A stretch of DNA of 36,548 bases from Allobosea sp. (GTDB lineage Bacteria; Pseudomonadota; Alphaproteobacteria; Rhizobiales; Beijerinckiaceae): the NCBI RefSeq assembly GCF_030694325.1, contig NZ_JAUXYO010000261.1, positions 1 through 36,548 on the forward strand, given 5' to 3'. Both the position numbers and the translations under genes were made by a program. Of the stretch, positions 1 through 36,548 are shown one piece after another. The notes beneath the pieces are model-generated. The model saw only the letters and a program-made list of their open reading frames with translations, searched no databases and had not been told where the DNA came from. The first letter of the stretch is position 1. Every line of letters begins with the position of its first letter.

Positions 1-764
1 GTCATCGCCGCGAGCGCCGCCTGGCTCGCGGCCTGGTCGCGTTCCGTCGCGGCCAGCCTGTCGGCCAGATCGGTCGCCTTGGCCTCGAGAACCATGATCT
101 TCGTGCGGTCCTCGACCTGCGCCACCCGGATCTGGTCGTAATCCTGCCGCAGCCGCGCGAGCTCCCCGTCGCGCTCGGCCAGCAGCGCCTGGGTCCGTCC
201 CAGCGTCTCGCGTTCGCCGGCGAGTTCAGCCTCGCGCGCGGCGAGATCCGCGCCGGTCCCGGTCAGGGCGCCGCGCGTCTCCGACAGATCCCGCTCGATG
301 CTGGCGAGGTCGGCGAGGCGCCGTTCGAGCGTGGCGCTGGTCTCAGCGAGCGTCGCGCTCTCGGCCGCCAGCGCCGATTGTGTCCGCGCCAGCACGCCGC
401 GCGTCTCGTCGAGATCCGCCTCGAGACCGGCGATGCGCGCGTCCCGCTCGCTGATCACGCCCTCGAGTTCGCCGATCCTCATGTCGCGGCGGCCGAGATC
501 CTGCATCGCCGCCGCCTTGGCGGCGAAACTGCGCTCCACCTCCTGCTCGAGGGTCCGGGCGCGTAGCGCCAGTTCGGCGCGGAGATGGTCGCGATCGGCT
601 GCAATCTCGGCGAGCGAGAGGGGAAAGGCCGCCTCCGCTCGTTTGCGCGCCAGCCGGTCAGCGCGTCGGTTGAGCGCCGGCACGATCGACAGTGCCAGCA
701 GGCTGGCGCACAGAAAGCCGAGCGCGACGAGCATGACAGCTTCGATCAAGGCGAGCGGCTCCAC
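1..764 (-). CDS. Membrane-anchored coiled-coil protein, C-terminus beyond the window
   Basis: The minus strand is open from position 764 to the left edge with no stop, so the gene is partial at its 3' end. The start taken is GTG at 762-764, with an in-frame TAA six codons upstream; an ATG at 734 (11th codon) is an equally good start, and neither has a clear ribosome binding site. Residues about 8-30 form one hydrophobic transmembrane segment followed by Arg/Lys. After that come over 200 residues rich in Ala, Glu, Leu, Arg and Asp with heptad-like spacing (for example DLDETRGVL and LARLRQDYDQI), which indicates a long coiled coil. I do not recognise a named family. The architecture suggests an inner-membrane anchored scaffold or envelope protein, but no function can be assigned. 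Third-position G/C bias supports this strand over the plus-strand frames. Confidence 0.7.
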   Translation of the reverse strand, partial: MEPLALIEAVMLVALGFLCASLLALSIVPALNRRADRLARKRAEAAFPLSLAEIAADRDHLRAELALRARTLEQEVERSFAAKAAAMQDLGRRDMRIGELEGVISERDARIAGLEADLDETRGVLARTQSALAAESATLAETSATLERRLADLASIERDLSETRGALTGTGADLAAREAELAGERETLGRTQALLAERDGELARLRQDYDQIRVAQVEDRTKIMVLEAKATDLADRLAATERDQAASQAALAAM

Positions 765-841
765 ATGCGGGGGAGTATCAGATTACGGCAATGCGCCCGA
801 AACGGGAAATCGGATTTCCTAACGGCAGCATGCGGCCGCCA

Positions 842-1438
842 TCAGAACGGGTTCCAGGTCGCCTGCGGGGTGAATTTGAGATAGCCGAGATTGACGCCCA
901 GCCGCCAGCCGACACCGGTGCGGATCGGCACCACGGTGACGCCCTCCGCCGCCAGCGCCGTGAAGCCGAAGCCGCCGATGAAGTAGGCCGAGCCGTCGAC
1001 GCCGGCGAAACGCTGATACAACGAGTCGACCGTCGGCAGCCCATAGACCAGCATCATCGTGCGCGCGCCCTCGCCGCCGAAATCGAAGCCGACGGACGGC
1101 CCCTGCCAGAACACTTTCCTGTCGCCGGCATTGCGCGTGAAGAGCGTACCCTCACCATAGCGCAGGCCTCCGACGAAGGCGCCGGCCGCCTCCTGGCCCA
1201 GCACATAGCCATTGGGCTCGCCCCAGCGACGCACCGCTTCCTCGACCGCCAGCGCCAGGCCGCGCGACACATTGCCGAAGAACTGGTGGCCCGAGGTGAC
1301 AAGTTCGTTCTGGGAGAAGGAGCGGCTCTGCCCGTAGGATTGCTGCGCGAGCGCGGTGCCGGCGAGCGGCCCGGCGGCGAGGCCGGCGCCGGCCAGGGCG
1401 AGACTTCCCTTGATCAGGTTGCGACGGGTCGTGCTCAT
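842..1438 (-). CDS. eipA: EipA-like (DUF1134) cell-envelope protein
   Basis: A 198-residue exported protein. The chosen ATG at 1438 has GGAG nine bases upstream and begins a signal peptide with a twin-arginine-like TRRNLIK motif, a hydrophobic Ala/Gly/Leu stretch and a cleavage region near TALAQ at about residues 28-32. The frame extends upstream to 1675, but that extension looks like low-complexity shadow. The mature part carries the DUF1134 pattern: GHQFFGNVSRGLA, RWGEPNGYVLGQE, AFVGGLRYGEGTL, KVFWQGPSVGFDFGG, SAYFIGGFGF and a C-terminal GVNLGYLKFTP. In Brucella, EipA is a periplasmic eight-stranded beta-barrel protein needed for envelope integrity and virulence. That family assignment is firm from residue patterns; the role in this organism is inferred. 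It diverges from the YHS-domain gene across about 260 bp. Confidence 0.88.
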   Translation of the reverse strand: MSTTRRNLIKGSLALAGAGLAAGPLAGTALAQQSYGQSRSFSQNELVTSGHQFFGNVSRGLALAVEEAVRRWGEPNGYVLGQEAAGAFVGGLRYGEGTLFTRNAGDRKVFWQGPSVGFDFGGEGARTMMLVYGLPTVDSLYQRFAGVDGSAYFIGGFGFTALAAEGVTVVPIRTGVGWRLGVNLGYLKFTPQATWNPF

Positions 1439-1697
1439 GGGATGCGATCTCCGGGTGGGGGCGTCGTCGCGCTGTCGGCGCGCGGGCCTTGGTCTCGGGT
1501 CTCCGGCCGGCCACGCGACCGGCGGTGCGGGGCGGGTCTCACCGCGCCGGGCGCCGTCAACGGAAAAACAACCGTCTCGCAGGATCCGGTGCAATGCGAA
1601 CCAATTCGGTAACCTGTCTGATACCCCCGAAAGCGTATCCAACCCGTGAAGACGCCAGCCAGGGGGCACGTCCACCGGCAGCGACGGAGGTCAGGAT

Positions 1698-2273
1698 TTG
1701 CCGGTGATGAAGGCTGGAACAAGGCGGGGCCGCGGCGCCCCGTCGCTCGATGTCGCCCATCATGCGGGCCGCCTCGCCCGCAAGGCGGGTGCGCTGGCGC
1801 TGTTGGCTGTGATGGCCCTGCCCGGAAAGGCGGACGCCGGAACGGCCGGGCTGCCTTCGGGGCTGCCCGAACTGCCCTCCCTGACGGAGAGTGTCCAGCA
1901 CGACGTCCAGTCCGGACTCGCCCTGCACGGCTATGATCCGGTTGCCTATCGGCTCGAAGGCCAGGCCGTCGCGGGGGACCGCGCCTACGAGATCGTGTAT
2001 CAGGGCGTGGTCTGGCGCTTCGTCTCGGCGGCCAACCGTGCGGCCTTCCGCGATGCGCCGGAGATCTACGCCCCCGCCTTCGCCGGCTTCGACGCCTCGG
2101 CGGTCGCCCAGGGGCGCGCGGTCGACACCGACCCTCAACAGTTCGCCATCATCGGGTCCCGCCTGTTCCTGTTCAGGACCGCCGAAAACCGCAAGCGCTT
2201 CGTCGCCGACAGCACCCTGTTGCAGAAGGCAGATGGGCGATGGGCCAGCGTTTCGCAGACCCTGACCCGCTGA
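1698..2273 (+). CDS. Exported YHS-domain protein
   Basis: A protein of about 190 residues with an Arg-rich N-terminus, a hydrophobic segment (ALALLAVMALPG, residues about 30-43) ending near KADAG, and a YHS domain at residues about 76-155. The domain shows the family pattern LHGYDPVAY, then a Gly-rich turn, an aromatic-rich YQGVVWRF strand, SAANRAAF and IYAPAFAGF. YHS domains are small metal- or copper-associated modules in exported proteins and metal-transport enzymes; the exact role is unknown. The start is uncertain: TTG at 1698 lies seven bases after GGAGG (1686-1690), while GTG 1704 and ATG 1707 follow in frame. The TTG was kept because its spacing to the Shine-Dalgarno is best; the choice changes only three residues. 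Confidence 0.8.
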   Translation: MPVMKAGTRRGRGAPSLDVAHHAGRLARKAGALALLAVMALPGKADAGTAGLPSGLPELPSLTESVQHDVQSGLALHGYDPVAYRLEGQAVAGDRAYEIVYQGVVWRFVSAANRAAFRDAPEIYAPAFAGFDASAVAQGRAVDTDPQQFAIIGSRLFLFRTAENRKRFVADSTLLQKADGRWASVSQTLTR

Positions 2274-2298
2274 TCCGGCGATCCGCGTCGCCCGAAGC

Positions 2299-3156
2299 TC
2301 AGGCTGCGGCGGCGAGCGCACGCCGCGCCAGCGCCTCGCTCGAGGCGGCCACGAAGGGCGGGTTGCGATAGCCTCGCTCGACGCGACCATAGCGTGGCAC
2401 CTGCCCGTCGAGCGTCAGCACCACGCCGCCGGCCGCGCAGAGGATGCAGTCCCCGGCGGCGATGTCCCACTCCATCGTCTGGCCACCGCGGATGTGGAGA
2501 TCGGCCTCGCCGGCTGCGATCAGCCCGAACTTGACCGCGGACGACATCGGCCGTGAGTTGGCGGAGTGGAGCGCGTGCGCAACGCCGTCGCTCAGCGCAT
2601 CGCCATGGAAGCGGCTGACCAGCGTGGTCGGGCCTTCATCCGGCATGCGTCGGACGGTGATCTGGCGGGCTGGGCCGAGCAGCGCGCCATCGGGCGAGGT
2701 CTGCTGAGCGAAGGCTTCGACACCGGCGAACCAGAGGCGGCCGGTCGCCGGCGCCGCGATCGCGCCCGCGACCGGCCTGTCGCCCTGGATCAGGGCGATG
2801 GCGACGCAATAGCTGTCGCCGCCGGCCAGGAACTCGCGCGTGCCGTCGAGCGGATCGAGGAGGATGAACAGTGCCGCCGGCGCCACGTCCGCCACACTCT
2901 CCTCGCTGACGACCGGAATGCCGGGCATAAGTCGCGCGAGCGCCTTCTTGGCCGTGTGATCGGCCGCCATGTCGGCGGAACAGACCGGGGAGCCATCGGC
3001 CTTGATCGTCACGTCGCGGGCCGCACGCTTCGCGAGCAGCGCGGCGCCGGCCAGGCGGGCGGCCTCGGCCAGACGCCGGGCGAGGTCGTCGCGATCGGCG
3101 AGACGCGGCTCGGTCGAGAGTCCATCGTCCTGTGTCCCGGGCGGGAAAGCCGTCAC
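2299..3156 (-). CDS. cysQ: 3'(2'),5'-bisphosphate nucleotidase CysQ
   Basis: A 285-residue protein of the inositol monophosphatase superfamily. It carries the metal-binding Glu pair (VVSEES, residues about 82-87), the DPLDGT motif (about 101-106) and the C-terminal WDIAAGD motif, which together form the Mg-dependent, Li-sensitive phosphatase site. CysQ removes the 3'-phosphate of PAP, a by-product of sulfate assimilation; within this superfamily the motif spacing resembles CysQ more than SuhB. The start taken is GTG at 3156, with AGAGGA nine to ten bases upstream. The frame continues to an ATG at 3285, but that would add 43 residues without family character and would run almost into chpT. It is transcribed divergently from chpT. 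Inositol-phosphate activity cannot be excluded from sequence alone. Confidence 0.85.
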   Translation of the reverse strand: MTAFPPGTQDDGLSTEPRLADRDDLARRLAEAARLAGAALLAKRAARDVTIKADGSPVCSADMAADHTAKKALARLMPGIPVVSEESVADVAPAALFILLDPLDGTREFLAGGDSYCVAIALIQGDRPVAGAIAAPATGRLWFAGVEAFAQQTSPDGALLGPARQITVRRMPDEGPTTLVSRFHGDALSDGVAHALHSANSRPMSSAVKFGLIAAGEADLHIRGGQTMEWDIAAGDCILCAAGGVVLTLDGQVPRYGRVERGYRNPPFVAASSEALARRALAAAA

Positions 3157-3290
3157 GGCTGCGCGTCCTCTGCTGCACCCGGTCGGAAACCGGGACTTAA
3201 CCACATCAAAACCAAGATACCACCATATCAGGGGTAACGGCGCATCGTTGACCCCTCGCGCCACGCAGCCATGTTCCCAGGACAAGCCCC

Positions 3291-3932
3291 ATGACCGCCA
3301 TCTCGCTCGAGCCGCTCGACCTGGCCGCGCTTCTCTGCAGCCGCGTCTGCCATGACGTGATCAGCCCGGTCGGAGCCATTGTCAACGCGCTGGAGGTTCT
3401 CGAGGAAGATGATCCCTCGATGCGCGATTTCGCGCTCGAACTGATCAAGAAGAGCGCCCGCAACGCGTCGGCGCGGTTGCAGTTCGCGCGCCTGGCCTTC
3501 GGCGCGGCCGGATCGGCCGGGGCCATGATCGACCTCGGCGACGCCGGCAATGTCGCCAACGGGTTCCTCAACGATGAGAAGCTCGCGCTCGACTGGGAGG
3601 CCCCGCGTGCCCTTCTGCCGAAGAATCAGGTCAAGCTCCTGCTGAACCTGCTCGTGCTGGCTGCCCAGGCGGTTCCGCGCGGAGGCAAGCTGACGTCGCG
3701 CGCCACCGTCGAGGGCGAACAGGGCAGCTTCGTCATCACCGCCACCGGGTCCCATGCCCGAATCCCGGCGCATGTCGAAGACCTGATCGCCGGCCGCTCC
3801 GACACCGGCACGATCGACGCCCATGCGGTCCAGCCGCTCTATACCGGGATGGTCGCGCGCGCGGCCGGCATGACGATCGGTTTCGCCATCGAGGGCGACA
3901 CGGTCACGATCACCGCCCGCAAGTCCGATTGA
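3291..3932 (+). CDS. chpT: Histidine phosphotransferase ChpT
   Basis: A 213-residue protein matching the HPTransfase family (ChpT type). The N-terminal dimerisation and phosphotransfer helices contain the conserved LLCSRVCHDVISPVGAI motif with the phospho-accepting His at residue 21. A Bergerat-like C-terminal half follows, with degenerate ATP-binding character (LLLNLLVLAAQAVPRGG and later VARAAGM). In Caulobacter and in Brucella and its relatives, ChpT relays phosphate from the hybrid kinase CckA to the response regulators CtrA and CpdR. The partner ctrA lies 6 kb downstream in this window; cckA and cpdR are not here. ATG 3291 has AGGA eight bases upstream. A TTAACC half-site (3197-3202) lies in the divergent promoter region shared with cysQ. 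Confidence 0.9.
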   Translation: MTAISLEPLDLAALLCSRVCHDVISPVGAIVNALEVLEEDDPSMRDFALELIKKSARNASARLQFARLAFGAAGSAGAMIDLGDAGNVANGFLNDEKLALDWEAPRALLPKNQVKLLLNLLVLAAQAVPRGGKLTSRATVEGEQGSFVITATGSHARIPAHVEDLIAGRSDTGTIDAHAVQPLYTGMVARAAGMTIGFAIEGDTVTITARKSD

Positions 3933-3970
3933 AGCGAGGCAAGTCGATCGGCGCGTCTTTCGCGCTGATC

Positions 3971-3986
3971 TCAACTGATCATAAAC
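3971..3986 (+). promoter_or_regulatory. CtrA-box-like site upstream of cheA
   Basis: TCAA, seven bases, then TAAAC, read against the CtrA consensus TTAA-N7-TTAAC (seven of nine defined bases match). It sits 56-71 bases before the cheA start in the 109-bp chpT-cheA gap, the AT-richest part of the neighbourhood. The match is degenerate and the assignment is inference. Confidence 0.35.
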
Positions 3987-4041
3987 CCTTCTGCTGCTTA
4001 GCTGTTGCCGTGTGTTGTCGCGTTGAGTGGTGGTCCCCTGC

Positions 4042-6673
4042 ATGGACGACTTGCTGCAAGAGTTCCTGACCGAGACGGGCGAAAATCTCGATACCGTCGA
4101 TCGGGAACTCGTGCGCTTCGAGCAGGAGCCCAACAACGGCGACATCCTGCGCAACATCTTCCGGCTGGTTCACACCGTCAAAGGCACCTGCGGCTTCATC
4201 GGCCTGCCGCGGCTGGAGGCGCTGACCCACGCCGCCGAAAACCTGATCGGGCAGTTCCGGGACGGCGCAACCGTGAGCGCCATTGCGGTCACGGCCGTTC
4301 TGGAGACGATCGACCGGGTCAAGGACATTCTCGCCGAGCTGGCCGAGAAGGGCGAGGAGCCCGCCGGCAACGACGAGAACCTGATCCGCGAACTCGGCAT
4401 CCTCGCCGACCACGCCCGCTCCGAACTGCTGCGGAAGGCTGCGGCCGCGCCGGGAGCTCCCGACCCGGTCGCGGCCTATCTCGCGCGCCATTCGGGTTCG
4501 AGTGCCTTGCCTCCGGCGGAGGAAGGGCTCGACCTCGTCTTCCGCAGCGCGCCGGGGCCGCAGCGGGGGGGCCGATGGGCGCATCGAGCGCGCGGATGCG
4601 GTCGCCGCTCCGGAGGACGCCGGCCCACGCGAGCCGCGTCCGACCGGACCGGCGACGCTGCGCGTGAATGTCGACACCATCGAGCACCTGATGACGATGG
4701 TCTCCGAACTGGTGCTGACCCGCAACCAATTGCTCGAAATTTCGCGCAAGCAGGACGACAACGGCCTGAAAGGCCCTCTCCAGCGCCTGTCGCTGATCAC
4801 GGCGGAACTGCAGGACGGCGTCATGAAGACGCGCATGCAGCCGATCGGGAACGCCTGGTCGAAACTGCCCCGGATCGTGCGCGATCTCGGTGCCGAACTC
4901 GGCAAGCGCATCGAACTCGTCACCGAAGGCGCCGACACCGAACTCGACCGCCAGATCCTCGACCTGATCAAGGACCCCTTGATCCACATGGTGCGCAACT
5001 GCGCCGACCATGCGATCGAACTGCCGGTCGAGCGCCGCGCCGCCGGCAAGCCGGAGCAGGGCACGATCCGGCTCGCCGCCTATCACGAGGGCGGCTCGGT
5101 GACGATCGCCATTGCCGACGACGGACGCGGCCTCGACATCGAGCGGATCCGGACCAGGGCGATCAAGCAGGGGCTGGCGAGCGAAGCCGAGATCGAGCGC
5201 ATGAGCGATGCGCAGGTCAGTCGCTTCATCTTCCATCCCGGCTTTTCGACAGCCGACAGCATCACCGCGATCTCGGGCCGCGGCGTCGGAATGGACGTGG
5301 TCAAGGTCAATGTCGACGCCGTGGGCGGCCTCATCGACATCATCAGCAAGCCCGGACTGGGTACGACGATCACGATCAAGATTCCGCTGACGCTGGCGAT
5401 CGTCGCGGCGCTGATCGTGGTGGCGGGCGAGCAGCGTTTCGCCATTCCCCAGATCGTGGTCCGCGAGCTCGTACGCGTGAAATCGGGCGCCGATCAGCGC
5501 ATCGAGAACATCAATGGTGCCCCGATCCTGCGGCTGCGTGGACGGCTGCTGCCCGTGATCGCGCTCTCGGCCCTGATGGGCACGGCGGAGCCCTCTTTCG
5601 AGGACGGGTTCATCGTCGTCACCCAGATCGGTGAGCGCCAGTTCGGAATCCTCGTCGATGGCGTGTTCCACACCGAGGAGATCGTCGTCAAACCGATGTC
5701 GAGCAAGCTGCGGCACATCCCGCTCTTCTCCGGCAACACGATCCTCGGCGACGGCGCCGTGGTGCTGATCGTCGATCCCAACGGCGTCGCAGGTCTCGTC
5801 GGCGGTACCGGGGCGGGCGATGCCTTCAGCGTCGAAGCCTCCGCCGCGGCGACAACCGTGGTCGAGAAGACGACGATGCTGGTCTTCAGGACCGGCGCGG
5901 AAGGCGTCCGGGCGGTGCCGCTTTCGCTCGTGACCCGGCTCGAAGAGGTCGATGCCGCGCTTTTCGAGCATGGCAGCGGCCGCACGCTGCTGCACTACCG
6001 CAATCGCCTGGTGCCGGTCGTCCCCGTGGGTGAGACGCAATTGCGCGCCGAAGGTTTGCAGCCGCTGGTCATCATCAGCGAAGGGGACATGACGGTAGCA
6101 CTCGCGGTCGATGCGATCGTCGACATCGTCGACGAGGTTCTCGATATCGAGATGGCGGCGGCGCAGGATCGCGGCATCGTCGGTTCGGCCATGATCCGCG
6201 GCCGTGCCACAGACATCATCGATCTCGCGCATTATCTGCCGATCCACGAGCGTAGCTGGCGCAAGGACGCAGGCGCGCAGGGGAGCTCCTCGAGTTCGGC
6301 GCAGGTCATCCTCGTCGAACCCTCGAACTTCCTGCGCGAGATGCTGACGCCGGTGCTGAAGGCATCCGGCCACCGGGTCACCTTCGCGGCCGATTTTGCA
6401 ACGGCCCAGCAGATCATGGCCGCCGGGCAGGTCGCGACCATCCTCCTGGATCTCGACGGCGACATCGACGCGGCGTTCGCCTTCGCCGAGACCGTGCGTT
6501 CCGAGGAGAGCGGAAACCGCATTCGCTTGATCGGCATGACCACGCTGGTCACGCCCGATCTCCACATGCGCGCCGGCCAGGCCAGGCTCGACGAAGTGGT
6601 CGCCAAATTCGACCGCCGCGCCCTGCTCGCGGAACTGGCCGAGGGGCGGCCCGGCATGAGGGAGGCGGCATGA
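4042..6673 (+). CDS. cheA: Chemotaxis histidine kinase CheA with C-terminal receiver-like domain, interrupted by a frameshift
   Basis: Reading is split between two frames. From ATG 4042 the first frame encodes the P1 phosphotransfer domain (phospho-His 44 in RLVHTVKGTCGFIGL) and the acidic linker; the frame then changes at the seven-G run 4565-4571. Removing one G restores an uninterrupted 876-residue protein. In that restored numbering: P1 about 1-105, P3 dimerisation about 205-276, the P4 ATPase with N-box HMVRNCADHAIE (about 313), G1 DDGRGLD (about 358) and G2 GRGVGMDVV (about 411), P5 CheW-like about 450-583, a second CheW-like segment about 611-736, and a receiver-like domain about 754-866. 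The receiver keeps LLDLDGD but has EP where the acidic pair is expected. CheA phosphorylates CheY and CheB. The stop overlaps the cheW start. A start at GTG 4502 would give a P3-P5-receiver protein lacking P1. Confidence 0.85.
4565..4571 (+). repeat. cheA: Seven-G tract at the cheA frame change
   Basis: A homopolymer of seven G lies exactly where the coding frame moves from that of ATG 4042 to that of the kinase core. With six Gs the linker reads PQRGADGRIERADAV and continues into the P3 domain; with seven the frame runs on to a stop at 5634 as an Arg-rich nonsense tail. The tract may be a sequencing or assembly error, a true mutation or a phase-variable run. Confidence 0.9.
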
Positions 6674-7197
6674 CGCTTCATCGAACCGACATGGGCGAAG
6701 ACAGCGAGCGTCGCATTGTCGCCGAACCCGCCGCCCCGGGCTTCGATTCGCTCGACTACGTCACCGTGATGATCGGCGACCAGATTCTCGGTCTGCCGAT
6801 CGGGCGGGTCCACGACGTCTTCATCACCAACCGCATCACTCTGGTGCCGCGAGCGCCCTGCGAGATCATCGGGCTGCTCAACCTGCGCGGCCGCATCGTT
6901 ACCGCGATCTGTCTGCGCCGGCGGCTGGGCCGCCCAGTCACCCTCAGGCAAGATCGCGAAGGCAAGACCGAATTGGTGGCCGTCGGCATCGACCATGAAG
7001 GCGAGGCCTACGCCCTGATCGTCGATGCCGTGGGAGAGGTAATGCGGCTGGATCAGTCGACCTTCGAGCCTGTGCCGGTGCATCTCGATCGGGCCTGGGC
7101 GGCGTTGGCGACCGGGGTGCACCGACTGGATGACCGCTTGCTCGTCGTCCTGGATATCGACGCGCTCCTCGCAATTGAGCTGGATGCCGCGGCCTGA
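6670..7197 (+). CDS. cheW: Chemotaxis coupling protein CheW
   Basis: A 175-residue CheW-domain protein that links chemoreceptors to CheA at the membrane-associated array. After an N-terminal extension of about 27 residues the domain begins with YVTVMIGDQILGLPI and contains the hallmark IIGLLNLRGRIVTAI strand at about residues 75-89, then YALIVDAVGEVM and a terminal LLVVLDIDALL strand. ATG 6670 overlaps the cheA TGA (ATGA), with GGAGG four bases upstream, so translation is probably coupled to cheA. The six chpT-che genes are arranged as one transcription unit. No receptor gene is present in the window, so the array must use receptors encoded elsewhere. Confidence 0.9.
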   Translation: MTLHRTDMGEDSERRIVAEPAAPGFDSLDYVTVMIGDQILGLPIGRVHDVFITNRITLVPRAPCEIIGLLNLRGRIVTAICLRRRLGRPVTLRQDREGKTELVAVGIDHEGEAYALIVDAVGEVMRLDQSTFEPVPVHLDRAWAALATGVHRLDDRLLVVLDIDALLAIELDAAA

Positions 7198-7227
7198 CGC
7201 GCCTCGGCACCGATCTGGAGATTGACC

Positions 7228-7593
7228 ATGAAATACTGTCTCGTCGTCGACGACTCCGCGGTGATCCGCAAGGTCGCGCGGCGCATTCTCGAAGGCCTGC
7301 AGTTCCGCATCGCCGAAGCCGAGGACGGCGCGCGCGCGATCGACGCCTGCAAGGGCGAGATGCCGGACGCGGTTCTGCTGGATTGGAACATGCCGATCAT
7401 GGACGGCTACGACTTCCTGCGCACGCTGCGGCAGATGCCGGGTGGCCGGCGTCCGAAGGTCGTCTTCTGCACCACGGAGAACGACATCGCGCACATCGCC
7501 CGCGCCATGCATGCCGGCGCCGACGAATACATCATGAAGCCGTTCGATAAGGAGATCGTCGCCTCCAAGTTCCATCAGGTCGGGCTGCTTTGA
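7228..7593 (+). CDS. cheY: Chemotaxis response regulator CheY
   Basis: A 121-residue stand-alone receiver domain. Acidic residues for Mg binding are in CLVVDDS, the phospho-acceptor is Asp52 in VLLDWNMP, the switch Thr is in VVFCTTEND, and the conserved Lys is in YIMKPFDKE. CheY-P binds the flagellar motor switch in the cytoplasm. ATG 7228 was chosen over an in-frame TTG at 7222 because GGAG ends seven bases before the ATG. It follows cheW by 30 bases. Alphaproteobacteria often carry several CheY proteins, one acting as a phosphate sink; nothing here tells which kind this is. Confidence 0.9.
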   Translation: MKYCLVVDDSAVIRKVARRILEGLQFRIAEAEDGARAIDACKGEMPDAVLLDWNMPIMDGYDFLRTLRQMPGGRRPKVVFCTTENDIAHIARAMHAGADEYIMKPFDKEIVASKFHQVGLL

Positions 7594-7685
7594 GCACGTC
7601 CCGACCCGCATCGGGCGAGGCGGATCGGCCCCGGGCCGGTTCCGGATCTTGGTCGAGCCGTGCTTTCCGGGCGGGTCCGTAACGC

Positions 7686-8797
7686 ATGAACAGGTTGTCC
7701 CCTTCCACCGCGGCGGGTGCCCCGCGACACAAGACGGTCGTCATCGCCGACGATTCCGTGGTGGTCCGGGGCCTGTTCGCCCGCTGGCTCGGGGAAAGCG
7801 GACAGTTCCATCTCGTGGCAGTCGCCGGTGACGGCGAGACCGCGGTGGCGCATGCGGGCCGTTTCAAGCCGGACGTGATGGTGCTCGACCTCGACATGCC
7901 CGGCGTGGACGGCGCCGCCGCCCTGCCTCAGATCCTGCGTGAAAGCCCCCATACCGGTGTGCTGCTGGCGACGACGCTCAACGAGCGCAACACCCGCATC
8001 GCGCTCGAATGCATGACCAAGGGCGCGATGGATGTCGTCTCGAAGCCGGACAGCCGCAGCGGGCTGACGCTCTCGCTGGAATTCCGCAGCGAGTTCCTGC
8101 TCAAGCTCGGCAATGTCGCGCAGGCGCGGGCCAAGCCCGGTGTCCTGCCCGTCGATATCGACCTCGATTTCATCCCCGGCGGCAATTCCGGCCTGCGCCA
8201 GCTGGTTTCGGTCGTCCCGCGCTATCTCGTGATCGGGGCCTCGACCGGAGGGCCGCGCGCCGTGGCGAGGGTGCTGTTCGACATCGGCGACGCGCTCCAC
8301 GACCTGACGACGATCGTCGTCCAGCACATGCCGCCGGTGTTCACCGCCTCGTTTGCCGAGCAGATCTCGAGCTATATCGGCATCCCTGCGCGCGAGCCCT
8401 TTGACGGCGAGCGTCTCGTCCGCGGCACGATCTATGTCGCGCCCGGCGGTCGGCACCTCGGGATCGACCGTCGGCTCGGCCATATCACGGCGAGCATCGA
8501 CGACGGCCCGCCCGTGCGCTTTTGCCGTCCGGCGGTCGATGTGCTGTTCAACGATGCCGCTCGGCATCTCGGCCCCGCAGCTTTGGGCCTCGTGCTAACT
8601 GGCATGGGAGCGGACGGCACCGAGGGGGCAGGCGCCCTGCGCCGCGCCGGCGCGGCGGTCATCGCCCAGGACGAGCAGAGCAGCACGATCTGGGGCATGC
8701 CGGGTTCGATCGTGCGGGCGCAGCATGCCAGCGCTATCATCGCCCTCGACGACATCGGCGCGGCGATCCGCGGATTGGTGCGGATGGGGCAGCCGTC

Positions 8798-8801
<4 letters not shown>
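7686..8801 (+). CDS. cheB: Chemotaxis response regulator / protein-glutamate methylesterase CheB
   Basis: A 371-residue two-domain enzyme. Receiver domain about 15-135 with acidic pair ADDS and acceptor Asp68 (VMVLDLDMPG). A linker of about 40 residues leads to the methylesterase domain, whose catalytic triad is visible: Ser186 (IGASTGGP), His214 (VVQHMPP) and Asp310 (LTGMGADG). It demethylates and deamidates receptor glutamates when phosphorylated by CheA, opposing CheR. The start codon at 7686 lies 92 bases after cheY; the Shine-Dalgarno is weak. The stop overlaps the cheR ATG (ATGA), indicating translational coupling of the two adaptation enzymes. Confidence 0.92.
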
Positions 8802-9682
<881 letters not shown>

Positions 9683-9713
9683 TCACGCGAGGCCGACCTC
9701 GCACCGCCCAAAC

Positions 9714-9736
9714 AAAAACCCCGCCTCGCGGCGGGG
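9714..9736 (-). terminator. Rho-independent terminator of ctrA
   Basis: A perfect 7-bp stem (CCCCGCC 9719-9725 with GGCGGGG 9730-9736) and four-base loop. On the minus strand the hairpin is followed directly by a run of five Ts (9718-9714) and then GTTT, so it is oriented to stop ctrA transcription, about 100 bases past the ctrA stop. It might also act weakly on cheR transcripts. Confidence 0.85.
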
Positions 9737-9834
9737 TCCCCGTCAACCTGTCGTGTACATCCGACGATCAGGCTGTCTTCTCGTCTACAGGCGGAACGTG
9801 ACCGGCGTGTGACGCCGCCGTTCCTGACCCGGAA

Positions 9835-10536
9835 TCAGGCCGGGATGCGGTCCTCGGCTTCCGACGGCTCGCGCAGCACATAGCCGCGGCCCCAGACCGT
9901 CTCGATGTAGTTCTTGCCGTCGGACGCGTTGGCGAGCTTCTTGCGCAGCTTGCAGATGAACACGTCGATGATCTTGAGTTCCGGCTCGTCCATGCCGCCA
10001 TAGAGATGATTGAGGAACATCTCCTTGGTCAGCGTCGTGCCCTTGCGGAGCGAGAGCAGCTCCAGCATCTGGTATTCCTTGCCGGTCAGATGAACGCGGG
10101 CGGCATCGACCTCGACAGTCTTGGTGTCGAGATTGACGACCAGGTCGCCGGTGGTGATGACCGACTGGGCATGGCCCTTCGAACGGCGGACGATGGCGTG
10201 GATACGGGCGACCAGCTCGTCCTTGTGGAAGGGCTTGGTCAGGTAGTCGTCGGCGCCGAAGCCCAGACCCTTCACCTTGTCCTCGATGCCGGCGAGGCCT
10301 GACAGGATCAGGATCGGCGTCTTGACCTTCGCCACGCGCAAGCTGCGGAGAACCTCGTAGCCGGACATGTCGGGCAGGTTGAGGTCGAGCAGGATGATAT
10401 CGTAATCGTAGAGCTTGCCGAGATCGACGCCCTCTTCGCCGAGATCCGTCGTGTAGACGTTGAAGCTCTCGGATTTGAGCATCAGCTCGATCGACTGGGC
10501 GGTCGCGCTATCGTCCTCGATCAGCAGAACCCGCAT
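9835..10536 (-). CDS. ctrA: Cell-cycle master response regulator CtrA
   Basis: A 233-residue OmpR/PhoB-type regulator with near-universal alphaproteobacterial CtrA sequence: [19 protein letters not shown] at the start, phospho-acceptor Asp51 in [15 protein letters not shown], the Lys in [12 protein letters not shown], and a winged-helix domain (about 130-225) with [13 protein letters not shown] and [14 protein letters not shown]. The start is ATG 10536; the frame is open further upstream, but family alignment begins at this Met. CtrA, phosphorylated through CckA-ChpT, controls division, DNA methylation, chemotaxis and flagellar genes and binds TTAA-N7-TTAAC. chpT lies in the same window. The C-terminal extension differs from the degradation-tag Ala-Ala of Caulobacter CtrA, ending RIPA. 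Confidence 0.96.
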
Positions 10537-10666
10537 GTCCACGTCCCCAATTTCGCCCGCAGGCAAGCCGATCGTTCCGCTCGAACCCGAACGGCCCTGA
10601 GCGAGAAGGCGCTTGCCCGATGAAACGCCACGCGACACGCTACGGGCACAATGGTTAACAAACCGT

Positions 10667-10671
10667 GATTC
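10667..10671. promoter_or_regulatory. GANTC site (CcrM-type methylation) upstream of ctrA
   Basis: GATTC, 131 bases upstream of the ctrA start. CcrM methylates the adenine of GANTC in most alphaproteobacteria, and hemimethylation of such a site in the Caulobacter ctrA P1 promoter affects its timing. Whether this one is functional is inference. Confidence 0.4.
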
Positions 10672-10719
10672 CCGTGCGCAAGCGGTTCCTGGGAGAAGGG
10701 CGACGATCCTTGTCGGAGT

Positions 10720-10724
10720 GAGTC
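10720..10724. promoter_or_regulatory. Second GANTC site upstream of ctrA
   Basis: GAGTC, 184 bases upstream of the ctrA start, 53 bases from the first site. A further GANTC (GACTC, 11204-11208) lies in the divergent gap between the small membrane protein gene and fliI. Confidence 0.4.
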
Positions 10725-10851
10725 GAATTTGACACGGATCGTTTCGCTATTCGCCCGCGAAATGCGCTTTCGCGGAGACAGCCTCGCAGAACCGGGACCA
10801 AAAGCCCCTGCACCGCGACGCAGCCTCGAAAGACAGTGTTAATCACTCGGC

Positions 10852-10867
10852 TTAATGAAGGGTAAAC
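10852..10867 (+). promoter_or_regulatory. CtrA box upstream of ctrA
   Basis: TTAA, seven bases (TGAAGGG), then TAAAC: eight of nine defined positions match TTAA-N7-TTAAC. Another TTAA lies ten bases before its first base. It is about 320 bases from the ctrA start, so it could serve autoregulation from a distal promoter. Confidence 0.5.
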
Positions 10868-10902
10868 GAGGTCGCTCGCTTGCCGCCTTTCCTCGGGACG
10901 TC

Positions 10903-11181
10903 TCAGAGGGAGCGATCCTGCAGATACAGGCCCGTGAGATAGCCCGAGCCGAGCGCCAGAAGGTGTCCGGCGAAGATGAAGAAGCTGAAGATGTCGACGT
11001 CGCTGAAGATCACCCAACTCGCGAACAGCAGCAGGATCGCCAGGATCAGCATGATCGCGCGATACACGCCGTCATACATGAGCCCGGCGCCCACGCCGAG
11101 GGTGAACAGCGCCAGTGCGAGGATCATCGAACGGTCCAGTGTGAGACCGCTCCGGCCTAGGCGACCGGCCCTTTCCGCCAT
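10903..11181 (-). CDS. Small three-helix membrane protein of unknown function
   Basis: A 92-residue protein starting at ATG 11181 with a purine-rich GGAAAGAGA seven or so bases upstream. After a basic N-terminus ([16 protein letters not shown]) there are three hydrophobic segments at about residues 18-35, 38-55 and 60-84 ([51 protein letters not shown]), ending LYLQDRSL. I recognise no named domain. It lies between ctrA and fliI, divergent from fliI over 84 bases that contain a GANTC site, and in line with ctrA. Position suggests cell-cycle or motility association, but that is inference only. Confidence 0.7.
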
Positions 11182-11265
11182 GTTCTCTTTCCACAGACAA
11201 TCCGACTCAAATTGGCGGCATCGTCGCATCGGCGCCCGGCAAGCCCCGGCTGCAGGAAGGCCGTC

Positions 11266-12606
11266 ATGAACAGCCCGGCCCACGGTCACGATCGCCTGTC
11301 GGGGCTCGCCGGGACCATCGCGGGGCTCGATCCCGTGACGATCTATGGCCGCGTCATCGCCGTGCGCGGGCTGCTCGTCGAGATCGCCGGCCCGATCGGC
11401 GCGATGAGCCTCGGCGGCCGCATCGGCATCGAGATCGCGCCCGGCAGCCGCGTCCCCTGCGAGGTGATCGGCTTCTCCGGCGACAAGGCGCTGGTCATGC
11501 CCTATGGCGGGCTCGACGGGGTGCGCCGCGGCTGCCCGGCCTATATCGACAAGGCGGCGCCCGGCCTGAAGCCGACGCCCGCCTGGCTCGGCCGCGTCGT
11601 CGATGCGCTCGGCCGCCCCGTCGATGGCGGCCCGCCCTTGCCGCAGGGCGAGGCGCTCTACACCTTCCGCAACGATCCCCCGCCCGCCCATTCCCGAAGG
11701 CGCGTCGGCCGCCCGCTCGATCTCGGCGTGCGCGCGCTCAACGCTTTCCTGACCTGCTGCCTCGGCCAGCGCATGGGCATCTTCGCCGGCTCGGGCGTCG
11801 GCAAATCCGTGCTGCTCTCGATGCTGGCGCGTTATGCCCGCGCCGACGTCAACGTCATCGGCCTCGTCGGCGAGCGCGGCCGCGAGGTCCAGGAGTTCCT
11901 GCAGGACGATCTCGGGACCGAGGGCCTGGCGCGCTCCGTGGTCGTCGTCGCGACCTCCGACGAGCCGGCGCTGATGCGCAAGCAGGCCGCGCTGACCACG
12001 CTGACGATCGCCGAGTACTTCCGCGACCAGGGGCTACAGGTCATGTGCCTGATGGATTCGGTCACGCGCTTCGCCATGGCCATGCGCGAGATCGGGCTGG
12101 CCGCCGGCGAGCCGCCGACGACCAAGGGCTATACGCCGACCGTCTTCGCCGAGCTGCCGCGCCTGCTCGAGCGGGCCGGACCCGGCGTCGGCGACGGCGC
12201 CATCACCGGCCTGTTCACCGTGCTGGTCGATGGCGGCGACCATGACGAGCCGGTCGCCGACGCGGTGCGCGGCATTCTCGACGGCCATATCGTGATGGAA
12301 CGCTCGATTGCCGAGCGCGGCCGCTTCCCGGCGATCAACGTGTTGAAATCGGTCTCGCGCACCATGCCGCGCTCATGCGATCCGGCCTTCTACCCGGTCG
12401 TGCAGAAGGCCCGCGCCACACTCGCGACCTATGCCGACATGGAGGAGCTGATCCGGCTGGGCGCCTACCGGCAGGGTGCCTCTCCCGAGGTCGACGAGGC
12501 GATCCGCCTCAACCCCGCGCTGGAAGCATTCCTGAAACAGGCCAAGGACGAGGCGACCCCGCTGCCGGAATGCTATGCCCGCCTCGCCGCGATCATGAGC
12601 GGCTGA
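11266..12606 (+). CDS. fliI: Flagellum-specific ATPase FliI
   Basis: A 446-residue F1-beta-like ATPase of the flagellar type III export apparatus. Walker A is FAGSGVGKS (about 173-181), preceded by the FliI signature [21 protein letters not shown], the Walker B region [19 protein letters not shown] and [12 protein letters not shown] follow. It is a little shorter at the N-terminus than enteric FliI. ATG 11266 has AGGAAGG six bases upstream; a longer frame from 11212 overlaps the divergent gene's promoter and is rejected. The partner fliJ is 1.45 kb downstream instead of immediately adjacent, because an oppositely oriented transporter gene lies between. The last 14 bases overlap that gene's 3' end. 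Confidence 0.94.
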
Positions 12607-13891
12607 GGTCGCGGCCCCGCGCCAGCAGGCGCAGCAGCGCGACCATCGCGACGACCGCAAACAGCTGGATCGCGGCGGCGCCGATCAAGGCGAGGTCGCG
12701 CCCGAACTGCGCGATCATCGCCGCGAAGAGCAGCGGCGCCGCGGCGAAGGCGAGATTTTGCGGCACGGTCAGCCGCCCCATCAGGCCGCCGAAGCCGTCG
12801 CGCCCGAACAGGACGAGCGGCAGCGTCGCCCGCGCGACGGAGATCACCCCCATTGCCGCGCTGAAGCTGACGACGAAGACGGTCGCGGCGAGCGCTGTCC
12901 CCGGCGCCAGCACGAGTACCAGGCAGGCGAGCGGCCCGAGCACCAGTCCCGCCAGCGCCGTCCACTCGACCGGCAGCCGATCGCCGAGCGTCGCATCGAC
13001 GAGCCGCGCCAGCAGGGTCGCGGGCCCGCTCAGCGCCGCGATGCCGACGGCCTCCGCCGGACCCATGCCGGCATCGCGCAACAGGTCGATCAGATGCAGC
13101 GGCAGCCCCCAGGAGACCAGCCCGCTCGCCGAGAACACGATCGCCACCAGCCAGAAGGCGGCGCGGCGATGCGCGGGCGGCAGCCGCCCCTCGTCCCGCT
13201 CCGCCGCCGGCGCCCCCGCCGGGGAGGCCACGCCGGAGGGCCGCTTGCGCGGAACCGCGAGATAGATCGGCAGCACGATGAGGATCTGCAGCGCGGCGAA
13301 GATCAGACAGGTCGTGCGCCAGCCGCCCTGCGCCACGAGCCAGGCCGTCAGCGGCCAGAACAGGGCCGAGGAGAGGCCCGTCGCCAGCATCATCAGCCCG
13401 ATCACCCGGCGCGCTCGCGCTCCCATCAGCTGCGCGATGGTGACGCCGCCGACATTGGCCAGCGACAGGGCATGCCCGATGCCGATCACCACCCAGGCCC
13501 CGAGATAGCTGACCGGCCCCTGCGCGAGGCCGAGCAGAACGAGCCCGAGCGCACAGGCCAGCGCGCCGCAGCCCATTGCCCCGCGCGTGCCTGCGCGATC
13601 GAGATGGCGGCCGACCGCCGGCGCCAGCGCCGCGCCTGTCACCAGTAGGAGCGTGATCCCGCCGAAGACGAAGGTCACATCGAGCGAAAGATCGCGCTGG
13701 ATGTCGCGCGCCAGGACTGAGAGCGCATAGAAGGTCGAGCCCCAGCCGATGATCCGCGTCACGACGAGGCCGCAGATCAGCGGGATGGGCTCGGGAAGGT
13801 GCGGAAAGGCAGGCAAGCGGCAATCCCGAAGGCAGGCGGCGGGGCGCGGTAGCGTCCCGGACACCTCGCTACTAGCCCGTGCCGTCGGCAT
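12593..13891 (-). CDS. MFS transporter
   Basis: A 432-residue polytopic protein with about 12 hydrophobic segments in two halves of six, separated by a charged central loop (PRKRPSG to PAHRR, about residues 215-250). The [16 protein letters not shown] and [16 protein letters not shown] stretches fit major facilitator antiporters. No substrate can be read from the sequence. The ATG at 13891 gives a Pro/Arg-rich N-terminus; a TTG at 13816 would start just before the first membrane helix and may be the true start. The 3' end overlaps the fliI 3' end by 14 bases, tail to tail. The gene interrupts the fliI-fliJ pair, suggesting an insertion in this lineage. Confidence 0.8.
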
Positions 13892-13943
13892 GCGTCAGCA
13901 GCGGCCACGCGCCCTCGCCATGCTTCGAATGCGAGGCGCTTCG

Positions 13944-13959
13944 GTAAGGAACGGTCAAC
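13944..13959 (+). promoter_or_regulatory. CtrA-box-like site upstream of fliJ
   Basis: GTAA, seven bases (GGAACGG), then TCAAC: seven of nine defined bases of TTAA-N7-TTAAC. It lies 100 bases before the fliJ start in the 167-bp gap between the MFS gene and fliJ, as expected if fliJ needs its own promoter after separation from fliI. Degenerate match; inference. Confidence 0.3.
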
Positions 13960-14058
13960 CTCCTTGCGCCATTGTCCTTTTCGTCTCGCGGACAAGAGTT
14001 CCGGGCACGCGCCGAGGGGTCGGCGTTGGCCCATGCGTGATCAGGAGTTGGAAACGAC

Positions 14059-14463
14059 ATGAAGTCGCGAGACACATTGCTGCGTCTCAAGCGCTTCCAG
14101 GTTGACGAGAAACGTCGCCGGGTAAGCCAGATCGAGATGATGATCGCGGATTTCCACCGCATGGCGAGCGATCTGGACCGCGAGATCCAGAGCGAGGAAG
14201 CCCGGGCCGGCATTTCCGACCCTGCCCATTTCGCCTATCCGACCTATGCCAAGGCCGCACTGGGCCGCCGCGACAATCTCCGCCAGTCCGCCGACAACCT
14301 GAAGGGCCAGCTCGAGGAGGCCAAGGCCGAACTCCAGGAGGCCTTCGAGGACATGAAGAAGGTCGAGATCCTCGATGACCGCGAGAAGGCGACCGAGCGC
14401 GCCGCCGAAGCCGCCCGCGACCAGGCGATGATGGACTCGATCGGCTTGCGCCCGCGGGCGTGA
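14059..14463 (+). CDS. fliJ: Flagellar export protein FliJ
   Basis: A 134-residue, almost wholly helical and highly charged protein typical of FliJ: KSRDTLLRLKRFQVDEKRR at the start, then long Glu/Lys/Arg/Ala-rich stretches with coiled-coil heptads (DNLKGQLEEAKAELQEAF). FliJ inserts into the FliI hexamer as a rotor-like stalk and links it to the export gate. ATG 14059 has GGAG about 12 bases upstream. It stands alone between the MFS gene and a strong terminator, so it is probably monocistronic, while fliI is the only other flagellar structural or export gene in the window. Confidence 0.85.
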   Translation: MKSRDTLLRLKRFQVDEKRRRVSQIEMMIADFHRMASDLDREIQSEEARAGISDPAHFAYPTYAKAALGRRDNLRQSADNLKGQLEEAKAELQEAFEDMKKVEILDDREKATERAAEAARDQAMMDSIGLRPRA

Positions 14464-14491
14464 GAGGCGGCTGAGAGATTCTGACGATCAG

Positions 14492-14518
14492 GCCCGCCGG
14501 AACTCCGGCGGGCTTTTT
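14492..14518 (+). terminator. Rho-independent terminator of fliJ
   Basis: A perfect 9-bp GC stem (14492-14500 with 14505-14513), loop AACT, followed by TTTTT. It begins 28 bases after the fliJ stop and also faces the 3' end of the convergent YfhO-like gene. Confidence 0.93.
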
Positions 14519-14606
14519 GCTGGCGAAGAGGCGGCGTGCGCCGCCAAGCACATGTCGGCGAGGGGGCGATGGCATGCTGCCTCGGTCCGGTGACCAACCT
14601 CCCGAT

Positions 14607-17015
14607 TCAGCCTGCCGGCGCGCCGCGCCCCGCCCGTAGCCGCTTCCCGACATCCTGAAACAACCCCCGGAACGGTCGGAAGACGAATCGCACCGTCGAG
14701 CGGCCCGGCGGCACCGCGACGGCGCGGAACAGCACGTTGGCGCGCAGGATCTCGGCTGGGGCGCCGTCGATCTCGACCTCCCACCAGGGGTGCCAGACAT
14801 CGTTCAGCACGACATAGCCGCCCTGGGGCGCCTCGACCCGAAGCGTCACCTCGGTGGTGCCGTAATCGGTGATGCGGACACTGCCGGCCTGGCTCGAGCC
14901 GGCCGGTGTTGCGCCGGCGGGCCGGCCGGTCGCCAGCGGGTCGCGCGGCAAAGGCGGGAGCGGGTGGTCGAGCAGCACGGTCCGGCGCGGGTCGAAGCCG
15001 GCCGGCCACCGGCCGCTCGCGAGAATCGCGTCGAAATCGGCGATCTCAGCCTTCGTCACCAGCAATACGCGCGGGAGCGCGCGCGGGTTCTCGTAGACAT
15101 AGGCGTCTGGCGTGCGGGCGATCAGGGTGAGGTCGCCGGGCTTCAGCGTCTTGTCGATCTGCTCGACGGGAACGCCGGTAGCGATGAAGCGCAGGCCGAG
15201 CATGTCGGCCAGCAGCGAGCCATAGCCCGGCATCAGGGGTGAGAAGGTGCGCTGGTCGGGCAAAGCGACATGGTCGCCCGCGCCGGTCGCCTTGCTGTAG
15301 ATCCCGAGCCGCAGCGGGTTGTAGCCCAGCGTGTTGTCGAGCCGGTGAACGAGGCTGGCATTGGGCCAGTGGAAGCCAATGCCGGCGAGTTCGATGCGGT
15401 CGCGCCGGTCGGGGCCGGCGGTGGCGGCAGTCTCGCTCTTGAGCAGGGCGATGGTTTCGTTGGCGCTGTCGGCCCGCAGCACGTCGTAATCCTGCGCCGG
15501 CAGGGCGGTGGATTCGTTGGGACCATTGTTGACCGAGAGGTCGATGGTCAGCGTCGCCGCCAGCACGATCGCTGCCGCCAGCCGGGCACCGCGCAGCGCA
15601 AAGCCGCGCGCGGCGACGAGTGCCCCGATCGCCAGCACGCCGCAGAGCAGTGCGGTGACCAGCGGAACGGCCGCGACCGGCAGACGCCCGACCGTCCAGG
15701 CGAGCCAGAGCGCGAGCGCGAGCGCGCCCGCGAAGATCGCGACCTCGATGACGCGTTGCCACGGCCGCGCGCGCGGGGCCGTGCCGGTCATGACGAGATG
15801 GGTCAGGTAGCCGCCGAGCAGCGCCAGCAAGGCGCCGAGAATGAAGAGCGCGTCGGCCGGACGACGGTAGAAGGACACGCCCGGCAGTTCGAACAGCAGG
15901 CGGAAGCCCGGCGTGAAGCGCCCGAGCGCGAAGATCAGCACGAGCAGGGCTGCGACGCTCAGCGCCACGATCTCGCGGCGCAGCAGCGCGCCGCGGACGA
16001 CGCCGATGGTCAGGATCAGCCCCATCGGGATCAGCCCGAGATAGAGCTGGCTCATGTTGCGGGCGAGGTAGAGGTCCTGGGGCCCGAAGCGGGCCTCGAA
16101 GGCCGGGCTCGGCGCGCCCCAGAAATTCTCCAGCGGACCGGCCGCGCCATAGAGATTGGCGAAGAGCCCGGTCAGCAGGGCGGCCGGATGCAGCGAGCCC
16201 TTGCCGGCGCCGACGAGGTCGATCGCTGGACGGTTGGAGTCCTCCGCGAGGACGGCGGTGAGCAGGATCGGCACGGTCGCAACGAGCAGGGCCCCGATCG
16301 CGCCCGCGAGCAGAGGGAGCAGGCTCGTCTTCAGCGCCCGCCAGGGTTGGCGCGCCATGGCGATGGCGGCGAGCACGAGCCCCGCCAGGACATAGACGCC
16401 GAGCAGCGCAACCTGGTCGCGTCCGAGTACCATGAAGCCCGCGACGAGGCCGGCGGCAAAGCCGTAGGCCACCGAGCCGCGCTCCAGAGCGCGTGCGATC
16501 AAGGCGAGCGTGATGGCGAAATAGCCGAGGCTGAGAACCTGGCCGATATGCTGGATGCGCCAAGCCGCCGCCGCTCCGAAGGCAAAGGCGAGCGCCGCGA
16601 CGACCGCGCCGGCCGGGTGCCAGTCGCGGTCGCGGAAGATCACGACGAAAGCGAGCGCGCCGGCCAGCAGGGTGCCGAGGACCGCCCCGTCGCCGAGGCG
16701 GAAGCCGGGCACGGGTTCCAACGCCGCGATCAGCGCGAAGGGCGGCGAGAAGATCAGCGATTGCGGATCGGCGATCTGCGGCGAGCCGGCGAAGACGTAA
16801 GGCGTCCAGAAGGGCGAGCGGCCGCTGTGCCAGGCTTCCGCCAGAAACTGGAGCTGGGGCTGGAAATGCGCCTTGGCGTCCCAGGGAATGGTGACGACGC
16901 CCGACAGCCAGGGCCAGGACAGCGCGATCCACGCGAGGAGGACGATCGCAGCGACGCGGGCGAGGGGCCACGGCGTGGACTGGATAGCAGATGGCGGACT
17001 CTGCAGAGGCGACAT
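14607..17015 (-). CDS. YfhO-like polytopic membrane protein (putative GT-C type glycosyltransferase)
   Basis: An 802-residue protein with a short basic N-terminus, about 12-13 hydrophobic segments up to residue about 490 and a C-terminal periplasmic-type domain of about 300 residues. The first loop has VTIPWDAKAHFQPQLQFLAE and SPFWTPYVFAG, the pattern of YfhO/GT-C proteins in which acidic loop residues bind a lipid-phosphate sugar donor. Later come GVSFYRRPADALFILGALL and a C-terminal beta-rich segment with DVWHPWWEVEIDG and VPPGRSTVRFVF. YfhO proteins glycosylate lipoteichoic acid in Gram-positives; the acceptor here is unknown. It is 85 bases downstream of ribA on the same strand, possibly co-transcribed. 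Start ATG 17015 has a weak ribosome binding site. Confidence 0.78.
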   Translation of the reverse strand: MSPLQSPPSAIQSTPWPLARVAAIVLLAWIALSWPWLSGVVTIPWDAKAHFQPQLQFLAEAWHSGRSPFWTPYVFAGSPQIADPQSLIFSPPFALIAALEPVPGFRLGDGAVLGTLLAGALAFVVIFRDRDWHPAGAVVAALAFAFGAAAAWRIQHIGQVLSLGYFAITLALIARALERGSVAYGFAAGLVAGFMVLGRDQVALLGVYVLAGLVLAAIAMARQPWRALKTSLLPLLAGAIGALLVATVPILLTAVLAEDSNRPAIDLVGAGKGSLHPAALLTGLFANLYGAAGPLENFWGAPSPAFEARFGPQDLYLARNMSQLYLGLIPMGLILTIGVVRGALLRREIVALSVAALLVLIFALGRFTPGFRLLFELPGVSFYRRPADALFILGALLALLGGYLTHLVMTGTAPRARPWQRVIEVAIFAGALALALWLAWTVGRLPVAAVPLVTALLCGVLAIGALVAARGFALRGARLAAAIVLAATLTIDLSVNNGPNESTALPAQDYDVLRADSANETIALLKSETAATAGPDRRDRIELAGIGFHWPNASLVHRLDNTLGYNPLRLGIYSKATGAGDHVALPDQRTFSPLMPGYGSLLADMLGLRFIATGVPVEQIDKTLKPGDLTLIARTPDAYVYENPRALPRVLLVTKAEIADFDAILASGRWPAGFDPRRTVLLDHPLPPLPRDPLATGRPAGATPAGSSQAGSVRITDYGTTEVTLRVEAPQGGYVVLNDVWHPWWEVEIDGAPAEILRANVLFRAVAVPPGRSTVRFVFRPFRGLFQDVGKRLRAGRGAPAG

Positions 17016-17100
17016 CAGGCTGCGGTGCCCGAAGTCGTCCCCGCGTTCAAGCCCTTCCGGAAAGTCCCGCCCGCGGCCACGGGGCCACCCCCGGCTCGGC

Positions 17101-18228
17101 TCAATCCTTCGGCGCCGCCCGCGCCATCAGCGCGTCCATGTCGATCGAGTGGCCGGCCCGGTCTCGCTTGGAGGCAAGGTAGCGGACATTGTGGACATTG
17201 GGACGCCCGAGCACGCGCTGCGTGCCGACGACCTCGACGCCTGCCGCCTTGATCGCGCCGACCTTCAGCGGGTTGTTCGTCAGCGCGGTGACGCGGGTGA
17301 CACCGAGCAGCTTGAGCATCGTCGCGGCGAAGTCGAACTGGCGCTGGTCGAGATCGAAGCCGAGGACCTCGTCGGCGTCATAGGTGTCCCAGCCCTGGCT
17401 CTGGAGCTTGTAGGCGCGCATCTTGTTGGAGATACCGTTGCCGCGGCCCTCCTGGTCGAGATAGAGCAGGATACCGCCCTCGTTCTCGGCCATCCACTGC
17501 ACGGTCTCGCGCAGCTGGTCACCACAATCGCATTTCAGCGAGCCGAACAAATCGCCCGTTAGGCAGGCCGAATGCAGGCGCACCGGGACGGCGGCCGTCA
17601 GATCGGGATTGCCGACGATGATCGCGACCTGGTCACGCAGGCCCTCGCCGCCGCGGAAAACGACAAACTCGGTTTCGGGCGCGCCCTCGAGCGGCACCGG
17701 CGCGCGTCCAACGATCGTCAGCGTCGCGGCCTGGGCGGCGCGATAACCGTTGACCGACTCGATCGCGATCTCGATCAGCGGCTCGCCTGCGATCTGATCC
17801 GGCGTGACGGGGACGATGATCGTCGCGGGCAGCACCAGCGAGAGGCGCGCCAGTTCGAGCGCGGCGTCGTCGAGATCGGAAGCGGGCGCCACCGGCGCAT
17901 CGACCTTGCCGTCAATTTTCAGCGCCAGCATCTCGATGCGACCCAAATCCAGCGTCGGCATGGCGAGGATGCCGGTCTCGACGCGGCTCTTGGCACCCAG
18001 CCGGCGCAGACGCGCCGGGCTGAGGACGAGATGGGCCTTGCCGGCGGCCAGCGCGTCGAGCCGCGTCACCAACTCGGCATCGGCCAGCTCGGCTGAGAGG
18101 CCGAGAGCGAGCCGTTGTCCCGCACGGAGCAGCACCGGACGACCGGCTCGAAATTCGGCAATGGCCCGGTCTACCGCTACGAGGCTCGTCTCGAGCGGGC
18201 GTCCGAACAGCGTACGCGACTGAAGCAT
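17101..18228 (-). CDS. ribA: GTP cyclohydrolase II (RibA) with degenerate DHBP-synthase-like N-terminal domain
   Basis: A 375-residue protein. Residues about 1-165 begin like RibB (VDRAIAEFRAGRPVLL) but lack the acidic DEDREN-type catalytic motif of 3,4-dihydroxy-2-butanone-4-phosphate synthase, so this half is probably inactive. Residues about 170-370 are a complete GTP cyclohydrolase II: zinc Cys residues in SACLTGDLFGSLKCDCGDQ, the substrate region LDQEGRGNGISNKMRAYKLQ, and LTNNPLKVGAIKAAGVEV. It opens GTP to the diaminopyrimidine that starts riboflavin synthesis. No FMN riboswitch was recognised upstream and no other rib gene is nearby, so a role outside riboflavin synthesis, perhaps with the 19.1-22.9 kb operon, is possible. 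Confidence 0.9.
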   Translation of the reverse strand: MLQSRTLFGRPLETSLVAVDRAIAEFRAGRPVLLRAGQRLALGLSAELADAELVTRLDALAAGKAHLVLSPARLRRLGAKSRVETGILAMPTLDLGRIEMLALKIDGKVDAPVAPASDLDDAALELARLSLVLPATIIVPVTPDQIAGEPLIEIAIESVNGYRAAQAATLTIVGRAPVPLEGAPETEFVVFRGGEGLRDQVAIIVGNPDLTAAVPVRLHSACLTGDLFGSLKCDCGDQLRETVQWMAENEGGILLYLDQEGRGNGISNKMRAYKLQSQGWDTYDADEVLGFDLDQRQFDFAATMLKLLGVTRVTALTNNPLKVGAIKAAGVEVVGTQRVLGRPNVHNVRYLASKRDRAGHSIDMDALMARAAPKD

Positions 18229-18386
18229 CGGATTGTCCGTCAGAAAGGGCTGCTCGGCGAGCGCGCCCGGCGATGGGTTAGGCAGTTACGGGCACCATGG
18301 CCATATAGATCAGAGCTGCACAGTTTTCCATCAAACGTGCTTGAGGTGACGGCAGTTCCATCGCGCCCCCGTTTCACGCGGCTCGA

Positions 18387-18402
18387 TGCGTGACGTCATG
18401 CA
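18387..18402. promoter_or_regulatory. Palindrome in the divergent ribA / cytochrome b561 promoter region
   Basis: TGCGTGACGTCATGCA is palindromic except for one pair, with a perfect TGACGTCA core. A shorter perfect inverted repeat ACAGG-C-CCTGT follows at 18411-18421. They lie in the 281-bp gap between the divergent starts of ribA and the cytochrome gene and could be operators; no regulator is assigned. Confidence 0.35.
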
Positions 18403-18509
18403 ACCGCGTGACAGGCCCTGTCGCAGCAAGGCATATAGGAGCGGGACTTTGAACGCGGGATGAATGTCGAAGCCGGCGTCACGACCGGCAGGCCGACAGG
18501 GAGGCGAAG

Positions 18510-19088
18510 ATGACGCAGGCGAACCGCGAGCCGGGCCCGGCTCCCGTCTACAGCGCCGCCGCGCGTCATCTGCATTGGGTCACCGCCACCGCGGTGCTGG
18601 CGATGATCCCCGCGGGCCTCGCCATGACCTATCGCGGCAACACGCTGAACATCTGGGACGGGCTGACCGACGCGATGTACAGTTCGCACAAGCTGCTCGG
18701 CTTCCTCGTGCTCTGGCTGGTCGCCGGGCGGCTGGCCTACCGCCTGCTCAAGGGCGCGCCGCCCGACGAGCCGACGCTGCTCTGGTGGCAGAAGGCGGGC
18801 TCGCATCTCGTCCACTGGCTGCTCTACGGGCTTCTGCTGATCGTGCCGCTGCTGGGCTGGCTCGGCATCTCGCTCTACCCGTCGCTGACGGTGTTCGGCC
18901 TGTTCAACCTGCCCGCCATCGCCGCGCCCAACCAGGATCTCGCCGGCCAGGTTCTGAACATCCATGGCACGCTTGCCCTCGCGATGGGGCTGCTCGTCTG
19001 CGCCCATATCGGCGCCGCGCTCTACCACCATCTGATCCGCAAGGACGGCGTGCTGCGTCGGATGCTGCCGGGTCTCAGGCAGCGCTAG
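18510..19088 (+). CDS. Cytochrome b561
   Basis: A 192-residue di-heme membrane protein of the bacterial b561 family. Four hydrophobic helices lie at about 25-43, 59-78, 94-118 and 148-172. Candidate heme ligands are in RHLHWVTA (helix 1), SSHKLLGF (helix 2), GSHLVHWLLYG (helix 3) and NIHGTLAL with AHIGAALYHHLI (helix 4). Such proteins move electrons between the quinone pool and periplasmic acceptors; bacterial members include superoxide:quinone oxidoreductase CybB. ATG 18510 has GGAGG seven bases upstream. It is transcribed divergently from ribA and converges on the methyltransferase gene, with only 8 bases between the stops. Confidence 0.88.
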   Translation: MTQANREPGPAPVYSAAARHLHWVTATAVLAMIPAGLAMTYRGNTLNIWDGLTDAMYSSHKLLGFLVLWLVAGRLAYRLLKGAPPDEPTLLWWQKAGSHLVHWLLYGLLLIVPLLGWLGISLYPSLTVFGLFNLPAIAAPNQDLAGQVLNIHGTLALAMGLLVCAHIGAALYHHLIRKDGVLRRMLPGLRQR

Positions 19089-19096
19089 CGCCCTTC

Positions 19097-19936
19097 TCAG
19101 ACAGGGCGCGCCCAGAGGTCGTGATGCCCGACGAGCGCCGTGGCCTCGGGTGTCTTGGCCGCCAGCCAATCGGCGACGGTGGCGGGATCGACCTGGCCGG
19201 TCTCCAGAACGGCGTCGGCGATGCCCTTGGCCAGCACCTGCGCCAGATTGCCGCTTCGCGCATCGACGCGCCAGGCGCTGTCGCCGATCGAAACCGCAAA
19301 GCCCGATTTCCGGAAGGCCTCCGCCATCACGTCCGTGGCCTCGGGGCCGGCTGCCGGTCCGAAGCCCTTGTCGCCGCGCTGATGGTGCTTGAATGCGGCC
19401 AGCATCCGCGCATCGGCGAGGTGGGGCGGCTGCCAGATCTCACGGCCGTCATAGGTCAGCACCGTGTAGAGCGGCAGGTTCAGGCTGGTCAGGCCGGCGA
19501 CGAAGCGTTCGAGCCAGCGCCGGGAGGTGAGGTCGAACAGCGCCGCGGCGGTGACGAGATCCGGCTGCCAGCCGAGGACCCATTCGAGATCGGTGTTGAG
19601 ATCGGCCTGGCGGGTGTCGACGGTGATCAGGTGGTCGCCCTTGGTCAAGACGAGTTCCTCGCCCTGCTCGCGGGCTTCGTCGGCCCAGCCAGAGAGCGTC
19701 TCGCGGGTGGCGGCGAGCAGACGCTGGTCGAGATCGACCAGCGTCCAGTGCTGGCGCGCGGGCAGGGCGGCATAGCTGCCGCGCAGGTTGGAGCCGGCGC
19801 CGCAGCCGAGATCGACGACCGTCAGCGAACTTCGGCCGGCGAAATGCGCGCCTACGGCGGCCAGAACCTGCGGATTGCGGGCGGCATGATCGGCCGGCTC
19901 GCGCAGGCCCAGCCATTCGGGAGAAAATCCGGCCAT
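19097..19936 (-). CDS. SAM-dependent class I methyltransferase, last gene of the pterin-like operon
   Basis: A 279-residue protein with SAM motif I VVDLGCGAGSNLRGSY (about 40-55), an acidic strand-2 end in WTLVDLDQRLL and a DLVTAAALFDLTS motif near residue 130. Start ATG 19936 shares its A with the upstream glycosyltransferase stop (TGATG), so translation is coupled; a longer frame from 19969 was rejected. The substrate is unknown. Position suggests it methylates the product of the upstream glycosyltransferase or its acceptor. The motif set is a generic small-molecule methyltransferase type, with no sign of an rRNA or protein methyltransferase. Confidence 0.82.
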   Translation of the reverse strand: MAGFSPEWLGLREPADHAARNPQVLAAVGAHFAGRSSLTVVDLGCGAGSNLRGSYAALPARQHWTLVDLDQRLLAATRETLSGWADEAREQGEELVLTKGDHLITVDTRQADLNTDLEWVLGWQPDLVTAAALFDLTSRRWLERFVAGLTSLNLPLYTVLTYDGREIWQPPHLADARMLAAFKHHQRGDKGFGPAAGPEATDVMAEAFRKSGFAVSIGDSAWRVDARSGNLAQVLAKGIADAVLETGQVDPATVADWLAAKTPEATALVGHHDLWARPV

Positions 19937-21000
19937 CAGCCCCCCTTTTGCCCCCAGCCGGGCAGACATACGCCAGCGACGATCGCCGCCGTGTCGCGCC
20001 AGCGTGGCAGGACCTCGGCGGCGGCCCAGGCCGCATCGGCCATCGCCCGGCGCCGAGCCGGCGCATCAATCAGGCTTGCCATCGCCTTGGCAAGTGCCGC
20101 GGCGTCGCCGGGCGCGACTTTCAGTGCAGCGTCGTCGGGCGCGGTTTCGGCGGCCGCGCCGCCGGTGGTGCAGACGATCGGCAGGCCGCGGGCCAGCGCC
20201 TCGGTCAGGACCATGCCGTAGCCTTCGAAGAGCGAAGGCATCACGAAGAGATCGGCGCTGGCATAAGCCTCGGCGAGCGCCGCATCGCCGATCGCGCCGG
20301 CCAGGCGGATGCGCGCGCTCAACCCCGCGGCCTCGATCTGCGCGACGAGGGCGGCGACCGTGTCGATCGCGCGGTCGGTGGCTCCGACGATGGTGAGGCG
20401 CCAGTCGCGGTCGGAGAGCCCCGCCAGCGCCGTGACCAGGACGTCATAGCCCTTGCGCGGCACGACAGCGCCGACGGCCAGGAGGTGCAGGGGCTCGCCG
20501 GCAGACGAGCCTGAGGCCCGCGGGGCGGCATCGACGCCCGGCGAGGCGACCGTGATACGTTCGGCCGGGACCCCGAAATCGGCGGCGAGAAGCCGCTTCA
20601 TCGCCGGGCTGGGCGTCACCACCGCACGGGCATAGCGCAGCGCCGCCGCCTCGCGGGCGAGCAGAGCCCTGGCTGTCTCCGGCGCTAGGCCCGTCTCGAG
20701 CCCGAGCGGGTGATGGACCAACGCGACGACGCGCCCGGCCAGCCCGGCCGCGATGCCTTCCGGAAAGGCGCCGTAGGCGAGGCCGTCGATCAGCAGCGTG
20801 TCGTCATAGGGTCGCTGCAAGAGGGCCCGACCGGTCAGGTGAAGGTCGCCCTCGGTCGGAAAGGGGAACGAGCCAGGAAGGGCGATGTGCTCCGCCGGCA
20901 CGCCCATCGCGTGCCATTCCGCCAGCAGCCGCCGGTCATAGGCGTAGCCGCCGGTCGGCAGCTCGATGTCGCCGGGGATGGCGAAGGCGATCCCGCTCAC
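19936..21000 (-). CDS. GT4-family glycosyltransferase
   Basis: A 354-residue retaining glycosyltransferase of GT-B fold. The N-terminal domain starts IAFAIPGDIELPTGGYAYD, with the Gly-rich acceptor-side loop usual in GT4; the C-terminal domain has LLAVGAVVPRKGYDVLV and the EX7E region LFEGYGMVLTEALARG that binds the nucleotide sugar. It is soluble, without membrane helices. The start is GTG 21000, overlapping the stop of the preceding pterin-synthase-like gene (GTGA), and its stop overlaps the next gene. In this operon it could glycosylate a small molecule, as pterin glycosyltransferases do in cyanobacteria, or act on a polysaccharide; the first is favoured only by context. Confidence 0.87.
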   Translation of the reverse strand: MSGIAFAIPGDIELPTGGYAYDRRLLAEWHAMGVPAEHIALPGSFPFPTEGDLHLTGRALLQRPYDDTLLIDGLAYGAFPEGIAAGLAGRVVALVHHPLGLETGLAPETARALLAREAAALRYARAVVTPSPAMKRLLAADFGVPAERITVASPGVDAAPRASGSSAGEPLHLLAVGAVVPRKGYDVLVTALAGLSDRDWRLTIVGATDRAIDTVAALVAQIEAAGLSARIRLAGAIGDAALAEAYASADLFVMPSLFEGYGMVLTEALARGLPIVCTTGGAAAETAPDDAALKVAPGDAAALAKAMASLIDAPARRRAMADAAWAAAEVLPRWRDTAAIVAGVCLPGWGQKGG

Positions 21001-21398
21001 GCGAGCGCGCCCTCGTAGGTGGCGCGGGCGAGGTCGGTCTCGTGCAGGGTGACGCGGATCCGGGAGAGCCCAGCGCCATCCTGCCCGAGGGCGCCGGATT
21101 TCGCCGCTTCTGCCATCGCGTCGAAGATATGCTTGCAGAGGAATTCGGTGGTCGTCAGCACGCCGGAAAATTGCGGCAGCGTGTCGAGGTTTTGGTAGTT
21201 CAGCGGCTTCAGCGTCTTGTTCAGCACATCGAGCGCGGCACCGATATCGACCACGACGTTCTGCTTCGTCAGCGTCTCCCGGAAGAAGGCGACGTCGACC
21301 ACGAAGGTCGCGCCATGCATGTTTTGGGCAGGACCGAAGAAGGAATCGGGCAGGGAATGGCCGATCATGATGCGGTCGCGGACTTCGACGGAAAACAT
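20997..21398 (-). CDS. 6-pyruvoyltetrahydropterin synthase / QueD-fold protein lacking canonical catalytic residues
   Basis: A 133-residue protein with the T-fold pattern of PTPS/QueD: IGHSL for the first zinc His, MHGATFVVDV at the second, NVVVDIGAALDVLN where the family has a G-x-V-x-D-F strand, TTTEFLCKHIF for the substrate helix, and VTLHETDLARATY with the pterin-anchoring Glu. The third zinc His of the usual HGH is Ala, the catalytic Cys four residues before HGH is Ala, and the Asp-His pair of the LDHxxLN region is Asn-Tyr. It therefore probably does not carry out the normal PTPS or QueD reaction. ATG 21398 has GAAGGA six bases upstream; it overlaps the glycosyltransferase start. Confidence 0.83.
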   Translation of the reverse strand: MFSVEVRDRIMIGHSLPDSFFGPAQNMHGATFVVDVAFFRETLTKQNVVVDIGAALDVLNKTLKPLNYQNLDTLPQFSGVLTTTEFLCKHIFDAMAEAAKSGALGQDGAGLSRIRVTLHETDLARATYEGALA

Positions 21399-21429
21399 GG
21401 ATGATCCTTCGTTCTGTTGGGGCTCGTGG

Positions 21430-21882
21430 TCAGGCCGCCCGAGGGCGCTGGCCGAGCGACTGCGAGAAACGCAGCAGGTAGCCGTCCGGGTCCTGAACCA
21501 GAAACTGATGGACGCCGGTCTCTTCGGATTCGCTGATCCGGTACCAGCGTTCCTCGGGGCCGAAAAAGAGCGGCCAGGACGCCTGCTGTAACGACGTCAG
21601 CAGGGCGCTGACGTCACGGACCATAATTTCGAAATTGATGCCACGGCCATAGGGCTTTTCGCGCGGACCCGTGTCCCAGCTGCGCTCGGTCGGTCCGGTC
21701 TCGTATTCCTCCAGCATGAACTCGATGCCCTCGCGCTCGATCGCCGCAAAGCCCTGCTCGGGGCGGTCGTAGAGCACACGGAAGCCCAGCAGGTCGCACC
21801 AGAAGGCGAGGCTCGCGGGCATCGCGGTGATGTAGAGTTCCGGCACCAGGGCAGGGCGCGGATATGTCCGAGGCGGTGTCAT
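21430..21882 (-). CDS. VOC-fold (glyoxalase / bleomycin-resistance-like) protein
   Basis: A 150-residue protein with two beta-alpha-beta-beta-beta repeats of the vicinal oxygen chelate fold. The N-terminal half has LVPELYITAMPASLAFWCDLLGF-type sequence with GFRVLYDRPEQGFAAIE; the C-terminal half has GINFEIMVRDVSALL and HQFLVQDPDGYLLRFSQSL, where the HQF His and the late Arg-Phe replace usual metal-ligand positions. Members include glyoxalases, dioxygenases, epimerases and binding proteins, so activity is not predictable. ATG 21882 overlaps the stop of the MDR gene (ATGA); the next gene starts 31 bases on. It is therefore the second gene of the operon and may act on the pathway intermediate or be a hitch-hiker. 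Confidence 0.8.
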   Translation of the reverse strand: MTPPRTYPRPALVPELYITAMPASLAFWCDLLGFRVLYDRPEQGFAAIEREGIEFMLEEYETGPTERSWDTGPREKPYGRGINFEIMVRDVSALLTSLQQASWPLFFGPEERWYRISESEETGVHQFLVQDPDGYLLRFSQSLGQRPRAA

Positions 21883-22913
21883 GGGCCCGCTTCATAGCAG
21901 ATGGCGGCCGTCAAACCATGCCAGGAGGGATCCAGCACCGCAGGCAGGCGGGCCGGCGCCTTGGCGAATGGGATATCCTCGCTGATCAGGGCGTCGAGTC
22001 TGTCATCGGCGAGCAGCGCCATGGCGGCGGCGGCGCGGCGGGCATAGTCCCAGCGCGGGCGCCGCGACGGGGCGATGCCACCGACCTGGGTGGAGACGAG
22101 CTGCAGCCGGCTGGCGTGGAAGGCGCCGCCGAGCGGGGCCGGCACCGTGCCCTCGCCATACCAGCTCAGCTCGACGATACGGGCCTCGTAACCCGCCGCC
22201 GCGACGGCGGTGGCGAGGCCGGCGGGCGAGGCGCTGGCGTGGAAGACGAGATCGGCCCCCGTTGGTGCCTCCGCCGGCATGGCGAAGCCGAAGCCGAGCC
22301 TCTTTGCCAGGTCGGCGCGGGCCGGCGCGACATCGACCAGCGTGACCTCCGCTCCGGGCAGGCGCGCGGCGAGCCAGGCCACGAGCAGGCCAAGAACGCC
22401 GCCGCCGACCACGACGATGCGGTCGGCCGGGCCCGAGCCGGCATCCCAATGGGCGTTCAGTGCGGTCTCCATATTGGCGGCGAGGATGGCGCGGCGGGCC
22501 GGCACCTGCGGCGGGACCGGCGTCAGTCGGTCGGCCGGCGCGACGAAGCGGTCCTGATGCGGATGCAGGCAGAAGACGGTCTGGCCGAGCCTGTCGGCGG
22601 GGCCCGCCTGCACCACGCCGACGGCGCAGTAGCCGTATTTCACGGGAAATGGAAAATCGCCCCGCTGGAAGGGCGCCCGCATGCGCTCATACTCGCCCTC
22701 GGGGACGCGACCTTCGCAGACGAGGCGCTCGGTTCCGCGGCTGATGCCGCTCCACACCGTACGGACGAGGCAGTCGCCCTCGGAGAGCGGCGGCAGCGCC
22801 TCGGCGTTCAGGGCGCATTCACGCGGGCTCACATACCAGAGGGCCGTCGCCTGGGCGCTTGCACTGGACGGAAATGCCGGCTTTAGCTCCCCGGCCTTGT
22901 CGTTCGGCGCCAT
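21879..22913 (-). CDS. MDR-superfamily dehydrogenase-like protein without the usual catalytic zinc ligands
   Basis: A 344-residue medium-chain dehydrogenase/reductase. The N-terminal GroES-like domain has TVWSGISRGTERLV where catalytic-zinc enzymes have GVCHSD, and VKYGYCAVGVV where they have GHE, so the Cys and His-Glu ligands are missing. The Rossmann domain has IVVVGGGVLGLLVAWLAA and VTLVDVAPARADLA for NAD(P). The SGISxGTE pattern recalls BchC-type dehydrogenases. ATG 22913 was chosen for the GGGGAGG seven bases upstream; the open frame to 23435 overlaps opgH and is rejected. First gene of a five-gene unit, divergent from opgH with only about 52-67 bases between starts. Confidence 0.82.
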   Translation of the reverse strand: MAPNDKAGELKPAFPSSASAQATALWYVSPRECALNAEALPPLSEGDCLVRTVWSGISRGTERLVCEGRVPEGEYERMRAPFQRGDFPFPVKYGYCAVGVVQAGPADRLGQTVFCLHPHQDRFVAPADRLTPVPPQVPARRAILAANMETALNAHWDAGSGPADRIVVVGGGVLGLLVAWLAARLPGAEVTLVDVAPARADLAKRLGFGFAMPAEAPTGADLVFHASASPAGLATAVAAAGYEARIVELSWYGEGTVPAPLGGAFHASRLQLVSTQVGGIAPSRRPRWDYARRAAAAMALLADDRLDALISEDIPFAKAPARLPAVLDPSWHGLTAAICYEAGP

Positions 22914-22980
22914 GTCCCTGCCTCCCCGCCCGCTCTGCCCCACCCGCCTCGCCTCGATCGACCGCATGACAGAGACAGCC

Positions 22981-24816
22981 ATGAACGAGCGTCCCGCTCC
23001 GACCACGTTCCAGCCGGCGACGCAAGGTCTCACCATCCCGCCTCTACCGCTGCCATTGGCCGGCACCACGCCGGCCGGGCTGCAGGACAAGGCGATGCTG
23101 TCGCGCCGGCGCTGGCTCGTGCTGTGCCTCAACCTTGCGACGCTGGCGGCGCTGCTCTCGGGGCTGGCGCACGTCCTCGGCGCCGGCGGCTGGAGCTGGG
23201 CCGACCGCGCCATCTTCGTCGCTTTCCTGTTCGGCGCACCCTGGACGGTGCTCGGCTTCTGGAACGCCGTGCTCGGCTTCTGGCTGCTGCATGGCGTCAA
23301 GGACGGGCTCGAGCGGGTCGCGCCTTTCGCGGCCGCCGGCGATCTGCCGACACCGATCAACATTCGCACAGCCGTCCTGATGACGCTGCGCAACGAGGAC
23401 CCGGCGCGTGCCTTCGCGCGGCTGCACGTGGTCAAGCAGAGCCTGAACGCGACCGGCGAGGGCGGCTGGTACGATTATTTCGTGCTCTCCGACACCAATG
23501 ATCCCGATGTCGCCGCCGCCGAGGAAAGACTAGCCGCCGCCTGGCAGGCCGAGGCGGGCGAGGATTGCCGCATCATCTATCGCCGCCGCAGCGACAACAC
23601 CGGCTTCAAGGCCGGCAATGTCCGCGACTTCTGCGAGCGTTGGGGCGCCGATTACGAGCTCATGTTGCCGCTCGATGCCGACAGCGTAATGGCGGGCGAG
23701 GCGATCGTGAAGCTGACGCGGATGATGCAGACCTATCCGAAGCTCGGCATCCTGCAGAGCCTCGTCGTGGGCATGCCCAGCCAGTCGGCGTTCGCGCGCA
23801 TCTTCCAGTTCGGCATGCGGCAAGGCATGCGGCCCTACACGATGGGCTCCGCGTGGTGGATCGGCGATTGCGGGCCGTTCTGGGGTCACAATGCGCTGGT
23901 GCGCATCGCGCCTTTCCGCGATGGCTGCCATCTGCCGGTGCTGTCCGGGGGCGCGCCGCTGGGCGGCGCCGTGATGAGCCATGATCAGGTCGAGGCGACG
24001 CTGATGCGCCGCGCCGGCTACGAGGTCCGCGTGCTGCCGGTCGAGGGTGGCAGCTGGGAGGAAAACCCGCCCACCATGCTCGATTTCGCCAAGCGCGACC
24101 TGCGCTGGTGCCTCGGCAATCTGCAATATCTCAAGCTGATGGACATTCCGGGTCTACAGCCGATGAGCCGTTTCCAGCTGTTCTGGGCGATCCTGATGTT
24201 CCTGGGCCTGCCCGCCTGGACGCTGATGATCGCGCTGTTGCCTCTGAAGGTCGTCGAGGATCGCTGGCTCACGGATTATCCCGCCGGCCTCGCCGCCGGG
24301 CTCTATCTGCTGTTCCTGGGAATGTATCTCTCTCCCAAGCTCGCGGGCTTCGCGGACATCCTGCTGACTTCGGGCGGCGCCCGCAGCTATGGCGGACGGC
24401 TGCGCTTCGTGGCGTCGGCGGCGATCGAGGTGGTCTTCGCCTTCCTGCAGGGCGCGGTGTCGAGCTTCCGCACGACCCTGTTCATGATCGGGCTGCTGTT
24501 TGGCCGCTCGCGCATCGGCTGGGGCGGGCAGGCGCGCGACGCGCATGCGCTCTCGCTGGCGACGGCGTTCGCCGGGCTGTGGCCGCATCTCCTCTTCGCG
24601 GTCTATCTGTTCGGCACGCTGGCGGTGATCTCGCCTGCGGTGCTCCTCTGGTCGCTGCCGCTGACGGCGGGCTACCTGCTCGCCGTGCCCTTCGCGATGG
24701 CGACGGCGCTGCCCGCGCTCGGCGCCTGGTTCGCGCGGAAGGGGCTTTGCGGCATCCCGGAGGATTTCGACCCGCCGCCCGTGCTGCAGGCGATCCGTAC
24801 CGAGGCCCGCTCGTGA
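22981..24816 (+). CDS. opgH: Periplasmic glucan biosynthesis glucosyltransferase OpgH (MdoH)
   Basis: A 611-residue inner-membrane GT2 enzyme. Two N-terminal helices (about 40-62 and 72-103) precede the cytoplasmic catalytic domain, with MTLRNEDPARAF, the DADS metal site (about 230), the SHDQVEATLMRRAGYEVRVLP acceptor-site block and a KRDLRWCLGNLQY motif (about 370) equivalent to QxxRW. About five or six helices follow (about 398-590). OpgH polymerises beta-1,2-linked glucose from UDP-glucose and exports it to the periplasm. It is shorter than enteric OpgH. ATG 22966, five codons upstream, is an alternative start; neither has a good Shine-Dalgarno. No opgG follows; an overlapping FkbM gene does. 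Confidence 0.92.
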   Translation: MNERPAPTTFQPATQGLTIPPLPLPLAGTTPAGLQDKAMLSRRRWLVLCLNLATLAALLSGLAHVLGAGGWSWADRAIFVAFLFGAPWTVLGFWNAVLGFWLLHGVKDGLERVAPFAAAGDLPTPINIRTAVLMTLRNEDPARAFARLHVVKQSLNATGEGGWYDYFVLSDTNDPDVAAAEERLAAAWQAEAGEDCRIIYRRRSDNTGFKAGNVRDFCERWGADYELMLPLDADSVMAGEAIVKLTRMMQTYPKLGILQSLVVGMPSQSAFARIFQFGMRQGMRPYTMGSAWWIGDCGPFWGHNALVRIAPFRDGCHLPVLSGGAPLGGAVMSHDQVEATLMRRAGYEVRVLPVEGGSWEENPPTMLDFAKRDLRWCLGNLQYLKLMDIPGLQPMSRFQLFWAILMFLGLPAWTLMIALLPLKVVEDRWLTDYPAGLAAGLYLLFLGMYLSPKLAGFADILLTSGGARSYGGRLRFVASAAIEVVFAFLQGAVSSFRTTLFMIGLLFGRSRIGWGGQARDAHALSLATAFAGLWPHLLFAVYLFGTLAVISPAVLLWSLPLTAGYLLAVPFAMATALPALGAWFARKGLCGIPEDFDPPPVLQAIRTEARS

Positions 24817-25571
24817 AAGCGGCTCTCCACGCCCCCGGCACGGCGCGTGCCATCGGCCGGTCGCTGCGCGTCTATCACGGCGACAAGTCCCGCCACGGGG
24901 CGATGGATGCACTCTATGGTCGCTTCCTCAAGCCGGGTGATCTCGCCTTCGATATCGGGGCGCATGTCGGCGACCGGATCTCATGCTTTCGCCGGCTGGG
25001 TGCCCGCGTGGTCGCTCTGGAGCCGCAGCCAGGGCCGGCGCGCGCCTTGCGGCTGATCCATGGGCGCGATCCGCAGGTTACGCTGGTCGAGGCCGCCTGC
25101 GGCGATGCCGAGGGCGTCGTGCGGCTGCGCATCAACAGCGCCAACCCGACCGTCTCGACCGCGTCGGACGCCTTCGTCGGGGCGGCAAGGGGGGCGGAAG
25201 GCTGGCAGGAGCAGATCTGGGACCGCGAGGTCGAGGTCCGCAGCACCACGCTCGACGCGCTGATCGCCCGGTACGGCCTGCCCACCCTGCTCAAGATCGA
25301 CGTCGAGGGCTTCGAGGCGCATGTGCTGGCGGGGCTGACGCGACCCGTCCCGGTGATCTCCTTCGAGTTCACCACGATCCAGCGCGACGTCGCCGAGGCC
25401 TGCCTTGCCCTGCTGGAGACGCTCGGTCCCTACCGCTTCAACGTCGCGCTCGGCGAAACCCAGCAGTTCGAACTGGGCGCGTTCGCGAGCGCGGAGGCGA
25501 TGGGCTGTTATCTGCGGGATCTTCCCCATTCCGCCAATTCGGGCGATGTCTACGCCATCCTTCCGCACTGA
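24813..25571 (+). CDS. FkbM-family SAM methyltransferase
   Basis: A 252-residue protein with the FkbM pattern: LAFDIGAHVGDRISCFRRLGA (SAM motif I, about 45-65), VVALEPQPGPARAL for the acidic ribose-binding residue, the central TTLDALIARYG helix and LLKIDVEGFEAHVLAGL (about 165-181), which is diagnostic. FkbM enzymes O-methylate sugars, polyketides and other hydroxyl groups. The start is GTG 24813, sharing GTGA with the opgH stop, so the two are translationally coupled. That coupling suggests it methylates the periplasmic glucan or a precursor, which is inference. Confidence 0.87.
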   Translation: MKAALHAPGTARAIGRSLRVYHGDKSRHGAMDALYGRFLKPGDLAFDIGAHVGDRISCFRRLGARVVALEPQPGPARALRLIHGRDPQVTLVEAACGDAEGVVRLRINSANPTVSTASDAFVGAARGAEGWQEQIWDREVEVRSTTLDALIARYGLPTLLKIDVEGFEAHVLAGLTRPVPVISFEFTTIQRDVAEACLALLETLGPYRFNVALGETQQFELGAFASAEAMGCYLRDLPHSANSGDVYAILPH

Positions 25572-25583
25572 GACCCAATCACG

Positions 25584-26561
25584 ATGCGCGCTAACCGCCT
25601 CCGCCTCGCCTTTTTCGCCCTGGCCCTTTCGGTCGCCCCCGCTTTCGCGGCGAGCGATGTGACGGTGGAGGTCAAGAACGAGTCGGAGCCGGTGCTCTGT
25701 GCCGAGAAGGACAATGTCACCATCAAGGCGATCTCGCCCGAGGTGCGCCGCTTCCAGATCGAGGCCGCGCATCCGGCCTATATCGCCGGGCTGATGCGCG
25801 ACAACTGGGATGCGGACTGGACGGCCTGCGACATGGCCGGCGATCCCGTCTTCGCTGCGGTGACGCCGCCGCGCCGCGTGACCTTCTATGAGAGCATCGA
25901 ATACTGGCTCGTCGGCTACACCTTCCCGACTTTCTGGCGACCTTCCGAGACCACCTTCAAGGTCGGCGACCGCGTCGAGAAGGGGCTGCACCTCGTCCAG
26001 CTCTGGAAGCTCGGCAAGGATCGCTCGCACGAACTGCTCGTGGTCTATCCTCAGGACGGCTACTGGCGCGCCCGGCCGATGCCGCCTGCGCCGCTGGCCG
26101 CGACGGCCTATGGCTCATCCTTCCTGGTCGGGCCGATCGTGCAGGATGGCGCGCGGCCCGTCGTGAACATCCGCGAGATCGAGTTCGATCCCAAAACGGT
26201 CTCGTTCAAGATGAGCTTCAAGGACGGTTCCTCCGGCACGCTGAGGCTGGACAATGTCGACGAGAACCGAATGGTGCTCGACGTCGTGCTCGACCGTCCG
26301 GTCGGCGGCGGCAATGCCTTCGTCGCCCTGCGCTCGATGTATGTCACCGAGTTCAACAACGACGTCGCCCGCATCGCTATCCGCGAGCCCGGTGCCAAGG
26401 GCTGGCGCGAGGAGCCGCTGATGCCTTTCGCCGGCGGCAAGGCGACCGATATCTGGATGGGCCGCACCACCCATTCACGCCACAACACCTCCTCGCCCGA
26501 CATGGTGTTTCGGAATTTCTCGCGGGATCCGAACCCGCCCGCCCGTGCCGAAAAGAAGTAG
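25584..26561 (+). CDS. Secreted protein of unknown function in the opgH operon
   Basis: A 325-residue protein with a clear Sec signal peptide: basic MRANRLR, hydrophobic LAFFALALSVAPAFA, cleavage probably after AFA at residue 22. The mature protein is soluble and beta-rich with many aromatic residues: FYESIEYWLVGYTFPTFW, HELLVVYPQDGYWRARP, IEFDPKTVSFKMSF, and a His/Ser-rich end RTTHSRHNTSS. I recognise no family. It begins 12 bases after the FkbM stop, so it is probably the third gene of the opgH unit, and its size and periplasmic address would suit a glucan-handling protein in a locus lacking opgG. There is no visible sequence similarity to OpgG. Confidence 0.75.
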   Translation: MRANRLRLAFFALALSVAPAFAASDVTVEVKNESEPVLCAEKDNVTIKAISPEVRRFQIEAAHPAYIAGLMRDNWDADWTACDMAGDPVFAAVTPPRRVTFYESIEYWLVGYTFPTFWRPSETTFKVGDRVEKGLHLVQLWKLGKDRSHELLVVYPQDGYWRARPMPPAPLAATAYGSSFLVGPIVQDGARPVVNIREIEFDPKTVSFKMSFKDGSSGTLRLDNVDENRMVLDVVLDRPVGGGNAFVALRSMYVTEFNNDVARIAIREPGAKGWREEPLMPFAGGKATDIWMGRTTHSRHNTSSPDMVFRNFSRDPNPPARAEKK

Positions 26562-26670
26562 GGCAGCTCTGCCTCGACAGGGAACGCATCGCGGCGATGC
26601 CGCGTTGCGGCATGACGCGGGCCGCGCAGCGCGCTAGCTTCGCCCGAGATCATCAGCCTCCGGGATCGTC

Positions 26671-27477
26671 ATGCCTCGCTTCGCCGCCAATCTATCGATG
26701 ATGTTCAACGAATGGGCTTTCCTCGACCGCTTCAAGGCGGCGGCCGATGCCGGCTTCGAGGCGGTGGAGTTCCTCTTTCCCTACGATCATCCCGCCGAGC
26801 AGGTCGGGCTGGCGCTCGCCGGCGGGCATCTTCAGCAGGCTCTGTTCAATCTGCCGCCGGGCGATTTCGGGGCGGGCGAGCGCGGCATCGCGGCGCTGGC
26901 CGGCCGCGAGGACGAGTTCCGGGCCGGCGTCGAGACGGCGCTGGCCTATGCCCATGAGACCGGCGTCAAGCGCCTGCACATGATGGCGGGCCTCGCCGAC
27001 CCCGACGATGCGACCGCGCAGGCGACCTACCGGGCCTCGCTCGCCCATGCCGCCGATGCGCTCGCCCCGCATGGAATCGAGCTTCTGCTCGAGCCGATCA
27101 ACGGCAAGGACATGCCGGGCTATTTCCTGAACGATTTCGACCGGGCCGCGGCCTATGTGCGCGAGTCCGGGCGGACCAATGTCAGGCTGCAATTCGACAT
27201 GTATCACTGCGAGCTGATCCATGGCGACGTCGCCGGGCGCCTAAAGGCGCTGTTTCCGCTCGTCGGCCATGTCCAGATCGCCAGTGCCAACGGCCGCAAC
27301 GAACCGGACGATCAGGGGCCGGATTACCCGCAACTGTTCGCGCTGCTGGACGAACTCGGCTATGACGGCTTCGTCGGCTGCGAGTACCGTCCGCGCGCCG
27401 GCACGCTCGAAGGGCTCGGCTGGTTTGCGCCCTATCGCCGTCACGACCCGCGGCCCGACCCGCTGGACATGGCGTGA
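26671..27477 (+). CDS. Hydroxypyruvate isomerase-family protein (Hyi/OtnI-like)
   Basis: A 268-residue TIM-barrel sugar isomerase of the xylose-isomerase-like superfamily. It starts FAANLSMMFNEWAFLDRF and has FEAVEFLFPYDHPA, a metal-binding Glu in LLLEPINGKDMPGYFL, Asp/His in LQFDMYHCELIHGD, HVQIASANGRNEPD and the final GFVGCEYRPR. These positions match Hyi (hydroxypyruvate to tartronate semialdehyde) and OtnI (2-oxo-tetronate isomerase), which cannot be told apart here. Its stop overlaps the glucokinase start (TGATG), implying a small sugar-metabolism operon. The 109-bp gap before it has two short GC hairpins and no clear promoter. Confidence 0.86.
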   Translation: MPRFAANLSMMFNEWAFLDRFKAAADAGFEAVEFLFPYDHPAEQVGLALAGGHLQQALFNLPPGDFGAGERGIAALAGREDEFRAGVETALAYAHETGVKRLHMMAGLADPDDATAQATYRASLAHAADALAPHGIELLLEPINGKDMPGYFLNDFDRAAAYVRESGRTNVRLQFDMYHCELIHGDVAGRLKALFPLVGHVQIASANGRNEPDDQGPDYPQLFALLDELGYDGFVGCEYRPRAGTLEGLGWFAPYRRHDPRPDPLDMA

Positions 27478-28475
27478 TGGCGCCCTTCGCCTGGCCTCTT
27501 TTGGTCGCCGATATCGGAGGCACGAACTGCCGCCTCTCGCTGGTCGATCAGGCGGGTGCCCGGCCGGTCCATCTCGCCCGCATCCCGACCGGCAGCCAGG
27601 CGACGCCCGAGGCCGCGCTGGAGGGGGTGCTGACGACGCTGGCGCAGCGGCCCCGCTCGGCGGTTCTCGCCGTGGCCGGGCCGCTCGAAGGGCGCGCGGC
27701 ACGGCTGACCAATGCGAACTGGACCTTCGATGGCCCCGGCCTCGGCCGGGCTCTGGGGCTGGAGCAGGGGCTGCTCGTCAATGATTTCGAGGCGCAGGCC
27801 GCTTCGCTCGCCGTGCTTGGAGACGGGGACGTGACGACGCTCGTGGCCGGCGATCCGGAAGCGGGCGGGACGCGGCTGGTGCTGGGGCCGGGCACCGGCT
27901 TCGGGGCCGCCGCCCTCGTCACCCGCGCCGGGCGCAGCGTGCTGGTGCCGACCGAGGCGGGGCATATCGGCATCGGTCCGGACGATCCGACCGAGGAGAA
28001 GATCTGGCCGGCCCTGGCCGCCGGGTTGCCGCGGGTCACCGTGGAAACGCTGCTCAGCGGCGACGGGCTGGTGCGCTTTCACCGCGCCGTCGCGGACAGC
28101 TCCGGACTGCGCGAGCCCGATGTCAGCGCGGCGGATGTGACGACCCTGGCGCTCGACGGGGACCCTGCCGCGCTGATGGCCGTGATCTGCTTCTGGCGGC
28201 TGCTGGCCCGTGTCGCCGGCGACCTCGCGCTCGCCTTCAAGGCGACGGGCGGCGTCTATCTTTCGGGCGGGATCGTGCCCCGCCTGCTGCCGCTGGCCGA
28301 GCGGGGCGCGATCGGGTCCGTCTTTTCGGCCAAGCCGCCGATGGAAGATCTCGCCGCGCGGTTCTCGCTGCACGTTATCACCGCCAGCGACGGTGCCGAG
28401 CGGGGCATGGCCGCAATCGCCGCCGCGCCCGAGCGCTTCGGCCTCGACGATTCCGCGCGCTTGTGGTTTGGCTGA
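27477..28475 (+). CDS. glk: Glucokinase
   Basis: A 332-residue protein of the bacterial Glk family (ROK-unrelated, E. coli type). ATP-phosphate motif LLVADIGGTNCRLSLVD at the N-terminus, AVAGPLEGRAARLTNANWTF for the sugar site, LLVNDFEAQAASLAVL with the catalytic Asp, LGPGTGFGAAAL, EAGHIGIGP and the C-terminal GGVYLSGGIVPRLLPL. It phosphorylates glucose in the cytoplasm. ATG 27477 overlaps the isomerase TGA; a GTG at 27474 is one codon earlier. Glucose-6-phosphate can feed UDP-glucose for OpgH upstream, which is a possible but not demonstrated connection. Confidence 0.9.
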   Translation: MAPFAWPLLVADIGGTNCRLSLVDQAGARPVHLARIPTGSQATPEAALEGVLTTLAQRPRSAVLAVAGPLEGRAARLTNANWTFDGPGLGRALGLEQGLLVNDFEAQAASLAVLGDGDVTTLVAGDPEAGGTRLVLGPGTGFGAAALVTRAGRSVLVPTEAGHIGIGPDDPTEEKIWPALAAGLPRVTVETLLSGDGLVRFHRAVADSSGLREPDVSAADVTTLALDGDPAALMAVICFWRLLARVAGDLALAFKATGGVYLSGGIVPRLLPLAERGAIGSVFSAKPPMEDLAARFSLHVITASDGAERGMAAIAAAPERFGLDDSARLWFG

Positions 28476-28508
28476 GGACGGCAAGCCGCCCGGCGGGCCG
28501 TTCCTTTT

Positions 28509-29573
28509 GTGACCTCGCCCTTCTTGTCCGCCATCCTCCCCATCCAGATGCTTCGTGCGCTCGCCGCCTTCATGGTGGCGGTGCACCATGTCCAGTCGGA
28601 TGCGGCGGTTCTCGCCCGGCTCGGCGGCCGGTCCTTCACGCCGAGTGATCTTCTGCCCTGGATGGCGGGCGTCGACATCTTCTTCGTCGTCTCCGGTTTC
28701 ATCATGGTGCATGCCTCGGCGTCGCTGTTCGACCGGCCGGGCGCGTCGGCTCTGTTCCTGAAGCGGCGGCTGGTGCGGATCGTGCCGCTCTACTGGGCGG
28801 CGACGACGCTGTTCCTTCTGGTCGCTCTGGCACTGCCTGCGACGCTCAACTCGGCCGCGCCGAGTGCAGGGCAGATCGCGGCCTCCTATCTGTTCTGGCC
28901 CGTCATCTCGTCCAGCGGCTTGGTCCAGCCGGTCTATTCGCTCGGCTGGACGCTGAACTACGAGATGCTGTTCTACGTGCTGTTCGCGGCCGCGCTCACC
29001 CTGCCGCGGAGGCTCGTCGTGCCGGCAGTGACGTTGGCGCTCGCCAGTCTCGTCGGCGCGACGGCCATGCTCGGGCCGCTGCCGCTGCCGTTCGGCTTCT
29101 GGGGCCAGCCGATCGTGCTCGAATTCGCGGCCGGCATGGGGATTGCGCTGCTGCACCGACGCGGGCTGATGCTAGGGGCGGGAGCGCGCTTTGCGCTGGC
29201 CGCCGTTGCCGTCGGCCTGCTGCTGGGGAGCCCGCATGCGCCGCTGTCGGCGGGGCCATGGCGCGATCTCGCCCTGCATGGTTCAGCGGCCGCGCTCCTG
29301 GTGCTGGCGGCGGTGACAGGGCCGCGTGAGCCGGCTGCGCCGACGGCGCTCGGTTCGGCGCTGGTGCGGGTCGGCGACGCCTCGTATGCGCTCTATCTCG
29401 TCCACCCTTTCGCGATTCGCGGCCTGCGCGAGGTGTTCGTGCGGCTCGGCGTGCTGGAGCCCTGGCTCTTCGTCGTGGCCGCCCTCGCCAGCGCGGTGAT
29501 CGCGGCGCTGCTGGTGCATCGCCTGTTCGAAGTCCCGGTGACGCGCGCGCTGCGACGCTGGACGGGGGCCTGA
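28509..29573 (+). CDS. Acyltransferase-3 family membrane protein
   Basis: A 354-residue protein with about ten hydrophobic helices and the AT3 signatures: IQMLRALAAFMVAVHHV with the catalytic-type His near residue 27, WMAGVDIFFVVSGFIMVH, FLKRRLVRIVPLYW, LGWTLNYEMLFYVLF and a late SYALYLVHPFAIRGL. AT3 proteins transfer acetyl or succinyl groups to extracellular or periplasmic polysaccharides; OpgC, which succinylates glucans, belongs to the family. The start is GTG 28509; ATG 28549 would cut into the first helix. It begins 33 bases after glk. The acceptor is unknown; periplasmic glucan is one possibility given opgH 4 kb upstream. Confidence 0.85.
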   Translation: MTSPFLSAILPIQMLRALAAFMVAVHHVQSDAAVLARLGGRSFTPSDLLPWMAGVDIFFVVSGFIMVHASASLFDRPGASALFLKRRLVRIVPLYWAATTLFLLVALALPATLNSAAPSAGQIAASYLFWPVISSSGLVQPVYSLGWTLNYEMLFYVLFAAALTLPRRLVVPAVTLALASLVGATAMLGPLPLPFGFWGQPIVLEFAAGMGIALLHRRGLMLGAGARFALAAVAVGLLLGSPHAPLSAGPWRDLALHGSAAALLVLAAVTGPREPAAPTALGSALVRVGDASYALYLVHPFAIRGLREVFVRLGVLEPWLFVVAALASAVIAALLVHRLFEVPVTRALRRWTGA

Positions 29574-29581
29574 GGCGGCCG

Positions 29582-29920
29582 TCAGTCGAGGCGGCGGCCT
29601 TTCAGCGACTGGCCGACGATGCCTCCGGCGCGGCGCCGCTCGGCCCGCTTCGCCTTGATCGCCGCGACATGCTCGGGTTGGGGGTGATAGCCGCGCTCCA
29701 TGATCTCGAGCGAGTATTCCTCATAGGTCAGGCCGAGCGCCTCGGCGTTATCCTCGCGGCGCAGGGCGATGTCGCGCGGCTTCTTCCACGCCTTGCGGTG
29801 GGCGAAGCGCCAGTCGAAGAAGCGGCCGATCCGCCCCGTGCCGGTCTCCGACCGGCGCCTGCGCGGCTGCAGGGGCGGCCCGCCATTATGGCCGATTCCG
29901 ATGGGGCGCTGGCGCGGCAT
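29582..29920 (-). CDS. Small basic protein with IGHNGGPP motif
   Basis: A 112-residue, Arg-rich soluble protein. ATG 29920 has a very strong GGAGGAGG six bases upstream, which decides the start over the longer frame to 30007. The N-terminus carries RPIGIGHNGGPPL, a motif I associate with many short hypothetical proteins of Hyphomicrobiales. The middle has KAWKKPRDIALRREDNAEAL and LGLTYEEYSLEIMERGYHPQ, which looks like a short helical domain, and the end is Arg/Lys-rich (IKAKRAERRRAGG). No function is known to me. It converges on the acyltransferase gene with 8 bases between stops and diverges from the ABC-F gene. Confidence 0.75.
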   Translation of the reverse strand: MPRQRPIGIGHNGGPPLQPRRRRSETGTGRIGRFFDWRFAHRKAWKKPRDIALRREDNAEALGLTYEEYSLEIMERGYHPQPEHVAAIKAKRAERRRAGGIVGQSLKGRRLD

Positions 29921-30056
29921 GGTTCCTCCTCCGACCCGGAGATCCCGCAAGGCTACGGCTCCGCTCGGTTTTCGCAAGCGGCGTGCCAGGGCCTGCGGGC
30001 GTGACATCGCCGGCCCACCGGTCTATCCCGCCTTCCATCTCCCATACGGACACGCC

Positions 30057-31874
30057 ATGGCCCCCTTGCTGCATCTGCGCGACGTCGCGCTCACCTTCGG
30101 CGGACAGCCGCTGCTGGAGGCGGCCGAGATCGCGGTTTCGGCCGGCGAGCGCGTCTGCCTCGTCGGCCGCAACGGCTCGGGCAAATCGACCCTGCTGAAG
30201 ATCGCCGCCGGCCTGGTCGAGCCCGATTCGGCGGAGCGTTTCGTCCAGCCGGGCGCGACGGTGCGCTATCTGCCGCAGGAGCCCGATTTCAGCGGTTACA
30301 AGACCTCGCTCGCCTATGTCGAGGCGGGGTTGGGACCGGGTGACGACGCCTATCGCGCGCAGTATCTGATCGACGAACTCGGCCTCACCGGCGAGGAAGA
30401 TCCGGCGACGATGTCGGGCGGCGAGTCGCGGCGCGCGGCGCTGGCGCGCGTTCTGGCGCCCGAACCCGATATCCTGCTGCTGGACGAACCGACCAACCAT
30501 CTCGATTTGCCGGTGATCGAATGGCTCGAGCAGGAGCTGAAATCCCTGCGCTCCGCGATGGTCCTGATCAGCCATGACCGGCGCTTCCTGACGAATCTGT
30601 CGCGGGCGACGATCTGGCTCGATCGCGGCCTGACCCGGCGCATGGACCGCGGCTTCGGCGAGTTCGAGGCCTGGCGCGACGAGGTGCTCGCCCAAGAAGA
30701 GCTCGACCGCCACAAGCTCGACCGCAAGATCGCCCGCGAGGAGGACTGGCTGCGCTATGGCGTCAGCGCCCGGCGCACCCGCAACCAGCGCCGACTGGGC
30801 GAGTTGCACGGCCTGCGCGAGCAGCGCCGCACCGCGCGCTTCGCCGTCGGCAGCGTCAAGCTGGAAGCGAGCGAGGCGCAGACCTCGGGCAAGCTGGTTA
30901 TCGAGGCGGTCAACGTCTCGAAGGCCTATGGCTCGAATGTCGTGATCAAGGATCTGTCGCTGCGCGTCGCGCGGGGCGACCGGATCGGCATCGTCGGCCC
31001 GAATGGTGCCGGCAAGACGACACTGATCAACCTGCTCACGGGGCAGCTCGCGCCCGATTCCGGCACGGTGAAGCTCGGCGTCTCGCTGGAGATGGTGACG
31101 CTCGACCAGCGCCGCGAGAGCCTCGACCCGGCGACGCCGCTGGGAGACGCGCTGACGGGCGGCGGCTCGGACCAGGTCATGGTCGGCGACACGCCGCGCC
31201 ATGTCATCGCCTATATGAAGGACTACCTGTTCCAGCCGCTGCAGCGACGCACCCCTGTCGGCGACCAGTCGGGCGGCGAGCGCGGCCGGCTGATGCTGGC
31301 GCGCGCGCTGGCGAAGCCCTCCAACATGCTGGTGCTGGACGAGCCGACCAACGATCTCGACCTCGAGACGCTCGACCTGCTGCAGGAACTGCTGGCCGAC
31401 TACAAGGGTACGGTGCTGCTGGTCAGCCATGACCGCGACTTCATCGACCGCGTCGTCTCGGCGACGCTGATCTCCGACGGCGACGGCGTCTGGACCGAAT
31501 TCGCCGGCGGCTACACCGACATGCTCGCCCAGCGCGGGCGCGGCGTCGGCGCGAAGGTGAGGGTGGCCTCCAAGGCGGGCACCCCTGCGCCAGAGCCGGC
31601 GGCGGCCGCCCCGAGCGCGCCAGCCGCCCCGACCTCGAAGCGCAAGCTCTCCTTCAACGAGAAGCACGCGCTGGAGACACTGCCCAAGACGATCGCGGTG
31701 CTGCAGGCGGAGGCCGCCAAGCTCAACCAGGCGCTCGCCGGCGATCTCTACACTCGCGACCCGAAGCTCTTCGCCAAGGCGACGACGCGGCTCGAAGAGG
31801 TGACCCGCGAGATCGCCGGGCTCGAGGAGCGCTGGCTGGAACTGGAGATGCTCCGCGAGGAGATCGGCGCGTAA
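30057..31874 (+). CDS. ABC-F ATPase (Uup type)
   Basis: A 605-residue protein with two ABC domains and no membrane segments. Domain 1 has Walker A GRNGSGKST (about 38-46), signature MSGGESRR and Walker B ILLLDEPTNHLDLP. A charged linker (RKIAREEDWLRYGVSARRTRNQRR) with the Arg-rich P-site tRNA-interaction motif follows. Domain 2 has GPNGAGKTT, QSGGERGR and MLVLDEPTNDLDLE. A Pro/Ala-rich spacer leads to a C-terminal coiled coil (about 545-600), as in Uup. ABC-F factors act on ribosomes; Uup is implicated in 50S assembly and in precise excision of transposons. The start ATG 30057 follows long upstream open frame that lacks domain character. Confidence 0.9.
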   Translation: MAPLLHLRDVALTFGGQPLLEAAEIAVSAGERVCLVGRNGSGKSTLLKIAAGLVEPDSAERFVQPGATVRYLPQEPDFSGYKTSLAYVEAGLGPGDDAYRAQYLIDELGLTGEEDPATMSGGESRRAALARVLAPEPDILLLDEPTNHLDLPVIEWLEQELKSLRSAMVLISHDRRFLTNLSRATIWLDRGLTRRMDRGFGEFEAWRDEVLAQEELDRHKLDRKIAREEDWLRYGVSARRTRNQRRLGELHGLREQRRTARFAVGSVKLEASEAQTSGKLVIEAVNVSKAYGSNVVIKDLSLRVARGDRIGIVGPNGAGKTTLINLLTGQLAPDSGTVKLGVSLEMVTLDQRRESLDPATPLGDALTGGGSDQVMVGDTPRHVIAYMKDYLFQPLQRRTPVGDQSGGERGRLMLARALAKPSNMLVLDEPTNDLDLETLDLLQELLADYKGTVLLVSHDRDFIDRVVSATLISDGDGVWTEFAGGYTDMLAQRGRGVGAKVRVASKAGTPAPEPAAAAPSAPAAPTSKRKLSFNEKHALETLPKTIAVLQAEAAKLNQALAGDLYTRDPKLFAKATTRLEEVTREIAGLEERWLELEMLREEIGA

Positions 31875-31911
31875 GGGCCGCGGAGCGCGGCCTGCTGGCA
31901 GAGGAAAGACG

Positions 31912-32658
31912 ATGAGACTGAAGGGCAAGACGGCGCTGGTGACTGGCGCGGCACAGGGGTTCGGCTTCGGCATCGCCGAGACCTTCGTGCGCGAGGGCGC
32001 GCGGGTGGCGCTGCTCGACCTCAACGGCGACAAGGCCAAGGAAGCCGCTCAGGCGATCGGCCGCCGGGCCTTCGCGGTAGCCTGCGACGTCGCCAAGGCC
32101 AAAAGCGTCGACAAGGCCGTCGCGCGTGTCATCGCCAAGCTCGGGCGGCTCGACATCGTCGTCAACAATGCCGGCACGACGCATCGCAACATGCCGATGA
32201 CAGAGGTGACGGAGGAAGAGTTCGACCGCCTCTTCGCGGTGAATGTGAAGTCGATCTACCTGATGGCGAAGGCGACCGTGCCGCATTTCCGTGAGCATGG
32301 CGGCGGCGTGATCCTGAACATCGGCTCCACGGCGGGCGTCCGGCCCCGGCCGGGCCTGACCTGGTACAACGGCTCGAAGGGTGCGGTGAACCTGCTGTCG
32401 AAGTCGATGGCTGTGGAACTGGCGCCGGACCGGATCCGCGTCAACGCGATCGCGCCCGTTGCCGGCGAAACGCCGTTGCTGGCAACCTTCATGGGAGAGG
32501 ACACGCCCGAGAAGCGCGCGCAGTTCCGCGCCTCGATCCCCTGGGGCCGGCTCTCGACCCCGCAGGACATGGCCAATGCCGCGCTTTATCTCTGCTCGGA
32601 CGATGCCGAAATGGTGACGGGGACGGTGCTCGCCGTCGATGGCGGGCGCTGCATCTGA
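31912..32658 (+). CDS. Short-chain dehydrogenase/reductase
   Basis: A 248-residue classical SDR. Cofactor motif TGAAQGFGFG (11-20), Asp after strand 2 in LLDLNGDKA (suggesting NAD rather than NADP), CDVAKAKS, NNAGTTHRN, catalytic Ser-Tyr-Lys in GSTAGVRPRPGLTWYNGSKGA, and C-terminal VTGTVLAVDGGRC. Substrate is not predictable; close relatives act on sugars, 3-oxoacyl-ACP or hydroxysteroids. ATG 31912 has AGAGGA six bases upstream, and the gene follows the ABC-F gene by 37 bases, so they may share a transcript. A palindromic repeat starts seven bases after its stop. Confidence 0.88.
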   Translation: MRLKGKTALVTGAAQGFGFGIAETFVREGARVALLDLNGDKAKEAAQAIGRRAFAVACDVAKAKSVDKAVARVIAKLGRLDIVVNNAGTTHRNMPMTEVTEEEFDRLFAVNVKSIYLMAKATVPHFREHGGGVILNIGSTAGVRPRPGLTWYNGSKGAVNLLSKSMAVELAPDRIRVNAIAPVAGETPLLATFMGEDTPEKRAQFRASIPWGRLSTPQDMANAALYLCSDDAEMVTGTVLAVDGGRCI

Positions 32659-32665
32659 GATGTCG

Positions 32666-32769
32666 CGTCATGCTCGAGCCGCGCCCTGCGCGGACCCAGG
32701 CATCTCGTAAACCAACGAATCATGTCACGAGATTCTCGGGTCGGCGCCTGACGCCGCCCGAGAATGACG
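32666..32769 (+). repeat. Dispersed palindromic repeat, copy 1
   Basis: About 104 bases with two hairpin arms: arm A begins CGTCATGCTCGAGC and ends GGCATCTCG, arm B begins TGTCACGAGATTCTCGGGTC and ends CCCGAGAATGACG. The reverse complement of copy 2 (35504-35586) aligns along its whole length, including the linker TAAACCA. It fills nearly all of the gap between the convergent SDR and phosphoesterase genes. Confidence 0.8.
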
Positions 32770-32776
32770 CGTCTCG

Positions 32777-33670
32777 TCACACCGGCTTGGTGTGAAGCGC
32801 GATCTCTTGGCGACGCATCACGGTGCCGTCGAGTTCGAAGCCGCGCTGCTCGAAGGCGATATGCGGATCGCGCCCATTGCCTTCGATCCGGAAAAGATGC
32901 CAGCTCGCCATCTCGCCATGGCCGAGCGGGCCGATCGAGGCCGAGGGGACGCCGACGATCGGCACGTCGCGGCCCACGCCCGGGCGCCAGGCCAGCGAGA
33001 AGCGGTGGTTGTGGCCGTGGATGACGAGGTCGGCGCCCTTGCGCGCCAGCATCGCCTCGACCGCCGCGGCATCGACCAGTTCGCGGGAACGTCGCGCGCC
33101 GCCGACATAAGGCGGATGGTGGATCAGCACGACGCGGATCAGCCCCTCGTCGCGGGCGCGGTCGAGCAGGGTCTCGGTCTTCGCGATCTGGTCGCGGCCG
33201 ACCTTGCCGGTCGCCATCAGCGGCAGGGTAGGCACGCCGGTGTTGAGCCCGATCAGCGCGACAGGGCCGCGGCGGCGATACCAGGGATAGCCGACGCTGC
33301 CGTCGTCGCTGGCGACCCAGGGGCCGAGATGATGCGCCAGCGCTTTCAGCGAGGAGCGTGCATAGGCGTCGTGATTGCCCGGCACGAAGCTCACCGTCTC
33401 GCGCGGCCCCAACTCGTCGAGAAAGGTGACGGCCGTCCTGAACTCGTTGGGCAGGCCGATATGGGAGACGTCGCCGGTGCAGGCGACATGGTCCGGCTGC
33501 TGCGCGCGGATATCCGCGACGATCAGCGCCAGGATATCCATGTCATGGGCGTGGCGCCGCTTGCGCCGCCAGTTGACGTAACCGGTCGCCCGCTTGCCGA
33601 AGAGCTGATGCAGCGAAAAACCCGCGAGCGGGCCGAGATGCGGATCGGACAGGTGCGCGAGCTTGAACAC
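32777..33670 (-). CDS. Calcineurin-like metallophosphoesterase
   Basis: A 297-residue protein with the complete dinuclear metal motif set: LAHLSDPHLG (D-x-H), CTGDVSH (GD), FVPGNHDAY (GNHD), VLIHHPPY and LVIHGHNHRFSLAW (GHxH). Related enzymes hydrolyse phosphodiesters such as cyclic nucleotides (CpdA) or UDP-diacylglucosamine (LpxH); the spacing and extra loops do not single one out. The start taken is GTG 33670, giving VFKLAHLSDPH at the family N-terminus; the frame is open to another GTG at 33721. The ribosome binding site is weak. It converges on the SDR gene across the repeat element. Confidence 0.87.
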   Translation of the reverse strand: MFKLAHLSDPHLGPLAGFSLHQLFGKRATGYVNWRRKRRHAHDMDILALIVADIRAQQPDHVACTGDVSHIGLPNEFRTAVTFLDELGPRETVSFVPGNHDAYARSSLKALAHHLGPWVASDDGSVGYPWYRRRGPVALIGLNTGVPTLPLMATGKVGRDQIAKTETLLDRARDEGLIRVVLIHHPPYVGGARRSRELVDAAAVEAMLARKGADLVIHGHNHRFSLAWRPGVGRDVPIVGVPSASIGPLGHGEMASWHLFRIEGNGRDPHIAFEQRGFELDGTVMRRQEIALHTKPV

Positions 33671-33751
33671 GCCCTGCGCTAGCCTTGTGGCCGAGCCATC
33701 GTCAAGCCACCCGCAGCGCACGCTTTCGCGTGCGTGGGCGGCGCGGATGGT

Positions 33752-33868
33752 TCAGTTTGCGGCGCCGGTCAGTTCGGAGACGATGCGCGAATCGGTCAGC
33801 GTCAGGGCGGGCTGCCAGACGAAGGCGGGCTTGGCGCGAAAGATCGCAATGATGAAAGAGAGCAGCAT
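33752..33868 (-). CDS. Possible 38-residue small protein
   Basis: A short frame from ATG 33868, with GGGGA eight bases upstream, ending TGA. It reads MLLSFIIAIFRAKPAFVW at the start and then QPALTLTDSRIVSELTGAAN: a hydrophobic N-terminal helix followed by a polar tail. Third positions are strongly G/C, matching neighbouring genes rather than random sequence. It lies in the otherwise gene-free gap between the phosphoesterase and Nudix genes. No family is recognised. It could be chance. Confidence 0.42.
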   Translation of the reverse strand: MLLSFIIAIFRAKPAFVWQPALTLTDSRIVSELTGAAN

Positions 33869-34000
33869 GTCGGTATTCCCCAGCAATGAGGTGGGGATAT
33901 CGGCCCGGTTTGCGGCGCGTTTGTGACGTTCGGGAACGCAGGGCGGGGGTCCGTCATGCGTCATTTGCATATACAATTCGGTAACGATCGGAGGCCATGC

Positions 34001-34513
34001 GTGAATGGGTCAGCGCAGACGGGGGCAGACAGTAATGCGGACGGCGCCCTGACGTGGCTCCAGCGCCTGCGGATCCGCCTGCTGCATGTCTATTTCCGGC
34101 TCAGCCGCGGCATGACGCTGGGCGTGCGCGCGGCGGTGCTGAACGACCGGGGCGAGGTCTTCCTGGTCCGGCATACCTACACACCCGGCTGGCATCTGCC
34201 AGGAGGCGGCGTCGAGGTCGGCGAAACCATGGCGGCGGCGCTGGCGAAGGAACTTCGCGAGGAGGCCCGCATCAGCCTGACGGGCCCGGCAACGCTGTTT
34301 GGGCTCTACTTCAACCGCAAGACATCGCGGCGCGATCACGTGGCGCTCTATGTCGTCAGGGATTTCGTCGTTGACGCGGCCAAGATGCCGGATCTGGAGA
34401 TCGCCGAGGCCCGCTTCTTTCCGCTCGACGCCTTGCCGCAGGGGCTGACGCCGGGGACGCGGAGGAGGCTGGCCGAGATCGCGGGCGGCATCGCCCCCGC
34501 AGCAGAGTGGTGA
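34001..34513 (+). CDS. Nudix hydrolase
   Basis: A 170-residue protein with a Nudix domain at about 37-160. The Nudix box GGGVEVGETMAAALAKELREEARI fits GX5EX7REUXEEXGU except that the Arg of REUXEE is Lys and the late Gly is Ala-Arg. It is preceded by VFLVRHTYTPGWHLPGGG. An N-terminal basic amphipathic helix (LQRLRIRLLHVYFRLSRG) precedes the domain. Such enzymes cleave nucleoside diphosphates linked to another group; the substrate is unknown. GTG 34001 was chosen because GGAGG (33990-33994) lies six bases upstream; in-frame starts at 33923 and 33956 lack this signal. The end overlaps the next small gene. Confidence 0.85.
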   Translation: MNGSAQTGADSNADGALTWLQRLRIRLLHVYFRLSRGMTLGVRAAVLNDRGEVFLVRHTYTPGWHLPGGGVEVGETMAAALAKELREEARISLTGPATLFGLYFNRKTSRRDHVALYVVRDFVVDAAKMPDLEIAEARFFPLDALPQGLTPGTRRRLAEIAGGIAPAAEW

Positions 34514-34764
34514 ACAACCTGCCGATGGGAGAAGGTATCGTTCTCGTCATTCTCGGTTTGGGCTTACTCCTGGGGCTGTTCAACAAGCCGTGGTGGTCTG
34601 TCGGCCTTGCCGTCGGTTTGGCGATCGTCGTTGGGAGTTTCGAGCAAACGCTCCATACACTCGCGTCCGAGCCCGCCTGGCTCGTCATGGGCCTATCGTT
34701 CTACTGCTTGCCTGGGCTAGCCGGCTGGCTTCTCGGGCGGCTTCTGATCAGGCTGGGCGGTTAG
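34507..34764 (+). CDS. Small membrane protein of unknown function
   Basis: An 85-residue hydrophobic protein with probably three membrane segments (GIVLVILGLGLLLGLF, WWSVGLAVGLAIVVGSF and LVMGLSFYCLPGLAGWLLG). The start is GTG 34507, overlapping the Nudix stop; ATG 34525 is an alternative with ribosome-binding-like purines before it. Third codon positions are visibly less G/C-rich than in the neighbouring genes, which may mean a different origin or weak constraint. No family is recognised. The following 217 bases to the GNAT gene hold no gene I can support. Confidence 0.55.
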   Translation: MVNNLPMGEGIVLVILGLGLLLGLFNKPWWSVGLAVGLAIVVGSFEQTLHTLASEPAWLVMGLSFYCLPGLAGWLLGRLLIRLGG

Positions 34765-34981
34765 GCCCGGTCGCCACGTCACGGGCGCCGCCCTGAAGAA
34801 CAGAGGTGGCCGATGGACGCCCACCCTCCGCTCTGCTACAGCGCCGCCACCATGACGAACGGGCTCCCGACCTCCCTCCTGCGACGACCGGCGCGCTGAA
34901 CGCGCTTCCGGCAGGGCCGCGCCGCGCGCGGACCCCCCCTCACTTGCCCAGCCTCTGCCCGTCCGCAGGTTTGCCGCCGTC

Positions 34982-35491
34982 ATGACTTCGCTTCCCCTGA
35001 CCATTCGCCATGAGCTTCCCGCCGATGCGGCCGCGATCGAGCGGCTGCATGAGCGCGCCTTCGGGCCGGGGCGTTTCGCCCGCACCGCGTTCCGCCTGCG
35101 CGAGGGCGTGCCGCCCGATCCGGCGCTGACCTTCGCCGCCCATGTCGGCACCTTCCTCGTCGGCTCGATCCGGGTGACGCCGGTGATGGCGGGTGGGCAG
35201 GCGGCGCTGATGCTGGGGCCTCTCACCGTCGATCCCGCCTTCGAGGGAAGGGGCATCGGGGCGGCACTGATGAACCGCTCGATCGAGGCCGCGCGCGCCC
35301 ACCAGCATGACCTCATCATGCTGGTGGGCGATGCGCCCTATTATGCCCGCTTCGGCTTCAGGGTCGTCCCGCCGGGCCAGCTCGTGCTGCCCGGCCCGGC
35401 CGATCCGGCGCGGTTCCTGGCACTGGAACTGGTCGAGGGCGTGCTGGCGCAGCGGCGCGGCGCGGTGACGGCGATCAAACCAAGCGCATGA
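34982..35491 (+). CDS. GNAT-family N-acetyltransferase
   Basis: A 169-residue protein of the YhbS-like branch of GNAT acetyltransferases. It starts LTIRHELPADAAAIERLHERAF, has the beta strand AALMLGPLTVDPAFEGRGIGAAL with the acetyl-CoA pyrophosphate-binding Q/RxxGxG/A-type loop (EGRGIGAA, about residues 89-96), then IMLVGDAPYYARFGFRVVPP, where PYYxRFGF is a branch hallmark. The substrate, a small amine or protein, is unknown. ATG 34982 follows a weak ribosome binding site. It converges on the gene at the right edge across a copy of the palindromic repeat. Confidence 0.87.
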   Translation: MTSLPLTIRHELPADAAAIERLHERAFGPGRFARTAFRLREGVPPDPALTFAAHVGTFLVGSIRVTPVMAGGQAALMLGPLTVDPAFEGRGIGAALMNRSIEAARAHQHDLIMLVGDAPYYARFGFRVVPPGQLVLPGPADPARFLALELVEGVLAQRRGAVTAIKPSA

Positions 35492-35503
35492 GGCTTGCCA
35501 CAT

Positions 35504-35586
35504 CGTCATTCTCGGGCTTGACCCGAGAATCTCATGACACGGAAATTCTGGTTTCCGAGATGGTCGGGTCAAGCCCGACCATGACG
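35504..35586 (-). repeat. Dispersed palindromic repeat, copy 2
   Basis: About 83 bases, inverted relative to copy 1 at 32666-32769. Two hairpins: ATTCTCGGGCTTGACCCGAGAAT (stem ATTCTCGGG with CCCGAGAAT) and ATGGTCGGGTCAAGCCCGACCAT (stem ATGGTCGGG with CCCGACCAT), joined by a linker containing TGGTTTCC. It fills the gap between the convergent GNAT and right-edge genes and could act as a bidirectional terminator. Confidence 0.85.
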
Positions 35587-35596
35587 CGCCAGATCT

Positions 35597-36548
35597 TCAG
35601 GCCGCAGCGTCCGGTCGCTTGTTGAAGCGCCGGCCGCTTTCGCCGAGCCAGCCGGCGACGAGGGCGCCGAAGAGCAGGGCCAGTCCCAGCAGCCCGACGA
35701 AGAGTGGCGAGATCTGCACGCCGCGTACGATGCCCGAATCGCTGATCCGCAGGCCGACCCAGTCCGAGCCCGCGAACTGGCTGCCCGAGCGCACGGGCAC
35801 GATCCGCGGCACCGTGACGTCAGAGCCACCCTCCTGGCCGATGCGGCGCGACGAGCCGCCTGCCGCCTCGGCCAGCGTGCGAAGCTGGGCGGGGTCGCTG
35901 ACGACCTCCATCAGCTCGCGCGGGTTCTCCGGGCCGACGCTGGCGAAGGCGGTGAGGTTGTCGCCGGCGATGCGGTGCAGGCCGAATTCGCCGGTCGGGA
36001 TCCGGGCCGTGAACAGGCCGGGGCGGCCCGGCTCGAGCGGGACGGATCGGGACTGGCCGTCGGGGCCGGTGACGACGACGGGTGCCGGGTTGTCGCCCAG
36101 TGTCTGGCGCTCGACCTCGATGTAGCCGCTGCGCGAGACGGCGCGCAGCGCTTCCTCCTCGAGATCGGGCTCCTTCATCAGCCAATGACCGAGGCGGCGC
36201 AGCAGGTCGAGATGCGGGCCGCCGTCGCGGAATCCGCGGGCCCAGAGCCAGGCATGGTCCGACAGGAAGAGCGCGACGCGGCCCTTCTGCTCGCGCGCCA
36301 GCATCAGCAGCGGGCGCTCGCCCGGGCCGGTCATCACCGGCGAGCCGGTGCGGGCGCGGGCGCCGACCATGCGCAGCCATTCGCCCCATTGCGGCGGCTC
36401 GACCTCGGAGCCCGGCAGGTCGCGCGTCACCGGGTGGCGCCGGCCCGGCTCGCTGACGCGGGCGCGATAGGCCTCGTCGATCACCGAACCGTCCGGGATC
36501 GCGGGCAGGATCTGGCCGAGCGGCGTGCGGGCGAGCGACTGGGCGCCG
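35597..36548 (-). CDS. Membrane protein with glutamine-amidotransferase-like architecture, C-terminal part only
   Basis: The frame is open from its stop at 35597 to the right edge, so at least 317 residues are present and the N-terminus lies outside. A GTG at 36484 is only an internal codon; the residues before it (SLARTPLGQILPA) continue the protein. Visible parts are a soluble domain with PVTRDLPG, RPLLMLAREQKGRVALFLSDHAWLWARG and HLDLLRRLGHWLMKEPDLEE, a beta-sandwich-like region, then one C-terminal membrane helix (VGLLGLALLFGALVAGWLG) and a basic tail. The pattern resembles large Hyphomicrobiales membrane proteins found beside MoxR and DUF58 genes. That family link is from memory and moderate. 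Confidence 0.65.
   Translation of the reverse strand, partial: GAQSLARTPLGQILPAIPDGSVIDEAYRARVSEPGRRHPVTRDLPGSEVEPPQWGEWLRMVGARARTGSPVMTGPGERPLLMLAREQKGRVALFLSDHAWLWARGFRDGGPHLDLLRRLGHWLMKEPDLEEEALRAVSRSGYIEVERQTLGDNPAPVVVTGPDGQSRSVPLEPGRPGLFTARIPTGEFGLHRIAGDNLTAFASVGPENPRELMEVVSDPAQLRTLAEAAGGSSRRIGQEGGSDVTVPRIVPVRSGSQFAGSDWVGLRISDSGIVRGVQISPLFVGLLGLALLFGALVAGWLGESGRRFNKRPDAAA

What the first reader, a model, noticed from the sequence alone, without database searches (positions are those of the whole stretch)
19097..22913. Five-gene coupled operon for an unknown, probably pterin-like, small molecule
Five minus-strand genes are packed with three start-stop overlaps (MDR/VOC, PTPS-like/GT4, GT4/methyltransferase) and one 31-base gap. 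They encode a zinc-less MDR dehydrogenase, a VOC protein, a PTPS-fold protein, a GT4 glycosyltransferase and a methyltransferase: oxidation/reduction, heterocycle handling, glycosylation and methylation of one small molecule. Glycosylated pterins are known from cyanobacteria and green sulfur bacteria, but I know of no characterised alphaproteobacterial pathway with this set. A two-domain GTP cyclohydrolase II lies 0.9 kb further on. The product is inferred, not shown.
Basis: partly seen in the sequence, partly recalled or inferred. Interest (0 to 1): 0.75.

Follow-up and report, generated by a model that had tools for sequence, protein, structure and literature searches.

The report
Conserved operon for unknown GTP-derived metabolite
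This is one copy of a widespread, conserved but apparently uncharacterised bacterial gene set that seems to turn GTP into an unknown sugar-bearing, methylated, pterin-like molecule, using a protein that looks like a pterin enzyme but has lost its catalytic residues.

Summary
The five genes and their tight packing are real. Four of them (MDR dehydrogenase, PTPS-fold protein, GT4, methyltransferase) form a conserved operon in alpha-, beta-, gammaproteobacteria and actinobacteria; the VOC gene is an accessory. The PTPS-fold protein is not a standard QueD or PTPS: the catalytic Cys and third zinc His are Ala in 129 of 129 loci, while the pterin-anchoring Glu is invariant. Its nearest solved relative is Streptomyces SCO6650 (3D7J, 191 against 29 bits). 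A GTP cyclohydrolase II, as in this window, and a deaminase-free RibD-type reductase, absent from this genome, belong to the system: the reductase occurs in 30 of 39 PTPS-like-positive and 1 of 111 negative genomes. Loci carry MdoH or a CDP-alcohol phosphatidyltransferase, never both (68, 12, 0 of 93).

Best reading: RibA opens GTP, a reductase makes a ribitylamino-pyrimidinone that keeps its 2-amino group, the MDR oxidises it, a pterin-like ring closes, GT4 and MT decorate it, and it goes to the envelope. The gene association is well supported; reactions, product and role are inferred. I found no published product in open papers.

The parts
21879..22913 (-). Zinc-less medium-chain dehydrogenase (polyol/alcohol dehydrogenase fold), first gene of the core operon
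   Evidence: in 91 of 93 loci with full flanks
21430..21882 (-). VOC (glyoxalase/dioxygenase superfamily) protein; accessory
   Evidence: Pfam PF00903 29 bits; in 2 of 37 order relatives and 1 of 80 named loci
20997..21398 (-). PTPS-fold protein of the SCO6650 type; catalytic Cys and third zinc His lost, pterin-anchor Glu kept
19936..21000 (-). GT4 glycosyltransferase
   Evidence: PF00534 105 bits; in 87 of 93 loci; best solved matches Tll1590 and MshA-type enzymes
19097..19969 (-). class I SAM methyltransferase; likely true start at 19936
   Evidence: in 92 of 93 loci
17101..18228 (-). two-domain GTP cyclohydrolase II (RibA, NF006456), proposed first step
   Evidence: three zinc Cys and Tyr273 at the GCH II switch position
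18510..19088 (+). cytochrome b561; frequent neighbour, link uncertain
   Evidence: in 54 of 118 loci
22966..24816 (+). glucan glucosyltransferase MdoH, divergent from the operon (start by inspection)
   Evidence: NF003963 920 bits, cut-off 884; in 68 of 93 loci
24813..25571 (+). FkbM-type methyltransferase behind MdoH (GTG start chosen by inspection); link uncertain
   Evidence: PF05050 54.7 bits, cut-off 22.7; relatives in 32 of 118 loci, where my ORF choice missed the window copy
25584..26561 (+). predicted secreted beta-rich protein, unknown family; link uncertain
   Evidence: 34 of 118 loci; no Pfam or NCBIfam match; no fold match at E 0.001
14607..17015 (-). 802-aa membrane-like protein after RibA (membrane nature by eye); link uncertain
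   Evidence: 16 of 118 loci; no Pfam match

Best explanation
The operon, with RibA and (in relatives) a stand-alone RibD-type reductase, makes one GTP-derived, pterin-like, glycosylated and methylated small molecule that ends up at the cell envelope. Proposed route: (1) RibA opens GTP to 2,5-diamino-6-ribosylamino-pyrimidinone 5'-phosphate. (2) A reductase without deaminase makes the ribitylamino form, so the 2-amino group stays; in this genome only the bifunctional RibD was found that could do it. (3) The zinc-less, polyol-type MDR oxidises a ribityl hydroxyl. If that is the 2'-OH, the ketone lies where GTP cyclohydrolase I's rearrangement puts it, and the 5-amino group can close on it to a dihydropterin. 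(4) The PTPS-fold protein holds the 2-amino-4-oxo ring by its conserved Glu and guides closure or later chemistry without the usual zinc site or catalytic Cys. (5) GT4 and MT decorate it. (6) MdoH (with a glucan ABC exporter in betaproteobacterial-type loci), or in other loci a CDP-alcohol phosphatidyltransferase, often with a flippase-like protein, extends, anchors or exports it. Shown by sequence and comparative evidence: the conserved gene set, the residue losses, and the association with RibA and the reductase. Step 1 follows from RibA's family membership. Inferred: the later reactions, the product, its location and its role.
For: Conserved order and tight spacing (median gaps 12, -4 and -34 bases). 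Reductase (more than 160 bits) in 31 of 150 genomes, 30 of them among the 39 PTPS-like-positive ones, Fisher p 2e-22; RibA (more than 200 bits) in 26 of 150, 22 of them positive, p 3e-12. In G065 the reductase-RibA pair lies far from the PTPS gene on the same contig yet co-occurs. The reductase profile's best solved matches are archaeal-type 2,5-diamino-6-ribosylaminopyrimidinone-phosphate reductases (6p8c 150, 2azn 139 bits) ahead of RibD (115 bits or less), and the three relatives scanned show RibD_C alone while this genome's RibD shows deaminase plus RibD_C. RibA-type proteins near the operon keep the three zinc Cys in 55 of 55 and the switch Tyr in 52; in the one with Met, Streptomyces L154, a creatininase-family gene is adjacent, and an enzyme annotated as creatininase was shown to deformylate AFRPP to DARoPP in S. 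meliloti (PMC9478397, passages). Glu85 and Glu120 invariant in 129 of 129. MDR fold matches include L-idonate, xylitol and sorbitol dehydrogenases among many other alcohol dehydrogenases. MdoH and CDP-alcohol transferase do not occur together; MdoH, an ABC transporter (a glucan exporter in the two scanned) and the MT share strand and order in five betaproteobacterial-type loci.
Against: This genome has no stand-alone reductase, and 4 of 39 positive genomes have neither that reductase nor a RibA above my cut-off. Four PTPS-like-negative genomes have such a RibA. The reductase stays below the archaeal equivalog cut-off. Two of the 11 plasmid loci read, both Streptomyces, carry the PTPS-like gene without MDR, GT4 or MT nearby. 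GT4 is missing near 6 of 93 loci, MDR near 2 and MT near 1. Four loci with Tyr-type RibA also hold a creatininase-family gene, so the Met/creatininase link rests on one locus, whose creatininase scores below every NCBIfam cut-off. The CDP-alcohol transferase is at the divergent upstream place in only 5 of the 12 loci. Fisher values ignore shared ancestry. No metabolite data exist here, and the 2'-OH oxidation and ring closure are chemistry by analogy only.
Confidence: 0.55

Rival explanations
1. The operon builds an envelope glycan or glycolipid; the PTPS-fold protein is a scaffold or sensor, and RibA and the reductase are incidental neighbours.
For: GT4, MdoH, FkbM, a glucan exporter, CDP-alcohol transferase, flippase-like and sulfatase-like proteins surround it in one locus or another.
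Against: The stand-alone reductase is almost confined to PTPS-like-positive genomes even where unlinked; invariant Glu residues of the pterin site.
Confidence: 0.2
2. A deaminated, flavin- or lumazine-like side product is made: an extra riboflavin-type branch.
For: RibA and a RibD-type reductase start the known riboflavin route.
Against: The three reductases scanned have no deaminase domain (the family's median ORF is 272 aa), and the profile scores best with archaeal-type reductases that act before deamination. I did not search the loci for lumazine or riboflavin synthase.
Confidence: 0.12
3. The PTPS-fold protein is this organism's QueD (queuosine), as automatic annotation of relatives says.
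For: It is the only PF01242 protein found in this genome, which does have QueC and FolE.
Against: Catalytic Cys and third zinc His lost; 34 bits against a QueD cut-off of 89; 10 of 39 positive genomes also hold a second family member of 98 bits or more, presumed canonical; no other queuosine gene is annotated in the 11 plasmid regions read; QueC here sits beside a Vut_1 gene (preQ0 transporter family, recalled).
Confidence: 0.04

Closest known systems
SCO6650 of Streptomyces coelicolor (PDB 3D7J)
   Same: Same protein subfamily (191 bits over residues 1-131) with the same HGA and LNY replacements. A Streptomyces fungicidicus plasmid locus has the same MDR-PTPS-GT4-MT order plus RibA and creatininase-family genes. 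Recalled, not read: Spoonamore 2008 reported no zinc, no catalytic triad, no PTPS activity, but a pterin-type pocket.
   Different: Against the S. fungicidicus locus (the S. coelicolor locus was not fetched): the window has MdoH instead of CDP-alcohol transferase, a two-domain RibA with Tyr instead of Met, a VOC gene and no creatininase-family match.
QueD / PTPS (COG0720)
   Same: Fold family, two of three zinc His, TTE motif, anchor Glu (roles of these residues recalled).
   Different: Third zinc His and catalytic Cys are Ala in 129 of 129; the LDH His is Tyr in 126 and Phe in 3.
Archaeal/fungal-order riboflavin start (cyclohydrolase, formamidase, reductase before deamination; order recalled)
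   Same: RibA, creatininase-family gene or stand-alone reductase in relatives.
   Different: Bacterial GCH II, accompanied by MDR, PTPS fold, GT4 and MT; this genome also carries an ordinary bifunctional RibD.
Glycosylated pterins of cyanobacteria and green sulfur bacteria (recalled)
   Same: A glycosyltransferase acting on a pterin is the idea in common.
   Different: Those start from GTP cyclohydrolase I and true PTPS (recalled); here the linked cyclohydrolase is type II and the PTPS-fold protein lacks the catalytic residues. No sequence comparison with those glycosyltransferases was made.
Osmoregulated or cyclic glucan machinery (MdoH, NdvA/ChvA)
   Same: MdoH equivalog in the window; glucan exporter equivalog in two betaproteobacterial-type loci.
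   Different: Sits beside a GTP-derived pathway and is replaced in other loci by a CDP-alcohol transferase.

Membership tests
PTPS/QueD enzymes | PTPS fold family (PF01242) | tested here: met
   76.2 bits, cut-off 22.4
PTPS/QueD enzymes | three zinc-binding His | tested here: not met
   H14 and H28 kept, third is Ala30 in 129 of 129
PTPS/QueD enzymes | catalytic Cys and LDH His | tested here: not met
   Ala24 in 129 of 129; Tyr68 in 126 and Phe in 3
PTPS/QueD enzymes | pterin-anchoring Glu | tested here: met
   Glu120 in 129 of 129; its role is recalled from PTPS structures
PTPS/QueD enzymes | QueD equivalog score | tested here: not met
   34 bits, cut-off 89.25
SCO6650 subfamily | high-scoring full-length profile match with the same residue losses | tested here: met
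   191 bits, next best 29
SCO6650 subfamily | shared function | not testable with these tools
   function of SCO6650 unknown (recalled; PDB name is 'Uncharacterized protein')
GTP cyclohydrolase II | equivalog score, zinc Cys and Tyr at the switch position | tested here: met
   497 bits, cut-off 464; Cys222, 233, 235 and Tyr273
Archaeal 2,5-diamino-6-ribosylaminopyrimidinone-phosphate reductase | TIGR01508 equivalog score | tested here: not met
   98 and 101 bits, cut-off 186, for two relatives; may work like one, not a member; absent from this genome
Zinc alcohol/polyol dehydrogenases | catalytic zinc ligands (GHE motif) | tested here: not met
   xYGY in place of GHE, xYGY in 90 of 92 MDR ORFs (the letters GHE occur somewhere in 2 of 92, place not checked); fold matches
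MdoH glucan glucosyltransferase | equivalog score | tested here: met
   NF003963 920 bits, cut-off 884
Glycosylated-pterin pathway | pterin glycoside product | not testable with these tools
   needs metabolomics

The most novel reading that the evidence does not exclude
A cyclohydrolase-I-independent route to a pterin: GTP cyclohydrolase II, a deaminase-free reductase and a polyol-type dehydrogenase together produce the 2'-keto intermediate that cyclohydrolase I makes by rearrangement, a PTPS-fold protein without the usual zinc site closes the ring, and the glycosylated, methylated pterin becomes part of an envelope glycan (MdoH type) or a phospholipid headgroup (CDP-alcohol transferase type).
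Probability: 0.13. Interest if true: 0.88.

Novelty: new variant of a known kind. Interest (0 to 1): 0.62.

Why it matters
A conserved GTP-derived pathway with a likely start, an inactive-looking pterin enzyme of solved structure and two alternative membrane modules would be a new class of bacterial metabolite, and would give a use to a protein structure that, as far as I know, has lacked one. The first four proposed steps can be tested with purified enzymes.

Tried and rejected
QueD/queuosine role: rejected on residues, score and coexistence with a second, presumed canonical member, though this genome has QueC and no other QueD was found. Five-gene unit with VOC: rejected, VOC is rare. A general rule 'Met-type RibA goes with creatininase': only one Met locus, and four Tyr loci also hold a creatininase-family gene, so not claimed. 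The first MdoH counts (71 of 80; 90 of 93) were inflated by antisense matches from over-long ORFs; recounted with trimmed queries (68 of 93). The first switch-residue reading by pattern was replaced by an alignment. The fold of the secreted protein gave no match at E 0.001. Paper searches (open-licence full texts only) listed no paper that I recognised as being on this cluster's product; one search listed one paper that holds the name SCO6655 (PMC2853524), which I did not open; of the papers listed, only passages of PMC5041015 and PMC9478397 were seen.

Biases: the 80 named loci were picked by two peptide patterns that include H14 or A24 and H28, so those positions are partly circular there (Ala30, Tyr68, Glu85 and Glu120 are not in the patterns); 49 of the 129 loci (window, 37 order relatives, 11 plasmid regions of 20 hits) were found without patterns and agree: H14, A24, H28, A30, E85, E120 in 49 of 49, Tyr68 in 47 and Phe in 2. 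The 160- and 200-bit cut-offs were set after seeing the lists, and the genome tallies were taken by hand. Gene clusters rest on mechanical ORF choice, which misses real genes (for example the window's own FkbM gene).


Full report
What is there. Two neighbouring pairs overlap by 4 bases, one gap is 31 bases, and the methyltransferase probably starts at 19936, on the last base of the GT4 stop. RibA lies 868 bases beyond, with a cytochrome b561 gene on the other strand in between; a divergent MdoH gene starts about 50 bases from the MDR start. The nearest named relatives are Bosea contigs (93% identity in the PTPS-fold protein).

Conservation. Of 150 genomes of the order, own genome included, 39 have the PTPS-fold protein. 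I fetched 37 of the 38 others (G083, a partial hit, was left out). All 37 have MDR-PTPS-GT4 in this order and strand, and 36 have MT next, the other running off its contig. Plasmid records add, among others, Methylosinus, Palleronia, Rhizobiaceae, Thiodictyon, Streptomyces and Microbacterium (11 of 20 regions read). In the 93 of 118 loci with enough flank, MDR is near in 91, MT in 92, GT4 in 87, the stand-alone RibD-type reductase in 56 and RibA in 44. In several Rhodobacteraceae RibA, MDR, PTPS, MT and the reductase are co-directional and adjacent. Exceptions: two of the 11 plasmid loci, both Streptomyces, carry the PTPS-like gene without these partners.

The PTPS-fold protein. A profile of 17 members finds SCO6650 (3D7J) at 191 bits and true PTPS and QueD structures at 29 bits or less. 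The alignments show HGH replaced by HGA, and LDH by LNY or similar. Over 129 loci the Cys position is Ala in all, the third zinc His is Ala in all, the LDH His is Tyr in 126 and Phe in 3; two His, Glu85 and Glu120 are invariant. Eighty of these loci were chosen with patterns that cover some of the positions; the 49 others agree. I recall, and could not read, that SCO6650 was reported to lack zinc, the triad and PTPS activity while keeping a pterin-type pocket. PMC5041015 (12 passages) names COG0720 subfamilies I to IV and roles for I to III; the passages I saw do not describe this one. Ten of the 39 positive genomes also hold a second PF01242 protein of 98 bits or more, presumed canonical; an eleventh has a weaker one.

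The start of the pathway. RibA here has the zinc cysteines and the switch Tyr, so it should make the deformylated product; the role of that residue is recalled from work on S. coelicolor cyclohydrolases. A stand-alone RibD-type reductase is the strongest partner by co-occurrence: 30 of 39 positive and 1 of 111 negative genomes, the exception being only 56% complete. RibA above 200 bits: 22 of 39 and 4 of 111. The reductase's best solved matches are archaeal-type reductases that act before deamination, although it stays below that family's equivalog cut-off; three relatives scanned show no deaminase domain. The 2-amino group should therefore survive, which fits the retained Glu of the pterin site. 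This genome lacks the stand-alone enzyme; its one RibD_C protein is a bifunctional RibD. A creatininase-family gene sits beside the single Met-type RibA (S. fungicidicus), scoring below all NCBIfam cut-offs; an enzyme annotated as creatininase deformylates AFRPP in S. meliloti (PMC9478397, passages).

Later steps. The MDR has the fold of polyol and alcohol dehydrogenases (TM-scores 0.70-0.76 for the five best matches; model pLDDT 87.6) without the zinc motif. Oxidation of the ribityl 2'-OH would give the carbonyl that cyclohydrolase I makes by rearrangement, letting the 5-amino group close a pterin ring. This is my inference from chemistry, with no direct evidence. GT4 matches Tll1590 and MshA-type enzymes best among solved structures. 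The MT has only weak matches of known structure.

The envelope link. MdoH is near in 68 of 93 loci, a CDP-alcohol phosphatidyltransferase in 12, both in none, neither in 13 (Fisher p 1e-8, ancestry not removed). MdoH stands upstream of the MDR on the opposite strand in all 68; the transferase is at that place in 5 of its 12 loci and elsewhere in the others. In five betaproteobacterial-type loci the order on one strand is MdoH, ABC transporter, MT; the two transporters scanned pass the glucan exporter model NF010178. Five of six flippase-like (LPG_synthase_TM) and six of nine sulfatase-superfamily loci also have the transferase cluster, and none of the nine has the MdoH cluster. Hence the proposal that the product is extended, anchored or exported.

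Verdict. An ordinary-looking operon belongs to a widespread, conserved, apparently uncharacterised pathway. The association of the genes is strong, the start from GTP likely, the pterin nature plausible, the envelope destination suggestive, the function unknown.

Noticed in passing
window 25584-26561 (+): Secreted-looking protein family kept behind MdoH in 34 of 118 loci; no Pfam or NCBIfam match; beta-rich model (pLDDT 80.5) without a match at E 0.001 among solved structures.
   Followed up: partly
own genome G000:C318 (L167 6827-8147): QueC beside a Vut_1 (preQ0 transporter family, recalled) gene in a genome where no canonical QueD was found: an open question for its queuosine supply. QueE was not searched for.
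   Followed up: partly
L155 and L159 (Streptomyces plasmids): The PTPS-like gene occurs without MDR, GT4 or MT nearby, near cupin, MBL-fold and MEKHLA proteins: perhaps a second use of the same fold.
   Followed up: no
own genome G000:C119 and C210: Two further GTP cyclohydrolase II-like genes besides the window's RibA.
   Followed up: no
window 20997-21398 and relatives: 14 of 20 plasmid records name this protein 6-carboxytetrahydropterin synthase, several with a queuosine GO term; residue and score tests do not support that name.
   Followed up: yes
window 14607-17015 (-): 802-aa membrane-like protein without Pfam match, near RibA in relatives; its cluster is in 16 of 118 loci.
   Followed up: no
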